Shown here in pieces: positions 1-64,000 of a stretch of 64,000 bases of DNA. The translations under genes and the position numbers were made by a program. The DNA comes from an uncultured Gammaproteobacteria bacterium (lineage in GTDB: Bacteria; Pseudomonadota; Gammaproteobacteria; Pseudomonadales; Pseudohongiellaceae): positions 124,001-188,000 of the forward strand of contig CAJXUA010000001.1 of NCBI GenBank assembly GCA_913060695.1, given 5' to 3'. Under the pieces are notes generated by a model. The model did no database searches, was not told the origin of the DNA, and saw only the letters and a program-made list of their open reading frames with translations. Within the stretch, counting starts at the first letter, position 1. Each line of letters begins with the position of its first letter.

Positions 1-101
1 AGTTCGGCGCGGTTCATGCTACGGCAAAGCACGGAGACTAGAGGGGCGTCTTCGAAAGCAAGTTTCGGTGCGGCATTGGTGTTAGTCGTGGCGTTACTAA
101 T
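1..101 (-). CDS. Family 2 glycosyltransferase, N-terminal fragment (cut by window edge)
   Basis: A reading frame stays open from just after the PIG-L gene to the window edge. It encodes a short Ala/Thr/Asn-rich lead followed by PLVSVLCRSMNRAE, which resembles the first beta strand and loop of GT-A family 2 glycosyltransferases (typically PxVSVIxxxxNR). No ATG, GTG or TTG lies between the upstream in-frame stop and this motif. The only initiator-like codon behind a good Shine-Dalgarno (GAGGA, 7 nt away) is ATT at 101-99, which overlaps the PIG-L stop by one base. Such tight coupling would fit a glycan-modification pair. Only about 33 residues are visible, so the family call is tentative and the start is an inference. 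Confidence 0.4.
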   Translation of the reverse strand, partial: MSNATTNTNAAPKLAFEDAPLVSVLCRSMNRAE

Positions 102-924
102 GTTGTGATCCTCGCAACAGTTTCTTCAAAGCGGAAAAGATGCCGGTGCCTGCGTTGTCGCTGCGATAGGCGCTCGGCATTGGCACGTCAGTAAGTTGCA
201 GGCGTTCCTGCCGCATCAGTTCAGCTTCGCTGAGTAAATGGGGTTGGCGCAAAAGCTCAGGTGTTAGCAGGCAAAAGGCTTCTGCATACTTCACCTGAGG
301 TGGCAGTGTATAGGTCCTAAAATGGTTCAACGCGAATATGTATTCGTCGTAGGGAGATATGTTTAGCTGTGAGTGGTAGACCGCGATAGCTGCACGCTTC
401 TTTGCCTCGAAGGAGGTAATGTCGATCAAGATGTCGACGCGCGCTAGGGGGGCCCCAACCTCATACATGGCAATGCGCAAATCCCTCCCTTCATTGACAA
501 GGCGCCTAGTGGCCTCTATTACGAGCCATGCCGTGGCGCGATGATCGGGGTGAATCTCATTGAACGAGGTGGTTAGTATTAAGTCTGCGCCGCTATTGAC
601 GATGGCTAAGCGCGCTGCCTCGATTGAGCGCTCATCGCAGCGCACGCTACGATCTTTCTCTTGCCAAAAATCAACGCTCTCGACTCCTAGGATTTTTACA
701 GCAGCCCGTGTCTCTTGTTCACGCACGGCGCTGCCTTGCTTGCCATGCTCGCCGAAATCCCCCGAGGTTACTAATATTGCTTGAGTGGGAATATGTGCTT
801 CCTGATACGCCGCTAGTAGGCCGCCGCAACCCAATGTTTCGTCATCGGGATGGGGGGCAAACACGAGCGCCTTCTGGCAAGGTATTGTGGCGCTGGCTTG
901 ATAGGGCGTTAATCGCGATTCCAT
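97..924 (-). CDS. PIG-L/LmbE-family zinc deacetylase
   Basis: This 275-residue protein carries the PIG-L signature APHPDDETLGCGG (His25, Asp27, Asp28) and a second metal motif HPDHR (His125, His128). In this family they bind a catalytic zinc that removes the N-acetyl group from GlcNAc-type sugars or related amides. There is no signal peptide, so the enzyme is probably cytoplasmic. It lies 10 bp after the DUF484 gene on the same strand and abuts a probable glycosyltransferase, so a role in making or trimming an N-acetylated glycan or glycolipid is likely. The substrate cannot be read from sequence. In many Pseudomonas-like genomes this slot is held by xerC. Confidence 0.85.
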   Translation of the reverse strand: MESRLTPYQASATIPCQKALVFAPHPDDETLGCGGLLAAYQEAHIPTQAILVTSGDFGEHGKQGSAVREQETRAAVKILGVESVDFWQEKDRSVRCDERSIEAARLAIVNSGADLILTTSFNEIHPDHRATAWLVIEATRRLVNEGRDLRIAMYEVGAPLARVDILIDITSFEAKKRAAIAVYHSQLNISPYDEYIFALNHFRTYTLPPQVKYAEAFCLLTPELLRQPHLLSEAELMRQERLQLTDVPMPSAYRSDNAGTGIFSALKKLLRGSQH

Positions 925-934
925 CGGTTAACTC

Positions 935-1636
935 TCAGTTTATTTTGCGAATAATGATCGACTCGAGCACCTCGCCGATGAAGTCCAGAAAGAGAGTGTC
1001 TAAATCAGGATGGAAATAGTCTTGGGCTTTGTTGCCAATCGCCAACACGCCTAGCATGCGCTCGCGTCCTATAGGGCATAGCGCTACGGAACGAATGCCG
1101 CCACCGCGATGGGGAAAGAGGAAGGTGGCTGTGTCTTTGTCGATACTCTTGCAAATAGTCTTACGATCGCGCAGTAGCGTTGGGAAGCTCTCTTGCAGGA
1201 AGTCAGCAGACTCGAGCCTAGCGTTCTCGACATTGTTGATATTGTCGGTGTCGAACAGGATGACGCTACTAACGTCTATGCCGGGCTGAGTATTAAGGTT
1301 GGCTTCTGTGGCGCTGGCTATCTGGGAGACATCGTCTTCGATCAATAGTGCCAGAATGAGTGCCCGAGTGACGCTGAAAAGTTGATCGTTATACTTGGCA
1401 GTTTCCATCAATGTGTTGAGCGTGTGGCGCGACTCTATGCTGCGCTCGCGCAAGATCTTTACCTGACGCTCCAGTAGAGAGATTGCTTTGCCGCTCTCAT
1501 GGGGAAGCGTGATCTCCTCCAATAAGCTGTCTCGATTTATGAAAAAATCGGGATGTTTTTGCAGGTAGTGAGCGACTTGGTCGGCGCTCACATCATTCTT
1601 GTCGGTGCCTTGCTTTGCAGAGGTGTCGCTATTCAT
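935..1636 (-). CDS. DUF484 family protein (GAF-like)
   Basis: The 233-residue product has the DUF484 layout. A short N-terminal helical region (VAHYLQKHPDFF, about residues 22-33) and a heptad-rich stretch around 55-95 are followed by a GAF-like domain ending in FIGEVLESIII. The family is regularly found between dapF and xerC in gammaproteobacteria and its biochemical role is not established. It follows dapF by 28 bp in the lysA-dapF-DUF484 run, so co-transcription is likely. No catalytic residues can be pointed to. Confidence 0.85.
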   Translation of the reverse strand: MNSDTSAKQGTDKNDVSADQVAHYLQKHPDFFINRDSLLEEITLPHESGKAISLLERQVKILRERSIESRHTLNTLMETAKYNDQLFSVTRALILALLIEDDVSQIASATEANLNTQPGIDVSSVILFDTDNINNVENARLESADFLQESFPTLLRDRKTICKSIDKDTATFLFPHRGGGIRSVALCPIGRERMLGVLAIGNKAQDYFHPDLDTLFLDFIGEVLESIIIRKIN

Positions 1637-1664
1637 ACGCTCTCTTCACTTTTCGTCACGATGA

Positions 1665-2516
1665 TTATGAAACGGTGTCTAATTCGATGCTGCCTTCGAA
1701 CACGCTAGTAGCAGGTCCGCGCATGATTATAGGGCTGGAAGATCCCTCCCAGCTCAGGCGTAGATCGCCGCCGTTAAGGTGCGCGAGTACGTCGTTATCA
1801 AGCAATCCCGCCGCATGACCGCATACCAGCGCCGCACAGGCGCCAGTACCGCAGGCTTGCGTTTCACCCACGCCGCGTTCGAATACGCGCAGTTTAATTT
1901 GTCCGCGTGCAATGACTTGCATAAAACCAATATTGACCCCTTGCGGGAAATCCGGGTGTGCCCCAAGTGCGGTGCCTATTTCGGCAACGGCGGTGCTGGC
2001 AACATCGTCTACGACTAGAACGGCGTGCGGATTGCCTACAGAGACCGCATAGAAGTGCAGTGTCTGGGAGTGACCATGCAAGGTAATTTCTCGCTGGTAG
2101 CTAGCCGCCTGCGTGGCATTAAAAGGTAAGGCGCTTGGGGTGAAGTCGGGCTGCCCCATGTCGACCGTCACGAAGCCGTCCTCTTCCACATGCAAAACGA
2201 TGATGCCGCGACTCGTCTTGACGCGAATCGTATTGAGTGTAGTCAGGCCCTTGTCTAATACAAAGCGGGCAAAACAGCGCGCGCCATTGCCGCAGTGTTC
2301 AACCTCGGTGCCATCGCAATTGAAGATACGATAATTGAAATCGACGTCGGGTTGCGTGGGGGCTTCGATCAACAATAGCTGGTCGAAGCCGATGCCGAAG
2401 TGTCGATCGGCAAGCTTCTGAACTTGAGTGGCGCTGAGTTTGACTGGGTGGGAGATAAGGTCCAGCACCATGAAGTCATTGCCTAGGCCGTGCATTTTCG
2501 TAAAAGGTAAAATCAT
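1665..2516 (-). CDS. dapF: Diaminopimelate epimerase
   Basis: DapF interconverts LL- and meso-diaminopimelate in the cytoplasm for lysine and peptidoglycan synthesis. The 283-residue length is normal. Both catalytic cysteines of the two-base mechanism are present: Cys75 in EHCGNGARC and the second in QACGTGAC at about residue 229. The N-terminal FTKMHGLGNDF is typical. It lies 25 bp downstream of lysA, which uses the meso product, so one transcript probably serves both steps. Confidence 0.97.
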   Translation of the reverse strand: MILPFTKMHGLGNDFMVLDLISHPVKLSATQVQKLADRHFGIGFDQLLLIEAPTQPDVDFNYRIFNCDGTEVEHCGNGARCFARFVLDKGLTTLNTIRVKTSRGIIVLHVEEDGFVTVDMGQPDFTPSALPFNATQAASYQREITLHGHSQTLHFYAVSVGNPHAVLVVDDVASTAVAEIGTALGAHPDFPQGVNIGFMQVIARGQIKLRVFERGVGETQACGTGACAALVCGHAAGLLDNDVLAHLNGGDLRLSWEGSSSPIIMRGPATSVFEGSIELDTVS

Positions 2517-2541
2517 ATTCTCTCGATCGGAATGCGTGTGA

Positions 2542-3789
2542 CTACAGCGTTCGCTCTAGTGCTAGCTGGTAATCTAATGTCTCGCGCTCGCGCACAACTG
2601 TCGCCGTGTCGCCGTCGACCATGATCTCCGCAGCGCGATTGCGGGTGTTGTAATTGGAACTCATTACAAAGCCGTAGGCGCCTGCGGTGCGCACAGCCAG
2701 CAAATCGCCCTGAGCTAGGGCCAAGGGACGATCCTTGCCCAAAAAATCTGCCGATTCACACACTGGTCCAACGACATCGAAACTCAATAGTGGCCTGTCG
2801 GCACCCGCCTTATTTACGGGCACTATTTCTTGCCATGCGCTATACAGCGCGGGTCTTAGCAGGTCATTCATAGCACCGTCCACAATAGCAAAATTCTTAT
2901 GTGAGGTGTGCTTTAAATACTCTACCTTGGTCACGAACACGCCGGCATTGGCGCAGATAGAACGGCCAGGCTCGAGGAATAGGGCGAGGCCACGGCCTGC
3001 GATTTTAGCCAACACTGCCGCGATGAAATCCGCGGTGGCTGGAGGGGTTTCGTCGCGATAATTCACGCCTAGGCCGCCACCAATGTCGAAATGCTTGATT
3101 TTGATCCCGTGGCTGCTTAGCTCGTCCAATAGCATCAACAAACGGTCGATGGCATCGAGGTAGGGAGCTATCGTGGTGAGCTGCGAGCCGATATGGCAGT
3201 CGATGCCGACGATGTCGATGTTGCTCATCGCTGCGGCGCGCAGATAGACCTCGGTCGCGCTTTCGATGGCGATGCCGAACTTGTTCTCTTTTAAGCCCGT
3301 GGAGATATAGGGATGAGTGCCCGCATCGACATCGGGATTGACGCGCAGAGAGATTGGCGCGCGCATTCCGAGCTGGGCTGCCACGCTATTAATGCGGTCT
3401 AGTTCTGGCTCAGATTCGATATTGAAGCAGCGAATGCCTAGCTCTAAGGCCTTGGCGATCTCGCTCTCGGTCTTGCCTAGGCCAGAGAAGATCACTTTGT
3501 GCGGGTCTCCGCCCGCCCTGATTACTCGCTCTAGCTCTCCGCCCGAGACGATGTCGAAGCCAGCGCCAAGGCGAGCAAGTACACCGAGCACTGCTAAATT
3601 GGAGTTGGCTTTGACTGCGAAGCAGGTTAGGTGATCCACGCCTTCGAGAGCGCGTTCGTAGGCGAGTAAATTATGCTCCAAAGCGGCGCGAGAGTAGATG
3701 AAGCAAGGCGTGCCGTGCTCTTTCGCGATAGACGCGATGGGCAGATTCTCGGCAAATAAAGCATTATCTCGGTAGAGGAAGGGTTCCAT
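2542..3789 (-). CDS. lysA: Diaminopimelate decarboxylase
   Basis: LysA is a PLP-dependent fold-III decarboxylase that makes L-lysine from meso-diaminopimelate. At 415 residues it has the expected length. The PLP lysine is Lys60 in CFAVKANSN, the phosphate-binding glycine loop is DIGGGLGVNY, and the substrate-site cysteine is in GPVCESADF. It opens the lysA-dapF-DUF484 operon, with the small lipoprotein gene lptM 34 bp upstream as in Pseudomonas-like genomes. Confidence 0.97.
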   Translation of the reverse strand: MEPFLYRDNALFAENLPIASIAKEHGTPCFIYSRAALEHNLLAYERALEGVDHLTCFAVKANSNLAVLGVLARLGAGFDIVSGGELERVIRAGGDPHKVIFSGLGKTESEIAKALELGIRCFNIESEPELDRINSVAAQLGMRAPISLRVNPDVDAGTHPYISTGLKENKFGIAIESATEVYLRAAAMSNIDIVGIDCHIGSQLTTIAPYLDAIDRLLMLLDELSSHGIKIKHFDIGGGLGVNYRDETPPATADFIAAVLAKIAGRGLALFLEPGRSICANAGVFVTKVEYLKHTSHKNFAIVDGAMNDLLRPALYSAWQEIVPVNKAGADRPLLSFDVVGPVCESADFLGKDRPLALAQGDLLAVRTAGAYGFVMSSNYNTRNRAAEIMVDGDTATVVRERETLDYQLALERTL

Positions 3790-3823
3790 GATTTAACCTG
3801 AGTCGAAAGGGTTAGGGTGCTGC

Positions 3824-3931
3824 CTAGGCGGCAGTCACCAATGAAGCGGTCTGGTCCGGCCGCTGGAGAGGGCCCTTTTGACCGCAGCACAGTAGGCTGC
3901 AGCTTAGGAGAAGAATCAGGATCAGTCGCAT
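3824..3931 (-). CDS. lptM: LptM/LppL-like small outer-membrane lipoprotein
   Basis: Translation of 3931-3824 gives a 35-residue protein. It has a basic-hydrophobic signal (MRLILILLL), then CGQKGPL, the hallmark of LppL/YifL (LptM), a short lipoprotein that in E. coli helps mature the LPS translocon LptD. Its position just upstream of lysA matches the conserved arrangement. The modified cysteine should be Cys16, but the residue before it is another cysteine (LLCCG) where Gly or Ala is usual, and a second possible lipobox (LLSC, Cys10) lies earlier. The mature protein would be only about 20 residues. Confidence 0.8.
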   Translation of the reverse strand: MRLILILLLSCSLLCCGQKGPLQRPDQTASLVTAA

Positions 3932-4189
3932 GAAAACAGTCACTTATAGTCGAATTGTTGAGTTTCGCAGTGCGGCGATTATACCTGCACTAGGCGCGCA
4001 AAAGCCACGGCGCAGGCGCGGGGATTGCTAAGATCCGTCCTTGAAAAAGGCAGTGCTCAGCCCTATAGTTCTCCCTCGACTTTTTGGCGACACTTTAGGG
4101 CGCAGTCACTAGACATGCGCTTCTTAGAGTAAGAGTGCTCGTTATCAGCAATTCTTGATTTTCGTGCCTATGCATTCGGAAAAGTAAAT
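3932..4189. other. Divergent intergenic region, lptM-lysA operon / ABC exporter operon
   Basis: This 258-bp gap separates two outward-facing operons and should hold both promoters. Pseudomonas has cyaY here, but I found no frataxin-like frame on either strand. No clear paired hexamers or hairpin stood out. Confidence 0.4.
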
Positions 4190-5173
4190 ATGATTGAAAT
4201 TAGTCACTTAACGAAGAAGTTCGACAATTTTACCGCGGTAGATGATCTTAGCTTTAAGGTAGAAGAAGGAGAGGTATTAGGTTTTCTAGGCCCTAATGGC
4301 GCCGGCAAGTCTACGACCATGAAGGTGATCACGGGTTTCCTCTCGGCAAGCCAAGGCAGCGTTACCGTCGATGGCCATGATATTGCCACCGACCCGATGG
4401 CCGTAAAATCACTTATTGGCTACCTACCCGAAGGCGCGCCGAGTTACCCCGATATGACGACGCTAGAGTTTCTCGACTTTATCGCGGAGATTCGCGGCTA
4501 TAGCGACGAAGAGAAGCGGCGACGCATCGAGAAGGTCATCAATGACGTTGAGCTGCGCTCCGTCTGCCACAAGACGATCGATACGCTGTCCAAGGGCTTC
4601 AAGCGCAGAGTAGGCTTGGCCCAAGCAATTCTTCACGACCCTAAGGTGTTAATTCTCGACGAACCCACCGACGGTCTAGACCCGAATCAGAAGCATCATG
4701 TCCGCAAGCTAATCCGCAATCTCGCGAAGGACAAGATCGTCATCATCTCTACCCATATCCTCGAAGAAGTCAGCGCCGTGTGTACTCGCGCGATCATCAT
4801 CGCAGGGGGGCGTATCTTGGCGGATGGGACTCCCAAAGAGCTGGAAGGACGCTCCGCATATGCCGGCGCAATTAGTGTGCAGTTGACCCAAGACTTCGAT
4901 CTGCAGGCAGCACTTGCTGGCGACCAGGACATTCGCGCTGTAGAGCAAGCCGAAGACAATGCCCGTCACTACATTCTGTTGCCCAGTGCGAATAAGCAAA
5001 TTTTTGGCAAGGTGTCAGAGAAGGCGCAGAGTGGTCATTGGCCAGTGGCGGAGTATCACCTGGTCGAGGGTTTGCTGGAAGACTACTTCCGCAGCGTCAC
5101 GCATGATTCCGCATTGGCGAGCCGCGATGCCCAAAACGCAGCCTCCGCCACCACGACACAGCAACAGGTTTGA
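4190..5173 (+). CDS. ABC transporter ATP-binding protein, GldA-like
   Basis: This 327-residue ATPase has Walker A GPNGAGKST (34-42), a variant signature LSKGFKRRVGLAQA (about 134-147), Walker B LILDEPTDGLDP and an H-loop STHILEEV. Its C-terminal extension of about 100 residues is typical of the ABC-2 GldA/CcmA-like group. It begins a three-gene operon with an ABC-2 permease 4 bp downstream and a GldG-like membrane protein. The cargo is unknown. In Bacteroidota this set is linked to gliding and cell-surface secretion, but many non-gliding proteobacteria carry it. Confidence 0.9.
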   Translation: MIEISHLTKKFDNFTAVDDLSFKVEEGEVLGFLGPNGAGKSTTMKVITGFLSASQGSVTVDGHDIATDPMAVKSLIGYLPEGAPSYPDMTTLEFLDFIAEIRGYSDEEKRRRIEKVINDVELRSVCHKTIDTLSKGFKRRVGLAQAILHDPKVLILDEPTDGLDPNQKHHVRKLIRNLAKDKIVIISTHILEEVSAVCTRAIIIAGGRILADGTPKELEGRSAYAGAISVQLTQDFDLQAALAGDQDIRAVEQAEDNARHYILLPSANKQIFGKVSEKAQSGHWPVAEYHLVEGLLEDYFRSVTHDSALASRDAQNAASATTTQQQV

Positions 5174-5177
5174 AGCC

Positions 5178-5909
5178 ATGAATAAAATGCTCATTATTTT
5201 TCAGCGCGAGTTAGCGGGCTATTTCGCCACGCCACTGGCCTATGTGTTTATTGTGATCTTCCTCGTGATGTCAGGTATCTTTACCTTCGACATGGGCGCT
5301 TTCTACGAGCGTGGTCAAGCTGACTTGATGCCCTTCTTTGGTTTTCATCCCTGGCTATATTTGTTCATGATTCCGGCAATCGCGATGGGGTTGTGGGCGG
5401 ATGAGCGTAAGTCGGGGACCATAGAGTTGCTCATGACCCTTCCTGTAAAACTGGCCGATGTCGTGTTCGGTAAGTTTCTGGCGGCTTGGGTGCTGTGCGT
5501 ACTTGCACTCTCGCTTACATTTCCGATTTGGCTAACTGTGAATTATTTAGGAAACCCAGACAATGGCGTTATCGTCGCTGCATACCTTGGTAGTGCTTTG
5601 ATGGCGGGCGGGTTTCTCTCTATTGGTTCCTGTATGTCCGCAATAACGCGCAACTCGGTCGTAGCCTTTATCCTAACCGTTGCCATCTGTTTCGTGTTCG
5701 TAGCATGTGGCACTGAGATAGTTCTCGATACTGTCTCATGGGCGCCACAGTTTATTGTTGACGCGATTGCGGGACTTAGCTTCTTGACGCATTTCGACTC
5801 CATCAGTAAGGGAGTGCTGGATGTGCGTGATGTGTTGTTCTTCGTGGTGTTTATCGCCTCATGGTTGTTCGCCTCGGCGATCGTTATCGAAATTAAGAAA
5901 GCGAACTAA
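5178..5909 (+). CDS. ABC-2 type permease, GldF-like
   Basis: The frame is open further upstream, but ATG 5178 (MNKMLIIFQREL) is the better start because it lies just past the ATPase stop and the first helix then begins normally. The 243-residue product starts with the ABC-2 pattern FQRELAGYFATPLAYVF and has six predicted membrane segments (about 22-42, 60-80, 100-122, 140-165, 172-195 and 222-240). It contains the DERKSGTIELLMTLPV coupling region typical of GldF/NosY-like permeases. It pairs with the preceding ATPase. Confidence 0.88.
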   Translation: MNKMLIIFQRELAGYFATPLAYVFIVIFLVMSGIFTFDMGAFYERGQADLMPFFGFHPWLYLFMIPAIAMGLWADERKSGTIELLMTLPVKLADVVFGKFLAAWVLCVLALSLTFPIWLTVNYLGNPDNGVIVAAYLGSALMAGGFLSIGSCMSAITRNSVVAFILTVAICFVFVACGTEIVLDTVSWAPQFIVDAIAGLSFLTHFDSISKGVLDVRDVLFFVVFIASWLFASAIVIEIKKAN

Positions 5910-5918
5910 AGGGGTCTG

Positions 5919-7841
5919 ATGATGAATAGCAAGACTTTATTCTCTGCGACAGGCCTAGTGTTAACCGGTCTGTTCCTTATAGTGAGCGTAGCGGTAATCA
6001 GTTTGATTCCGCGCATGCGTATCGATCTCACGGAAGATAATCTCTACACACTGGCGCAGGGTACTCGCAACATTGTGAGTAACTTAGAGCGGCCAGTGGA
6101 ATTATTATTCTTCTACTCTGAAGAGGCTACAGCCGATGTGCCGCAGCTGCGCGGTTATGGTATCCGTGTGCAGGAATTGCTCGAAGAGATGGTTATCGCC
6201 AGCGCGGGGCAATTAAGCTTACGGGTTATCGATCCTGTACCTTTCTCCGAAGAGGAAGACGAGGCGGTGGAATATGGTGTGCAACGTGTTCCTCTCAGTC
6301 AGGGTGGTGATCAAGTATTCTTTGGGCTCGTCGCGTTGGATACCACTACGTTGCCTACCGAAGGTGAAGAGGCCGGTGCGGCAGGTGTATTCAAAACAAT
6401 CGGTTTGATTCGCCCCGATCAGGAAGAGTTTCTAGAGTACGAGTTCTCCAAACTTATCACTCAGGTTGCTAATCCAGAACCGCCAGTACTTGGCTTTCTG
6501 TCGCGCCTACCAATAGATGGAGGCGTGAACACACAGACTATGCAGCCAACATCGCCTTGGATGATCATGGATTCCATTCGACAGCTCTTTGATGTGCGTC
6601 GAGTGAACCCAGAGGTCGAGCTGATCGATGAAGAGATAGACATTCTTCTATTGGTGCATCCGCAGAATTTGAGCGAGCAGACGCTATACGCAGTGGATCA
6701 ATTCGTATTGCGTGGCGGCAAGGCTTTGGTCTTCGTCGATCCGAATGCGGACACTCAAGCTCAGCCTGGTCCAGACGGCGTGCCGGTGCCGCGTGAGAAT
6801 CAAGCCTCCGATCTCACTGCGATGTTTGACGCATGGGGCGTGGACTATGACCCAGAGCGAGTGGTCGCGGATCGCCAGTTCGCACTTATGGTGAACGTAG
6901 GTGATGCGACGCGTCCAATACAGCACTACGGCATGGTTGGTGTGCAGCGCGAAGGTTTTGCCAATGACATCATCAGCAATGGTCTGCAGGTCATGAACTT
7001 TTCCTCCGTAGGTGCGCTCTCACAGAAAGAGGGTGCCACGACGAACTTTGAGCCCTTGATACAATCTAGCGCCGACTCGATGTTGATGGAAGGTGGCTTT
7101 TTCAAGGCGCTTACGGATCCTACGATTCTCTTAGACGAGTTCGTCCCTACGGACATGCGCTATACGATCGCAGCCCGTGTCTCGGGTAATGTGCGCACTG
7201 CTTTCCCAGACGGACCTCCACCTGCAGCGCCGGCAGAGGAGTCTGCTGCCGCGCCTGTCGTGTTGCCCGCACACTTGAGCGAGTCGACCGGCACGGTGAA
7301 TATGGTGATAGTGGCCGATACGGATATGTTGGGTGACCGTCTATGGGTACAGATCCAAAACTTCCTGGGTCAGCGCATACCACAGCCCTTCGCTAGCAAT
7401 GGCGACTTCATCATGAACGCGCTCGATAACCTCGCGGGTAACTCCGAATTGGTGACGATCCGTAGTCGTGGCCGCTATGCGCGACCCTTCTTAGCCGTAA
7501 TTGAATTGCAGCGTGATGCAGATGATCGACTACGTCAGGAAGAAACTGAATTGTTGGCTAATCTGCGTCAAACCGAGCAGCAGATCACTGCATTGAATGC
7601 TAGCCGCGAGGGCAGTGGGCCGTCCCCGGAGCAACAAGCTGAGATTGACCGCTTCTATGATCAGCAGTTGGAAACACGCCGTCGCTTGCGCGAGGTACAA
7701 CTGACCCTTAATCGTGAGATCGAGAGCTTAGGAGCCACGTTGAAGTTCGTCAACACGGCCCTAGTGCCAATCCTATTGATATTGTTTGTATTGGTGATGG
7801 GCTATCTGCGTAGGCGTCGCCGCGAGAGCCAGTTGGCATAG
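5919..7841 (+). CDS. GldG-like ABC transporter accessory membrane protein
   Basis: This 640-residue protein has an N-terminal membrane helix (about 9-30), then the GldG/IFT52-like domain starting at RIDLTEDNLYTLAQGT. A large exported portion follows, then a Gln/Glu/Arg-rich coiled coil (about 530-610), a C-terminal helix (ALVPILLILFVLVMGYL) and a basic tail. GldG partners GldA and GldF in ABC-2 complexes. Two ATGs sit side by side at 5919 and 5922. The DUF4340 gene that often follows gldG in proteobacteria is absent; the next sequence is a REP-like pair. Confidence 0.85.
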   Translation: MMNSKTLFSATGLVLTGLFLIVSVAVISLIPRMRIDLTEDNLYTLAQGTRNIVSNLERPVELLFFYSEEATADVPQLRGYGIRVQELLEEMVIASAGQLSLRVIDPVPFSEEEDEAVEYGVQRVPLSQGGDQVFFGLVALDTTTLPTEGEEAGAAGVFKTIGLIRPDQEEFLEYEFSKLITQVANPEPPVLGFLSRLPIDGGVNTQTMQPTSPWMIMDSIRQLFDVRRVNPEVELIDEEIDILLLVHPQNLSEQTLYAVDQFVLRGGKALVFVDPNADTQAQPGPDGVPVPRENQASDLTAMFDAWGVDYDPERVVADRQFALMVNVGDATRPIQHYGMVGVQREGFANDIISNGLQVMNFSSVGALSQKEGATTNFEPLIQSSADSMLMEGGFFKALTDPTILLDEFVPTDMRYTIAARVSGNVRTAFPDGPPPAAPAEESAAAPVVLPAHLSESTGTVNMVIVADTDMLGDRLWVQIQNFLGQRIPQPFASNGDFIMNALDNLAGNSELVTIRSRGRYARPFLAVIELQRDADDRLRQEETELLANLRQTEQQITALNASREGSGPSPEQQAEIDRFYDQQLETRRRLREVQLTLNREIESLGATLKFVNTALVPILLILFVLVMGYLRRRRRESQLA

Positions 7842-7857
7842 ACCTTGAGGAGTTAGG

Positions 7858-7992
7858 CCCCTACAGGCAGTGGCGTTTTCAAAGGTGCAGAGAATGCTCT
7901 GAATGTAGGAGCCTGCCCTGCAGGCGAATGACTTAAATCTTGCACAGATATGCACCAATCAGGCCCGATCGCCTGCAAGGCAGGCTCCTACA
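7858..7992. repeat. REP-like inverted pair
   Basis: Two 24-bp elements, 7904-7927 and 7969-7992, are inverted copies of each other with one mismatch. Each carries its own hairpin (GCCTGC, 3-nt loop, GCAGGC). A short direct repeat (CCTACAG-CAGTGG-GTTT) follows the right element and also occurs at 7860-7879. This is the organisation of paired REP elements (REPINs) in Pseudomonas-like genomes. It sits between the convergent gldG-like and sensor kinase genes, where such repeats usually lie and may stop transcription. No RAYT transposase is in the window. Confidence 0.75.
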
Positions 7993-8031
7993 GTCAGTGG
8001 TGTTTATTAGGATAAGCCCTCTGTCTGTCTT

Positions 8032-9369
8032 CTACTCATCGTCCCGCTGTTCCTGCTGTTCCTGCTCATAGGGCAGGTAGACCTTCACATGGGTGCCCAC
8101 CCCTAATTCGCTGCTAATCTCTAAGCGTCCGCCATGTGCCTGAGCAATCAATTGACACAGATACAGTCCTAGTCCGAAGCCTCCAGTATTACGCTGTCTT
8201 GCGCTGTCGGCGCGATAGAAGGGCTCGCTTAGGTGCTGCATATGCTCTGCTGAAATTCCCTCGCCTTGATCTTCCACCTCGAGTAAAACGTGAGTATTGG
8301 AGAAAGAGACTCTGACGGTGATTGGCTTGTCGCGGCCATGTCGAATCGCGTTGTTTACGATATTGGTCAAGAGTAAACGCGTGCGCAGTTTATCTATGGA
8401 GACGGAGGCATCCTGCTCTGGCGGCTCGAAGATTACGCCGCCTTTGTAGTCGTGATAGGCCTGCAGGACTAAGCTTATATAGTCGGCGAAATCGACATGC
8501 TCAGCCAGTAGGGCTTGGTGCTGATTGCTCAGCCTTTCGGCCTCGATTAGATCGGTGATCAGCAGATCGATCTCGTTAATATCGTCGCCTAAGGCTTCTT
8601 TGACCATGCCGTCGTCGAGGAACTCGAGCTGCAACTTCGCGCGCGTAATAGGGGTGCGCAATTCGTGGCTAATGGCGAGCAAAAGCTGGCGCTTAGCCTC
8701 CAGCATCGACTGCAGGGAGTCCGCCATGTGGTTCACGCTGTCGGTGAGCTCGCCGAGTTCATCCGTTCGAGTAGATTTTACGCGGTAGCTCAAGTCGCCG
8801 TCACAGATGCGCTCGGCACCCTCACGTAATTGCTGCACAGGCGCCAAGAGGCGTCGTACTAGCCAGAAATTCAGCAACAGGACTAATGCGGCCATCGCGA
8901 GACCGAGATAGACGACCACGTAGTCATATTCGCTAAGGGTCGGCACGCGCCTATTCAGATAGTACTCATAGCCGCCGCGAGAGACACGAATCACATCCTC
9001 GGCGCCTACCTCCATCATTTGGGCTTCGTCGGACAGGCGGCGCACGAACTCGGCATCGGAGATATCTAGGTCGTTCTGATCATCGCTTTGCCAGTTAATA
9101 TGCGGGCTGCGAATGATGATGGTTAGCGACAACTCCTGAGAAAGCTGCGAGGCGCGTTCGAGATCGGGTGGTACGCCGATGTTGTCGACGATCAGCGTGA
9201 TGTTGTCGAGATAGAAGTCGGGAAGGGGGCTTAGGCGCTCTGAGCGCCAATTACGGTCGATCTGTCGAATAGAGAACGTAATGATGATGAAGAATACTAT
9301 GACGGTTGCACTGAAGATCAGAAACAAACGCAGGAATAGCGAATTATTGATGCGGTTGACGAGAGTCAT
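8032..9369 (-). CDS. Two-component sensor histidine kinase
   Basis: This 445-residue kinase has two membrane helices (about 14-33 and 154-176) flanking a periplasmic sensor of about 120 residues. A HAMP linker (LAPVQQLREGAERI) follows, then a dimerisation/phosphoacceptor box SHELRTPITRAKLQ, an N box NIVNNAIRHG and G boxes DQGEGIS and GGFGLGLYLC. It resembles the RstB/EnvZ-like class. The response regulator gene lies 62 bp upstream on the same strand, so regulator-then-kinase transcription is likely. The signal is unknown. Confidence 0.93.
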   Translation of the reverse strand: MTLVNRINNSLFLRLFLIFSATVIVFFIIITFSIRQIDRNWRSERLSPLPDFYLDNITLIVDNIGVPPDLERASQLSQELSLTIIIRSPHINWQSDDQNDLDISDAEFVRRLSDEAQMMEVGAEDVIRVSRGGYEYYLNRRVPTLSEYDYVVVYLGLAMAALVLLLNFWLVRRLLAPVQQLREGAERICDGDLSYRVKSTRTDELGELTDSVNHMADSLQSMLEAKRQLLLAISHELRTPITRAKLQLEFLDDGMVKEALGDDINEIDLLITDLIEAERLSNQHQALLAEHVDFADYISLVLQAYHDYKGGVIFEPPEQDASVSIDKLRTRLLLTNIVNNAIRHGRDKPITVRVSFSNTHVLLEVEDQGEGISAEHMQHLSEPFYRADSARQRNTGGFGLGLYLCQLIAQAHGGRLEISSELGVGTHVKVYLPYEQEQQEQRDDE

Positions 9370-9431
9370 AGGCCTGCTTGCGTCCTTAGTCGTGCCGCTT
9401 TAGCTAGCGCGGTTGCCAATCAAGCGGAGGG

Positions 9432-10133
9432 CTAGACGGGTTCGCCAACGAAGGTATAGCCACGCCCCCACACGGTCTTAATGAAACGTGGGGTCTTCGA
9501 GGTGTCATTCAGCTTGTGCCGCAGGCGCGAGACAAGAGTATCTACTGCGCGTGAGAACAGCTCGGCATCGATGCCTCGCAGCCTATTCATCAGCTCATCG
9601 CGTGTGAAGGTCTTATTCGGCGACTGCATGAATAGAATTAAGAGTTCGTACTCCATAGTGGTTAACTCGATCAGCTCGTCATCGAGTTTCACAGTGCGGC
9701 GCACAGTGTCCACGTCTAGGCCTTGTATCTTCGGGACCTCTTGCTGACTACGTGCCTCGTCACTGGTGCGACGCAGGATATTGCTAATGCGGGCGACCAG
9801 CTCGCGAGGCTCGAATGGCTTGGGCAGATAATCGTCGGCACCAAGCTCTAGACCAACAATGCGGTCGGTCACCTCGCCGTGGGCTGTCAGCATAAGAATA
9901 GGCAATTGCCCGTAGATAGATGATTTAGCGCGAATCTCACGGCAAATCTCGAAGCCGTCTTTCTCAGGCAACATCACGTCTAGGATGAGGAGGTCGGGCT
10001 TATTGCGCTTCAGGTGTTCGAAACCTTTCGACGGAGTATGTGCCGCCGTGACGGTCATGTCGTAGCGCTCTAAGTACTGGGTCAGCAATTGACCTAGTTT
10101 TTCATCATCGTCGATCAGGAGAATTTGTTTCAT
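9432..10133 (-). CDS. OmpR/PhoB-family response regulator
   Basis: This 233-residue regulator has an N-terminal receiver with acidic residues in LLIDDDEK, phosphoacceptor Asp52 in LILDVMLP, Thr in MLTAHGE and Lys in PKPFEPRE. A C-terminal winged helix follows (RDELMNRLRG, then DTLVSRLRHKL and VWGRGYTFVG). Its partner is the kinase immediately downstream. RstA-like is a fair description, but the regulon cannot be inferred. Confidence 0.93.
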   Translation of the reverse strand: MKQILLIDDDEKLGQLLTQYLERYDMTVTAAHTPSKGFEHLKRNKPDLLILDVMLPEKDGFEICREIRAKSSIYGQLPILMLTAHGEVTDRIVGLELGADDYLPKPFEPRELVARISNILRRTSDEARSQQEVPKIQGLDVDTVRRTVKLDDELIELTTMEYELLILFMQSPNKTFTRDELMNRLRGIDAELFSRAVDTLVSRLRHKLNDTSKTPRFIKTVWGRGYTFVGEPV

Positions 10134-10360
10134 AAGGTCTTGCTAGCGCATCCCTAAAAAAGGCCTATAAAAGGTGGATTGAGTTTACGAATTCGAGCCG
10201 TGGAAATCAATCGCCACGACACCTGAGCCATAATCCACAAATGGTGACTCTAAAGGGAGGCTGCAGAGAAGAGTACTAGGATCAGATAGTGCAGTATGCC
10301 CAGTAGCGATAGTATCATGGCGCCCGAACCATCCGGTACGACCCATATTGAGCGAACGTC

Positions 10361-12250
10361 ATGATTTCCTTGAGTAATGCCACGCTGATGCGTGGCGAGC
10401 TAGTATTACTGAATAATACCAACCTGAGTATCCACAATGGCCAGAAGATCGGGGTCATTGGGCGCAATGGGAGTGGTAAATCGAGCCTTTTCGCGGCCCT
10501 TCTGGGGCAACTGGCGCTCGATCAAGGCGAGTTATCTATGCCGGATGGGACGCGCTGCGCTCATATGCGCCAGGAAACTGAAGCTTCATCCGCCAGCGCG
10601 TTGGACTTCGTTATCGATGGCGACAAGCAGTTCCGTCATATCGAAACGCGACTGGAGGAGGCGGAGCGTGCAGAGGATGGGGCAAGTATCGCGCAATGGC
10701 ATAGTGAGATGGACAAGATCGGTGGCTATGACATTCGTTTCCGTGCGATGCAATTACTCTCCGGTTTGGGTTTTAGCGCAGACCAGTTCGAGCGGCCGGT
10801 GGGTAGCTTCTCCGGCGGCTGGCGTATCCGGCTCAATCTCGCCGCTGCCCTGATGGCGCCCTCGGACCTTCTCCTACTTGATGAGCCCACCAACCACCTC
10901 GACTTGGAGGCAACCCTTTGGTTGGAACAGTGGCTGAATCGTTACCAAGGCACTTTGCTTATCATTTCCCACGACCGCAGCTTTCTCGATCATGTGATCG
11001 CCTATGTTGTCAGTGTAGAGCAGCAGAAGCTGACTCTTTATCGAGGTAACTATAGTAGTTTCGAGACGCAGCGAGCGGAGCGCTTAGCGCAAGAACAAGC
11101 CATGTTGGAAAAGCAGCAGCGTCGAGTGGCAGAGATCGAAGACTTCGTGAGGCGATTTCGCGCTAAGGCAACTAAAGCGAGACAGGCTCAAAGTCGTTTG
11201 AAAGAGTTGGATCGTATGCAACTGATCGCGCCTGCACATATAGACTCACCATTCTATTTCGAGTTTCCAAAACCTGAACGTTTGCCCACTGAACTAATTG
11301 CTTTCGACAAGGTCAATGTTGGCTATGATCATCCTTTGCTTAGCAATATTCGGCTCACTATTCGTGACACTACGCGTATTGGCTTACTTGGTTTCAACGG
11401 CTGCGGTAAGTCGACACTGCTGCGCACAATCGCGGGTGATTTGGCCCCTTTGGGTGGAGAGATTCGTAATTCGAAATTCCTACAGGTGGGATATTTCGCT
11501 CAACACCAGGTGGACGTGCTCGACCAAACGGCAAGCCCAATGTTATTGATCCAACGTATGGACCCCACTGCCCGCGAGCAGAGTGTTCGCGATTTCCTCG
11601 GTGGCTTCGATTTCCGGGGGGACAGGATTACCGAGACAATCGCAAACTTCTCCGGGGGTGAAAAGGCACGCCTCGCGCTGGCGATAGTGGTGTGGCAGAA
11701 ACCCAATCTACTTCTACTTGACGAGCCCACCAACCATCTCGATCTAGAGATGCGACACGCGTTAACGGTAGCACTACAGGGCTTCGAAGGCGCCTTGGTA
11801 GTCGTCTCACACGATCGCCATTTATTGAGCAATACGGTGGACGAGTTTTACTCTATCCACAACGGGCGTTGCGAAGAATTCGAGGGCGACTTGCATGATT
11901 ATGAGAAGTGGATGCAGGAGAATAGTAAGTCCTCAACGGGAACGGTTGCTGCGCCGTCCGACGAAAAGAAAGGAGATAGAAAAGAGCAAAGGCAGCAGGC
12001 AGCAGCGCAGCGCCAACAGCTCGCACCACTGCGCAATGAAATTAAGAAACTCGAACAGCAAATGGAGAAGGCTCACAAGCAACTTGCAGAGGTCGAGGAG
12101 TCGCTGGCGGATGCAACGCTCTATGATGATGCTCATAAAGCACAACTTTCTGAGCTGCTATTGAAGCAGGCGAAGCTTAAGGCTAGCAGCGATGCTCTAG
12201 AAGAGCAGTGGCTCGAGAAGAGCGAGGCCTTCGAAGAGTTGAGTCAGTAA
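10361..12250 (+). CDS. yheS: ABC-F family ATPase, YheS-like
   Basis: This 629-residue protein has two ABC domains: Walker A GRNGSGKSS and GFNGCGKST, signatures SFSGGWRIRL and NFSGGEKARL, and Walker B LLLDEPTNHLDL twice. They are joined by a charged ABC-F linker, and there is no membrane domain. A Lys/Glu/Gln-rich C-terminal coiled coil (about 540-625) matches YheS/Uup-type proteins. ABC-F proteins act on ribosomes, and YheS helps relieve stalling on particular nascent chains. It stands alone after a 227-bp gap. Confidence 0.92.
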   Translation: MISLSNATLMRGELVLLNNTNLSIHNGQKIGVIGRNGSGKSSLFAALLGQLALDQGELSMPDGTRCAHMRQETEASSASALDFVIDGDKQFRHIETRLEEAERAEDGASIAQWHSEMDKIGGYDIRFRAMQLLSGLGFSADQFERPVGSFSGGWRIRLNLAAALMAPSDLLLLDEPTNHLDLEATLWLEQWLNRYQGTLLIISHDRSFLDHVIAYVVSVEQQKLTLYRGNYSSFETQRAERLAQEQAMLEKQQRRVAEIEDFVRRFRAKATKARQAQSRLKELDRMQLIAPAHIDSPFYFEFPKPERLPTELIAFDKVNVGYDHPLLSNIRLTIRDTTRIGLLGFNGCGKSTLLRTIAGDLAPLGGEIRNSKFLQVGYFAQHQVDVLDQTASPMLLIQRMDPTAREQSVRDFLGGFDFRGDRITETIANFSGGEKARLALAIVVWQKPNLLLLDEPTNHLDLEMRHALTVALQGFEGALVVVSHDRHLLSNTVDEFYSIHNGRCEEFEGDLHDYEKWMQENSKSSTGTVAAPSDEKKGDRKEQRQQAAAQRQQLAPLRNEIKKLEQQMEKAHKQLAEVEESLADATLYDDAHKAQLSELLLKQAKLKASSDALEEQWLEKSEAFEELSQ

Positions 12251-12289
12251 AATTTCGGCCCCGAACCAAAGCCAAAAGAGGGAGTAAGC

Positions 12290-12586
12290 ATGATACTCGA
12301 GGTTGCACACCTACAAGTCATCCCTGGGCAAGAGCTTGAGTTCGAGGCTGCATTTAAGAAAGCGCAGGCGATTATCGCCGCAATGGACGGCTATCTATCC
12401 CATGAGCTGCAGTGTTGTATCGAGGACGCGTCCCATTACCTATTGCTAGTGCGCGGGACTACTCTAGAGGCCCACACAGTTGGTTTTCGATCATCTACTC
12501 AGTATCAGCAATGGCGAGCCTTGCTGCACCATTTCTACGATCCATTCCCACAAGTTCTCCATTTCGAAGCCGTTTCCCTCACCTAA
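12290..12586 (+). CDS. Antibiotic biosynthesis monooxygenase-family protein
   Basis: This 98-residue single-domain ferredoxin-like protein matches the ABM family: EVAHLQVIPGQELEFEAAF, a central LLLVRG strand and a C-terminal HHFYDPFPQVLHFEAV. Family members include quinone-forming monooxygenases and heme-degrading enzymes, but many have no known substrate. It sits 39 bp after the ABC-F gene and may be co-transcribed. A specific reaction cannot be assigned. Confidence 0.75.
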   Translation: MILEVAHLQVIPGQELEFEAAFKKAQAIIAAMDGYLSHELQCCIEDASHYLLLVRGTTLEAHTVGFRSSTQYQQWRALLHHFYDPFPQVLHFEAVSLT

Positions 12587-12742
12587 GCCGCGAAGTGTTG
12601 TCTTGGCGCAAGGTAAAGTGAGTTTGCCCGGGCGTAGACTGAGGTATGCGCAGTCTTGCGAACCGATCTTATTTCACCAATACAGCAACCGGTTCCTCCT
12701 GCGCCTACGTAATAGCATTATCTAACGTAACCGGAGAACACT

Positions 12743-13240
12743 ATGACACGCTCAATTTTTGCTTTACTAACAACTATGTTTATCGCTCTCGGAGCGCAGT
12801 CCGCCTATGCCCAGCCGGGGCGTGGAATGGAGATGGACCCAGAACAACAGCTTATAGAGTTGATCGCGGCCTTGGACATCACTGCCGAGCAAGAGCCAGC
12901 ATTTCGCGAAGCGATGATGAAGGTTAATGAGATGCGCATGGAAGAGATGGGTCAGATGCGCGGTATGCGAGCTGGTCAGGGTCGTGGGCAAGGACAAGCT
13001 CGTGGACAGGACACAGATGCCGCGCATGATGGGCATGATGCCGGAGGGGATCAGGTCAACGCAGATGCAGGAGAGGCGGCGGGTCGTGGCATGGAGATGA
13101 TGGCCCAGAGACGTGCGGAGATGGAAGCGAAGACTCAGGCGATACTCGAGCCGGTACTCAATGGCGCACAGATGACTAAGTACCACGAGCTAGAGGCAGC
13201 GCGCATGGAACAAATGATGTCTCGCATGCGACGTCAATAG
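12743..13240 (+). CDS. Secreted Met/Arg/Gly-rich protein, possibly Spy/CpxP-like
   Basis: This 165-residue protein has a clear signal peptide (cleavage after SAYAQ) and a good GGAG ribosome site. The mature part holds two helical, Met/Glu/Arg-rich blocks separated by a low-complexity stretch rich in Gly, Arg, Gln, Asp and His (about 70-110). Helical periplasmic chaperones of the Spy/CpxP type and some metal-responsive proteins look like this, but I see no unambiguous LTxxQ motif. An intrinsic terminator follows, so the gene is probably monocistronic. Confidence 0.7.
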   Translation: MTRSIFALLTTMFIALGAQSAYAQPGRGMEMDPEQQLIELIAALDITAEQEPAFREAMMKVNEMRMEEMGQMRGMRAGQGRGQGQARGQDTDAAHDGHDAGGDQVNADAGEAAGRGMEMMAQRRAEMEAKTQAILEPVLNGAQMTKYHELEAARMEQMMSRMRRQ

Positions 13241-13290
13241 ATTTACAGGCGCGGCCGTATAGGTCGCGAGGGAAATGGATATACAGTTTT

Positions 13291-13320
13291 GGGGGTGGGC
13301 GAGAGCCTGCCCCTTTTTTT
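13291..13320 (+). terminator. Intrinsic terminator after the Met-rich secreted protein
   Basis: A 9-bp stem with two G-U pairs (13292-13300 with 13305-13313) closes a GAGA tetraloop and is followed directly by seven T residues. Confidence 0.9.
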
Positions 13321-13386
13321 GCATAGCGAATACTTGTGCTAACCTAAGCCTTCGGAGACAGTGTCATTACAAGGAGGATTGCAACG

Positions 13387-13755
13387 ATGATGACGACTAA
13401 ACATATAAATTACATAGAATTTGCCGCTGCGGACTTGGATTCGACCAAGAAGTTTTTTGAAGACGTGTTCGACTGGGAGTTTCAGGACTATGGCCCCGAC
13501 TATATAGCGTTCAACAATGCGGGAGTTGAGGGTGGTTTCTTTCGTGCGAATCTCGCCTCCACGACACAGAGCGGCGGCGCATTGATTGTCTTATTCACCG
13601 ACTCGATAGAGGCATCTGTCGCAAAAGTGCAGGAGTGTGGCGGTACAATCACGAAAGCCATCTTCGAGTTTCCCGGGGGGCGCCGGTTTCACTTTACAGA
13701 GCCTAGTGGCAATGAGCTGGCTGTGTGGACGAATATTCTCGACGATGCTAGCTAG
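13387..13755 (+). CDS. VOC (glyoxalase/bleomycin-resistance fold) family protein
   Basis: This 122-residue protein starts HINYIEFAAADLDSTKKFFE, a typical VOC first half, and ends with FHFTEPSGNELAVW, where the family places a metal-ligand Glu. A ribosome site (GGAGG) lies upstream. VOC proteins of this size dimerise and include isomerases, dioxygenases and binding proteins. The substrate is unknown. It stands alone behind a terminator. Confidence 0.8.
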   Translation: MMTTKHINYIEFAAADLDSTKKFFEDVFDWEFQDYGPDYIAFNNAGVEGGFFRANLASTTQSGGALIVLFTDSIEASVAKVQECGGTITKAIFEFPGGRRFHFTEPSGNELAVWTNILDDAS

Positions 13756-13924
13756 AGAATAAGCGCGAGTCACCCTATGGCTTAGTGCCTGTGGGCTTGT
13801 TCATAGTATTACAGTTGGCGGCTAATAGAAGTTTCGCCTTCAGTGCGAAGCCGTTAGTATGAGCGAGCCCCAACAAGGGTCCCCATGGTTTTTGAGCACA
13901 TTTATAAGAATAAAAGAGGCTGAA

Positions 13925-14470
13925 ATGACCCAAGAAGTGCCAAATAGCTCGCCATCCTACACAGGTTTAGTGGTTGGTGGCCTCCTGATCTCTCTCTGTG
14001 TCTTTGCCGTAGCAGGGTTTATCTTATACTCGTCCATATGCCCTTGCGATCGCACGCCAGGAGGTTTTTTGTTTGGTGAGCGAGTGGAGGCTCCCGTGCG
14101 CGATTGGTCGTTCGCGAACGAGGTGCCGTTGTGTCAAATACAGATATGGGCGGGCATCCGTCCACATTCGATCAATCTCAATTGCATGGCGGCCCCGGAT
14201 GGAAAACTCTATTTGAGCTGCTCCTTCTGCGCTAGCAAGTATTGGTCGGGCAATGTTGGTCCAGACGAGAAGGGGCAGCTGCGTCTAAACGAGCTCGTGT
14301 ACCCAGTACTATTTAAGCGAGTAATGGACGATGCAGAGCTCGACCGAGCATGGGCCGCACGGGTGGCTAAGCTTCAGCTTGTTGCTGACGAGCTCAACCC
14401 GGCACCCCCGGAGGATGCCCTGCGTCCCGACGACTGGTGGTCCTTCAATATCGTTTCTGCGAAACTTTGA
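13925..14470 (+). CDS. Membrane-anchored hypothetical protein
   Basis: I did not recognise this protein. ATG 13925 is chosen over an in-frame ATG at 13859 because AGAGG lies just before it and the single membrane helix (about 15-40, VGGLLISLCVFAVAGFILYS) then falls at the N-terminus. The 181-residue product has a Cys pair after the helix (SICPCDR) and further cysteines in LSCSFCASKYW, so the exported part may hold disulfides or bind metal. It lies 23 bp before another small membrane protein gene. Confidence 0.6.
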   Translation: MTQEVPNSSPSYTGLVVGGLLISLCVFAVAGFILYSSICPCDRTPGGFLFGERVEAPVRDWSFANEVPLCQIQIWAGIRPHSINLNCMAAPDGKLYLSCSFCASKYWSGNVGPDEKGQLRLNELVYPVLFKRVMDDAELDRAWAARVAKLQLVADELNPAPPEDALRPDDWWSFNIVSAKL

Positions 14471-14493
14471 ATCAACTAAGTTAGGAAGACATT

Positions 14494-14904
14494 GTGGTGA
14501 AGAAGCTAAAGCAGGAACTGAACAAGCGGCCTTGGTGGTTAAGTCTAATCTGGATTTTCTGCATCTATATGACGTTTATCTATATGCCATTCGATATGTT
14601 CACTAAGCCCTACGCCAGCTGGGAAGAGGTATGGTTTGGCTATAGGTTGACAGGCTGGCCTGCAAAACTGACAGAGCCTTTGCATTGGCTAATTTACGGC
14701 GCAGGAAGTTATGGCATCTGGAAAATGAAGGCATGGATGTGGCCCTGGGGCGCGGTGTATTGCGCCCAGATCGTGATTGCCATGCTGGTATATGGTTTGT
14801 TGGAGGGTGACGGTACTCCGTCGTATCTAGGAGTTCTAGTTAGCGCGCTATTCATTATTCCAACAGTTGCTCTATGGCGAGCGCGACCTCTATTTAAAGC
14901 CTAG
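14494..14904 (+). CDS. Small multi-pass membrane protein, unknown function
   Basis: The 136-residue product begins with GTG and has about four hydrophobic segments (about 14-32, 58-76, 82-102 and 108-128). No family was recognised. The basic N-terminus (MVKKLKQELNKR) suggests a cytoplasmic start. It follows the preceding Cys-containing membrane protein by 23 bp, so the two may be made together. Confidence 0.6.
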   Translation: MVKKLKQELNKRPWWLSLIWIFCIYMTFIYMPFDMFTKPYASWEEVWFGYRLTGWPAKLTEPLHWLIYGAGSYGIWKMKAWMWPWGAVYCAQIVIAMLVYGLLEGDGTPSYLGVLVSALFIIPTVALWRARPLFKA

Positions 14905-14954
14905 GCGCGCGAAAAGCATTAATGTGTCGAGATTGACGAGGTGTAATAGGTGCG

Positions 14955-15560
14955 ATGGAAGCTTGGTTGAACGCGATACAGTTGGAAGGAGAGTCGGTGC
15001 GTCTACGCCCATTGCGGAGCACTGATCGCGAGGCTTTGCTCAAGGCCGCGGGAGATGGTGAACTCTGGAGACTTTGGTTCACTAGTGTACCGTCGACGAA
15101 AACGGTCGATCAATATATCGCTACCGCATTGAATGACCAAGCCCTTGGGCTCGCGCTACCTTTTGTGGTGGAGCATAAGGGGAGCGGCGAGATCATAGGC
15201 TCGACGCGTTATTGCAATGCTGTAGCTCAGCATCGTCGAGTAGAGATTGGCTACACTTGGTACAGCAAGTCATTCCAGAGAACGAGCATTAACACGCAGT
15301 GTAAACACCTGCTCTTGGAGCATGCTTTTTCTAATCTGCGCGCAATTGCGGTAGAGTTTCGTACACACTGGCACAATCAAGCGTCGCGCGCTGCTATCGC
15401 TCGTTTGGGTGCTAAACAAGATGGAGTGTTGCGTAATCACAGCATCGAGCCCGATGGTGCGTATCGCGACACCGTAGTCTTCTCGATTCTGGAAAGCGAA
15501 TGGCCGAGTGTCCGCAAAGGCCTGCTCTATAAACTTGCGCAGCAACAATCGGTGGCCTGA
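14955..15560 (+). CDS. GNAT acetyltransferase, RimJ/RimL-like
   Basis: This 201-residue protein has the RimL-type GNAT layout: VRLRPLRSTDREALLKAA at the N-terminus, GEIIGSTRY and RRVEIGYTWYSKSFQRT in the central sheet, and a C-terminal NQASRAAIARLGAKQDGVLRN with the conserved Asn/Gly pattern. Relatives acetylate N-termini or small amines using acetyl-CoA. The substrate is not inferable. Confidence 0.85.
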   Translation: MEAWLNAIQLEGESVRLRPLRSTDREALLKAAGDGELWRLWFTSVPSTKTVDQYIATALNDQALGLALPFVVEHKGSGEIIGSTRYCNAVAQHRRVEIGYTWYSKSFQRTSINTQCKHLLLEHAFSNLRAIAVEFRTHWHNQASRAAIARLGAKQDGVLRNHSIEPDGAYRDTVVFSILESEWPSVRKGLLYKLAQQQSVA

Positions 15561-15602
15561 TGTTAGAAAAATTCGCTACCCAAAGTGGGCGCCGGCAACA
15601 CA

Positions 15603-16316
15603 ATGAATGAGCTTTTGCTCTTGTTCTTGCTAACACTAGGCGCTGGGCTTGCGATGCCTTTCGGGGCTCTGCTCGGCAGCGTTGGTCGAAGTGCCGATCG
15701 CCTTGTCGAGAAAGAATTCAGCCACACGGTAATGGCTTTTGGTGGTGGCGCCTTACTCTCTGCTGTTGCGCTAGTATTGGTGCCAGATGGCATGGATACT
15801 CTAAATCCACTCACAGCGGCCGTCTGTTTTTTGCTGGGAGGGCTCGTTTTCATGGGGCTCGATATCTTAATGGTGCGATCCTCGACACCCGCGAGTCAGC
15901 TTGCTGCGATGTTATTGGATTTTGTTCCCGAGTCTCTGGCCTTAGGTGCGGCATTCGCAATTGGCAATAGCACGGCATTTCTTTTAGCGGCGCTCATTGC
16001 GCTGCAAAATATTCCCGAGGGTTTTAATGCCTTTCGTGAACTTTCTAGTTCTGCGAACTTCCGCGCTCGCACTATCATCTTGAGTTTTACTGCGATGGCA
16101 TTTCTTGGTCCGTTGTCCGCAGTAGGTGGTTACTATTGGTTCAGCGATCACAAAACAGTTCTAGCGATGACGGTGATGACAGCCGCTGGCGGTATTCTTT
16201 ACTCTGTATTCCAAGATATCGCACCAAAAGTAAAATTAGAAAGACATTGGGGTCCTCCTATGGGAGCTGTGCTAGGCTTTATGCTTGGCATGGTAGGTGA
16301 GATGCTACTGAATTGA
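15603..16316 (+). CDS. ZIP-family metal permease
   Basis: This 237-residue protein has about eight membrane segments and the ZIP motifs VPESLALGAAFA in one helix and LQNIPEGFNAF in the next. The first His of the usual HNxPEG motif is replaced (QNIPEG), so metal preference may differ. ATG 15603 (MNELLLLF) is preferred over GTG 15585 because the first helix begins immediately. ZIP proteins carry zinc, iron or related cations toward the cytoplasm. It lies 42 bp after the GNAT gene. Confidence 0.8.
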   Translation: MNELLLLFLLTLGAGLAMPFGALLGSVGRSADRLVEKEFSHTVMAFGGGALLSAVALVLVPDGMDTLNPLTAAVCFLLGGLVFMGLDILMVRSSTPASQLAAMLLDFVPESLALGAAFAIGNSTAFLLAALIALQNIPEGFNAFRELSSSANFRARTIILSFTAMAFLGPLSAVGGYYWFSDHKTVLAMTVMTAAGGILYSVFQDIAPKVKLERHWGPPMGAVLGFMLGMVGEMLLN

Positions 16317-16392
16317 ACCACCGTTTCTGATCGTCAATATAGTGTAGACCTTTGCTATGATGGGTTTATGCCCTAGCCCCGTAGAGAAGTGT

Positions 16393-17364
16393 ATGAAGAC
16401 TAGGTCCAACGAAGAGATCATTGTATTAATTCTAAGTATTATCTGCATGCTAGGCCTATTTCCCTTCGCGATATTGCGTTTCGTGCGCGGCGATCTCTTG
16501 GTGGCCGCAATAGATGCCGGTGGATTTATTGCCGCGAGCTCAGTATTCATTTACGTATATCGCACGGCAAAGACGGTCTTTGCAGGGCAGCTACTGGCTA
16601 GCTTGGCCTTGAGCGGTATGGTGGTGAATGTTTTCGTTCTAGGGCCGGCCGATCTCTATTTCTTATACCCAGTCATAATCGCAACTTTCTTCCTAGCATC
16701 CTCTCGTCTGGCCTTGGGTTTCACACTCGTCTCATTGTTTGCAGTCTCCATTGCGCTTATCCAGTTCGTGAATCTATTCGAATTTACTAAACTATTCCTA
16801 TCACTACTCGCCTGCATATTGTTCGCTTATGTTTTCGCCAATCAACGCAATAAGCAGCGCGACGAATTGATAAAACTCTCTTCCGAAGATCCCTTGACCG
16901 GTGCGGGCAATCGACGCGCCTTGTTCAAGCGCATCGAGCATTTGATCTCCAGCCATAAGCGCACTGGCGAGCCTATGTCGGTCATTTTGCTAGACCTTGA
17001 TAATTTCAAAGATGTGAATGATCAACTAGGCCATATCGCAGGCGATACGGTGTTGAAGCGCGTCGTCACAGCAACCGCGGCGCGTATTCGTGCTACAGAC
17101 GATCTTTATCGCTACGGTGGCGATGAGTTTATTGTCCTCGCAATGAGTTCTACAGAACACAAAGCCCGCAAATTGGCAGACGATATTCGCGAGTTGGTGG
17201 CGTTGGAGCTGTCAGGTTTCGCCGACTCGATTACGGTGTCGATAGGTGTGGCGCAGTTCGTTCGGGACGAGACCGCCAAGCAATGGTTAGAGCGTGCTGA
17301 TCGGGCGATGTACGACGCGAAGAGGGCTGGAAAGAATAGTGTGAGCGTCCAAGCACAAGGGTAA
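16393..17364 (+). CDS. Diguanylate cyclase with membrane sensor domain
   Basis: The 323-residue product has about six membrane segments in its first 160 residues and a C-terminal GGDEF domain. The intact active site RYGGDEF and an upstream RATD, spaced exactly as an inhibitory I-site, indicate an active, feedback-inhibited c-di-GMP synthase. There is no EAL domain. ATG 16393 with AGAGAAG ahead of it is preferred over ATG 16357. A hairpin overlaps the stop codon. Confidence 0.92.
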   Translation: MKTRSNEEIIVLILSIICMLGLFPFAILRFVRGDLLVAAIDAGGFIAASSVFIYVYRTAKTVFAGQLLASLALSGMVVNVFVLGPADLYFLYPVIIATFFLASSRLALGFTLVSLFAVSIALIQFVNLFEFTKLFLSLLACILFAYVFANQRNKQRDELIKLSSEDPLTGAGNRRALFKRIEHLISSHKRTGEPMSVILLDLDNFKDVNDQLGHIAGDTVLKRVVTATAARIRATDDLYRYGGDEFIVLAMSSTEHKARKLADDIRELVALELSGFADSITVSIGVAQFVRDETAKQWLERADRAMYDAKRAGKNSVSVQAQG

Positions 17365-17385
17365 GCGTTGCTCGGAAGCAACGCT
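17364..17385. terminator. Hairpin between convergent GGDEF and arsJ genes
   Basis: A perfect 8-bp stem (AGCGTTGC/GCAACGCT) with a 6-nt loop starts at the last base of the cyclase stop and lies 18 bp from the arsJ stop. It lacks a strong T run and may serve both directions. Confidence 0.6.
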
Positions 17386-17402
17386 AAATACAGTCTCACA
17401 CT

Positions 17403-18581
17403 TTACAATTTTCGTGCAAGTAAGGCTGAACATAAAACGAAAACAGCGGAGCCAAATAGGCAGGCGGCGAGCCCCCATTGTTGATATATCAAACCCGAAA
17501 GAATCGTAGCAACGAGGCGGCCGGCGGCGTTCGCCATATAATAGAAACCTACATCCAATGACACCCCATCCTGTCTTGCCCAAGCGACGATGAGGTAGGA
17601 GTGTACCGAAGAGTTAATTGCAAAGACGGCGCCGAAGACAAGCAGCCCAAGTACCAACATCGTTTGTATATGCCATTCGAACAGAAGTGCTAAACCAATA
17701 GCGGTTGGTAATAATGTGAGTATGGCTGCCCAAATATAGGCAATACTCCCGTCGGGCTTCGATCCTGTAATGCGGGGTGCAAGCGCCTGTATAGCGCCAT
17801 AGGCGATCATCCAGCCTGCCAGCAGGCTACCAACGGCGAGATAGGTCCAGCCGAGCTGGCTTTGTAGGTATACAGGCAGGGCAACGACGAACCATATATC
17901 CCGTGAGGCAAACAAGAAGAAGCGTGCCGCGGAGAGACGGTTGATAGCCGCGCTCTTCGAGAAAATATCGAGAAACTTAGGCTTGAAGCTAGCGACGCCT
18001 GCGCGTTGTTCTAAGAGGATGGCGCTGAGCACAAATGCCGTTATCAGGAGTATTAGCAGTGTAGTGATTGCGCCGCGAAACCCCCAAGCTGCGAGCAGCG
18101 CTCCGCCTAGAAAGAAGCCCGCTCCTTTCAATGTGTTCTTGGAGCCAGTGAGCAGTGCCACCCAGCGGTAAAGGCCGCCATCGTCTTTAACTAATGCCTT
18201 GATGCTGCTCTTAGCGCTCATCTTATTCAGGTCTTTCGCGATACCGGACAAAGCTTGAGCGAGCATAACGTAGGGTATCGTCAGCATACTTGGTTCTGCT
18301 AAAAGCATTGCTAGCGCTGCGATCTGCAGAAAAAGCCCTGCACTCATTGTCATGTTCAAGCCGATTCGGCTCGCCAGCCAGCCACCAAACAGATTGGTGA
18401 CCATGCCGAAGAATTCGTAGAGTATGAACAGCGAAGCGACTTCGAGCGGGCTATAGCCTAGCTCATGAAAGAACAGCACCACGAGCATGCGCAGTGCGCC
18501 ATCACTTAGGGTGAAAGCCCAATAGCTCGCGGTGACAACGATATATTGGGCGACTGGGTTATGCCGCAGGGTCGGACTCAC
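17403..18581 (-). CDS. arsJ: ArsJ organoarsenical efflux permease (MFS)
   Basis: This 392-residue, 12-helix MFS protein matches ArsJ: YWAFTLSDGALRMLVVLFFH at the start, LFGGWLASRIGLNMT between helices 2 and 3, and KDLNKMSAKSSIK in the centre. ArsJ exports 1-arseno-3-phosphoglycerate, which breaks down outside and releases arsenate. The adjacent GAPDH gene, 10 bp upstream on the same strand, makes the substrate, and the pairing is what supports the call. No arsR, arsC or other ars gene is nearby. Confidence 0.88.
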   Translation of the reverse strand: MSPTLRHNPVAQYIVVTASYWAFTLSDGALRMLVVLFFHELGYSPLEVASLFILYEFFGMVTNLFGGWLASRIGLNMTMSAGLFLQIAALAMLLAEPSMLTIPYVMLAQALSGIAKDLNKMSAKSSIKALVKDDGGLYRWVALLTGSKNTLKGAGFFLGGALLAAWGFRGAITTLLILLITAFVLSAILLEQRAGVASFKPKFLDIFSKSAAINRLSAARFFLFASRDIWFVVALPVYLQSQLGWTYLAVGSLLAGWMIAYGAIQALAPRITGSKPDGSIAYIWAAILTLLPTAIGLALLFEWHIQTMLVLGLLVFGAVFAINSSVHSYLIVAWARQDGVSLDVGFYYMANAAGRLVATILSGLIYQQWGLAACLFGSAVFVLCSALLARKL

Positions 18582-18591
18582 TAATACCTTC

Positions 18592-19602
18592 CTATGTTAG
18601 AGATTGTCCTACCAAGCGGGCGAGTTCCATCATGCGATGCACATAGCCGATCTCGTTGTCATACCAAGCAAGAATCTTCACCTGTGTGCCATTAGTCACG
18701 CGCGTAGAGAGAGCATCGATAATGCTGGAGCGGGGGTCGTTCAGATAGTCGACTGAAACTAGTGGTCGTTCCTCATAGCCTAAGATGCCGTGTAGGCGGC
18801 CCTGCGCAGCACTTTGCAATGCCTGGTTCACCTTCTCGACGGTCACAGCGCGCTCGAGTTCGAACACGCAGTCAGTTAGGGAGGCATTGCTAATGGGCAC
18901 GCGTACGGCTATTCCGTCCAAGCGTCCCGTTAGCTCAGGGAAAATCTCGGTGATTGCGGTGGCAGACCCGGTGCTAGTTGGAATCAAGGAGATACCGCAG
19001 GCACGCGCACGGCGTAGATCCTTGTGATACTCGTCTAGCACGCTTTGGGTATTGGTAATGTCATGGATGGTGGTAATGCTGCCATGCCGAATGCCGAACT
19101 CCTTGTGGATGACATCGACCACGGGAGCGAGGCAATTGGTGGTGCAGGACGCGGCAGTGACGATGTCGTGACACTGCGGGTCATACAGGTGCTGATTCAC
19201 CCCCATGACGATATTGAGGCTGCCATCTTTTAAGGGGGCGGATACGACGACCTTGGCGATGCCCTGCTCGAAGTAGGGGGCTAGCGCTGCCGCGCTCTTA
19301 AAGGCGCCGGTGCACTCGACTACTACTTGTGCGCCACTGCCTGCCCAGTCTGTAGCGGCAATCTCGCGATTGCGGGTGAACGGGATGCGTTTGGCGCCGA
19401 TGATGATTGCATCATCGCTGGCCTCTACTTGCTCGGGCCAGGTGCCATGCTGGGAGTCGAACTTGAGTAGGTGGGCCGCGCTCTGCGCGCTGCCAGCACA
19501 CTCATTGATGTGAACAATCTCTAATTCCGGCCACTGCCAGACCGCACGAAGGGCTAAGCGGCCCATGCGGCCAAACCCATTTATCGCTATTTTGATGCTC
19601 AT
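18592..19602 (-). CDS. ArsJ-associated glyceraldehyde-3-phosphate dehydrogenase
   Basis: This 336-residue GAPDH-family enzyme has the NAD motif [12 protein letters not shown] (8-19), catalytic Cys153 in [10 protein letters not shown] and partner His in the HGSITTIHD region. The divergent cofactor loop [20 protein letters not shown] is typical of the ars-operon GAPDH. It couples glyceraldehyde-3-phosphate to arsenate, making 1-arseno-3-phosphoglycerate for export by ArsJ encoded 10 bp downstream. A housekeeping glycolytic role is less likely because of that pairing. Confidence 0.9.
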
Positions 19603-19630
19603 GTGGGGTCCCTAGAAATAATTGGAGAGT

Positions 19631-19636
19631 ATTATA
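19631..19636 (-). promoter_or_regulatory. Candidate -10 of the GAPDH-arsJ operon
   Basis: The minus strand reads TATAAT 28 nt ahead of the GAPDH ATG. No good -35 hexamer lies at standard spacing, which would suit an activated or weak promoter. I saw no ArsR-like dyad. Confidence 0.35.
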
Positions 19637-19740
19637 GGGTGCCAATATGACAAATGCCCGAATTCATGTCGCTGTGCCTTGAATAATGGGTGAAGGCTTA
19701 CCACATAAGAGAACAGTCAATCGATTTGGAGTCTGGATAC

Positions 19741-20829
19741 ATGAAGTACGCGCGCCCCCTGTTTACGCTATTTACTATGGCTTTGCTTCAATTTGTTGCT
19801 GCTATTGCAGTGGCACAACCGTCTTATGAGAACTTCAAGACGAACGATGAGGCTAATAACATCGAGATATTCAAGCAGGCGAGCCCTTCGGTGGTCTATA
19901 TCACCAATTCCCGCCTCGTGCGGCGTTCCTTTTATTCCTTGAATCCGCAAGAGATCCCTCAGGGTAGTGGCTCTGGCTTCATTTGGAGCCGCGACGGCTA
20001 TGTCGTGACGAATTTCCACGTGATCCAACAGGCTTCACGCTTAACGGTTACTTTGCAAGATGGCACCTCCTATGACGCCGAGGTAGTGGGAGTAGAGCCA
20101 GACAAAGATGTCGCGGTCCTGCGCATTGAGGCGCCGCGCGAGAAGCTGGCGCCACTCGCGATCGGAGATTCATCTTTATTAGAAGTTGGCCGCAAGGTCA
20201 TCGCAATTGGTAACCCGTTTGGCTTAGATACGACACTTACAGTGGGGGTAGTTAGTGCGCTTGGGCGCGAGATCGACTCGGTAAGCCGTCGCAAGATACG
20301 CGATGTTATTCAAACCGATGCCGCGATAAACCCCGGCAACTCCGGCGGCCCGCTTCTGAACTCCTTGGGTCAACTCGTCGGGGTGAACACTGCCATCTAC
20401 AGCCCTTCTGGTGCTAGTTCTGGTATCGGTTTTGCCATTCCGGTGAATATCGTGAAGAAGATCGTTCCCGAGCTGATCACCTACGGCAAGGTCCAGACCC
20501 CGACCCTTGGCATTGCGCTGTTGCCGCCACAATACGCGGACTATTATCGACGAAGCTCGCGCATAGAGGGCGTGATTGTCATGGACGTTATCGAGGGCGG
20601 TAGCCCAGAGCGCGAAGGCATGCGTGGGCTACGGGAATCTGCGCGGGGCATCATGTTAGGGGATGTTATCGTCGCAATCGACGAAGAACCGGTGCTGAAC
20701 GAAGACGATCTGCTGAATGCGTTAGAGAATCACCGCGCTGGGGATACTGTCACCGTTAGCACACTGCGCGAGAACGAGAGGCGCAGCTATCGCATCGAGC
20801 TACAGGCCTCTAATTCGCCAGCACGCTAG
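19741..20829 (+). CDS. Trypsin-like periplasmic serine protease with PDZ domain (HtrA/DegS-like)
   Basis: Starting at ATG 19741, behind GGAG, the 362-residue product has a signal peptide or anchor (about 5-26). The protease domain shows catalytic His93 (TNFHVIQ), Asp123 (DKDVAVL) and Ser201 (NPGNSGGPLL). One PDZ domain follows (about 255-355; VIVMDVIEGGSPE, MLGDVIVAIDEEP). One PDZ and about 360 residues fit DegS or AlgW-type proteases, which cleave an anti-sigma factor in envelope stress signalling, but regulation of RseA/MucA is inference. A hairpin follows the stop. Confidence 0.9.
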   Translation: MKYARPLFTLFTMALLQFVAAIAVAQPSYENFKTNDEANNIEIFKQASPSVVYITNSRLVRRSFYSLNPQEIPQGSGSGFIWSRDGYVVTNFHVIQQASRLTVTLQDGTSYDAEVVGVEPDKDVAVLRIEAPREKLAPLAIGDSSLLEVGRKVIAIGNPFGLDTTLTVGVVSALGREIDSVSRRKIRDVIQTDAAINPGNSGGPLLNSLGQLVGVNTAIYSPSGASSGIGFAIPVNIVKKIVPELITYGKVQTPTLGIALLPPQYADYYRRSSRIEGVIVMDVIEGGSPEREGMRGLRESARGIMLGDVIVAIDEEPVLNEDDLLNALENHRAGDTVTVSTLRENERRSYRIELQASNSPAR

Positions 20830-20832
20830 CTT

Positions 20833-20856
20833 AGGCCGGGCTCACGCCCGGCGAGC
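20833..20856. terminator. GC-rich hairpin between the convergent protease and argH genes
   Basis: A perfect 7-bp stem GCCGGGC/GCCCGGC closes a TCAC tetraloop (20835-20852), with extra flanking AGG/CCT pairing. There is no long T run, so it is a likely but not certain bidirectional terminator. Confidence 0.6.
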
Positions 20857-20859
20857 CTC

Positions 20860-22260
20860 TTAACGCGCAGCCATTGCCGCACGGCGGTTGGCGACTGCAG
20901 CCCGCACCTGGTCAGGAGCTGTGCCGCCAATGTGGTTGCGAGACTGTACAGAGCCCTCTAATGTCAGCACCTTGAATACATCTTCGCCGATTTGATCGGA
21001 AAATTGCTGTAACTCGCTCAGAGTCAGCTCGCTAAGGTCCTTCTTCTGCTCAATGCCATAGGCCACCGACTTGCCCACTATCTCGTGTGCATCGCGGAAT
21101 GCGATGCCCTTGCGCACCAGATAGTCCGCGAGGTCTGTGGCGGTCGCGTAGCCCTTGCTAGCCGCCTTGTAGAGATTGTCCTTCTTGGGCTTGATGGCGG
21201 GCATCATATCCGCATAAGCCTTGAGGCAATCTCGCAGGGTATCGATTATGTCGAATAGCGGCTCTTTGTCTTCTTGATTGTCTTTGTTGTAGGCCAGCGG
21301 CTGGGACTTCATCAGGGTCAGTAGTGATACTAAGTGACCGTTTACGCGGCCCGTCTTGCCGCGCACCAGCTCCGGCACATCGGGGTTTTTCTTCTGCGGC
21401 ATAATGGAAGAGCCGGTGCAGAAGCGATCGGGCAACTCGACGAAGTCGAACTGAGCCGAGGTCCACAGGACCAACTCCTCTGAGAAGCGTGATAGATGAG
21501 TCATGATTAAGCTGCCGGCGGCCGCGAGCTCGATCGCGAAGTCGCGGTCACTCACCGAGTCCAGCGAATTGCGTGTGGGGCCGTCGAAGCCAAGCAGCTG
21601 CGCTGTGTACTCGCGCTGGATTGGGTAACTAGTGCCGGCCAGAGCAGCAGCCCCTAGTGGGCAGGCATTCAAACGCGTGCGACAGTCTTGTAGGCGGCTA
21701 TAGTCGCGCTCTAACATTTCGTACCAGGCCATCATATGGTGGCCAAAGGTGATGGGTTGAGCACTCTGCAGGTGTGTGAAGCCAGGCATGATTGTGTCCG
21801 CTTCGCGCTCTGCGAGATCGAGCAAGGCTTCTTGCAGGCGAGTAAGGGTGCCACATAACGATTCGATCTCGTCGCGCACGTAGAGACGGATGTCGGTTGC
21901 GACCTGGTCGTTTCTTGAGCGCCCGGTGTGTAGCTTCTTGCCCGTCATGCCGATGCGCTTGGTAAGCTCGGCTTCGATGTTCATGTGCACGTCTTCAAGC
22001 GCTACGGACCATTCGAAACGCCCTGCTACGATGTCTTCACGAATCGCTTCGAGGCCTGCTACGATGGCCTGAACTTCGGTCTCGGTAAGAATACCTGCCT
22101 TGCCAAGCATGCTGGCGTGGGCAACAGAGCCGTTGATGTCATGGTGGTATAGCCGCTTGTCGAAGGTGACTGATGCGGTGAATCGCTCCACGAAAGCATC
22201 GGTGGGTTCGCTGAAACGTCCGCCCCAGGGCTTAATGGCATCGGGTGTCTTGTCGCTCAT
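20860..22260 (-). CDS. argH: Argininosuccinate lyase
   Basis: ArgH cleaves argininosuccinate to arginine and fumarate, the last step of arginine synthesis. The 466-residue length is normal. The signature loop [11 protein letters not shown], with the catalytic Ser, is present, as are HTGRSRNDQ and the TGS region expected of the fumarase/aspartase superfamily. It is divergent from hemC, as in Pseudomonas. Confidence 0.97.
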
Positions 22261-22301
22261 AGTGCTCTTCCGTTGTTTCGTCTGGCTGTTCAGGGTCGGC
22301 G

Positions 22302-22310
22302 ATTATAGCA
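22302..22310 (-). promoter_or_regulatory. argH promoter, extended -10
   Basis: The minus strand reads TGCTATAAT, a perfect -10 with the extended TGn element, 41 nt before the argH ATG. The region 17 nt further upstream matches -35 poorly, as is common for extended -10 promoters. Confidence 0.6.
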
Positions 22311-22422
22311 ATATAATTCAGTGCCCTAATACTGTTGTCCCTACTCACGGCGCAGAACAGGAAATCTTAGTCCGTTTCACGTAGAATTCCCGCCTCAATA
22401 CTAGTTAAGCAAGAGACCCTTT

Positions 22423-23349
22423 ATGCCAGTCGATTTGATCCGTATAGCAACCCGTGAAAGCCCATTAGCCTTATGGCAGGCAGAGTTCGTTAAGGCAGAG
22501 ATATTGCGCCGTCACCCCGAAATCACGATCGAGCTGGTGGGCATGACGACGAAGGGCGACATCATTTTGGACACCCCCTTGGCGAAAATCGGCGGCAAGG
22601 CTCTGTTCGTCAAGGAGCTCGAGGTGGCAATGTTGGAGAACCGCGCCGATATCGCGGTGCATTCCATGAAAGATGTGCCAATGGAGTTTCCCCAAGGCCT
22701 CGGACTCGTCGTAATTTGCGAACGCGAAGACCCCACCGACGCCTTCGTCTCTAACAACTATGGCAGCGTCGATGAATTGCCTCGCGGTGCTCGCGTGGGG
22801 ACTTCCAGTCTCAGGCGTCAATGCCAGCTGCGTAGCTTGCGCCCAGATCTAGAGATTGGAGACCTGCGTGGCAATGTTGGGACGCGTCTATCTAAGCTGG
22901 ATCGCGGCGAATTCGACGCGATCATTCTCGCCACTGCTGGTCTACTGCGCCTAGAGTTGTCTTCGCGTATTCAGCAGCGCATGAGCCCCCTAGTATCCTT
23001 GCCCGCCGGCGGACAGGGCGCAGTCGGCATAGAGTGTCGCAACGGCGACACAGAATTGATTGCTCTGCTGCAAGAGCTTCATCATCCCGATACCGCGGAC
23101 CGTGTAGTCGCCGAGCGCGCCGTAAACACGCGTTTGAATGGTGGCTGCCAAGTGCCGATCGCCTGTTACGCCGAGTTAGAAGGCGAGCAACTGTTTTTGC
23201 GCGCACTTGTAGGCGAGCCCGATGGTACGCGCCTGTTACGCTGCGAGATGCGTGGCGCGCGAACCGAAGCCGAGCAGTTGGGCATTGCGGTGGCGGAGAA
23301 CCTGCTCGCGCAAGGTGCGGATGAAATACTTAGCGCTCTTTATGAGTAA
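22423..23349 (+). CDS. hemC: Porphobilinogen deaminase (hydroxymethylbilane synthase)
   Basis: HemC polymerises four porphobilinogens to hydroxymethylbilane. The 308-residue product shows [17 protein letters not shown] at the start, the arginine-rich [11 protein letters not shown], the active-site aspartate region and the dipyrromethane-anchoring Cys in [11 protein letters not shown] (about 240). It heads the hemC-hemD-hemX-hemY operon, with hemD 5 bp downstream. Confidence 0.97.
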
Positions 23350-23354
23350 ACGCG

Positions 23355-24230
23355 ATGAGTGCTGAAGGCAAACTAACGTCTACTGAGCCAGCACATTCCC
23401 TCGATGGCGTGAATGTATTACTTACACGTCCAGCATTACAGGCGGTAAGGCTAAGTAAGCGCATAGAAGGCTTAGGGGGTACGGTGTTGAGCGTGCCTCT
23501 TCTAGAGATCGATCCCGTACTGGACAAGCCAAGTGTAGAGCGCGTAAAAAGCAAGATCATGGCGCTAGATCAATACGATATCGCGCTGTTTATTAGCACC
23601 AATGCCGCGAGCTTGGGCATGGAGTGGATTAGTCGGTATTGGCCACAACTTCCGGTGGGGCTAGACGCTTATGCGGTAGGTCCTAGTACCGCAGAGGTGC
23701 TTCAGCAGTTCCCCTGGTCCGTGCATTTCTCTTCGACGGGGATTACGAGCGAGCATCTACTCGAGCTACCTGGCTTGCAGGATATTGCTGGCAAACGTGT
23801 CGCGTTGTTCCGTGGCCAAGGTGGTCGTGAACTTCTAGCTGAAACCCTAAGAGCGCGTGGTGCGCGGGTGGACTACATCGAGCTCTACCAGCGCAGAGAG
23901 CCCCGCTATGATCGCGAGAAAACTCTTGCGCAAATGCAGGACCTTCGAATCAACATAGCCGTTCTCACAAGCCAACAGAGTCTTGAGAGTTTCCTGCGTC
24001 TACTTGGCTTGCCTCTCCATGTGGAAGGGGCGCCGGAAGAGTCGCGGGACAAGCTAGATGAGGCTCTGCTAAGCTTGCGGCAAACCTTGTGGATAGTAGT
24101 GCCCTCTGCCCGCGTGCAAGATGTAGCGAAGGCGGCGGGTTTCAGACGAGTAATTCAGGCTAGCGGTGCGGATGATGAATCGATACTCGATAGTCTCGCT
24201 CGCAGCGGTGTGCAAGCGGAGGATGTGTGA
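23355..24230 (+). CDS. hemD: Uroporphyrinogen-III synthase
   Basis: HemD closes hydroxymethylbilane into uroporphyrinogen III. Sequence conservation in this family is weak. The 291-residue length, the N-terminal VNVLLTRPALQAVRLSKRIE, AVGPSTAEVL and YQRREPRYD patterns, and the position between hemC and hemX make the call firm. An insertion near residues 215-235 makes it slightly longer than most homologues. Its stop overlaps the hemX start by 4 bp. Confidence 0.93.
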   Translation: MSAEGKLTSTEPAHSLDGVNVLLTRPALQAVRLSKRIEGLGGTVLSVPLLEIDPVLDKPSVERVKSKIMALDQYDIALFISTNAASLGMEWISRYWPQLPVGLDAYAVGPSTAEVLQQFPWSVHFSSTGITSEHLLELPGLQDIAGKRVALFRGQGGRELLAETLRARGARVDYIELYQRREPRYDREKTLAQMQDLRINIAVLTSQQSLESFLRLLGLPLHVEGAPEESRDKLDEALLSLRQTLWIVVPSARVQDVAKAAGFRRVIQASGADDESILDSLARSGVQAEDV

Positions 24231-25390
24231 CGGACCCTAATGCTCAACAGCCCAATGTAGAGGCGAGCAGCAATGTTCGGGGCGATACATCGAAAGTGCT
24301 GGAAGAGTTAAGTAGAAGTAATTCCGCCAAGGTACGCCCTAGACGTAGCGGGCTGCGCCGTTTTCTTATCCTTATCCTTCTATTGCTTCCAGTAATCGTC
24401 GCTATCTCGTTTCTACTCTATGAGCAGTCTCGTACCGACGCCATCTTGGCTGAGCTTCAAAGTAGGGACACTGCGCTAGAACAGGCGCTCGCACAAGTCC
24501 CGACTCTTATCCCCGAGCCAGTAGCCCTACCTGAATTGAGTCTGCCCGAAAATCTTGCCGACACCCGTATGCTCGATGAGTTAAGCGCAAGCTTAGACTC
24601 GCGCATCAACGCCTTGGCACGCAACGCTGCCAATATGCAGGAGCGTATCGGCGCTTTGCCACAGGCGCGCGCGAATGACGAATTGATGTGGGCAGAGGCC
24701 GAGTATCTCCTGCGTTTGGCAAATCAAAAACTACAGCTAGAAGGCGATGGCGATTCGGCCCTCCTAATTCTTAGCGCCGTGGATGAAATGCTTCGCGACT
24801 CTGAGGAGATTTCGGTGCTGGGCGTGCGCGATATTCTCGGCAGTGAAATGCTAGCCTTGCGCAGCATGGACTACGTCGACATCAGTGGTCTTTACATGCG
24901 CATCAATAATCTTATACCAATGATCGATCAGCTATCCCTACGTGACGCGATGATCGATAACTACAATACGCAGCTAGAACAGACACGTGATGAGATTGAG
25001 CAAAGCGATGCGGGAATTTTCGATAGCGCATTCGCGATGCTGCAATCTATATTCGTTTGGCAAAATTGGGATGTAGCGCCGGAGGCTCTTTTGCCGCCGC
25101 CACAGGAAGCGGTGTTGAAGCAGAACCTGCGTTTAATGTTAGAGCAGGCACAACTATCGCTATTGATGGCAGAGGCACAAGTATATACCGACAGTCTCGC
25201 TAAGGGCACGCAGTGGATCGATCGTTACTTCGCGATCGATACTGGAGCTGGTCGCACTCTCAAGGAAGAAATAGAAAAACTCGCCGCGGCAAAGATCACT
25301 GTGAATCGTCCTAACATCTCTGGCTCTTTAGAATTACTGAGGCAGGTAAATGCCGGCCGTAATCAATCGCTCTCGAACGATGGCCGTTGA
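24227..25390 (+). CDS. hemX: HemX-like uroporphyrinogen operon membrane protein
   Basis: The 387-residue product begins at a GTG overlapping the hemD stop. It has a polar N-terminus, one membrane helix (about 46-65, FLILILLLLPVIVAISFLL) and a large periplasmic, helix-rich domain with AEAEYLLRLANQKLQLEGD, a HemX-family mark. The N-terminus is shorter than in E. coli HemX. Its exact part in heme synthesis is not settled. hemY overlaps or follows immediately. Confidence 0.9.
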   Translation: MTDPNAQQPNVEASSNVRGDTSKVLEELSRSNSAKVRPRRSGLRRFLILILLLLPVIVAISFLLYEQSRTDAILAELQSRDTALEQALAQVPTLIPEPVALPELSLPENLADTRMLDELSASLDSRINALARNAANMQERIGALPQARANDELMWAEAEYLLRLANQKLQLEGDGDSALLILSAVDEMLRDSEEISVLGVRDILGSEMLALRSMDYVDISGLYMRINNLIPMIDQLSLRDAMIDNYNTQLEQTRDEIEQSDAGIFDSAFAMLQSIFVWQNWDVAPEALLPPPQEAVLKQNLRLMLEQAQLSLLMAEAQVYTDSLAKGTQWIDRYFAIDTGAGRTLKEEIEKLAAAKITVNRPNISGSLELLRQVNAGRNQSLSNDGR

Positions 25391-25392
25391 GC

Positions 25393-26217
25393 ATGATTAA
25401 ATTTTTTATCTACACTTTGTTCGTCATAATAATTGGCCTTCTTACGACGTTATTCCTTGCGCGTGAGCCTGGTTACCTACTGGTATCATTCGCGGACTTC
25501 ACATTCGAGACGAGCCTGTTCGCTCTTTTCGTCGCGACCATTGCACTGCTAATTTTGCTGCGTCTGCTCATTTTAATTTTAGATTGGATCAACCCGCTGC
25601 GACTTTTTAGTGCTGGCCGCAATTGGTCGCGGGCTCGCGCACTACCTGCGAACGAGCAGCACTTGAGAGACGAGCTATACGCAGAACTAGCGGCGCAGCT
25701 TGCAGATGAAAATAACAAAGCACTCACCTCTACAGAGCTGCGTAAGGTCTGGAAGAAGCGCGTTAAGCAACTCGCCCCAGACGACAAGCTAATAAGCATC
25801 TATGTGGATGCATTGCTGCATTGCGGTGCGTTAAACGAGGCAATGAAGGTTTTGGAGGGCGCGCTACAGAAAGCTTCTAGTGATATTCTGCTGCACCAAT
25901 ATAGTTTGTTAGGGCTGCGACTTAACGAAGCCGATGCCGCTGCACAATTGCAATTGGCAGAGGCCTGGTTGAAAATACGTCCGAAGGATGCACCGCTACT
26001 TCTAGCGCTTGGTAGGATATCGCTGCGTAATCAGTTGTGGGGGAAGGCGCGGGAGTATTTTGAGCGCAGCTTGCGCGAGCAAGCCAGTACCGAGGCGTTT
26101 GCAGAGATAGCGCGACTACTTCATAGCCTAAAAGAACAGCAGCGCAGCGCGCAATTTCTGGAAGAAGAGACTAGATTGATTAGCGAGTCTCTGCCGAATT
26201 TTCCGCAACCAGGTTAA
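25393..26217 (+). CDS. hemY: HemY-like heme biosynthesis membrane protein
   Basis: The 274-residue product (ATG 25393 is better than TTG 25387) has two N-terminal membrane helices (about 3-24 and 39-62) and a TPR-like helical remainder including LGRISLRNQLWGKAREYFERS, typical of HemY_N/TPR proteins. It is shorter than the roughly 400 residues of E. coli HemY. It ends the hem operon, and its stop abuts the convergent ubiD stop with no spacer. Confidence 0.9.
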   Translation: MIKFFIYTLFVIIIGLLTTLFLAREPGYLLVSFADFTFETSLFALFVATIALLILLRLLILILDWINPLRLFSAGRNWSRARALPANEQHLRDELYAELAAQLADENNKALTSTELRKVWKKRVKQLAPDDKLISIYVDALLHCGALNEAMKVLEGALQKASSDILLHQYSLLGLRLNEADAAAQLQLAEAWLKIRPKDAPLLLALGRISLRNQLWGKAREYFERSLREQASTEAFAEIARLLHSLKEQQRSAQFLEEETRLISESLPNFPQPG

Positions 26218-27687
26218 CTACTCGCCAATCCCAAGTTCTTCCCAAATTTCGTCGACGCGCTTCTTCACGCTCTCGTCCATGGCGATTGGTGTGCCCCATT
26301 CGCGCGTTGTCTCGCCGGGCCATTTGCTGGTCGCGTCCATGCCCATCTTCGAGCCGAGACCCGATACTGGCGAGGCGAAATCGAGGTAGTCGATCGGGGT
26401 GTTCTCTATCATCACGGTATCCCGCGCTGGGTCCATGCGTGTTGTCATCGCCCAGATCACATCGTTCCAATCTCGGCAATTAACATCATCGTCGACAATC
26501 ACCACGAATTTCGTATACATGAACTGCCGCAAGAATGACCAAGCGCCCATCATGATGCGTTTAGCATGCCCAGGATATTGCTTCTTGATGCTGATGATCG
26601 CCATGCGGTAAGAGCACCCTTCTGGAGGAAGATAGAAGTCGACGATCTCCGGATACTGCTTCTGAATAAGGGGAATGAACACCTCATTAAGCGCCACACC
26701 AAGCATCGCGGGTTCGTCGGGTGGGCGACCCGTATAGGTGCTGTGATAGATCGGGTCTTTGCGATGAGTCATCTTCTTCACCGTAAAGACGGGGAAGCGT
26801 TCCACCTCATTGTAATAGCCCGTGTGGTCGCCGTAGGGACCTTCGTCGGCCATCTCGCCTGCCTCGATCACGCCCTCGAGTACATACTCTGCGCTAGCGG
26901 GAACCTGCAGATCGTTTGTTAGGCACTTGATCACTTCCGTTTTTGATCCACGCAGTAATCCCGCAAAGGCATACTCGGATAGAGTGTCTGGAATCGGGGT
27001 GACGGTGGCCAGGATTGTGGCTGGGTCTGCGCCGATTGCGATCGCAACGGGGAAGGGCTCGCCAGGGTGCTTAAGTTGCCACTCCCGAAAGTCCAGAGCA
27101 CCGCCGCGATGGGATAGCCAGCGCATAATGAGTTTATTAGGGCCAAGCAACTGCATGCGGTAGATGCCGAGATTCTGACGTTCTTTCTCGGGACCTTTAG
27201 TGATTACGAGCGGCCATGTAACGAGTGGGGCTGCATCGCCCGGCCAGCAGGTTTGTATAGGCAGTTTGCGCAGGTCGATGTCAGCCTCGTCGATGATGAC
27301 ATCTCGACAGGGGGCATTCTTTTTTACGTCAGGAGCGATATTGAGCACTTGCTTGTAGGCAGGAAGATTCTGCCACAGTTCTTTCCAGCCTTTAGGTGGC
27401 GTTGGCTCCTTGAGGAATGCGAGCAGGTGGCCAACATCGCGAAGGCCTTGCAGATCTTTCTGTCCCATAGCCAAGGCAACTCGGCGTGGATGACCGAAGA
27501 GGTTCGCTAGCATGGGAGTCGTGGAGCCTTTCAGGTTCTCGAATAGCAACGCTGGGCCACCGGCTCGCAATGTGCGATCGCTGATCTCAGTGACTTCGAG
27601 GTTGGGGTCGACTTCCACTGTGATTCGTTTTAGATCGCCTTCCTTCTCTAGGAGTGCGATGAATTCACGTAGGTCTTTGCACGGCAT
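26218..27687 (-). CDS. ubiD: 4-hydroxy-3-polyprenylbenzoate decarboxylase
   Basis: UbiD uses prenylated FMN (made by UbiX) to decarboxylate the ubiquinone precursor. The 489-residue length is typical. The start ([17 protein letters not shown]), [11 protein letters not shown], with catalytic acidic residues just upstream (GEMADE), and the C-terminal [13 protein letters not shown] are characteristic. It lies 79 bp downstream of rho on the same strand, separated by a strong hairpin. Confidence 0.97.
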
Positions 27688-27723
27688 GGGTCAAGCTCCG
27701 CAGGGTGGGGACCATTGAGTCTT

Positions 27724-27757
27724 GCGTATGGTGAGAGCATGGGCACTCACCATACGC
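27724..27757 (-). terminator. 12-bp hairpin downstream of rho
   Basis: A perfect 12-bp stem (27724-27735 with 27746-27757) and 10-nt loop lie 10 bp after the rho stop. The RNA has no T run after it, so it may work as a 3'-end stabiliser or weak terminator before ubiD. Confidence 0.65.
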
Positions 27758-27766
27758 AGGCAAGGC

Positions 27767-29026
27767 TTACTTGCGTTTCATCGAATTGAAGAATTCGTCG
27801 TTGGTCTTCGTGTCCTTGAGCTTGTCGAGGATGAATTCTGTTGCTTGAACGTCTTCCATCGAGCTGAGAATTTTACGCAGAATCCACATGCGCTGTAGCT
27901 CTTCTTCGGTGGTCAACAGTTCTTCGCGACGTGTGCCGGAACGACGCACATTGATAGCAGGGTAAATGCGCTTCTCGGCGATCTTGCGGTCGAGATGCAA
28001 TTCCATATTACCGGTACCCTTGAACTCTTCGTAGATCACTTCGTCCATCTTGGAACCGGTTTCTACAAGGGCTGTGGCGATAATGGTGAGGCTGCCGCCT
28101 TCTTCAAGATTACGTGCTGCACCGAAGAAACGTTTCGGGCGCTCGAGGGCGTGCGCGTCCACACCACCAGTCAGTACTTTGCCTGACGAGGGTACGATGG
28201 TGTTATAGGCACGGGCTAGGCGAGTGATCGAGTCGAGCAGAATTACAACGTCTTCTTTATGTTCAACAAGGCGCTTGGCCTTCTCGATAACCATCTCTGC
28301 CACTTGTACGTGGCGAGCAGGTGGTTCGTCGAATGTACTGGCAACCACTTCGCCGCGCACGGAGCGCTGCATCTCGGTTACTTCCTCTGGACGCTCGTCG
28401 ATAAGCAATACGATGAGGCGACACTCTGGATTATTCTTGGCGATTGATTGTGCGATGTTCTGCAGAATAAATGTCTTACCCGCCTTAGGAGGGGAGACGA
28501 TCAAGCCGCGTTGTCCTTTTCCGATTGGTGCACATAGGTCAATTGTGCGCGCACTCAAATCCTCTGTGCTGCCGTTGCCAATCTGCAGGTGCAAGCGCTC
28601 GGTTGGGAACAGCGGGGTGAGGTTTTCGAAGAGGATTTTTTGCTTAGAATTTTCGGGCTTGGAGAAGTTTACTTCGGAGATCTTTAGTAGTGCGAAGTAG
28701 CGTTCGCCGTCCTTTGGAGGTCTGATCTTACCTTCGATCGTATCGCCGGTACGCAGATTAAAGCGTCGAATCTGACTGGGAGAAACATAGATATCATCAG
28801 GGCCTGCGAGGTAGGAGGAGTCGGCTGATCTTAGGAAGCCGAACCCGTCCTGGAGTATCTCCAGCACGCCGTCACCGGAGATATCTTCTCCATTTTTAGC
28901 GTGTTTTTTCAGGATTGCGAAGATGATGTCTTGTTTGCGAGTTCTTGACAGATTCTCGAGCCCCATTTCTTGGGCCATGTTCAAGAGTTCGGCGATAGGT
29001 TGTTTCTTTAAGTCGGTTAGATTCAT
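27767..29026 (-). CDS. rho: Transcription termination factor Rho
   Basis: Rho is the hexameric RNA helicase that ends transcription. The 419-residue protein has the N-terminal helix bundle ([15 protein letters not shown]), a cold-shock-like RNA fold with GFGFLR, Walker [12 protein letters not shown], the [10 protein letters not shown] strand and a Q-loop region [11 protein letters not shown]. It is preceded by trxA on the same strand, but a hairpin and its own promoter separate them. A leader of about 215 nt would suit autoregulation. Confidence 0.98.
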
Positions 29027-29368
29027 GATGATTTAATACGTAGGTTTGTGAGGTAAGGACAAACTTAGACCACCCGCATAGCGCGACGCCAATGGGTCGG
29101 CAAATAGGTCTGAGAGCTTGTTAGGATTTTAAACAGAGTGGTTTGGCTGTTTTCTTAATGTGTATTAGTTTAATGGTTTTAGTTTAAAGCGTAGTTCTGG
29201 AGCAGTGTAGATAAGAGATAAGGTCGTCAGTCGAACGAGACGATGGACGCAATATAGAACGTGTAAAACGTGCTGTCCAGAAAAATTTTGTCTTTATTTG
29301 TGACGCTTGTTGGCACTGACGGGGGCTTTGTAGCACATCGAGGGAATGGTTTCCCGATTGAACAAACT
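29027..29368 (-). other. rho leader and intergenic region
   Basis: The 382-bp rho-trxA gap holds the trxA hairpin, a strong rho promoter and a leader of about 215 nt before the rho ATG. I saw no credible small gene in it. Long, unstructured leaders are used elsewhere for Rho autoregulation. Confidence 0.5.
29251..29279 (-). promoter_or_regulatory. rho promoter
   Basis: Minus strand: -35 TGGACA, 17-nt spacer, -10 TATATT. This is a near-consensus sigma-70 promoter placing the start around 29244. Confidence 0.65.
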
Positions 29369-29399
29369 GGCTACCCCGATGTTTGCTGTCAGGGTAGCC
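29369..29399 (-). terminator. Hairpin after trxA
   Basis: A perfect 8-bp stem GGCTACCC/GGGTAGCC (plus one further G-C-type closure) with a loop of about 14 nt begins 10 bp after the trxA stop and is followed by a T-containing AGTTTGTTC stretch. Confidence 0.65.
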
Positions 29400-29408
29400 G
29401 GTGTTAAA

Positions 29409-29735
29409 TCAGATAACGCTGTCGATAAACGAGGCCAATTGCGTGCGAGAAAGCGCGCCTACTTTAGTGCCCGCTACTTCGCCATCCTTGAAAATCATCA
29501 ACGTCGGGATGCCGCGAACGCCGTATTTAGGGGCGGTTTCAATATTTGAATCAATATTCAGCTTGGCAATCGTGAGTTTGCCGTCATATTCCTGCGCTAA
29601 CTCTTCTAAGACGGGGGCAATCATTTTGCACGGACCACACCACTCTGCCCAGAAGTCCACTAGCACTGGGCCAGAAGCCTTTAATACATCTTGCTCGAAA
29701 CTAGCATCGGAGATTTGAACGATATTGTCGCTCAT
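29409..29735 (-). CDS. trxA: Thioredoxin 1
   Basis: This 108-residue thioredoxin has the active site WCGPC (Cys33 and Cys36), the cis-Pro loop GIPTLM and buried Asp in VDFWAEW. It reduces protein disulfides in the cytoplasm. The trxA-rho order is conserved in related bacteria. Confidence 0.98.
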
Positions 29736-29806
29736 AAAGTCATTCCTTCTAAGTTAGGTAAACGGTGTCCGTAAACGATTCGGTTCTGCGCTAGCAGGGT
29801 CAGACT

Positions 29807-29834
29807 ATGATAAGGCCTGATTTGCTGGTTTCAA
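29807..29834 (-). promoter_or_regulatory. trxA promoter
   Basis: Minus strand: -35 TTGAAA, 16-nt spacer, -10 TATCAT. The predicted start is about 65 nt before the trxA ATG. Confidence 0.5.
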
Positions 29835-29865
29835 GTGTGAAATTGTAACCCTAGTCCAAAACGGC

Positions 29866-30960
<1,095 letters not shown>

Positions 30961-31037
30961 GAATAAACCTTTAGCTCTGTAACCTTAGGTAGCTAATGCG
31001 AGTCCACTGCTTAAGCATTTAGACAATAGAGATAAAA

Positions 31038-33173
31038 ATGAGCAAATTGAAATTAATATTGGTACTAGTTTTCGCCGCCGCACTCACCGCGTATTTCACT
31101 CTTGACCTTGGGCGCTTTCTAACTCTGAGTTATGTGCAATCGCAGCTAAGTGCGATTCAGACCTATGCCGATGAAAATTTCCTGAGCGCCGCGGGCATCT
31201 ATTTCCTCGTATACGTTGCGATCACAGCACTCTCTATACCGGGAGCGGCGGTGGCGACTTTGGTGGGCGGCGCTATCTTCGGGCTAGGGTGGGGCACTCT
31301 AATCGTCTCCTTCGCGAGCTCTATAGGGGCAACACTGGCGTTCATGACTTCACGCCTATTGTTGCGCGACTGGGTGCAGAGTCGTTTCGGTAGCTCCTTG
31401 AAGGCCATCAACGCGGGTGTCGAGAAAGACGGAGCCTTCTATTTATTCAGCCTGCGCATGGTGCCAGTGTTCCCGTTTTTCCTCGTTAATCTACTAATGG
31501 GGCTTACCCCTATAAAGCTCATTCCCTATTTCTTCGTCTCGCAGATTGGGATGTTGCTCGGGACTGCTGTCTATGTGAATGCCGGAGCAGAGCTCGGGCA
31601 GATCGAATCTCTGTCTGGATTGATTAGTTTGCCAATCGTCCTGTCGTTTGCCTTATTAGGTATTTTGCCCTGGATCACTAAGGGCATACTCGGGTTTGTG
31701 CGTCGGCAAAAAGCTCCAGTGAAGTTTGCGAAGCCTAAACATTTCGAGGCCAATGTCGTAGTGATTGGCGCGGGTTCGGCTGGTTTGGTCTCCTCCATTA
31801 TCGCAGCAGGTGCCAAGGCTAAGGTCATTCTTATTGAGAAGCATCGCATGGGCGGTGACTGTCTCAATACAGGGTGCGTGCCGAGCAAGGCCATTATCCG
31901 CAGTGCGCGTATAGCCGACTATATTAAACGTGCCGCAGAGTTCGGCATTGATGGCGCTAAGGGGCAGGTGAATTTCCCGAAGGTGATGGAGCGCATTCAG
32001 TCTGTCGTGAAGGCTATCGAACCCCACGACTCCGTCGAGCGCTATACCTCGCTCGGAGTGGAATGTGTAGCGGGTGAGGCCATGATCACATCGCCTTGGA
32101 CGGTGCAGGTTGGTGAGCGCACGATCACGACTCGCTCGATCGTATTGGCCACGGGTGCGCGTCCCTTCGTGCCACCGATTCCCGGCCTAGACAAGGTGGA
32201 TTATCTGACCTCCGATTCGCTCTGGGACCTGCGTGAATTACCCAAGCGCCTACTAGTGTTGGGGGCGGGCCCAATCGGCTGCGAACTCGCTCAGAGTTTT
32301 GCGCGCCTAGGCGCACAAGTCACCGTAGTGGATCAGGCACCGCGCATCATGCCACGCGAGGATGAGGACGTTGCCGAATTAGTGATGGAGCGCTTTACTC
32401 GAGAAGGTGTGCGCGTGTTGACTGGGTATAAAGCAGATTCTTTTGAGCGCGATGAGCAGGGCGGCGTATTGCATGTGCAAGGCGAGGACGAGAGATTGGC
32501 GCTGCCATTTGACAAGGTGCTAATCGCGATAGGGCGTAAGGCCAATGTCGAAGGCTTCGGTCTTGAGGAATTACAGTTACCGCTAACACAGCGCGGCACT
32601 ATCGAGGTGAACGAATACCTGCAGACGATATATCCGAACATCTATGCCTGTGGCGATGTGGCCGGTCCCTATCAGTTCACGCATATGGCTTCTTATCAGG
32701 CTTGGTTTGCGGTATTGAACGCGATGCTGGGTGGTCTGAAGAAATTCCGTATCAACTATAAGGTAGTGCCTTGGGCGACCTTTACAGACCCGGAGGTTGC
32801 GCGCGTAGGCTTGAGTGAGCAGGAGGCCAAGGAGCAGGGAATTGAGTATGACCTGACCCGTTATGGCATCGATGACCTAGATCGTGCGATCGCCGATGGC
32901 GAGGCACATGGCTTTGTGAAGGTGCTAACGGCGCCTGGTGGCGATCGAATATTAGGCGCAACGATTGTTGGCTATCACGCAGGGGAATTACTAACCGAGT
33001 TTGTGCTCGCGATGACCCACGGTTTGGGTTTGAAGAAGATTGCCGCGACAACCCATATCTATCCAACGCTGTCCGAGGCCAATCGCTTTACAGCGAATGC
33101 TTGGCGTAGCGCGCGCATACCGAAGAAGCTATTGCCCTGGGCCGAGCGATTCTTTCGCTGGCGCAGGGGCTAA
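31038..33173 (+). CDS. TVP38/TMEM64 membrane domain fused to flavin disulfide reductase
   Basis: The first 225 or so residues are a SNARE-associated/TVP38 (DedA-like) membrane domain with several helices and the GGAIFGLGWGT loop. Residues from about 237 on are a mercuric-reductase-like pyridine nucleotide-disulfide oxidoreductase. It has an FAD motif VIGAGSAGLVSS, redox-active cysteines in GGDCLNTGCVPSKA, an NAD(P) motif LGAGPIGCELAQ and a C-terminal dimerisation domain with HIYPTLSEAN. The vicinal cysteines MerA uses at its C-terminus for mercury are absent, so mercury reduction is unlikely. Fusions of this kind are widespread but their substrate is unknown; membrane-linked quinone or disulfide redox is an inference. 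Confidence 0.88.
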   Translation: MSKLKLILVLVFAAALTAYFTLDLGRFLTLSYVQSQLSAIQTYADENFLSAAGIYFLVYVAITALSIPGAAVATLVGGAIFGLGWGTLIVSFASSIGATLAFMTSRLLLRDWVQSRFGSSLKAINAGVEKDGAFYLFSLRMVPVFPFFLVNLLMGLTPIKLIPYFFVSQIGMLLGTAVYVNAGAELGQIESLSGLISLPIVLSFALLGILPWITKGILGFVRRQKAPVKFAKPKHFEANVVVIGAGSAGLVSSIIAAGAKAKVILIEKHRMGGDCLNTGCVPSKAIIRSARIADYIKRAAEFGIDGAKGQVNFPKVMERIQSVVKAIEPHDSVERYTSLGVECVAGEAMITSPWTVQVGERTITTRSIVLATGARPFVPPIPGLDKVDYLTSDSLWDLRELPKRLLVLGAGPIGCELAQSFARLGAQVTVVDQAPRIMPREDEDVAELVMERFTREGVRVLTGYKADSFERDEQGGVLHVQGEDERLALPFDKVLIAIGRKANVEGFGLEELQLPLTQRGTIEVNEYLQTIYPNIYACGDVAGPYQFTHMASYQAWFAVLNAMLGGLKKFRINYKVVPWATFTDPEVARVGLSEQEAKEQGIEYDLTRYGIDDLDRAIADGEAHGFVKVLTAPGGDRILGATIVGYHAGELLTEFVLAMTHGLGLKKIAATTHIYPTLSEANRFTANAWRSARIPKKLLPWAERFFRWRRG

Positions 33174-33176
33174 GCT

Positions 33177-33689
33177 TTAACGCCTGCGGAAGGCTTGGAA
33201 TAGGCACAGGCCTATAAGGCCGATGAAGCCTAGCATTGAGAGTTCGGCGATCGAGAGCAGGCCAAGAAAGCGCCAAGAGACCTCTGCGCAATTGCCATCG
33301 CCCTTGAGCAAGAAGTTGAGCATATCCATGAATGGGAAGTTATCCATGATATAGCTCAGGCCTGGGCCACAGGCGGGCACTAAGTCTGCGGGCAAGTGTT
33401 GCAGCCATATCTGACGACCCGCGAAATAGCCGCCCGCTACACACATCGCAGCCGCCGCCAAGGCATAATTCTTCACGCCCTTCTCCGAAGGGTTATGAAT
33501 GGCCGAGGCTAGGCAAATTAAGCCTACTAGAATCACGAACACGCGCTGTGTGATACACAATCCACAGGGCTGCAGAAGCATTACGTGCTCCATATACAAG
33601 GCAACGCCGATTATGGAGGTGCAGGCTAGGAAAATCATGAGATTGAGGTTGCGCGTGCGGGGGATTAAAGCGTCGAGAGAATTTGCCAT
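33177..33689 (-). CDS. dsbB: Disulfide bond formation protein B
   Basis: DsbB re-oxidises periplasmic DsbA by passing electrons to quinone. The 170-residue protein has four membrane helices, the first periplasmic Cys pair in QPCGLCITQR and second-loop cysteines at VPACGPG and DGNCAEVSW. It faces the TVP38 fusion gene with 3 bp between stops. dsbA is not in the window. Confidence 0.92.
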   Translation of the reverse strand: MANSLDALIPRTRNLNLMIFLACTSIIGVALYMEHVMLLQPCGLCITQRVFVILVGLICLASAIHNPSEKGVKNYALAAAAMCVAGGYFAGRQIWLQHLPADLVPACGPGLSYIMDNFPFMDMLNFLLKGDGNCAEVSWRFLGLLSIAELSMLGFIGLIGLCLFQAFRRR

Positions 33690-33909
33690 CGTTTAACTCA
33701 CTGCCACTACTGGCTTAACTGTATGAAATTTCTATATATTTAGAGATTTTATTGGGGCGTATTATGTGTAATGCGCTCCATTTTAAACAAAATTGCCGCG
33801 AAGTATACGGTGGAACCTACCCATTAGCTTTTGGGCTGCACTCAGATAATCGTCGCCCGTGCCGATATATGGCATACTGAACCGGCAAATCGCGCAAAGG
33901 GTTACCACT

Positions 33910-34347
33910 ATGTTGAAAAGAATCTCGTCTCTATTTGGCCTGTTTAGCCTATTGAGTATTACTGCGTTCACCTCTCAGGTAATGGCCGCTTCTGCTGCAC
34001 CTGCCGCGCCTGGTAGTAATAGCGAGTTCCCTTATGTAGAGCTTAGTCCGAGCTTCGTCACAAATTACGATGGCGGTGGTCGGCTACGCTACCTAAAAGT
34101 CGATGTCACGGTTCGCACCAAGCGCCCAGCAGACGAGATGATCAGACATCACATGCCCTATATCCGCAGTAAATTGATCGAACTCTTCGCTAGCCAGCTA
34201 GAGGAAAATTTAACCTCTACCCAGGGCAAGGAGCATCTGCGCGAACAGGCACTCGACACTATTCGAGCCTCACTAGACTATGTCGAGGGCGGCGGTTCTG
34301 CCGACGTCCTCGAGGTGTTCTTCACGTCGTATGTGATTCAGCAATAG
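33910..34347 (+). CDS. Secreted FliL-like protein, not in a flagellar locus
   Basis: Started at ATG 33910, the 145-residue product has a cleavable-looking signal (about 5-27, ending VMAAS). A C-terminal domain resembles FliL (LRYLKVDVTVRTK, HMPYIRSKLIELF, LREQALDTIRASL, VFFTSYVIQ). FliL normally has an uncleaved anchor and sits in flagellar operons; none is visible here. Such secreted FliL-like paralogues are known in gammaproteobacteria without assigned function. The last 26 bp overlap the convergent gshA. Confidence 0.75.
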   Translation: MLKRISSLFGLFSLLSITAFTSQVMAASAAPAAPGSNSEFPYVELSPSFVTNYDGGGRLRYLKVDVTVRTKRPADEMIRHHMPYIRSKLIELFASQLEENLTSTQGKEHLREQALDTIRASLDYVEGGGSADVLEVFFTSYVIQQ

Positions 34348-35908
34348 CATTGAATTGACTGAGAAATTCGTCGAACTCGATGTCGTCACTCGCCTCAATC
34401 TCCGCCTGTTTTGCAACTGACAGGTGGCTCGCCTCTTGAAACTCTTGTAGTCGCTGCGCTGATAATTTCTGTGCACGGAAATGTGCGTCTGTGGCCGCTG
34501 CTTGGGACATGGTAAAGCGGCAGAAGGCCTGGCCAGACTCTCGCATCGCAGCAAGGAGACGTGCCGATGGCGTAAGCGAGGGATCCGCGATCTTCTTCTG
34601 TTGAGCTGCACATGCCGCAGTGTAGGCGTCGGTGTTATGGACGTCGTCCAGCATAGTGGCGGCGTGACTGATATCGACCATCAACTCGTTGGCCCATTCA
34701 GAGAAGGCTACTGCCTTGCCATCGCGCTCTAGCATCAAACCCGGTGCCCTGCCTTCATTGACCACTCGAGATAGGTTCTCTTCGATCTCTGCATAGCTGG
34801 CTTGCGTACACTCGGGGCTAGGGGAGAGAAGGCAATAGATTAGGAATGAGTCGAGGAAGCGAATCTGTTCGGCGTCGAGCCCATTGGGCAGGAAGGGATT
34901 CAGGTCGAGGATGCGCACTTCGATGTATTGAATGCCGCTCTCGCGCAATAGAGTCAATGGGCGCTCGCCGGATTGACCTACGCGTTTTGGGCGAATGGTG
35001 CCATAGAACTCATTTTCTAACTGCAATAGATTGGTATTGATCTGCAGGTAGTTGCCGTGTTTTTTCATGCCGATTGCTTGGTAAGGGGCATAGGGAGTAG
35101 ACATTGCCTCTTGCAAGCTATCGAGATAATTATCGAGTTTGTTATAACAAACGAATAGCGATTTCTGCGCCTCACTCTTATAGCCTAGATTGCCCATGCG
35201 CAGGGCAGTGGCATGGGGTTTATAGAGAGTGTATTCGTCGAACTCTTCCAGCTCGTGTGGGCGTCCCTGTGTAAAGCACTTGGATACCGCTGGCGAGGCG
35301 CCGAAGAAATAAGGCAGCAACCATGAGTTACGATGGAAGTTACGAATCAGGTGCAGGTATTGCTGAGTTTGAAACTCTTGTAGCGCTAAGGGCGAGCGCT
35401 TGATTTTATGATAGTCCGGCCAAAAGCTCTCTGGCATCGAGAAATTATAGTGTATGCCCGCGATAGTCTGCATGGCTCGCCCGTAACGATGTCCAAGACC
35501 TTCCCGATAGAGAGTCTTGAGTTTGCCGATGTTGGAGTCACCATAGAGTGCGAGGGGAATATCGTCGTCACTCTCCATTAGGCAGGGCATGCTCGATACC
35601 CAGAGGCGTTCGTCTTGGGGCAAAACGCTATAGGTGTAGATGTGCAAATCATTGAGAAAGTCGAGGGTCTCGGCGATGCTGGTTTTCACCGGCGTAATAA
35701 GCTCGAGCAAGGCTTCTGAATAGTCGGTTGTAATATGCGGGTGAGTGAGCGCCTTTCCTAGGCCGCTTGGGTGAGGTGTCTGCGCTAAGTGACCGTCATT
35801 CGTTACACGCAAGCTCTCTTTCTCGATCCCTCTGTGTATCTGTCCCCACTCGGTGCGAAACTCGCTAAGTTCGAACCGGCGTAGACTTTCTTCTAGTGGC
35901 TTAGTCAA
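34322..35908 (-). CDS. gshA: Glutamate-cysteine ligase
   Basis: GshA makes gamma-glutamylcysteine, the first step of glutathione synthesis. The 528-residue product matches the proteobacterial GshA type: GIEKESLRV near the start, TTDYSEALLELITP, HYNFSMPESFW and YIEVRILDLNPF. The 3' end overlaps the convergent FliL-like gene by 26 bp. Confidence 0.96.
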   Translation of the reverse strand: MTKPLEESLRRFELSEFRTEWGQIHRGIEKESLRVTNDGHLAQTPHPSGLGKALTHPHITTDYSEALLELITPVKTSIAETLDFLNDLHIYTYSVLPQDERLWVSSMPCLMESDDDIPLALYGDSNIGKLKTLYREGLGHRYGRAMQTIAGIHYNFSMPESFWPDYHKIKRSPLALQEFQTQQYLHLIRNFHRNSWLLPYFFGASPAVSKCFTQGRPHELEEFDEYTLYKPHATALRMGNLGYKSEAQKSLFVCYNKLDNYLDSLQEAMSTPYAPYQAIGMKKHGNYLQINTNLLQLENEFYGTIRPKRVGQSGERPLTLLRESGIQYIEVRILDLNPFLPNGLDAEQIRFLDSFLIYCLLSPSPECTQASYAEIEENLSRVVNEGRAPGLMLERDGKAVAFSEWANELMVDISHAATMLDDVHNTDAYTAACAAQQKKIADPSLTPSARLLAAMRESGQAFCRFTMSQAAATDAHFRAQKLSAQRLQEFQEASHLSVAKQAEIEASDDIEFDEFLSQFNAIAESHTT

Positions 35909-36105
35909 GCTGCATCCTCTGTGTTCTCATGATTTGCTTAGCATGCTCAAAGCACAGGGGCTAGGTCGGTATCTTGAGACTTGTCGTGTGGTCTTTCTAA
36001 GAGCGGCGATTATGCCAAATAAAGTGAATCTCGGCCACGAAGGCGCGCCTGAATAATGCGCAGGCAATTTTCGAAAACTGTTTAACTACCCAAGACTAGA
36101 GTGTG

Positions 36106-36510
36106 CTACTCCGCATAATGTTTCATCGCAGTGCGTAAGCGACGATCTTTTTTGTCTGGTTTGGCAATAGGTTGCTCCAACTGGGCGTGTAAGCGCCGCT
36201 GTTCTGCGAGCTGTGTGCGCTTGTCGATACTCTGCTGGGTCTCCTCATAGAGCAGTGCCGCCTCGGGCGCGCCACGCCTGTGTTCGGAAAGGCCTTTGAC
36301 TACAATAGTGCGGGTGTCCCAACCTTGGCGCACATCGAGCTCCATGCCTATGCTGACGTCTCGGCCTGGCTTGAGTTTATTGCCGGCGCTCTGCACCTTG
36401 CCAGTCTCCACAGCCTGCTTGGCAATAGAGCGGGTCTTGAACAGGCGTGCCGCCCACAACCATTTATCGAGTCTTATGATTGAGTTAGTGGTTTCGGTGT
36501 CCTTGCTCAT
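36106..36510 (-). CDS. hslR: Heat-shock protein 15 (S4-domain ribosome recycling factor)
   Basis: This 134-residue protein opens with an S4 RNA-binding domain (IRLDKWLWAARLFKTRSIAKQ) and ends in a basic tail, like Hsp15. Hsp15 binds free 50S subunits with stalled nascent chains. The gene starts inside the stop of the upstream phosphatase gene (4-bp overlap), and the yrfG-hslR pairing is conserved in enterics and relatives. Confidence 0.93.
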   Translation of the reverse strand: MSKDTETTNSIIRLDKWLWAARLFKTRSIAKQAVETGKVQSAGNKLKPGRDVSIGMELDVRQGWDTRTIVVKGLSEHRRGAPEAALLYEETQQSIDKRTQLAEQRRLHAQLEQPIAKPDKKDRRLRTAMKHYAE

Positions 36511-37181
36511 TGTTTGGCTAAACCTTTCATGATCTCGGCGAAATCGTCGATCTGGATGAATTCCTCCTGCTTCGCTAAGGCCAGCCTCTGGCTGTCGGGG
36601 CGGGCGATGGCACGCAGATGGCCGATGCCCTCGGCCTGCGCCCTACGCAAAACTGGAAGGCTGTCGTCTATCAGTAGTGTGCGCTGCGGATCGTGTTCGA
36701 CCTCGGCGCGCAGAGCTGGCCAGAAGCCAATATTCTCTTTCGCCAATTGTAGTGAATGAGAGCTGATGCGATGGTCAAAGTGTTCGGCGATGCCGGTGTG
36801 CTGCATTTTTAACTCGAGGCTGTGGGGGTGCGCATTGGTGACCAGTACGACCTGTTTGCCATTCTGGCGCAACTGCTGCACGAAGGGCAGGGCGTTGGGC
36901 CGCAGCGCGATCTTGTGGCGCACCTCGTGCTTAAGCGCCTTGATGTCCATCGCGAGGCTGTCGGACCAGAAATCCATGCAATACCAGTCTAGCGTGCCTT
37001 TGACGCTAGCATAGCGGCTCATTAGAAACGCAGAGGCCTGTGTTGGCGTCAGGCGATTCATCTCGCCATAGCGCGCCGGAACAAATTCTTCCCAAAAATA
37101 ATTATCGAAGTGTAGGTCGAGCACTGTTCCATCCATGTCGAATAGAACAGTGTCGATTTGTGCCCAATTCAATGCTGTCAT
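36507..37181 (-). CDS. yrfG: HAD-family GMP/IMP nucleotidase, YrfG-like
   Basis: This 224-residue HAD hydrolase has nucleophile motif FDMDGTVLD, Thr in LVTNAHPHS, a Lys at motif III and DD in LLIDDSLPV. The cap insert is short. Together with the overlap onto hslR, this matches YrfG, a purine nucleotide 5'-nucleotidase. It follows the secreted VOC gene by 11 bp. Confidence 0.9.
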   Translation of the reverse strand: MTALNWAQIDTVLFDMDGTVLDLHFDNYFWEEFVPARYGEMNRLTPTQASAFLMSRYASVKGTLDWYCMDFWSDSLAMDIKALKHEVRHKIALRPNALPFVQQLRQNGKQVVLVTNAHPHSLELKMQHTGIAEHFDHRISSHSLQLAKENIGFWPALRAEVEHDPQRTLLIDDSLPVLRRAQAEGIGHLRAIARPDSQRLALAKQEEFIQIDDFAEIMKGLAKQ

Positions 37182-37192
37182 TGCTGGCCCAT

Positions 37193-37993
37193 TTAATACT
37201 CGTCTAAGCCCTCAGTAAATTCGATATAGACCCCGGTAGGGTCTGTGATGAAGGCAGTTTTTAGACCTATCGAAGGGATGTCCCGATAAGCCACGTCGAA
37301 GGCTATGCCTTTCTCTTCCAGTAACTTGCAGAAGGCCTCTAAGTCGTCCACTTCGAAGCCTATATGATCGATCGAGCGTCCCTTGGTGGGGAGGCGCTCT
37401 TCTCTAGCATTGCCGAAGCTTAAATTCATGCCGGGCACATTCGTGGTGCTCTCGATAGAGCCTCGTGGTCGAGCCTCGATGTTGAGTAGCTGCGTATACC
37501 ACTGCAGTAAGCTTTCATACTCGGCAGTGAAGAAATGGATGTGATAAGGCTCAACTTCAAGGTCTAGCATCTGATCTTCTTGCAGTTCCACGTAAACATC
37601 ATCCGGCATCATGATGTAGGCATTACGTTGCCCCTCTGCGCCGATGAACTCGCGGCCGACAGGTAGGCCCTCCGCACGCCATTTCGCGAGGAAGGTCGCG
37701 ATGTTGCGGACCTTGAATCCAAAGTGATCCATCACCGTGCCCTGCGAGCCGCCTGTTGGGACGCGCTCGGTAAGAATGACGGCCATATTCCGCATGCGCA
37801 CCGCGGTCAAGGAACCCTTCTGGACGACAGTGCCGCCGAAGTGGTCGACCCACAAGCGCTTGTGCAGCTCGATATCGCTTACATTCAAATGCACATGGCC
37901 ATATGTCAGCCCTGCCTCGTTGGGTACTGCCAACTGCGCCTGGGCAGTGCCCATGGTCAGCAGAATTAGAATGAGCCCAGTAATTACGCGCAT
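37193..37993 (-). CDS. Secreted two-domain VOC-family protein
   Basis: The 266-residue product has a signal peptide (about 1-19, ending AQAQ) and two VOC modules: GLTYGHVHLNVSDIELHK and YHIHFFTAEYESLLQWY as first strands, and VYVELQE and VYIEFTEG as the metal-Glu strands. The arrangement recalls extradiol-dioxygenase-like or glyoxalase-like folds, but export to the periplasm is uncommon for them. It probably heads the operon with yrfG and hslR. The substrate is unknown. Confidence 0.8.
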   Translation of the reverse strand: MRVITGLILILLTMGTAQAQLAVPNEAGLTYGHVHLNVSDIELHKRLWVDHFGGTVVQKGSLTAVRMRNMAVILTERVPTGGSQGTVMDHFGFKVRNIATFLAKWRAEGLPVGREFIGAEGQRNAYIMMPDDVYVELQEDQMLDLEVEPYHIHFFTAEYESLLQWYTQLLNIEARPRGSIESTTNVPGMNLSFGNAREERLPTKGRSIDHIGFEVDDLEAFCKLLEEKGIAFDVAYRDIPSIGLKTAFITDPTGVYIEFTEGLDEY

Positions 37994-38170
37994 GATGATT
38001 CTCCGTTTTGTTTTTATTGTGATGTTAGTGCTGCGCAGTGACCAGCGTTACCTCTAGAGGCAGTTCGCAGGCAAGAGCGTGAAACATGCTAGCATTTGCC
38101 CTAAGCCCGCGTCGATCAACCTGTTAGACCCTGTCGCGGTGCCGACTTGGCGCTAATGAGGAGTTTGTGG

Positions 38171-39010
38171 ATGTTAGAGAATACTGAACTAATTAATTCG
38201 ATCAGTCATATCGCAACCCTAGCGGGTCAGGAGATTATGGCAGTCTATACAAACGCGGCTGGCATTACAGTCACCAATAAGGAAGATCACTCACCGCTGA
38301 CAGAGGCGGACACCCGTGCGAATGCCCTTATCTGTACCCAGCTGCAAAAACTAACGCCCGATATACCCATACTTTCCGAAGAGACTACTCTGCCCCCCTT
38401 TGCGCAACGCCAACAATGGCAGGAGTACTGGCTAATCGATCCCCTGGATGGTACGAAGGAATTCATCGACAGGAATGGCGAATTCACAGTCAATATCGCC
38501 CTAATTCGAGATGGTGCGCCAGTGCTTGGAGTGGTGCACGCGCCGGCTACGGGAATCAGTTGGCTCGGAGTAATCGGACTCGGGGCGTGGAAGCGCGGCG
38601 AGAGTGGGACCTTGGAGCACATAAACGCACGGACCTTCGAAGGCGAGTTGATTCAGTCCACTATAAGAATAGTAGCGAGCCGGCGTCACGGTTCGACTGC
38701 CCTCGAGTCCATGCTCGAGCAACTGGGCAAACGCTTCGCGGCGGTGGAGATGCTCAATGTGGGCAGTTCCTTGAAGTTCTGCATGCTCGCCGAAGGGAAG
38801 GCGGACTTCTATCCGCGCCTTGCCCCGACCAGTGAGTGGGACACCGCGGCGGCGCAGGCCGTTCTAGAGGCGGCCGGCGGTAAGGTAATGAAGACGGATT
38901 TCAGCACGCTGGGCTATAACAGTAAGGACGATATACTCAACCCGCATTTCCTCGCCGTCGGGGACGCGCGCATCGACTGGCGTCGCGTACTCGAGGCGGA
39001 ACAAGCGTAG
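38171..39010 (+). CDS. cysQ: 3'(2'),5'-bisphosphate nucleotidase
   Basis: CysQ removes the 3' phosphate of PAP left by sulfate assimilation. ATG 38171 with GAGGAG upstream gives 279 residues. Metal-site motifs of the inositol monophosphatase superfamily are present: ILSEE, WLIDPLDGTKEFI and SEWDTAAAQAVL. It stands alone; no cysteine or sulfate genes are next to it. Confidence 0.93.
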   Translation: MLENTELINSISHIATLAGQEIMAVYTNAAGITVTNKEDHSPLTEADTRANALICTQLQKLTPDIPILSEETTLPPFAQRQQWQEYWLIDPLDGTKEFIDRNGEFTVNIALIRDGAPVLGVVHAPATGISWLGVIGLGAWKRGESGTLEHINARTFEGELIQSTIRIVASRRHGSTALESMLEQLGKRFAAVEMLNVGSSLKFCMLAEGKADFYPRLAPTSEWDTAAAQAVLEAAGGKVMKTDFSTLGYNSKDDILNPHFLAVGDARIDWRRVLEAEQA

Positions 39011-39014
39011 GGGC

Positions 39015-40271
39015 TTACTTTGGCGGGGCGCTCAGTGAGAGCTCGGCGGTGAATAACATGCTGCGGTCGCGGTCCTTGTTCGCCCAGTTCAGGAGAGTGG
39101 TTGCGCTTTGCGGCACGATCTCGGCGAATACAGGTGTGCCGTTGAGGGTGACGGTAATGGGCTTGGAGAAGTCTACCTCCGCAGGGCTAAGCAGCAGAGT
39201 GAACCCATCGACATAGAAGTTCGTGACCTCGAAGTGGTTGCCCTCCCGGGAGACCTCAATGCGGCCCGGTTGGCCCTCGCTGCGAAGCTTATCGATGCGT
39301 AGCCAATGGTTGCGATTATAGCGATCGGTCCTGCCTGTCACCCAATGCACAGTATCGGGCAATGGATCGCGCACATTGTCGCGCTTAAACTTCTCGATTC
39401 TCGGGCGCTGCTCTGGCATCCATTCGGTGTTGTGCCCCCCATTTGGGATTATCGTAAACTCGAAGTCGGCGCCGGCCTCGCTCATCAGGTCGATATAAGG
39501 TTGTACGGCGCTAGCCGGATACAGGCGGTCGTTCTCACCATTGACGATAAACAGGCGCTTGCCCTTGAGGTTGTCGAAGGACAGCGGATAGCTCACGCGC
39601 CCACGCGGGTTGCGCAGGACGCCGGGGTGGCCGATATAGGGCAGGAATGCGGCCCACTCGGTCGGTTGCATGAAGGCGAAGAAATAGGAGCCAGTACCAC
39701 CGTCCGAAACGCCAGTCATGTAGACCCTGTTGTCGTCTACGTTATAGCGCTGCTTTATTAGTCTAAGAATGGCAGGCAGATTGTCTGCTTGGTTGTCTAA
39801 CCACCAGAACGCATCGTCCCAAGCTATGGGCAGCACAACTATTTTATTGGCGTCAGCCAGGCTCTCATAGCCATTGCGCCATGCGGTTTCGCCAGGCTGA
39901 ATCTTGGGTCGATTAACGCCGCCATGAAGATTGAATTCAACAGGGTAGGCGCGTTTTGCGTTATAGTCCTCGGGCACTAATATAACGAAAGGGAAGCTGG
40001 TGCCATCCTCACTGCTGCGGGACATTTCGATCAAACCGGTAGGGACATCCGCGCTGAAAGTTGGGCCAGCCTTGAGCCACCCATATAGGGCGCCGACGTC
40101 GTCGGTTGCGGCGGCGAGTGCCTCCGTCGCTGCGGCTTGCTCCGTGGCGCCATCCGCTCGCCAATAGCGCTCTACGAGCTCAGCGGCATCGCCCGATGGC
40201 GCAGCCGAAGATTGGCAATGTGGCAGTAGGAAACTGCTCGAGATTAGTAATGCTGCAAAGGTAGTTTTCAT
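39015..40271 (-). CDS. Secreted alpha/beta-hydrolase (esterase family)
   Basis: This 418-residue protein has an N-terminal signal (about 1-24) and an alpha/beta-hydrolase core. The nucleophile motif is GVSDGGTGS, the acid lies in NGENDRLYPAS and the histidine in NGGHNTEW. VEFNLHGGVNRP forms the oxyanion region. It resembles secreted esterase/PHB-depolymerase-like or feruloyl-esterase-like hydrolases. A C-terminal beta domain of about 100 residues follows. The substrate is not assignable. The convergent cysQ stop is 4 bp away. Confidence 0.75.
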   Translation of the reverse strand: MKTTFAALLISSSFLLPHCQSSAAPSGDAAELVERYWRADGATEQAAATEALAAATDDVGALYGWLKAGPTFSADVPTGLIEMSRSSEDGTSFPFVILVPEDYNAKRAYPVEFNLHGGVNRPKIQPGETAWRNGYESLADANKIVVLPIAWDDAFWWLDNQADNLPAILRLIKQRYNVDDNRVYMTGVSDGGTGSYFFAFMQPTEWAAFLPYIGHPGVLRNPRGRVSYPLSFDNLKGKRLFIVNGENDRLYPASAVQPYIDLMSEAGADFEFTIIPNGGHNTEWMPEQRPRIEKFKRDNVRDPLPDTVHWVTGRTDRYNRNHWLRIDKLRSEGQPGRIEVSREGNHFEVTNFYVDGFTLLLSPAEVDFSKPITVTLNGTPVFAEIVPQSATTLLNWANKDRDRSMLFTAELSLSAPPK

Positions 40272-40375
40272 GAGGAAACATCATAAACCAGTGCGCGCGC
40301 TTGACCAAACTTTCCTTTTCGCCGTATTGGTACTAGGATTTGAAACCTAAAATAAATAACGAGGGTACCCGAGCC

Positions 40376-41374
40376 ATGTTGGTAAAAAAGATTCAAATAG
40401 GCATTCTATTGCTGTCCCTCGCCTGCGGGGCCGCCTTCGCGCAAAGCTTTGGGGTAGAGGAGGTGAGGCGGCTCGCCGAGGGTGGAGATGCTGAAGCTCA
40501 GAATAATCTGGGTGTGATGTACCACACCGGCCAAGGCGTAGCACCGGATCTCAATGAGGCTATCAAGTGGTACACACTGGCTGCCGAGCAAGGTCGGTCG
40601 AACGCACAACTAAATCTAGGGGTGCTCTATAACTTCGGCATGGGCGTGCCTCAAGATTTTGAGCAAGCAGCTCATTGGTTTGCCTTAGCCGCAGAGCAGG
40701 GGCAGTTAATGGCGCAGATCTCTCTGGCGGCCTTATATGTCAATGGTAAGGGAGTGCAGACGGATTATGCGGAGGCGGCAAAATACTATGCGATGGCTGC
40801 CGAACAAGGCGATGTTGGCGCGCAATTGACTCTCGCTGAGATGTATCTAAGCGGACAGGGCGTAGACCAAAATTACGAACAAGCCGCGCGCTATTATCTC
40901 CTGGCCGCAGAGAAGGGTGAGGTAGCCGCGCAATTTAGCATGGCCTTGATGTACCGAGACGGTCTCGGCGTGGAGCAAAATTACGAGGAGGCGGCTAACT
41001 TTTATCGTATGGCGGCGGATCAAGGCCATATCGCAGCGATGTTCAGTATGGCAGCGATGTATGAGACAGGCGAGGGTATAGAGCAGGACTATGAGCAAGC
41101 GTTCCGCTGGTATCGTCTTGCTGCTGGACAAGGCCACCCGAGCTCCCAGAATAATCTAGGGTTGATGTATGAGTCGGGCCAAGGGGTCGCACAGAATCCA
41201 CTACGTGCTTATGCCTGGTTGAAGATAGCCTCTACCTTGGCCACAGGAGACGAGAGAGTTCGCTTTCAGGGCAACAGGAATCAGGTTGAGGCGCAGCTTA
41301 GTGCTGCGCAACTAACTGAAGCGAATGCCCTGTCGGATCGCTGCTTGGAGTCTCGCTATCGGGAGTGTGAATAG
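40376..41374 (+). CDS. Secreted Sel1-repeat protein A
   Basis: ATG 40376 is chosen because the signal peptide (GILLLSLACGAAFAQ) then starts properly; an earlier TTG at 40340 is unlikely. The 332-residue protein carries about eight 36-residue Sel1/TPR-like repeats (pattern AQxxLGxxYxxGxGVxxDxxxAxxWYxxAAxQG) and a Cys-containing tail (SDRCLESRYREC). Sel1 proteins are scaffolds for protein-protein contact. It faces a related gene across 13 bp. Confidence 0.88.
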   Translation: MLVKKIQIGILLLSLACGAAFAQSFGVEEVRRLAEGGDAEAQNNLGVMYHTGQGVAPDLNEAIKWYTLAAEQGRSNAQLNLGVLYNFGMGVPQDFEQAAHWFALAAEQGQLMAQISLAALYVNGKGVQTDYAEAAKYYAMAAEQGDVGAQLTLAEMYLSGQGVDQNYEQAARYYLLAAEKGEVAAQFSMALMYRDGLGVEQNYEEAANFYRMAADQGHIAAMFSMAAMYETGEGIEQDYEQAFRWYRLAAGQGHPSSQNNLGLMYESGQGVAQNPLRAYAWLKIASTLATGDERVRFQGNRNQVEAQLSAAQLTEANALSDRCLESRYRECE

Positions 41375-41387
41375 TCGTTCTGGATAG

Positions 41388-42380
41388 CTAGTTCTCGCAG
41401 TCCAAATACCCGGAGTCAACGCAGCGCTGGCTGAGCGCTTTGGCCTCGGCTATCTGCTCCTCGGTCATCTGGTCGGCGATTTGGTCGCGATTGCGGGTAG
41501 CTCTACCGCGATGAAACACCGTGGAGGTCTGCGCGGATATATCGCTCCACAGATACGCTAAGATAAAATTTTGTTCCACGCCATAACCCGCCGCAAACAT
41601 CTCGCCGATATTGTACTGGGCTTCGGGATTGCCTTGTTTAGCGGCAGAGAGATATAGGCTGCCCGCCTTCGCATAATCTTGTGCAACCCCTTCGCCGGCA
41701 ATATACATGTCCGCAAGCCCGAACTGGGCGGAGACATTGCCGCTGTCCGCGGCGAGTTGGTACCACTTCGCAGCCTCGGCATAGTCGCGTTCTACACCAG
41801 TGCCGTTAACGAACATGGCGCCGTAATTGAATTGCCCTATCGGGTAGCCTCCTTCGGCTGAGAGTTTCAACCATTCCAAGGCATTCGGGTAACTTTGCTC
41901 TAAGCCATAGCCGTATTTATACATTACCCCTAGATTATTCTGTGCGGCCTCGTGCCCCTGCAGTGCCGCTGCACGATACCATTTGGCAGCTTCCCGGTAG
42001 TCCTGGGCTACGCCCTGTGCATTGTCGAACATGAAGCCTAGATTGTATTGGGCGCGCATGTGATCTTGTGCGGCAGCTCGTTGATACCAGCGCATTGCCT
42101 CGGCATAGTCCTGTTCCACGCCAAAGCCATTGGCATACATGTTGCCGTAATTGTATTGTGCATCCGCATAGCCTAAATCGGCGGCGCTTTTGAACCACTT
42201 TAGTGCCGTTGCAAAGTCCTGTGTAACCCCTTCGCCAACGGCGTAGATATAGCCAAGCTCGGTCTGGGCTGCTACTGCTCCGGCCTCTGCGCGTGCGATC
42301 AGCTCGCTATCTTGAGCAACTACTTGAGTTGAAGCTAGAAGAAGGCTGATTGACAGCGATCTAATGAAACTCTGTTTCAT
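41388..42380 (-). CDS. Secreted Sel1-repeat protein B
   Basis: The 330-residue product has a signal peptide (ending TQVVAQ) and about seven Sel1 repeats. Its tail is like that of the neighbouring protein (ILAYLWSDISAQ, AKALSQRCVDSGYLDC), so the two convergent genes are paralogues. The conserved pair of C-terminal cysteines suggests a disulfide in the periplasm. Partner unknown. Confidence 0.88.
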   Translation of the reverse strand: MKQSFIRSLSISLLLASTQVVAQDSELIARAEAGAVAAQTELGYIYAVGEGVTQDFATALKWFKSAADLGYADAQYNYGNMYANGFGVEQDYAEAMRWYQRAAAQDHMRAQYNLGFMFDNAQGVAQDYREAAKWYRAAALQGHEAAQNNLGVMYKYGYGLEQSYPNALEWLKLSAEGGYPIGQFNYGAMFVNGTGVERDYAEAAKWYQLAADSGNVSAQFGLADMYIAGEGVAQDYAKAGSLYLSAAKQGNPEAQYNIGEMFAAGYGVEQNFILAYLWSDISAQTSTVFHRGRATRNRDQIADQMTEEQIAEAKALSQRCVDSGYLDCEN

Positions 42381-42594
42381 AATCTGGAGGGTCTCGATAA
42401 AAATCCTACTGAGGCTGTGATAGTGCCATAAATGGGGAGGATTGGCACGGAGGTTGTCGTGCCCGGTATTCCTTCTAGCTCACTGTTTACGCGCCATGAG
42501 GGTCGTCTTCCTTTGTGGTTTCAGGTAGTCTTTTGTGCCGTGCCGTCAATAGCATGAATTTCTAAGCTGCCTGCGTTAGCAAAGGATTATCCGT

Positions 42595-44307
42595 TTGGAC
42601 TCCCGCTATATTGTCTCAACACTATTAAGCTGCGCCTTCTTTATGGGTCTGGTTGCATGGGTTTCCTATTTGAAGACTCGTGGCGAGGTGAGTACTCGCG
42701 ATGGCTATTTCCTAGCAGGGCGAGGTCTCGGTGCCGTGTTCATCGCCGGCTCTATGTTGCTAACTAATCTGTCTGCGGAACAATTGATTGGGCTCAACGG
42801 CTCGGCCTACGGATTCAATATGAGCAGCATGGGATGGGAGGTGACAGCGGCCTTCGCGACACTATGTATGGCTTTCATTTTTTTGCCGCGCTATCTCGCC
42901 GGTGCGTTCACGACATTGCCGCAGTTTCTCAGTAGTCGTTATGACGACGGTGTGCGGCGCATGACGGTGGTCCTGTTCATGGTGGGCTATGGCTTCGTCA
43001 CTATCCCTTCAGTTCTCTATTCCGGCTCTATTGCTGTGATGCAATTGTTCGATGTGCCCGCTCTCTTCGGTCTAGGCTACAGTCAGGCCTTGCTGCTCAC
43101 TATCGTCTCTATCGGCTGCGTCGGCGCTCTGTATGCGATATTTGGTGGTCTGCGTGCCGTTGCGATTTCGGACACACTTAACGGCGTGGGCTTACTGATC
43201 ATCGGCATCGCGGTGCCTATTCTTGGTTTATCCGCCTTGGGCGACGGCAGCGTAGGGGAAGGGGTCAGGATTATCACGAGTAGCAATACGGGCAAGCTGA
43301 ATGCCATTGGTTCGCAGACTGACCCTACACCGTTCGGAACACTGTTCACCGGCATGATCTTCGCCAATCTGTTTTACTGGTGTACAAACCAATATGTCAT
43401 TCAGCGCACACTCGCGGCGCGTAATTTAGCAGAAGGCCAGAAGGGCGTGCTCTTCTCTGGCTTCTTCAAAGTACTAGTGCCCTTCATGATGATGATACCG
43501 GGCGTTATCGCCTTTCATCTTTATGGCGATGGTTTAACGACGATAGACCTCGCTTACCCTCGCCTGATTCGCGATGTGCTACCTGTATATGCTGCAGGCT
43601 TCTTCCTCGCCGTCTTGCTAGGAGCTGTGTTTAGCTCTTTCAATTCTTTGCTCAATAGTGCCGCCACACTATTTTGTCTTGATGTATACGGTCCATTCAA
43701 AAAAGACAAGGTTAGTGACGCGCAGATGGTAAAGGTTGCGAAGCGAGCGAGTATGGTGATCGCACTGTTCTCCTTCATCGTAGCGCCACTTCTTCAGTAC
43801 GCACCGGACGGTTTGTGGCAGATCATCAGAATATTCACTGGCTTTTATAATATTCCGGTAATCGCGATTGTGATTGTGGGGCTGTTCACTACCCGAGTTC
43901 CTGCACGCGGAGCGAAAGTTGCGATCGTGTTTCATGTGATTGCCTACGGCCTGTTGCAATTTGTTTTTAACGATGTGATCGGAATTCATTTCCTGCATCT
44001 TTACGCCATCTTGTTTGTGCTTGAAGTGCTCATCATGCTGTATTTTGCGCGCATCGCACCGCGAGCAGAGAAATGGAGTTACCAGGTCAATGCAAAGGTC
44101 GATCTGACCCCTTGGCAGTACGTGAAACCTTGCGGATTTACATTGATGTCTTGTGTCGTGGCTTTGTATCTATTGTTCTCACCCATCGGGCTAGTGGATG
44201 GTATCAGTCCCGCGTTCTTGCCCATAATTAGCTTCATCGTACTAGTCAATATTGCAGTATGGGCCGTAGCCATTTGGCGAGCTCGCGCGCTAACATCTTC
44301 GCACTAG
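42595..44307 (+). CDS. Sodium:solute symporter (SSS family)
   Basis: This 570-residue membrane protein starts at TTG 42595 behind AAAGGA. It has about 14 helices and the SSS features GYFLAGRGLG, NLSAEQLIGLNG (sodium site region) and an LGAVFSSFNSLLNSAAT helix like that of YidK/SglT-type sugar transporters. It leads a run with Gfo/Idh/MocA, aldo/keto reductase and TauD-like genes, so the cargo may be a sugar, polyol or related compound they process. Confidence 0.9.
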   Translation: MDSRYIVSTLLSCAFFMGLVAWVSYLKTRGEVSTRDGYFLAGRGLGAVFIAGSMLLTNLSAEQLIGLNGSAYGFNMSSMGWEVTAAFATLCMAFIFLPRYLAGAFTTLPQFLSSRYDDGVRRMTVVLFMVGYGFVTIPSVLYSGSIAVMQLFDVPALFGLGYSQALLLTIVSIGCVGALYAIFGGLRAVAISDTLNGVGLLIIGIAVPILGLSALGDGSVGEGVRIITSSNTGKLNAIGSQTDPTPFGTLFTGMIFANLFYWCTNQYVIQRTLAARNLAEGQKGVLFSGFFKVLVPFMMMIPGVIAFHLYGDGLTTIDLAYPRLIRDVLPVYAAGFFLAVLLGAVFSSFNSLLNSAATLFCLDVYGPFKKDKVSDAQMVKVAKRASMVIALFSFIVAPLLQYAPDGLWQIIRIFTGFYNIPVIAIVIVGLFTTRVPARGAKVAIVFHVIAYGLLQFVFNDVIGIHFLHLYAILFVLEVLIMLYFARIAPRAEKWSYQVNAKVDLTPWQYVKPCGFTLMSCVVALYLLFSPIGLVDGISPAFLPIISFIVLVNIAVWAVAIWRARALTSSH

Positions 44308-44333
44308 GAGCACCTCTTCTAAATGAGATTACT

Positions 44334-45566
44334 ATGAATAAGTCGAGCCAACCCCGCCTGCGTTTCTTCGCGCAGGCCTCTAGTCAGCGTCATATTCCGA
44401 CCCAAGATCAGTATCTATACCGAGCTCCAGAGGCGAAGTTCAATATTGCGATTATTGGCACCGGCACAATAGGTCAGGAGCATATGCGTGTTGCAACACT
44501 GCTTGGGCGCGCGCATGTCCATGGTATCTACGATCTCGAGCAACACAGCCTCGACGCGGCGCAGGCCGAATACAGTACCTATAGTGTAAGAACGTTGATC
44601 CGTTATAAGTCTTTAACGCAGGCTTGCGAAGACCCGGAGGTGGACGCGCTTTTCATATGCACGCCAAACTTCACCCACTTCGAGGTATTGAAGACTGCTG
44701 TACAATCGGGCAAGCCCATCTTCGTTGAGAAACCTATGGCGACCAAGCTGGCCGATGCCGCGGCGATCGTGCAGATTGCAAATGAATACAGCAGCTTTAT
44801 TCAGATAGGCCTGCAGTATCGGTATAAGGCGCAGTATGTGGAGGCTTTTCACGAGACCTTGGAGCGAGCATCTTTGGGCAAAGTGAAGACCATCAGCATG
44901 AGCGAGTACCGTCCCCCGTTTCTCGACAAGGTGAAGCAGTGGAACAAGTTCAACGAGTACTCCGGCGGCACCTTGGTGGAGAAGTGCTGTCACTATTTCG
45001 ACCTCATTAATCTCATGGCGCAGGCAGCGCCACAGCGCGTGTATGCGAGCGGTGGGCGGGCAGTCAATTTTCTTGACCTCGAATACAAGGGTAGGCGAGC
45101 CGATATCGATGATCATGCATTCGTAATCATCGACTATGAGAATGGTGTACGCGCCAATTTCACGCTGAATATGTTCTGTCCAGACTTCGTTGAAGAGATG
45201 GTTGTGACGGGAGAGTTCGGAAGACTGCTGGCGACAGAGCGTTTCGACTTTCACCAGCAGCAGCCCGCCACCGCCTCGATAAGTCTAGAGCTCGGCGAAA
45301 ATGGCGCATCAAGGACTACGACTTTGGGCTATCCAAGAGTCGTCGAGCAGAGCGGGCACCACGGGGCCACTTTCTTCGAACATCAAGCCTTCTTCGATCA
45401 GATGGAAGGCAAGGCGGCAGATTGCGCAACACCGCTACAAGGGATGTGGGCCATGATTGTGGCTAGCGCCGCACAAGAGTCAATGCAAAGCGGCCAGCCG
45501 GTCGTTATTAGCGAACTAATTACACGCGAAAAACTAGCGAGTTTGCTCGCGGGGAAACAGGAGTGA
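44334..45566 (+). CDS. Gfo/Idh/MocA-family oxidoreductase
   Basis: ATG 44334 gives 410 residues. A 36-residue N-terminal lead precedes the NAD(P) fold (IAIIGTGTIGQEHMR), with the catalytic-Lys motif VEKPMATKLADAA and a GTLVEKCCHYFDLINL region that in the family carries a substrate-site Asp/His. Family members oxidise sugars, inositols or imino compounds. It lies 26 bp after the symporter and overlaps the next gene's alternative GTG start by 4 bp. Confidence 0.9.
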   Translation: MNKSSQPRLRFFAQASSQRHIPTQDQYLYRAPEAKFNIAIIGTGTIGQEHMRVATLLGRAHVHGIYDLEQHSLDAAQAEYSTYSVRTLIRYKSLTQACEDPEVDALFICTPNFTHFEVLKTAVQSGKPIFVEKPMATKLADAAAIVQIANEYSSFIQIGLQYRYKAQYVEAFHETLERASLGKVKTISMSEYRPPFLDKVKQWNKFNEYSGGTLVEKCCHYFDLINLMAQAAPQRVYASGGRAVNFLDLEYKGRRADIDDHAFVIIDYENGVRANFTLNMFCPDFVEEMVVTGEFGRLLATERFDFHQQQPATASISLELGENGASRTTTLGYPRVVEQSGHHGATFFEHQAFFDQMEGKAADCATPLQGMWAMIVASAAQESMQSGQPVVISELITREKLASLLAGKQE

Positions 45567-45568
45567 GT

Positions 45569-46546
45569 ATGGAAGAATCGATTAAGGTGGGCAGCACTAA
45601 GATGCCGTCAGTTGGATTAGGGCTTTGGAAAATTGAGCGTGAACGAGTCGCTCATGTGGTGAAGCAGGCTATCCAGATAGGGTATCGTCATCTGGATAGC
45701 GCGGCGGACTACGGCAACGAGCTAGAGGTCGGCCATGGCATCAAGCAGGCGCTCGACGAAGGCCTGTGCAAGCGAGAGGATCTTTGGATTACCTCCAAAT
45801 TGTGGAATACCTTTCACGCGGCAGAACATGTGGAGCAGGCCTGCGACAAGACCTTAGCGGATCTCGGCGTCGAGTATCTGGATCTCTACCTCGTTCACTT
45901 CCCGATCTCCTTGCAATACGTTCCAATTGCCACACGCTATCCTCCGGAATGGATCTTCGACCCAGAGGCACAAGAGCCGGAGATGAAGATTGCGCCAGTA
46001 CCTTTGTCAGAAACCTGGCGTGCGATGGAGGCCTTGGTGGCGAAGGGGAAGGTGAAGCAGATCGGAGTGTGTAACTACAATAGCGCGCTGATGCATGACT
46101 TGATGGCCTACGCGAAGATAAAGCCTGCGGTATTGCAGATAGAGTCTCATCCCCATCTTACCCAAGAACGATTGCTAAGGCTGGCTGCAGAGTATGATAT
46201 TGCTGTAACCACATTCTCCCCACTGGGTTCGCTGTCCTACATCGAATTGGACATGGCGCGTCAGGAGGAGTCATTGTTACAGCAGCCCGTAGTACTGGCA
46301 GCAGCGCAGCGTCTAAACCGAAGCGCCGCTCAGGTACTCTTACGCTGGGGCGTGCAGCGCGGCACGGCGATAATACCTAAGACCTCGCGTGTAGAACGCT
46401 TAGCCGAGAATATTGCGTTGTTCGATTTCGAATTGAGTTCCCAAGAGATGGAGGCGATATCGGCACTGAACTGCAATCGTCGCTTCAACGATCCCGGTTT
46501 GTTCTGCGAATTAGCGTTTGGAAAATTCTATCCAATTTACGATTGA
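45569..46546 (+). CDS. Aldo/keto reductase (aldose/xylose reductase-like)
   Basis: The 325-residue enzyme has the AKR tetrad: Asp in RHLDSAADYGNE, Tyr five residues later, Lys in WITSKLWN and His in YLVHFPI. The NADPH region IIPKTSRVERLAEN is also present. Sequence features (HLTQERLL, the F-x-E-L-A-F-G tail) are closest to aldose or D-xylose reductases. ATG 45569 has CAGGAG at proper distance. It is translated after the Gfo/Idh/MocA gene. Confidence 0.9.
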   Translation: MEESIKVGSTKMPSVGLGLWKIERERVAHVVKQAIQIGYRHLDSAADYGNELEVGHGIKQALDEGLCKREDLWITSKLWNTFHAAEHVEQACDKTLADLGVEYLDLYLVHFPISLQYVPIATRYPPEWIFDPEAQEPEMKIAPVPLSETWRAMEALVAKGKVKQIGVCNYNSALMHDLMAYAKIKPAVLQIESHPHLTQERLLRLAAEYDIAVTTFSPLGSLSYIELDMARQEESLLQQPVVLAAAQRLNRSAAQVLLRWGVQRGTAIIPKTSRVERLAENIALFDFELSSQEMEAISALNCNRRFNDPGLFCELAFGKFYPIYD

Positions 46547-46554
46547 GGGCTAAA

Positions 46555-47532
46555 ATGACAGCGTTGAAATTAGAGTCGATTGACGTTACGGGGCAGCAGT
46601 TCACCCCGGACGTATTCCCTTTGGTGTATGGGGCGAGTTCGCAAGGGGCGAGCTTGGATGACTTAGTCAACTGGTGCGCAGCGCATAAACAGGAACTTCT
46701 CGACAGCCTTGCGCTGCATGGCACAATCCTGTTTCGCGGCTTTCCAGTCGTTAGCGATCTGGATTTCGACCGCCTTATTCAGGCATTCGACTTGCCAAAC
46801 TTTGCCTTTGTAGAATCTCTGTCTAATGCGGTGCGGCGCAATCGCACGCCGAGGGTGTTCACCGCCAATGAGGCGCCGCCCTCGGTGTCTATTTATTTGC
46901 ATCATGAGATGGCCCAGACTCCCATCTTTCCATCACGCTTGTTCTTCTTCTGTGAGAAAGCGGCGCAGAGCGGGGGTGCTACGCCACTGTGTCGTTCCGA
47001 TCTACTGCTGCTCGCTTTAGAGCAAGAGCGTCCCGAATTTGTGGAGGCCTGCGAGAGGCTCGGAGTGCGCTACACGAACGTGATGCCTGCAGCAGAGGAC
47101 GTCGAATCGGGTCAGGGGCGTAGTTGGTGCAGTACATTGCAAGCCGAAGACAAACAAGCTGCGGAGGCTAAGCTGAGATCCCTTGCTTATTCTTGGGAGT
47201 GGCGAGAAGACGATAGTCTAAAGGTAACGACGCCAGTACTGCCCGCGGTGCGCACTTTAGCCGATGGTCGCAAAGTGTTCTTCAATCAATTGATAGCGGC
47301 GTTCAGGGGCTGGCAGGACAAGCGCAATAGCCCAGAGAAAACCATTCGCTTCGGTGACGACACGCCAATCTCTGCGCAGGACATGGATTGCGCCATTCGC
47401 ATTGGTGATGCACTGTCTTTCGATATGGCGTGGAAAACGGGTGATGTGGCGCTTATAGATAACTTCTTGGTCATGCACGGCCGCCGACCCTTCGAAGGGG
47501 AGCGGCGTGTTCTAGCCTCTTTGCTTGCCTAA
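46555..47532 (+). CDS. TauD/TfdA-family Fe(II)/2-oxoglutarate dioxygenase
   Basis: The 325-residue product has the first metal motif H-x-E (YLHHEMAQ), the distal His in NFLVMHGRRPF, and Arg of the oxoglutarate site in the same loop. The overall order resembles TauD/SyrP-like enzymes that hydroxylate amino or sulfonate compounds. ATG 46555 lies 8 bp after the AKR stop. It ends the operon, and a hairpin overlaps its stop. Confidence 0.88.
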   Translation: MTALKLESIDVTGQQFTPDVFPLVYGASSQGASLDDLVNWCAAHKQELLDSLALHGTILFRGFPVVSDLDFDRLIQAFDLPNFAFVESLSNAVRRNRTPRVFTANEAPPSVSIYLHHEMAQTPIFPSRLFFFCEKAAQSGGATPLCRSDLLLLALEQERPEFVEACERLGVRYTNVMPAAEDVESGQGRSWCSTLQAEDKQAAEAKLRSLAYSWEWREDDSLKVTTPVLPAVRTLADGRKVFFNQLIAAFRGWQDKRNSPEKTIRFGDDTPISAQDMDCAIRIGDALSFDMAWKTGDVALIDNFLVMHGRRPFEGERRVLASLLA

Positions 47533-47545
47533 AACCTAGGCAAGC
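47523..47545. terminator. Hairpin between convergent TauD-like and malic enzyme genes
   Basis: A perfect 9-bp stem GCTTGCCTA/TAGGCAAGC with a 5-nt loop overlaps the dioxygenase stop codon and lies 15 bp from the malic enzyme stop. Confidence 0.7.
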
Positions 47546-47559
47546 GAAGGGTGTTAACT

Positions 47560-49260
47560 TTAGCGTGCACGCGTCGCGATGCGGCGATACTCGCGATAAG
47601 CGGGGGTCCAGAAATTTCGTTCGATGACCTCTAGTAACTCATCGTCTGACATCTCACGGGCATGCCCTTGGCTCATCGCCATTTTCGCAACCGCGAAGGC
47701 GATCTTGCGGCTGATCTGCGGCAAGTCTGTTAGCGGCGGAAGAATCGAAGCCGAAGGCTCTTCGATCTGTGGCGAGTTCTCAGATAAGGTGATACTGGCG
47801 ATCATGAGCATCTCGTCAGTGACGCGTGCCGATTTGCAGGCGATTACACCAAGCCCTATGCCCGGGAAAATATAACTATTATTACATTGTGCGATTGCAT
47901 AGGTTTTGCCGTTGTATTCCACTTTTCCGAACGGGCTGCCTGTGGCTACAATCGCGCGCCCTTGAGTCCATTCCAGCACTTGCGCAGGATGTGCCTCGAC
48001 GTGGCGAGAGGGATTGCTCAATGGCAGAATGATGGGCCGTGGGCAATTCCCGTGCATCTGGCGCACCACACGCTCCGTGAACAACCCTGCCTTTCCTGAG
48101 ACTCCTATGAGTACGCTGGGCGCAACATTATTGACCACATCGAATAGGGTTGCGTACTGGCTGTCACCCTCCAAGGTCCACGCGCTGAGCGACTCAGTGG
48201 GCTGCATGAGCTTCTCTTGGAAATCCATGAGACTCTCCATGCCCACCGTAAGTAGCCCATAGCGGTCTACCATGAATATCTGAGCACGTGCCTGTGCATC
48301 GCTTAGGCCCTCGGCGATCATCGCGCTGATGATCAGCTCCGCAATGCCGCAGCCGGCCGAGCCTGCGCCCACAAAGACTATCCTCTGTTCGCTAAGCTTC
48401 TCTTCCTTCTTCCGGCATGCAGCAAGCAAAGTGCCGAGGGTAACGGCAGCTGTGCCCTGAATATCGTCATTGAAACAGCACACCCGATCGCGGTGACGCT
48501 GCAGAATTGGCATCGCATTGGGTTGGGCGAAGTCCTCGAACTGAATGAGTACGCCCGGCCAGCGCTCCTGCGCGGCGTCGATAAACTGATCGACGAAGGC
48601 GTCATACTCTTCCCGCCCAATGCGCGGGTGGCGCATGCCCATATACATGGGGTCGTCCAGCAGTGTTTGATTATTAGTGCCGACATCCAAGGCCACTGGC
48701 AGCGTATAGGCAGGGCTGATGCCTCCGCCTGCGGTGTAGATTGAGAGTTTACCGATGGTGATGCCCATGCCACCTATACCCTGGTCGCCTAGGCCTAACA
48801 CGCGCTCACCATCAGTTACGACGATGACCTTTACTTTGTCTTTGGTCACGCTGTGCATGATGTCGCTCATGTACTCGCGCTCCTCGTAGGAGACGAAGAT
48901 GCCACGGGCGCTGCGGTAGATGTCCGAGAAATGCTCGCAAGCATCGCCTACGGTCGGGGTGTAGATGATGGGTAGCATCTCGACCAAGTGCTCGCTAATG
49001 AGGCGATAGAAGAGAGTCTCGTTGTTGTCTTGAACGGCGCGCAGATAGATATGCTTATTAATCGGCTCGTCGAAGCTGCGATATTGCATATAGGCGCGCT
49101 CGACCTGACCCTCGATACTCTCGTAGCGCGGTGGCAATAGGCCCAGCAGATTAAAGGTGCGTCTTTCCCGCTCAGTGAAGGCGGCGCCTTTGTTCAATAG
49201 GGGCGTTTCGAGGAGAGTAGGTCCAGCGTAGGCTATGTACAGCGGTTTGCGAGAGGACAT
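47560..49260 (-). CDS. maeA: NAD-dependent malic enzyme
   Basis: The enzyme converts malate to pyruvate and CO2 with NAD reduction. Start at ATG 49260 ([14 protein letters not shown]) matches the MaeA N-terminus and gives 566 residues; upstream in-frame starts are unlikely. NLLGLLPPR, the Tyr of YTPTVGDAC, the metal-binding FEDFAQPNA and FNDDIQGTA and the NAD motif [13 protein letters not shown] are present. It stands alone. Confidence 0.96.
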
Positions 49261-49428
49261 TGAGTGCTCATATAAAAGGCAAGTGATGGTGCCATTGTAC
49301 ATAATAGCGTTCGTTCGCGTCGAACAGTTCCAATAGTCATTGTCATGAATCTGTAGTCTCTAAGTCGCGAAACGGCAATGTTTGAGCATTAGGCTAGTGC
49401 ATTTCTTGGTCAGCGAAGAATTCCTATC

Positions 49429-50412
49429 TTGAAGTGTACACAGAAGAACTCTAAGTTTAATTTTTACTTACGATGCCTGCTCGGCCGAATCGTACCGATG
49501 GGCTTGTATCGCATGTATCTTCATGCCCATCTCAATTCGATACGCGCGGCGGATCGCGATGCCATCGAGGCGCGGGTCAGTTACTACAATAAGCGTAATA
49601 GTAGCTTTGCTGTGAGCGCTACAAGCAACACGCTCGGGCAACTGAGCCCCAAGCAGCAATCGGCCTATTACTACGATCTGCGCACTGTCCTGCGTTACTT
49701 TCCTAGTAACTTAAAGTTTCATCATGAATTCGGTGACGTGATTAAGGTGCCGCCCCAGGCAAGCATCGTGAAGAGTCGCCCAATTGCCGGTGACAACAGC
49801 AACTCCATTATTCTTAAACTCAATAGTGTGCGGCACTATGTGTTTGCGAAAGACAAGCTAGCATTCTTGGACAAGAAAGATATGGTGGTTTGGCGTGGCA
49901 AGGCCAAACCCGAGCATTGTCGCGCCCAGTTGGTTAAGAACTGGTTTGCACATCCGCGCTGCGATATTGGCCAATCTAATAAGGTGCCAATTGGCTCCAA
50001 TTCTCGCATGCGCAAAACCTTTCTCACGATTGAGGAACAGCTGCGCTACAAGTTTATCCTGTCGGTGGAAGGCAATGATGTAGCGACTAACCTGAAGTGG
50101 ATAATGTCTTCAAACTCGCTTTGCTTCATGCGCAAGCCGCGCTACGAAACGTGGTTTATGGAGGGCCTGTTGCAGGCGGGTGTACACTATGTATTACTAA
50201 AAGATGACTTCTCGGATATTGAGGAGAAGATCGATTTCTTTAGTAAGCACCCGGAGGCAGCGTTAGAGATAATTGACAATGCGCAGCGCTGGGTCGCTCA
50301 GTTCCGCAATGCAGCGGTGGAGCGTCAAATCGGTTTGCAGGTAATGCAGAAGTATTTCGAAAACTCGGGACAGTTGCTCGATTCTCCTAGCCTAAGCTTG
50401 AGCGAGGCCTGA
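49429..50412 (+). CDS. Family 90 glycosyltransferase (CAP10/LpsA-like)
   Basis: The 327-residue product (TTG or later start possible; no signal peptide) contains the GT90 core: VVWRGKAKP, KFILSVEGNDVATNLKWIM and RYETWFMEGLLQAGVHYV. Members add xylose or other sugars to LPS, capsule or glycoproteins. It stands alone between the malic enzyme and a TonB receptor, with a hairpin after the stop, so the acceptor glycan is unknown. Confidence 0.85.
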   Translation: MKCTQKNSKFNFYLRCLLGRIVPMGLYRMYLHAHLNSIRAADRDAIEARVSYYNKRNSSFAVSATSNTLGQLSPKQQSAYYYDLRTVLRYFPSNLKFHHEFGDVIKVPPQASIVKSRPIAGDNSNSIILKLNSVRHYVFAKDKLAFLDKKDMVVWRGKAKPEHCRAQLVKNWFAHPRCDIGQSNKVPIGSNSRMRKTFLTIEEQLRYKFILSVEGNDVATNLKWIMSSNSLCFMRKPRYETWFMEGLLQAGVHYVLLKDDFSDIEEKIDFFSKHPEAALEIIDNAQRWVAQFRNAAVERQIGLQVMQKYFENSGQLLDSPSLSLSEA

Positions 50413-50431
50413 GAAAATCCTCAAGCCTCGC
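50402..50431. terminator. Hairpin between GT90 and TonB receptor genes
   Basis: GCGAGGC/GCCTCGC form a 7-bp stem with inner TGAG/CTCA pairing. It spans the end of the GT90 gene and sits 9 bp from the receptor stop. Confidence 0.65.
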
Positions 50432-50439
50432 CGCAGGCA

Positions 50440-52614
50440 TTAGAAACTGCCGTTAATCTTAAAGCTATACTGAATGCCCTGGCCCTGATGCCAGCTTTCG
50501 TACTCTTCTAACACATTGTCCGAAGCTCTTCCTACGTAGCGGAAGCGTTCGCGGAATTGTTGCCCGTTAGTGATAGCGCCCGCATCGAAACGATAAGTAA
50601 TGCCACGGCGATCGACATGTTCTAGGAACAGATTCACGCGGGGCTCACCCACAGACTTCTCGATATCGTCGATGTCATAGCGAGACATGCCGCCGTCGAT
50701 TCGATCGAAATATTGCATGCCCCAATTAGCGCGTATCGAAGGCAAGTCGTGCCTGAATTCCAAGGTGAAGCGACCGCGTTGGTAGTTCTGGAAGCGGCGC
50801 TCAATGCCGAGGAAAGGATCGGTGATCTCCGAGTCCTGCACGTTCAGAGTGCTCGTGAGCAATAGGTTCGGCAAATTGATCATGCCCATGCGCACACTAG
50901 CACTCAAGTTCATGCCGTACTGCCAGCCGTCACCGGCATTGCCATTGGCCGACTGCAAGCTACTTTCTACTCGCGTAACGTCGATGCGCTCGATGACATC
51001 GTGATGTTTGAAGTAGAAGAAATCTGAGGTCAAAACGCCCACGTCATTAGGAATACGGTACTCGGTGCGTAAGTTGTACTTCCACAGCCATTCCTGTCTT
51101 AGTTCTGCATTACCAGCCTGCGTTGCTGCATCGTTGTCCTGGTCGTCGTTTGCGGCAACGAAATCGCTGAAGCTGAGTTGATTGACGGCCTTCTCGATAG
51201 TGCCGCGTATCTGCAGATTTGAGGTCATGTCGTAGCGGAAATCAACTTTAGGTTTCACGAAACTAAAGTCACGCTCGTTCTGGACATCGCCGGTTTGAGT
51301 AATGGTCGATGTCTCGTACAACAGAGTCGTTTCGAGGCTCATTTTTGGATTGATCTGCCAATTGTGAATGGCAAAGGGCTCGTAGCGAAGCTCTTCTACT
51401 TGCGAGTTTGCATTGCTCACTTTCTGTGGCACGAGGCCACCCGCCGCAGCAGAGGGAGTGCCGGTGCTGCTGAGTAGTCCATAAATGAGCTCAGAGTCTA
51501 AAATGGTTTGCGCACGTTCCACGCCAAATTCGAAATCCTGCGTTTCTGTAAAGCCCATCGTGAAGGAGCTGCGCACGATGCGTTCATCCGTAACTGCTTT
51601 GGTGTCAATGAAGAGATTTTTCTGTGCGCTGTCATCGTTGAGCAGTACGAAACGCTCACGAGTTGTGTTGTTGTTCTCTTTGTTCGCAATCGCGAGTAGT
51701 TTGAAACGATTGCCTGAGCTCGTTCGGTACTCATAGTCGCCGCCTAGCTCCCAGTTGTCTTGCTCATTCGGAATATCTTCGAGCTCGATGGAGAGAGTGT
51801 TGGGATTAGCCTTTAGGTCGGTGATGGCGCGGCGAACGTCAGTTGGACCGTCGGTTATGCCGATCAGTGCATTGACACGGGCGCTGCTATTGGCAGTGAT
51901 GTCGTAGCTCAAATTGGTGCTCAACTCATAGCTCATCTGGTCGCGTATGCGATTTTCCTTAATTGCGTCATTCGGCGAAAAATCTCCAAGCGTACTGACT
52001 TCGCGGCTCAATGAATGGACATAGCGAGACGAGGCATTGGCACTAAAAAGGTAATTGAAATCGCCACTCTGACCGCTTAATGCTGCGGAGCCACCTGGGC
52101 GAACCTCAGCATCGAAGGCGCGACTGAAATTAGCCTCATAGGAAACGCTATTGGAGGAAAGCTCTTCGCTTAGCACTACATTGATTACTTGGCCACTGCC
52201 GCGCACGTCGAGATCGCCAGAGGTGCCACGAATAATTTGAATCTCGTTGACCTGCGAGGCGGAGATGCGTCGGAGTACATCGCTGGTTTGGTTACTCTTA
52301 CCCGCAGTACGCTTGCCGTTGATTAGGACTTCGTTGCCGCCACTGCCACCACCAAAGCCGCGGCCACCGGAACTAGCATTACCACCACCAAAACCACCGG
52401 GCGGGCCACCGCCGCCACTCAAACCGGGAATTCGGTCGAGCATATCCTGTGCAGAAGTAGGGGCGTATTCAACAAAATAGTCCGCCGGATAGACTACGGT
52501 CGAGTCTTCCCCATCGGTCTGTTGAGCGTTTACGAGGGTTGGTGAAAAGAGTAGGGCTGCGATTGCCGTCTGAAGAATGAATGCCTTTGAGCGCCGGGTA
52601 GAGAGAAAAACCAT
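50440..52614 (-). CDS. TonB-dependent outer-membrane receptor with Gly-rich plug
   Basis: ATG 52614, with AAAGG upstream, gives 724 residues. Features are a signal peptide (ALLFSPTLVNAQ), then a plug with AQDMLDRIPG, a Gly/Pro stretch (about 60-95, including GGGGPPGGFGGG), NEVLINGKRTAG, the EIQIIRGTSGDLDVRGSG barrel entry and a C-terminal barrel ending in aromatic Phe (FKINGSF). Such receptors import siderophores, sugars or other large substrates. No nearby gene identifies the ligand. Confidence 0.88.
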   Translation of the reverse strand: MVFLSTRRSKAFILQTAIAALLFSPTLVNAQQTDGEDSTVVYPADYFVEYAPTSAQDMLDRIPGLSGGGGPPGGFGGGNASSGGRGFGGGSGGNEVLINGKRTAGKSNQTSDVLRRISASQVNEIQIIRGTSGDLDVRGSGQVINVVLSEELSSNSVSYEANFSRAFDAEVRPGGSAALSGQSGDFNYLFSANASSRYVHSLSREVSTLGDFSPNDAIKENRIRDQMSYELSTNLSYDITANSSARVNALIGITDGPTDVRRAITDLKANPNTLSIELEDIPNEQDNWELGGDYEYRTSSGNRFKLLAIANKENNNTTRERFVLLNDDSAQKNLFIDTKAVTDERIVRSSFTMGFTETQDFEFGVERAQTILDSELIYGLLSSTGTPSAAAGGLVPQKVSNANSQVEELRYEPFAIHNWQINPKMSLETTLLYETSTITQTGDVQNERDFSFVKPKVDFRYDMTSNLQIRGTIEKAVNQLSFSDFVAANDDQDNDAATQAGNAELRQEWLWKYNLRTEYRIPNDVGVLTSDFFYFKHHDVIERIDVTRVESSLQSANGNAGDGWQYGMNLSASVRMGMINLPNLLLTSTLNVQDSEITDPFLGIERRFQNYQRGRFTLEFRHDLPSIRANWGMQYFDRIDGGMSRYDIDDIEKSVGEPRVNLFLEHVDRRGITYRFDAGAITNGQQFRERFRYVGRASDNVLEEYESWHQGQGIQYSFKINGSF

Positions 52615-52659
52615 CAACTGAAGCCTTTGAAAAATGAGCCGCCGAATGCGAACCGTCAA

Positions 52660-52986
52660 TAATGGGTCACGAATTGTACTGGTAAATACCGTGAAAGCCC
52701 TGATTTTGTTACAAACTGCTATGAATTAGTTGGCAAAAGTGACGATTTGAAGCGGTTAAGGCGCTATTTTAGCTCCTCAACGAGTGCCACTTGCGACCAA
52801 TAGCTTCATGCATAGTCGCCGGCGTTCAAGGGCTGCGGTATTGCGCGCCCGACAATCGCGTTGGCAAAGTCTTTGATTTCAAGCCGTGCAAGCACACTTG
52901 CCGTTATTATCTGGGACAGCCATGTCTCCGAGTACTTTTAGACTTAAGTCACGAACTTCGTGGGCTCGACACTTCCATGGCCCTTA
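52660..52986. other. Upstream region of the TonB receptor gene; weak Cys-rich frame
   Basis: This gap should carry the receptor promoter. A plus-strand frame opens at TTG 52791 and ends at 52994 with the suggestive Cys spacing FKPCKHTCRYYLGQPCLR. It has no ATG or GTG start and only a weak GAG ahead of TTG. It could be a small Cys-protein gene or chance. Confidence 0.3.
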
Positions 52987-53229
52987 TTATTTAGGTCCTG
53001 GTCGTTCGCCTAGGCAATGCAGCGCGTCTATAAGCTTTTGAAGCATCTCGCCCTCGTTGCGATTGCTGTCCATTCCTTCTCCCTCTGCCGCTTGCAACTG
53101 TTCCACGTCATATTCCCAGCGCCGTAGTAATTCAATCTTTTGTGCCTTGTTGAGGTCCTTAGAGTTCACTATCTGTGCAGGGGAGTCGAAACTGGCACGT
53201 GGATCTTGCAATAATTCCTCAAATCTCAT
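52987..53229 (-). CDS. Small conserved hypothetical protein
   Basis: ATG 53229 is chosen because AAAAGGAGC lies 7 nt upstream; the longer open frame has no such site. The 80-residue acidic, helical protein reads like a small family with QKIELLRRWEYDVEQLQ followed by a Glu-rich stretch, seen in Pseudomonas-like genomes. No function is known to me. It has no signal or membrane segment. Confidence 0.65.
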   Translation of the reverse strand: MRFEELLQDPRASFDSPAQIVNSKDLNKAQKIELLRRWEYDVEQLQAAEGEGMDSNRNEGEMLQKLIDALHCLGERPGPK

Positions 53230-53503
53230 GATCGAGCTCCTTTTAGAGTTGTTGATAAATAAATTGTGTAAGCAGAAGGCGCGTGAATCGCTGGCACGGT
53301 CTGCCAAATTGCGAAGCCATAATAAGCAAGACTTCGAATCACAAATCATGAAAACATTGCAAAATTGCGGCGTCAAATCGCTAGTTTAGGACATTCTATA
53401 CCTGAGGGCATTAAGCCTGGCCATGAGCCAATACGAATTGTGCTAGTCTATTCACAGAATTAATATCCGATCATTCCGTGGCACTCTATGTGCAGGAGTT
53501 AAC

Positions 53504-54718
53504 ATGAAAATACAGGCCGCTTTCTGGATTATTATTGCGTTTTCAATGCAAGTAGCCCAATCCCAAGCCCAAGTCGATAATCCTCATTCTGACGAGACTA
53601 TCGCTACTGTGCGGGAAGTCTACGATGGCACATTCTTGCCAGACATTGGCGCCAATACCTTTCGCAATATCGATCGCCTATTCTCCACACGTATTGTAGA
53701 GACTGGGAGCCATGTCTATCCTTTACCCACTAGAGAAAAACCCATCGCCAATATCAGTATCGAGTCTAACGGTCGTAGTTACGATCTTTATGACTACTTA
53801 GCGGTAAATCGTGTTAGTGGCTTGCTTGCGATTAAAGATGGCGAGGTGGCGTACGAGACCTATCAGTTAGGAAACACACCAAGGACTCGGTGGATGTCGA
53901 TGTCGATTGCCAAGTCCATCACGGCAACACTAATTGGTGCGGCGATCAAGGATGGTTACATTGCAGGCTTAGACTCCCAGTTAGTTGACTATATTCCCGC
54001 GCTCGAAGGTAGTGCTTATGACGGAGTCACCGTGCAGCAAGTGCTGCAGATGACCTCGGGGGCTGGTTGGAACGAGACTTATACCGATCGCAGCTCCGAT
54101 AGGCGCGAGCTACTCGAGGCGCAGATCGCCCAGGAAGAGGGTGGCATGCTGAGAGTGATGGCGAACCTAGAGCGCGTGGCCGAACCTGGCTCGCGCTGGA
54201 ACTACAGCACCGGCGAAACGCAAGTAGCGGCAGAACTACTGCACGCCGCCATTGAGCGCCCGATCTCCGAATACCTCACCGAGAAGATCTGGGGGAATAT
54301 GGGGATGGAGTCGCAAGCAAACTGGTGGCTAGAGTCTCCAGGGGGGATCGAAGTCGGGGGCAGTGGCTTTTCGGCGACACTAAGAGACTACGGTCGTTTT
54401 GGTCAATTTCTACTCGACGAAGGCGTCGTCAATGGCGCGCCAGTGCTACCGGACGGCTGGGTGAAACGCGCCTCTCAGCCCAATATAATCAACGGCGAAG
54501 AGGTGGAATATGGCTTCATGCTATGGCCCGAGATGAATGCTCAGGGCAGCATACATGAGGAGGCTTACGAGGCCGTCGGTATCTTCGGGCAGTTCATCTA
54601 CGTCAATCCGCGAGAGAACGTAGTAATCGTGGTGTGGAGTGCGCGCTCAAAACCAGAAGCCACAACGGTAATCGCTGAAGCGGACTTCTTCGCAGCAATG
54701 ACTCGCGCACTTCGTTAG
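53504..54718 (+). CDS. Secreted class C beta-lactamase-fold serine hydrolase
   Basis: The 404-residue product has a signal peptide (about 1-22) and the beta-lactamase/esterase motifs: catalytic Ser134-x-x-Lys137 (SIAK) and Tyr in WNYSTGE (about 231). The third motif is not the classical KTG (possible variant near the C-terminus). It is likely a D,D-peptidase, esterase or amidase rather than a drug-resistance enzyme. A secreted zinc protease gene follows after 236 bp. Confidence 0.82.
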   Translation: MKIQAAFWIIIAFSMQVAQSQAQVDNPHSDETIATVREVYDGTFLPDIGANTFRNIDRLFSTRIVETGSHVYPLPTREKPIANISIESNGRSYDLYDYLAVNRVSGLLAIKDGEVAYETYQLGNTPRTRWMSMSIAKSITATLIGAAIKDGYIAGLDSQLVDYIPALEGSAYDGVTVQQVLQMTSGAGWNETYTDRSSDRRELLEAQIAQEEGGMLRVMANLERVAEPGSRWNYSTGETQVAAELLHAAIERPISEYLTEKIWGNMGMESQANWWLESPGGIEVGGSGFSATLRDYGRFGQFLLDEGVVNGAPVLPDGWVKRASQPNIINGEEVEYGFMLWPEMNAQGSIHEEAYEAVGIFGQFIYVNPRENVVIVVWSARSKPEATTVIAEADFFAAMTRALR

Positions 54719-54954
54719 CAGTGCAGGGCGGCACTTCAGCAGCACGCGCGAAAGTAATAAATTACGCAGCAAATTAGATACTCCCGTTGGCGCAAAGCCT
54801 CTTGGCGCGAACATTGCCTCTTGGACTCTGGGTTTTGTGCTGCTTTGCTTCTACAAAAGTAGTAGAGGCGATGTTAATCTCATTGCGCTTCCCTATAAAT
54901 CTAACAAACTCCACTCTTTTCAAAGATGGTCTCAACCAGACCGAGGTAATTGGA

Positions 54955-57408
54955 ATGAATTTTAGGAATTCTCTAGGACGGGCATTGCGTTATTCGCGCA
55001 TAAATTGCTCTCGCGCCGTAGTGGCTCTTGCACTGTTATCGTTCACATCACTGTCCAGTGCACAGAGTTTGCCCTCTATCGAAGACAAAGTTGCGAATAC
55101 GACACGCATGGAAGGCTTCTTCAACATTTTTTGGGACGAAGCTAACGGCAAGATGTACTGGGAGATCGACAAGCTCGATACCGAGTTTCTCTATGCTATC
55201 TCCATGGCATCCGGCCTAGGCTCCAACCCTGTCGGCATCGACCGCGGCCAGCTAGGCGGTACTTATATATTGAGTGCTAAGCGAGTGGGTCCGAGAGTGC
55301 TTCTGGTCGAGCCCAATTACCGCTACCGTGCAGATAGTGCGAACCCATTGGAGCGACAGGCAGTCGTCGACGCCTTTGCGCCCTCGGTGCTGTGGGGCTT
55401 CGACATAGCAGCTACCAGCGGCAGCAGCATTCTAGTTGATGCCACTGACTTCTTCCTGCGCGATGCCCGTAACGTGATTGGCAATATTTCGCGCCGCAAT
55501 CAAGGCAACTATACCTTGGACAAAGGTCGCAGCGCTTTCTATCTCGAGAACACCAAGACATTCCCAGAGAATATCGAGATCGAAACGATGCTCACCTTTG
55601 GCAGCAATAATCCTGGTAATTTGGTAAATCAGGTCGCTGCCTCGGGCGAGTCTGTCACCTTGAGGCAGCATCATTCCTTTGTGAAGCTTCCGGATGACAA
55701 CTACAAGACTCGAGTCTCAGACCCTCGTATCGGCACCAATGGCCCGACTGTTTACGACTACAGCACGGCGATCGGCGACGACATGATGGTACGTCTGGTT
55801 GGTCGTCATCGCCTCGAGAAGAAAGACCCTAACGCTGCGCGCTCAGAGGCCGTTGAGCCTATTGTCTATTATGTCGACTCGGGTACGCCGGAGCCTGTCA
55901 AGAGTGCGCTGATTGCGGGCGCAAGTTGGTGGAATCAGGCTTACGAGGCCGCAGGATTCATCGATGCCTTTCAAGTTCGGGAGTTACCCGCGGGTGCCGA
56001 CCCGCAGGATGTGCGCTATCACATGATCCACTGGACTCATCGTCAGACTCGCGGCTACTCCTATGGTGCGTCCGTGATGGATCCGCGCACCGGAGAGATC
56101 ATTAAGGGCAATGTGAATCTTGGCAGCCTTCGTCTACGCCAAGACTATCTCCATGGACAGGGCCTAGTTCCCGGATTCGAATATCTTGAAGTGGTTGCGG
56201 ACAATAATGAGGCGTCCGTAAACATGGCGCTGGACAGAGTACGTCAGCTCTCCGCGCATGAAGTAGGGCATACCTTGGGTTTTCCGCACAATTATTTGGG
56301 CAGCGCTACTGGTCGAGAGAGTGTAATGGACTACCCGGCACCTTTGGTCGAGATAAGGGATGACGGAAAGCTGGATCTTTCTAATGCCTATCCCCAAAGA
56401 ATTGGCGAATACGATAAGTTGGCGGTTCGCTATGCTTACGAACAGTTCGCACCAGGCGCAGACGAGGCTGAAGAGTTAGCGAAGATTGTGCGCGAGAGTC
56501 TGGATCGAGGTCTATTGTTCATGGACCATAACAACAATAGTTTTGTGGGTGCTGGGCATCAGTTCGCAGGCGTCTGGGACAATGGCGACAACTTAGTCGA
56601 TCAACTTAAGCACGAGATCGAAGTGCGTCGCATAGGCTTGGCCAATTTTAGTGAGGCGATGATTCGCAATGGCGAGCCAATCTCAGAACTAGAGTATGTG
56701 CTGTTGCCTTTGTACATGCATCATCGCTTTCAGCTCAATTCTGCAGCGCAGAGCATAGGCGGCGCAGACTATCTCTACTCGCTTAGGGGCGACGGACAAG
56801 TGCCGTTTACGATTATCGATGGCGAGGAGCAAAGAGATGCATTGGAGACAGTGTTGTCCACTTTAGATGTAGACTTCCTCACGCTTCCGCAGAGCATACT
56901 CGCACTGCTGCCACCATCTGCATTCCGGCACAGTCAGGGCGAAGTATTCCCAGGTAACACCGGTTTGTTATTCGATGCGCTGGGCGCCGTAGAAGGCTCA
57001 GCGAACCTAACAGTCCAATCTGTTCTGCATCCGGAGAGAATGGCGCGACTAATCGCCTACGGCAGCATGGGTGACTATCCAAGCCTAGAAGAAGTAGTTG
57101 ATCGCCTATTAGAAGTGACATGGGGCGCTGATGTGCCAGATAGTGAGTATAAAACTGCGGTGTTGCACGTTGCCCAACGCGTGACAGTGAATGAGATGAT
57201 GGTGCAGGCAAGTAGTGATGAAAGTTCGGGTGAGGTCAAAGCAGTGCTTGCTGATCGTTTAAATAAATTGGCAGGGGAACTGGAAAGCATGCGCAATCCT
57301 AGTCCTTATCAGGCTAGCGCCGCGGCCGATATCCGCCGCTGGCAAGGGCGCTCTGAGGGCGCGATTCCAGGTCCAGCGTTGGAGATGCCTTCTGGCGACC
57401 CGATCTAA
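54955..57408 (+). CDS. Secreted zinc-dependent metalloprotease
   Basis: ATG 54955 is preferred because GAGG lies ahead and the signal peptide (VVALALLSFTSLSSAQ, about 27-42) then starts correctly; the frame is open for 56 codons more upstream without a signal. The 817-residue protein has a zinc site HEVGHTLGFPHN (HExxHxxGxxH) in its middle and a family-typical N-terminal half with RMEGFFNIFWDE. It resembles the DUF5117/DUF4953 zinc peptidases often exported by gammaproteobacteria. Substrate unknown. Confidence 0.85.
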   Translation: MNFRNSLGRALRYSRINCSRAVVALALLSFTSLSSAQSLPSIEDKVANTTRMEGFFNIFWDEANGKMYWEIDKLDTEFLYAISMASGLGSNPVGIDRGQLGGTYILSAKRVGPRVLLVEPNYRYRADSANPLERQAVVDAFAPSVLWGFDIAATSGSSILVDATDFFLRDARNVIGNISRRNQGNYTLDKGRSAFYLENTKTFPENIEIETMLTFGSNNPGNLVNQVAASGESVTLRQHHSFVKLPDDNYKTRVSDPRIGTNGPTVYDYSTAIGDDMMVRLVGRHRLEKKDPNAARSEAVEPIVYYVDSGTPEPVKSALIAGASWWNQAYEAAGFIDAFQVRELPAGADPQDVRYHMIHWTHRQTRGYSYGASVMDPRTGEIIKGNVNLGSLRLRQDYLHGQGLVPGFEYLEVVADNNEASVNMALDRVRQLSAHEVGHTLGFPHNYLGSATGRESVMDYPAPLVEIRDDGKLDLSNAYPQRIGEYDKLAVRYAYEQFAPGADEAEELAKIVRESLDRGLLFMDHNNNSFVGAGHQFAGVWDNGDNLVDQLKHEIEVRRIGLANFSEAMIRNGEPISELEYVLLPLYMHHRFQLNSAAQSIGGADYLYSLRGDGQVPFTIIDGEEQRDALETVLSTLDVDFLTLPQSILALLPPSAFRHSQGEVFPGNTGLLFDALGAVEGSANLTVQSVLHPERMARLIAYGSMGDYPSLEEVVDRLLEVTWGADVPDSEYKTAVLHVAQRVTVNEMMVQASSDESSGEVKAVLADRLNKLAGELESMRNPSPYQASAAADIRRWQGRSEGAIPGPALEMPSGDPI

Positions 57409-57435
57409 TATTGTTCTTGATTAGAATGTAGATAT

Positions 57436-57476
57436 AAAAAAAGCGAAGAGCGCAATGTGCACTCTTCGCTTTTTTC
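57436..57476. terminator. Bidirectional intrinsic terminator
   Basis: A 9-bp stem AGCGAAGAG/CTCTTCGCT with an inner GCA/TGC stem is flanked by an A run on the left and a T run on the right. It can end both the metalloprotease and the convergent YHS gene. Confidence 0.9.
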
Positions 57477-57519
57477 GTTCTAGCCGATCGATTAAGCGTG
57501 GAGAACGTCTTATATCAAA

Positions 57520-58044
57520 TCAATCATTTATCTTCAGATTGCCCGCGGCAATAGCGAGGTCATAACGTAGGCGTGCATTGTCTATATTGCGCGCTGTGTC
57601 TTGTAGGAAAGTTGTGCGTACATCGAGGCGTCCATTGAGCACTAACAGATTGCCTATGCGAACCGCAGTGCGGGGGTCGCCTCGGGCGGTAAGATTGCCA
57701 AAGCTCATGCCTAGGGCGCAGTGCCCGCCAACAAAAGGTAGATATTGATTGCTGCCATTGTCCTGTGTAGCGGCCTCAAACGTGGTCTTGTTCGCAGCAC
57801 TCGAGAAACACCAGCTAACTCCTTTTGCCGTGGCCTTGAAGGCGCCACAATTGGCCTCCACGATCATATGCTCGTCATAGGCAGCGACTAGATCGTAGGC
57901 AACTAGATTGCCGTCGGCCATGCGCGAGAAGCCAATCCCATCGTTATTGATAATGGCATCTGGCATTTGCTGAGCAAACGCTGCTGCGCTAAATCCTAGA
58001 AGGGTGGCGAAAGTTGCTATCACTATCAGCAAGCGATGCTTCAT
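57520..58044 (-). CDS. Secreted YHS-domain-like protein
   Basis: The 174-residue product has a signal peptide (ending AAAFAQ). The mature part fits the YHS pattern used by many secreted bacterial proteins: VAYDLVAAYDEHMIVE, an SWCFSSAANKTTFEA strand, YLPFVGGHCALG and NLLVLNGRLDV. In YHS proteins these motifs sit around metal or cofactor sites, but the function of secreted ones is not established. The Cys pair (GVSWCF and GHCALG) may matter. Confidence 0.7.
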   Translation of the reverse strand: MKHRLLIVIATFATLLGFSAAAFAQQMPDAIINNDGIGFSRMADGNLVAYDLVAAYDEHMIVEANCGAFKATAKGVSWCFSSAANKTTFEAATQDNGSNQYLPFVGGHCALGMSFGNLTARGDPRTAVRIGNLLVLNGRLDVRTTFLQDTARNIDNARLRYDLAIAAGNLKIND

Positions 58045-58389
58045 TGTGTTGTCTCCTTATTATTTTGATTGAATTTTACATCATCATAGAGCCGGGAGTT
58101 CGAAACAAGCAAGTAGGGGTATGTAACGTTGCGTGACCGAAGCAGCGAGGTGGCGGTGTTGCGTGTGGAGTTTTCGGTCACGATCTAGAATCGCGCTGAC
58201 ATTTCTGGCGGGCATATTGTCAAATATGGCGCGCCAGATCGCTATCAGGGCGATCGAGAATTGAAATAGGCAATAAAAACAAAGAGGTGTAGGGCGGTGG
58301 CGGGCACGGCAATATTGGCGCGACCCTTGCTCTGTTGATAGAGTCGACATAATCATTGTCATCATCTTCGGTTTCACAGGAGTAATTTC
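58045..58389. other. Intergenic region with a hairpin; no gene seen
   Basis: This 345-bp gap separates the divergent YHS-like and DUF2970 genes. It has a 6+6-bp hairpin at 58205-58237 (outer CTGGCG/CGCCAG, inner CATATT/AATATG, with a small internal bulge) and otherwise no frame I trust. Confidence 0.35.
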
Positions 58390-58635
58390 ATGGCGAAGCA
58401 AGACGCAAGCAAGCAGGATTCAGGCAGAGTTGAAGCGGCTGCGCAGGTGGGTTGGGCTGCCTCTATGGCGAGTAGTGTTGCCGCCGCGTTCGGAGTGCAG
58501 AGCCATAAGAATCGCATGCGGGATTTCGAGCATGGCGATGTTAAGAAGTTTGTGATTTCAGGAATAACGCTGACTTTTGTGATTCTGTTTAGTCTTATAG
58601 GCGTGGTGCAGATCGTACTGCTAGGCGCGCAGTAG
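58390..58635 (+). CDS. DUF2970-domain membrane protein
   Basis: The 81-residue protein has the DUF2970 pattern: a helical lead (AASMASSVAAAFGVQSHKN), then RDFEHGD and a C-terminal membrane helix (about 55-78). The family occurs in proteobacteria with no set function. The last 57 bp also occur, degraded, before the second Tat gene, showing that this gene's end was inside the duplicated unit. Confidence 0.8.
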   Translation: MAKQDASKQDSGRVEAAAQVGWAASMASSVAAAFGVQSHKNRMRDFEHGDVKKFVISGITLTFVILFSLIGVVQIVLLGAQ

Positions 58636-58808
58636 TAGACTAGGCCAGTCATTCCTACACTTAAGCTAAGGCTGGCAGTGATTCAGCTCGAGTATATTAA
58701 CTCAGCCGCATGGGCGGCCTAGAGAATTCAAGAAAGGGAGAATGCTATGAACGAACAAGATAAGGCCCTACAGGGACGTCGTCGTTGGTTGCTCGGTAGC
58801 CTTGGCGC
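58617..58808. repeat. 192-bp perfect direct repeat, copy 1
   Basis: This stretch is identical, base for base, to 59733-59924. It covers the end of the DUF2970 gene, the intergenic leader and the first 62 bases of the Tat protein gene. The period is 1,116 bp. Confidence 0.97.
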
Positions 58809-59445
58809 TGTGGCGGCAGGTGCCGCTGTTGTGTCTGCATCGAGTAATGCAGCCCAGTCTTCTGCGCCCACTGCAGGCTTCGTACCTGTGAAGCATGCGC
58901 AGGATGCATGGCTTAATGAGGTGACAGGGGGGCACCGTGCATTCTTAGATTCCGCCTCTACCGAGGGGGGACTAACGGCTATGCATTATGCCAACAATCT
59001 CCTATCGGTTCAGGCGGAGGATTATGCTGGCAGTGAGTCAGACTTCTCAGTAGTCGTATGCTTTCGACACGTTTCAACGCCGCTAGGCTTTAACGACGCG
59101 ATGTGGGCGAAATACGGTACGTCATTGAGCGCTTTCATGTCGTTCAATGACCCTAAAACAGATCAAGCCTTCATGGTGAATCCCTTGAGTATGTCTCGAT
59201 CCGATATGGCGAATCGCGGTCGCACCTTGACCGAGATGGCGGGCAGAGGCGTACAGTTTGCAATTTGTAATCGCGCCACGCGCGGAATCTCGGGAATGAT
59301 TGCACGCGCGACCGGGGGCGATGCCAATGCCGTTTATGAAGAGCTAGTAGGGAATATCGCCGAGAATGCCCGTATGGTGCCGGCTGGCGTAATGGCGCTT
59401 ACCCGCTCGCAAGAGTACGGGTATAGCCTCCTATACTCGGGCTAA
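58747..59445 (+). CDS. Tat-exported DsrE-like protein, copy 1
   Basis: The 232-residue product has a Tat signal (GRRRWLLGSLG, then a hydrophobic Ala-rich stretch, cleavage near NAAQS). The mature part has DsrE-like features: HRAFLDSAS near the start, LGFNDAMWAKYG in the centre and ARMVPAGVMALTRSQEYGYSLLY at the end. Members are soluble and exported folded. The nearby TsdA-like cytochrome suggests sulfur chemistry. An AAAGGGAG ribosome site precedes the ATG. It is paralogous to the gene 1,116 bp downstream. Confidence 0.78.
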   Translation: MNEQDKALQGRRRWLLGSLGAVAAGAAVVSASSNAAQSSAPTAGFVPVKHAQDAWLNEVTGGHRAFLDSASTEGGLTAMHYANNLLSVQAEDYAGSESDFSVVVCFRHVSTPLGFNDAMWAKYGTSLSAFMSFNDPKTDQAFMVNPLSMSRSDMANRGRTLTEMAGRGVQFAICNRATRGISGMIARATGGDANAVYEELVGNIAENARMVPAGVMALTRSQEYGYSLLYSG

Positions 59446-59472
59446 TCCGCGTTACTCCCGAGTAGCATAAAG

Positions 59473-59650
59473 CTCCAGGATAGGTTCGAACGGACCTATC
59501 CTGTCTCACTTTCCTGGAAATGAATCGACGCAAGATTCTTTCACAGCTGCAGACGCAATATCCGGATAATCTAACTCTGGTTCCTCCATGCGGTACCGCT
59601 CCTTAGAGTTGATATGCGTAGTTAATTTCATCAAGCTACTCTTGGTAGTG
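59473..59650 (-). pseudogene. Decayed 3' fragment of the TsdA-like cytochrome gene
   Basis: Downstream of the first Tat gene lies sequence clearly related to 60594-60760, the end of the TsdA-like gene. Shared blocks include GGATAATC and CCTTAGAGTT, with substitutions and indels that break any frame. It corresponds roughly to the last 60 codons. The upstream part of the cytochrome gene is missing, which marks a duplication end. Confidence 0.7.
59476..59503. terminator. Hairpin after Tat gene copy 1
   Basis: A perfect 10-bp stem (CAGGATAGGT/ACCTATCCTG) with an 8-nt loop begins 30 bp past the stop. The same site after copy 2 keeps a hairpin of different loop. No T run follows. Confidence 0.5.
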
Positions 59651-59694
59651 TTGTCCATATCGCGGCAAGCTTACTATCTAGTCTTTCTAATAAC

Positions 59695-59751
59695 GTGATT
59701 CTGTTTAGTCGTACTGGCGTGGTGCAGATCGAACTGCTAGGCGCGCAGTAG
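59695..59751 (+). pseudogene. Decayed 3' end of the DUF2970 gene
   Basis: Matches 58579-58635, the last 19 codons including stop, with a few substitutions. The start and first three quarters of the gene are absent. It marks the left end of the duplicated unit. Confidence 0.85.
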
Positions 59752-59924
59752 TAGACTAGGCCAGTCATTCCTACACTTAAGCTAAGGCTGGCAGTGATTC
59801 AGCTCGAGTATATTAACTCAGCCGCATGGGCGGCCTAGAGAATTCAAGAAAGGGAGAATGCTATGAACGAACAAGATAAGGCCCTACAGGGACGTCGTCG
59901 TTGGTTGCTCGGTAGCCTTGGCGC
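59733..59924. repeat. 192-bp perfect direct repeat, copy 2
   Basis: Identical to 58617-58808. It includes the leader, ribosome site and first codons of the second Tat gene. Confidence 0.97.
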
Positions 59925-60564
59925 GGTGGCGGCAGGTGCCGCAGTGGTGTCTGCATCGAGCAACGCAGCACAATCGTCTACGCCGGCAACGGGCTTCATG
60001 CCTGCGCGCCATACTCTGGACTCTTGGATGGGTGAGATGCCGGGTGTCCATCGGGCATTTTTAGATTCCTCAACATCCAATGGCGGCATTACTGCGCTCA
60101 ACTATGCGCATAATATTCTGCTAGTGCACGTCGATGATTACGGTGGCAGTGAGTTAGATTACGCGCTAGTGGTTTGCTATCGTCACCAGTCGACACCTTT
60201 AGGGTTCAACGACGCGATGTGGGCAAAATATAGCGCCGCCTTCAGCGCCTTCATGGGCCTTACTGACTCTAGAACTGAGCAAGCCTTTATGGTGAATCCC
60301 TTAGATATACCAGGACGTTCAGACCTTGCGAGCCGCGGCCACACGCTTAGCGAGATGGCTGGCAGGGGCGCGCGTTATGCGGTCTGCAATCGTGCGACGC
60401 ACTCTGTTTCTGGTTTCCTTGCGCGTTCCACAGGCGGCAATGCCGATGCCATCTATGAAGAGCTTGCCGCTAATCTTATCGAGCACGCTCGCATGGTGCC
60501 CGCCGGTGTGATGGCGGCTACCCGTGCGCAAGAATACGGTTACAGCTTCTTGTACGCGGGCTGA
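59863..60564 (+). CDS. Tat-exported DsrE-like protein, copy 2
   Basis: This 233-residue paralogue of the gene 1,116 bp upstream has an identical Tat signal (GRRRWLLGSLG) and DNA identical through the leader. The mature region has diverged strongly (for example HYANNLLSVQ against NYAHNILLVH) while keeping LGFNDAMWAKY, ARMVPAGVMA and the C-terminal EYGYSFLYAG. Both copies are intact, so both may work. The convergent TsdA-like gene ends 5 bp past its stop. Confidence 0.78.
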   Translation: MNEQDKALQGRRRWLLGSLGAVAAGAAVVSASSNAAQSSTPATGFMPARHTLDSWMGEMPGVHRAFLDSSTSNGGITALNYAHNILLVHVDDYGGSELDYALVVCYRHQSTPLGFNDAMWAKYSAAFSAFMGLTDSRTEQAFMVNPLDIPGRSDLASRGHTLSEMAGRGARYAVCNRATHSVSGFLARSTGGNADAIYEELAANLIEHARMVPAGVMAATRAQEYGYSFLYAG

Positions 60565-60569
60565 AGCCT

Positions 60570-61511
60570 CTATTCCAAATTGCGATAGAACTCCCGTATA
60601 GGTCCGAAAGGACCTATTCGGTGCTGTTCAATCGGGAACGAATCGACATAGGGGCCATAAGGTCCATCCACAGGTTTAGTCGCGCGATCTGGATAATCAA
60701 CTTCTAGGTTCTCCATGTGGGGCCGTTCCTTAGAGTTTATATACGCGGCCACATCGAATGCCTGGTCGTCGGTCAGGTCGGGCTGCCCTAGTGGCATGCG
60801 TGCCTTGATGAAATTAGCGGCTGTCAGCACCCTGTGCATACCCGCGCCATCATTGAAACTGTCTGGCCCCCATAGCGGCGGGAATAAATAGCCCTCGCGA
60901 ATGTCTAGAGTGGCCTGTAAACCCAAACCATCATCGCCATGGCACACTTGGCAGCGTTGCTCATAAACCAATTGTCCGGCCTCTGGGTTCGCTGCTCGTG
61001 GTGGCTCGTTGAAGGCCTCGGGTTCGTTTGCCTCTCTTCGCGTTGCCCCCATCGCGGCAAACTGATCACCAAGACTCTCTATATAGGCGGCCATCGAGCG
61101 CAATTCGGCACTATCGCGGGAGAGCATAGTTCCGTTCATGCTGCGCTCCATGCAGCCATTGATACGATCTAACAAGTCGCCTTCGACGCCGTCACGCCCT
61201 GAGAAGCGAGGGTAGCGAGAAGAGGCCCCGAGTAAAGATAAGGTGCCCGGCTTGGTGCCGCTGTCTAGGTGGCAAGAAGAGCAATCGAGATTGCTTCCAC
61301 TAAAACGCATCGATGGGTCTTCGTGATTCGGACCCATCAGTACAGATGTTTCCCGTATCAAGGCGCGACCATACTCTACAGAGACTTCGGTGCCATTGGC
61401 GTCTAGGTCTGGGGTTTCTTGTAAAAGCCACATGGAGCCGAGCACTATGCCAACGCCGAGAACGCCACTGGCCAGCACGCTCATCATTAGACTCCCACGT
61501 TGATTACTCAT
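60570..61511 (-). CDS. tsdA: Diheme cytochrome c, TsdA-like thiosulfate dehydrogenase
   Basis: This 313-residue protein has an N-terminal membrane anchor (about 9-30) and two heme-c motifs: Cys77-Cys80-His81 and Cys187-Cys190-His191. The TsdA core is present: LDCSSCHLDSGTKPGT, DRINGCMERSMNG, where Cys120 matches the unusual axial heme-1 Cys ligand, and FPPLWGPDSFNDGAGM. TsdA joins two thiosulfates into tetrathionate or does the reverse. The start overlaps the upstream small gene by ATGA, so translation is coupled to the oxidase operon. Confidence 0.88.
   Translation of the reverse strand: MSNQRGSLMMSVLASGVLGVGIVLGSMWLLQETPDLDANGTEVSVEYGRALIRETSVLMGPNHEDPSMRFSGSNLDCSSCHLDSGTKPGTLSLLGASSRYPRFSGRDGVEGDLLDRINGCMERSMNGTMLSRDSAELRSMAAYIESLGDQFAAMGATRREANEPEAFNEPPRAANPEAGQLVYEQRCQVCHGDDGLGLQATLDIREGYLFPPLWGPDSFNDGAGMHRVLTAANFIKARMPLGQPDLTDDQAFDVAAYINSKERPHMENLEVDYPDRATKPVDGPYGPYVDSFPIEQHRIGPFGPIREFYRNLE
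60598..60617. terminator. Hairpin after Tat gene copy 2, within the tsdA 3' end
   Basis: A perfect 8-bp stem ATAGGTCC/GGACCTAT with a GAAA tetraloop lies 33 bp past the Tat gene stop and inside the convergent tsdA-like coding end. No T run. Confidence 0.45.
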
Positions 61512-61684
61512 TGCTGACCCCTCTTAGGTTCTTGCGCAGCGCTATTGTCGAAGCTTTCCAATTGGCGTTGAAACTGGTGTTTGGGCTGTTCCACTTGCGC
61601 TCTTATGCGCGGACTAAGTAGATACACCACCGTAAACGCAACGGCTGCGAATAGTGAGCCCCAAACTATAATAGATGTGATCAT
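61508..61684 (-). CDS. CcoQ-like 58-residue membrane protein
   Basis: Translation of 61684-61508 gives 58 residues with one N-terminal membrane helix (about 4-23, SIIVWGSLFAAVAFTVVYLL), then a charged Gln/Arg/Glu tail. Size and place, right after oxidase subunits, fit CcoQ, which stabilises cbb3 oxidase, though sequence is too short for proof. Its ATG overlaps the oxidase stop and its stop overlaps the cytochrome start, each as ATGA. Confidence 0.75.
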   Translation of the reverse strand: MITSIIVWGSLFAAVAFTVVYLLSPRIRAQVEQPKHQFQRQLESFDNSAAQEPKRGQQ

Positions 61685-64000
61685 GGTGCGCTCCTATCGC
61701 TAATATCGGCAAAGAACTCGCCAACATAGTGTGCCACGGCGTTAATTTCGTCGCTACTTAGTCGGTCCGTCCAAGGCGCCATAGATGTCCCCGCAACGCC
61801 GTTCTCTAATATCTTAATCCGCTCGGCTAGGCTAGCGCGCACACCTCGCATGTCAGTAGGTGCGATGGGCAGCTGTGCTGCCGCGAAGCCGTTGCCTGCC
61901 CCGTTGTCGCCGTGGCATTCGGCACAGTGCGTCGCATAGATTACAGCTCCGCTAGCAACAAGACCGGTGTTCGCTGCTTCTTGCTCAAGCGCAGAGAAAC
62001 TTTGCACGACACTTGCCAGTGCACTGCGCTCGGCAGTGCTCAGGTCGCGCCATGCCGGCATCGCAGAACCGTGTACGCCGTTCCACAGGACATCCGCCAA
62101 CATGCTGCGGGTGTACTCGCGTACCGCAAGATTCTTAGGCTGAGGTTCCAGCCACTGCGCCGCAACACCGTCTCCTTGCGCTTGGTCGCCGTGACAGCCG
62201 GCGCAGTTGTTCAGCCAAAGGCTTTGGCCTAATGCCAGATCTCCGCTATCCGCTAAAGAAGGGGCGTTGCCCCGCATTCGAGTGCGGGCCGGGTGTGCAT
62301 TTAGCAAGGGGGCGTCGAAGGACATCTGTGCCCAACGATTGTCCGGAGCAGCGGCGCGTGCAGCCTCGTCGCCCTCGGGGTAAGCAAGCTCTCGGGCTCG
62401 CCCTAATGAGTCGATGTAAGCCACGAGATCCTGTGCGTCTCGCTTAGGACGTGTAGCACTGCCGTCGAATAACTGTGTATAGGCGGGCATTATCGAGGCG
62501 GGCACAAGTGCGCGGGGATCATATAGGTGCGCATATTGCCAGTCTGCTGTACGCGTGCCCCCCGCGCGACTCAGGTCTGGGCCTATGCGACGGGTACCAA
62601 GCATGTGCGGAAACTCCAAGCGACCTTCCCAAGCGAGGGTGGGAGCGCCGAAGCGAGCGATGTCTGCCTCGGTGTAGCGGACCTGCTGGCTATGACAATA
62701 GGAGCAGCCTTCACGGCCGTAGACGTCGCGGCCACGAGCCTCGGCGGCGGTGTAGGGTAGAGGGCTGCCTGGCGCCATCGCCACACTCTGCTGCTCCAAC
62801 ACCTGTCTCGGTAAGAGGCCTAGTAGTGATACGGAGAGCACGAAGAACACAATGCCCGCAGCGCAGGCGACCACATAGGACATTGTCAGGCCACGGGAAG
62901 AGGTGTGCAGCTCGGAATGGGACGCTAGTGAATCTGTTTTCTGCGTTATGTGTGAAGCCGCAAGGGCTTGTGCGCCCGCGCCTCGCTCTCCTGTCACCAT
63001 GCCAATCAATAAGACGATAAAGCCAGTGGCGACGGGGATGGCCGAAATAGAACGCACGATCCAGTAGGGGCGAGAGGCCTGCAGGGATTCGATCCAAGGA
63101 GAGCCGTCTTGCCATAGCTGTCCCTGCACGATCCCGGCGAGCGTGAGATCGATGACCATGATGCTTATGCCGACTACGAGCAGCCAATAGGCCCACTCGA
63201 AAGCCTTCGCGTTATAGCGCGCCTGCGGCATGCGCTGCCATGCATGTAATATGCCGCCGATAGCGGCGAAGGTAGCGAAGCCGAGCATGGCCAAATGCGA
63301 GTGGCCGATTACCCAGTCGGTAAAATGTACCGCTTGGTTCAGACTCATATTGGCTTGCATGGAACCCTGGATACTCACGATCAAATAGAACACGACCGCC
63401 ATCGAAACGAAACGCAGGCCAATATCCTTAGGAATTAGCCCCGCCCCACGTTGGGAGAGCATGAGGTTGCTGACGACTATGATTACCACTACGCCCAATA
63501 GGAAAGAGGCGAGGATTGCCGTCATCTGCGCTTCCATAGGGATCACGGAGAAGATGTAGTGATGGGTGCCATTGAGGGGGTAGAGGAAGAACAATCCCCA
63601 GAAGCCCAACATGGAAAGGAAATGGCTGAAGATCGGTTTGCCTGTGGAGGCAGGAATAACGAAATAAAGAATCGCGAGCGCCATTGGGGTGACGAATAGA
63701 CCAACCGCGTCATGAATCCACAGGCCACTGAACGCGGCGCCAGCGGCACCGGGTACGAACTCAGGGGCGAAGTTGCCCATAGGATAAGAGAGGAGGGTGA
63801 ATACTAGACCCCCAATAAGATACCAGCTTGAAACATAGAGATCGGTGACGCCGCGGCGGATGAAGGGCGGTAAGAACTGAAACGCCGCCAGCGCTAAGCC
63901 TACGATAACGAAGACGTCGACTGCCATGGGGAACTCGGCCCATTCCAGTGGCTGACTAACGCCGGACAATACGAGTATCCAGCCGGGAATCATGACTGCG
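61681..64000 (-). CDS. Fused cbb3-type cytochrome c oxidase (CcoN-CcoO-CcoP-like), N-terminus outside window
   Basis: The frame is open to the window edge; residue numbers here are from Met at 63993. Residues 1-335 are the CcoN catalytic subunit from about its middle on. They include candidate copper-site His94 (IHDAVG) and His144-His145 (GTHHYIFSVIP), and heme-ligand candidates His231 and His233 (IGHSHLAML). A CcoO-type anchor (about 371-393) leads into heme motif Cys430-Cys433-His434 (EGCSYCHSQQVR) and RIGPDLSRAGG. Residues 590-770 hold two more heme domains, Cys597-Cys600-His601 and Cys690-Cys693-His694, with Met645 and Met738 as likely distal ligands, resembling the CcoP diheme. No membrane helix of CcoP's own is present. 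It should reduce oxygen and pump protons. Confidence 0.85.
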   Translation of the reverse strand, partial: AVMIPGWILVLSGVSQPLEWAEFPMAVDVFVIVGLALAAFQFLPPFIRRGVTDLYVSSWYLIGGLVFTLLSYPMGNFAPEFVPGAAGAAFSGLWIHDAVGLFVTPMALAILYFVIPASTGKPIFSHFLSMLGFWGLFFLYPLNGTHHYIFSVIPMEAQMTAILASFLLGVVVIIVVSNLMLSQRGAGLIPKDIGLRFVSMAVVFYLIVSIQGSMQANMSLNQAVHFTDWVIGHSHLAMLGFATFAAIGGILHAWQRMPQARYNAKAFEWAYWLLVVGISIMVIDLTLAGIVQGQLWQDGSPWIESLQASRPYWIVRSISAIPVATGFIVLLIGMVTGERGAGAQALAASHITQKTDSLASHSELHTSSRGLTMSYVVACAAGIVFFVLSVSLLGLLPRQVLEQQSVAMAPGSPLPYTAAEARGRDVYGREGCSYCHSQQVRYTEADIARFGAPTLAWEGRLEFPHMLGTRRIGPDLSRAGGTRTADWQYAHLYDPRALVPASIMPAYTQLFDGSATRPKRDAQDLVAYIDSLGRARELAYPEGDEAARAAAPDNRWAQMSFDAPLLNAHPARTRMRGNAPSLADSGDLALGQSLWLNNCAGCHGDQAQGDGVAAQWLEPQPKNLAVREYTRSMLADVLWNGVHGSAMPAWRDLSTAERSALASVVQSFSALEQEAANTGLVASGAVIYATHCAECHGDNGAGNGFAAAQLPIAPTDMRGVRASLAERIKILENGVAGTSMAPWTDRLSSDEINAVAHYVGEFFADISDRSAP

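Follow-up and report, generated by a model that had tools for sequence, protein, structure and literature searches.

A fused cbb3-like oxidase encoded beside thiosulfate dehydrogenase genes, and its probable role as a terminal oxidase for sulfur-oxyanion electrons

A stretch of 64,000 nucleotides from an uncultured gammaproteobacterium (hereafter the window) carries at its edge a gene that joins the parts of a cbb3-type oxidase in one polypeptide and is followed directly by tsdA, the gene for a dihaem thiosulfate dehydrogenase. From gene content and ligand residues, we infer that the fused enzyme is probably a terminal oxidase dedicated to electrons from periplasmic thiosulfate or sulfite. The first-pass annotation of this DNA, which had recognized the fusion, missed tsdA as the next gene, the retention of this pairing in relatives, and the placement of the enzyme on a divergent, non-canonical branch. 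To our knowledge, the oxidase that receives the electrons of TsdA has rarely been settled.

The part of the fused gene in the window is the 3′ portion of a single open frame that leaves the window edge (Table 1). Its continuation in the same genome reaches a GTG start preceded by AAGGGGA, which supplies the full CcoN portion and gives an intact protein of 883 aa with a computed mass of 95.6 kDa without haems. Pfam assigns residues 23-431 to COX1 and 493-626 to FixO (PF02433, 123 bits against a cut-off of 29.6), followed by two Cytochrome_CBB3 stretches (best 792-870). In a predicted model of a relative 92% identical to the fused protein (L119; mean pLDDT 78.2), 12 long helices make up the CcoN part, and a single long helix, the CcoO-type anchor, is followed by soluble haem domains. 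As this model has no membrane-length helix past residues 479-519, the fused oxidase is predicted to lack a separate CcoP anchor. The profiles, the CxxCH motifs and the model thus agree with the initial description of one frame holding CcoN, a CcoO anchor with its haem, and two CcoP-like haem domains. Of the CcoN copper and haem ligands that it described, those of copper and H344 and H346 lie in the window, as does Y251; H67, the first haem b ligand, lies outside. It is plausible from this architecture that the fusion tethers the electron-entry domain. TsdB was considered as the source of the dihaem arm and rejected: the TsdBA chain 5lo9 was absent from the matches of the whole chain (E<=0.01) and from those of its C-terminal half (E<=0.5), whereas CcoP chains were present.

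Table 1. Positions in the window of the fused oxidase gene, its parts and the associated genes (residue numbers are those of each protein).
Feature	Position	Strand	Remarks
Fused CcoN-CcoO-dihaem c oxidase	61681..64000	-	About residues 112-883 of 883; 5′ end at about 64332, beyond the window
CcoN-like (COX1) part within the window	63040..64000	-	CuB ligands H207, H257, H258; active-site Y251; haem ligands H344, H346
CcoO-type membrane anchor helix	62776..62898	-	Residues 479-519 in the L119 model
CcoO/FixO domain, one haem c	62455..62856	-	CxxCH at 543
First CcoP-like cytochrome c domain	61987..62244	-	CxxCH at 710; without anchor; limits approximate
Second CcoP-like cytochrome c domain	61723..61959	-	CxxCH at 803
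tsdA, dihaem thiosulfate dehydrogenase	60570..61511	-	C120, CxxCH at 77 and 187, M239; follows the oxidase gene after 169 bp
Protein T	59863..60564	+	Has a twin-arginine leader and a DsrE-like fold; convergent with tsdA
Protein T, second copy	58747..59445	+	69% identical to the first

All nine full-length family proteins examined (883-917 aa, the window protein among them) carry these three CxxCH motifs, and matches at E<=1e-80 occur in 40 of 137 genomes from the same taxonomic family (source genome counted), in five of eight genera; the fusion is therefore not the product of chance or of a lost stop codon. Sequencing or assembly error, a concern raised with the original observation, is ruled out by the single-gene form of 38 of the 72 relative loci retrieved in one genome scan. 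Another 22 loci have a two-gene form, in which N is followed by O-c-c, and 12 are partial. In the two-gene form the N frame always ends in ATGA or GTGA (22 of 22, including the broken locus L163), with a possible start codon overlapping the stop, an arrangement that suggests a way in which a fusion can arise. The oxidase is broken into several frames in L144 and L163, presumably by frameshift or assembly error. Most of the 72 loci come from records titled as Gammaproteobacteria or Acidobacteriota; two Planctomycetota titles and the alphaproteobacterium Carideicomes alvinocaridis also occur.

When 369 genomes sampled across the class were searched and two candidates were scored in each, 85 genomes had a match at E<=1e-50, and L043 (37% identity, 971 aa) was the only candidate besides the window gene that spanned all parts without a stop. 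The family proved sparse in later searches covering 295, 294 and 297 genomes, where one, two and six genomes, respectively, matched at E<=1e-100. Three loci from these searches (L176-L178) were already among the 72, and only two family loci, L169 and L179, came from outside them. A CcoN tree was built from 83 of 103 gathered rows, omitting one window duplicate, six partial-locus rows and 13 canonical rows. The 61 family rows lie on one side of a starred branch and the 18 canonical rows are distant; L043, L047, L050 and L051 are sister to the family. A starred group (97) unites 34 of the 39 fused rows, each from the window or from a Pseudomonadota-titled record, and the other five (L117, L118, L121, L122 and L148) are placed outside it. 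The fusion may still have had a single origin. Sister loci L047 and L050 (longer versions, L181 and L182) have a separate CcoN, a long CcoO-c-c gene and, before them, a small monohaem cytochrome.

TsdA enzymes are known from many bacteria (e.g. PMC12345210). The window protein matches the solved thiosulfate dehydrogenase of Allochromatium vinosum (4wq7, 4v2k) with an E value of 1.6e-37 and scores 40.8 bits on PF21342 (cut-off 27). The cysteine ligand, both CxxCH motifs and the methionine ligand of the A. vinosum enzyme are retained, both in the window protein and throughout the 56 TsdA rows compared (window plus 55 loci). It differs from A. vinosum TsdA in having Arg in place of the haem-2 Lys, as do 50 of the 56 rows in total, and in being encoded directly behind an oxidase gene.

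This placement recurs in the relatives. Among the 58 loci with at least 600 bp of downstream sequence (the other 14 of the 72 being the 12 partial loci and two with short flanks), which include many close relatives and are not independent events, TsdA lies directly downstream of the oxidase in 55: 34 of the 37 single-gene loci and all 21 two-gene loci. With the broken L144 added, both genes are seen in 56 loci, and in each of them TsdA is downstream and on the same strand. The gap between oxidase and tsdA in these 56 loci, taken up to the first possible start codon, ranges from -76 to 250 bp, and in L117 and L118 the two frames overlap by 4 bp. In genomes of the same taxonomic family, a set overlapping the 72, TsdA stands beside the oxidase in 13 of 14 loci, and the remaining one (L037) ends inside the oxidase. 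Besides oxidase, T (see below) and TsdA, no group of neighbours with frames of at least 100 aa recurs in more than nine of the 72 loci. The contrast set for neighbours consists of three sister-clade loci (L180-L182), as the canonical ccoN flanks fetched were short; with about 5-9 kb of flank, these three have no TsdA or SorA adjoining the oxidase. In L182, a 152-aa monohaem protein beside the oxidase gives a weak TsdA match (22% identity).

The three loci of the 58 that have no TsdA (L121, L122 and L148) instead carry, directly upstream and on the same strand, genes for a molybdenum enzyme resembling SorA and a monohaem cytochrome resembling SorB. These assignments are of a SorAB-like kind, with SorA scores of 517.3 (L148) and 468.9 (L122) under the NCBIfam curated cut-off of 600 and a SorB score of 65.9 (L148) under its cut-off of 93; the remaining SorAB-like loci were identified by blastp to L148 (419-535 bits for SorA, 64-107 bits for SorB). 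Both family loci from outside the 72 fit the pairing with a sulfur enzyme, L169 having the order SorA, SorB, oxidase and L179 the order N, O-c-c, TsdA, T. A distant SorA-like gene (32% identity) also occurs in L124 (14159-15460), a few kilobases from a TsdA-linked oxidase.

Gene pairing can mean co-regulation only, and the fused enzyme might then be an ordinary cytochrome c oxidase drawing on the general cytochrome c pool. Both its fold and its ligands are of the cbb3 type. Moreover, in five of 16 family genomes (G015, G026, G021, G430 and G427) the sole further COX1-family protein found has a score above 450 bits, which we read as the range of non-cbb3 oxidases, and the fused enzyme may therefore be the only C-family oxidase there. 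We nevertheless consider this alternative unlikely, given that every one of the 58 loci has either TsdA (55) or SorAB-like genes (3), that the pattern spans Pseudomonadota-, Acidobacteriota- and Planctomycetota-titled records, and that oxidase and tsdA frames overlap in two loci.

In an alignment to the cbb3 chain 3mk7_A, the six histidine ligands of haem b, haem b3 and CuB and the active-site Tyr251 of the fused protein match, and Glu323 is replaced by Gln. All 61 family rows (partial loci excluded) retain the six histidines and also Tyr251, the latter in position at least, since its cross-link is not visible in sequence. Trp203 is Gly and Glu323 is Gln (P. stutzeri numbering) in the same 61 rows, whereas all 31 canonical rows have Trp and Glu. 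Gly203 and Gln322 are common to family and sister rows (65 of 65), whereas Asp208 marks the family alone (61 of 61). Besides the histidines and Tyr251, the fused oxidase shares with canonical CcoNOP (3mk7) a CcoO with one anchor and one haem c, and a dihaem module. It differs in forming one chain in place of separate N, O and P genes, in lacking an anchored CcoP, in having Gly203 and Gln323, and in scoring 162.1 bits on the ccoN equivalog TIGR00780, for which 583.15 are required. By these comparisons the fused family is a divergent branch rather than a canonical cbb3 oxidase with its subunits joined. Two NCBIfam families, PRK14485 (CcoN-CcoO fusions) and PRK14486 (CcoO-cytochrome c fusions), have the domain order of parts of the fused oxidase, which scores far too low for either: 296.7 bits against a curated cut-off of 1080 for the first, and 157.5 bits against 447 for the second.

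The same genome also has a separate operon with canonical ccoN, ccoO and ccoP genes (L006, 15568-18722), which lies beyond the window, some 10-13 kb upstream from the fused gene; the fused protein is 27% identical to this CcoN. Behind them lie a FixS match and accessory genes that presumably correspond to ccoG and ccoI. FixS was set aside as a sign of shared maturation: it occurs in four of 16 genomes, yet there are also genomes that have a further CcoN-like protein but lack FixS (e.g. G030).

The distance from canonical CcoN, together with the nitric oxide reductase chains 3o0r_B and 4xyd_A among the further Foldseek matches of the L119 model, could be taken to indicate a haem-copper nitric oxide reductase rather than an oxidase. 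We regard this as very improbable. The seven best matches of the model are cbb3 CcoN chains, and the cbb3-type Tyr251 is invariant with the three CuB histidines in 61 of 61 family rows; we know of no nitric oxide reductase with the cbb3-type active-site tyrosine. The genome moreover carries a separate protein (L004) that we take to be qNOR-like.

A fusion of three cbb3 subunits has a precedent, in a 954-aa protein of Nitrospina gracilis (Lucker et al. 2013, PMC3578206), and the oxidase of Nitrospira marina is described as highly similar (PMC8115632). The first-pass annotation, which left open how rare such proteins are, was right in its N-O-P-like reading; the fusion itself is not unprecedented, which goes part of the way towards the existing description of relatives that was to count against it. 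Like the window protein, the Nitrospina fusion is a single chain with Gly203 in which the CcoN part is joined to three haem c sites, one of CcoO type and two of CcoP type. It differs around the CuB ligand, where it is given His202, Tyr205 and Tyr208; in our family the first of these positions holds Ser (33 of the 39 fused rows and all 22 two-gene rows), the second Trp and the third Asp. The Nitrospina residues are found in the sister-clade protein L043, and the sister rows share the His202/Gly203/Tyr208 set given for Nitrospina and Sinorhizobium (PMC3578206). Nitrospina gracilis is a nitrite oxidizer, and the relevant passages of that paper mention no tsdA neighbour. The matches listed in the open-access literature include no description of a cbb3-like fusion with tsdA or sorA as its neighbour. 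As far as those matches show, it is thus the sulfur-enzyme gene context that is new, the three-subunit fusion being already known.

A third component of most TsdA-linked loci is the exported protein T (Table 1), found in 50 of 58 loci: 50 of 55 with TsdA, and none of the three with SorAB-like genes. T was likewise not found at the SorAB-like locus L169. Of the 56 loci with oxidase and TsdA, 24 have T upstream on the same strand, 23 have it downstream on the opposite strand, three have it placed otherwise and six lack it; the distance can be as much as several kilobases. All 26 aligned T proteins share the twin-arginine pair, C175 and H108. A PDB profile search with T found nothing useful. Foldseek with a model of T (pLDDT 87.6) matched 1l1s (E 1.6e-4) and 2pd2 (E 4.1e-4), each with probability 1.0, at TM scores of 0.72-0.74 by target but 0.36-0.37 by query; we take both structures to be DsrE-like proteins, and the fold of T to be DsrE-like. 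T also has a distant profile match to the thiosulfate dehydrogenase family NF052225, weak and present in four of seven T proteins scanned (best 8.7e-8), which reaches 31.8 of the 300 bits of the curated cut-off. Second, more distant T-like copies are present in L127, L128, L130, L131, L132 and L142. Elsewhere in the window, 54787-57408 encodes a large Met-zincin-type protein (PF16313, PF17148) that is unrelated to the fused oxidase.

With the fused enzyme as a dedicated oxidase, TsdA would couple two thiosulfates into tetrathionate in the periplasm, releasing two electrons. These would enter the tethered dihaem arm and pass via the CcoO haem to haem b and then to the haem b3/CuB site, where O2 would be reduced to water. 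TsdA would be replaced in a minority lineage by a SorAB-like sulfite dehydrogenase. The probable role of T, in which one cysteine is invariant, is to bind or relay thiosulfate or tetrathionate. Metallosphaera cuprina DsrE3A reacts with tetrathionate and hands on thiosulfate (PMC4175335); the match to NF052225, which is taken to be of the A. ferrooxidans AFE_0042 type (PMC6335251), points likewise. The potential of the thiosulfate/tetrathionate couple, +198 mV (PMC9562282), suits electron entry at the level of cytochrome c. Set against the dedicated oxidase, besides possible co-regulation, are the absence of Trp203 and Glu323 from the family, the sub-cut-off SorAB scores, and the properties of TsdA itself. 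TsdA enzymes are bidirectional, and residues at haem 2 influence the direction (PMC5146829), so that with Arg for Lys in most rows TsdA might act as a tetrathionate reductase independent of the adjoining oxidase, a reading that we give the least credence of all since the constant haem-copper oxidase partner favours oxidation and SorAB-like genes, an oxidative donor, replace TsdA in one lineage.

The dedicated oxidase can be carried further, more tentatively, to a self-contained sulfur-oxyanion:O2 family. TsdA or SorB would possibly dock on the dihaem arm without a soluble cytochrome c, the donor having been exchanged while the oxidase stayed, and T would deliver or remove the sulfur compound. 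A natural single-chain cbb3-like oxidase without two canonical residues would be a tool for studying the requirements of O2 reduction and proton pumping, and the conserved oxidase partner would allow thiosulfate oxidation linked to O2 to be recognized from the genes of uncultured bacteria.
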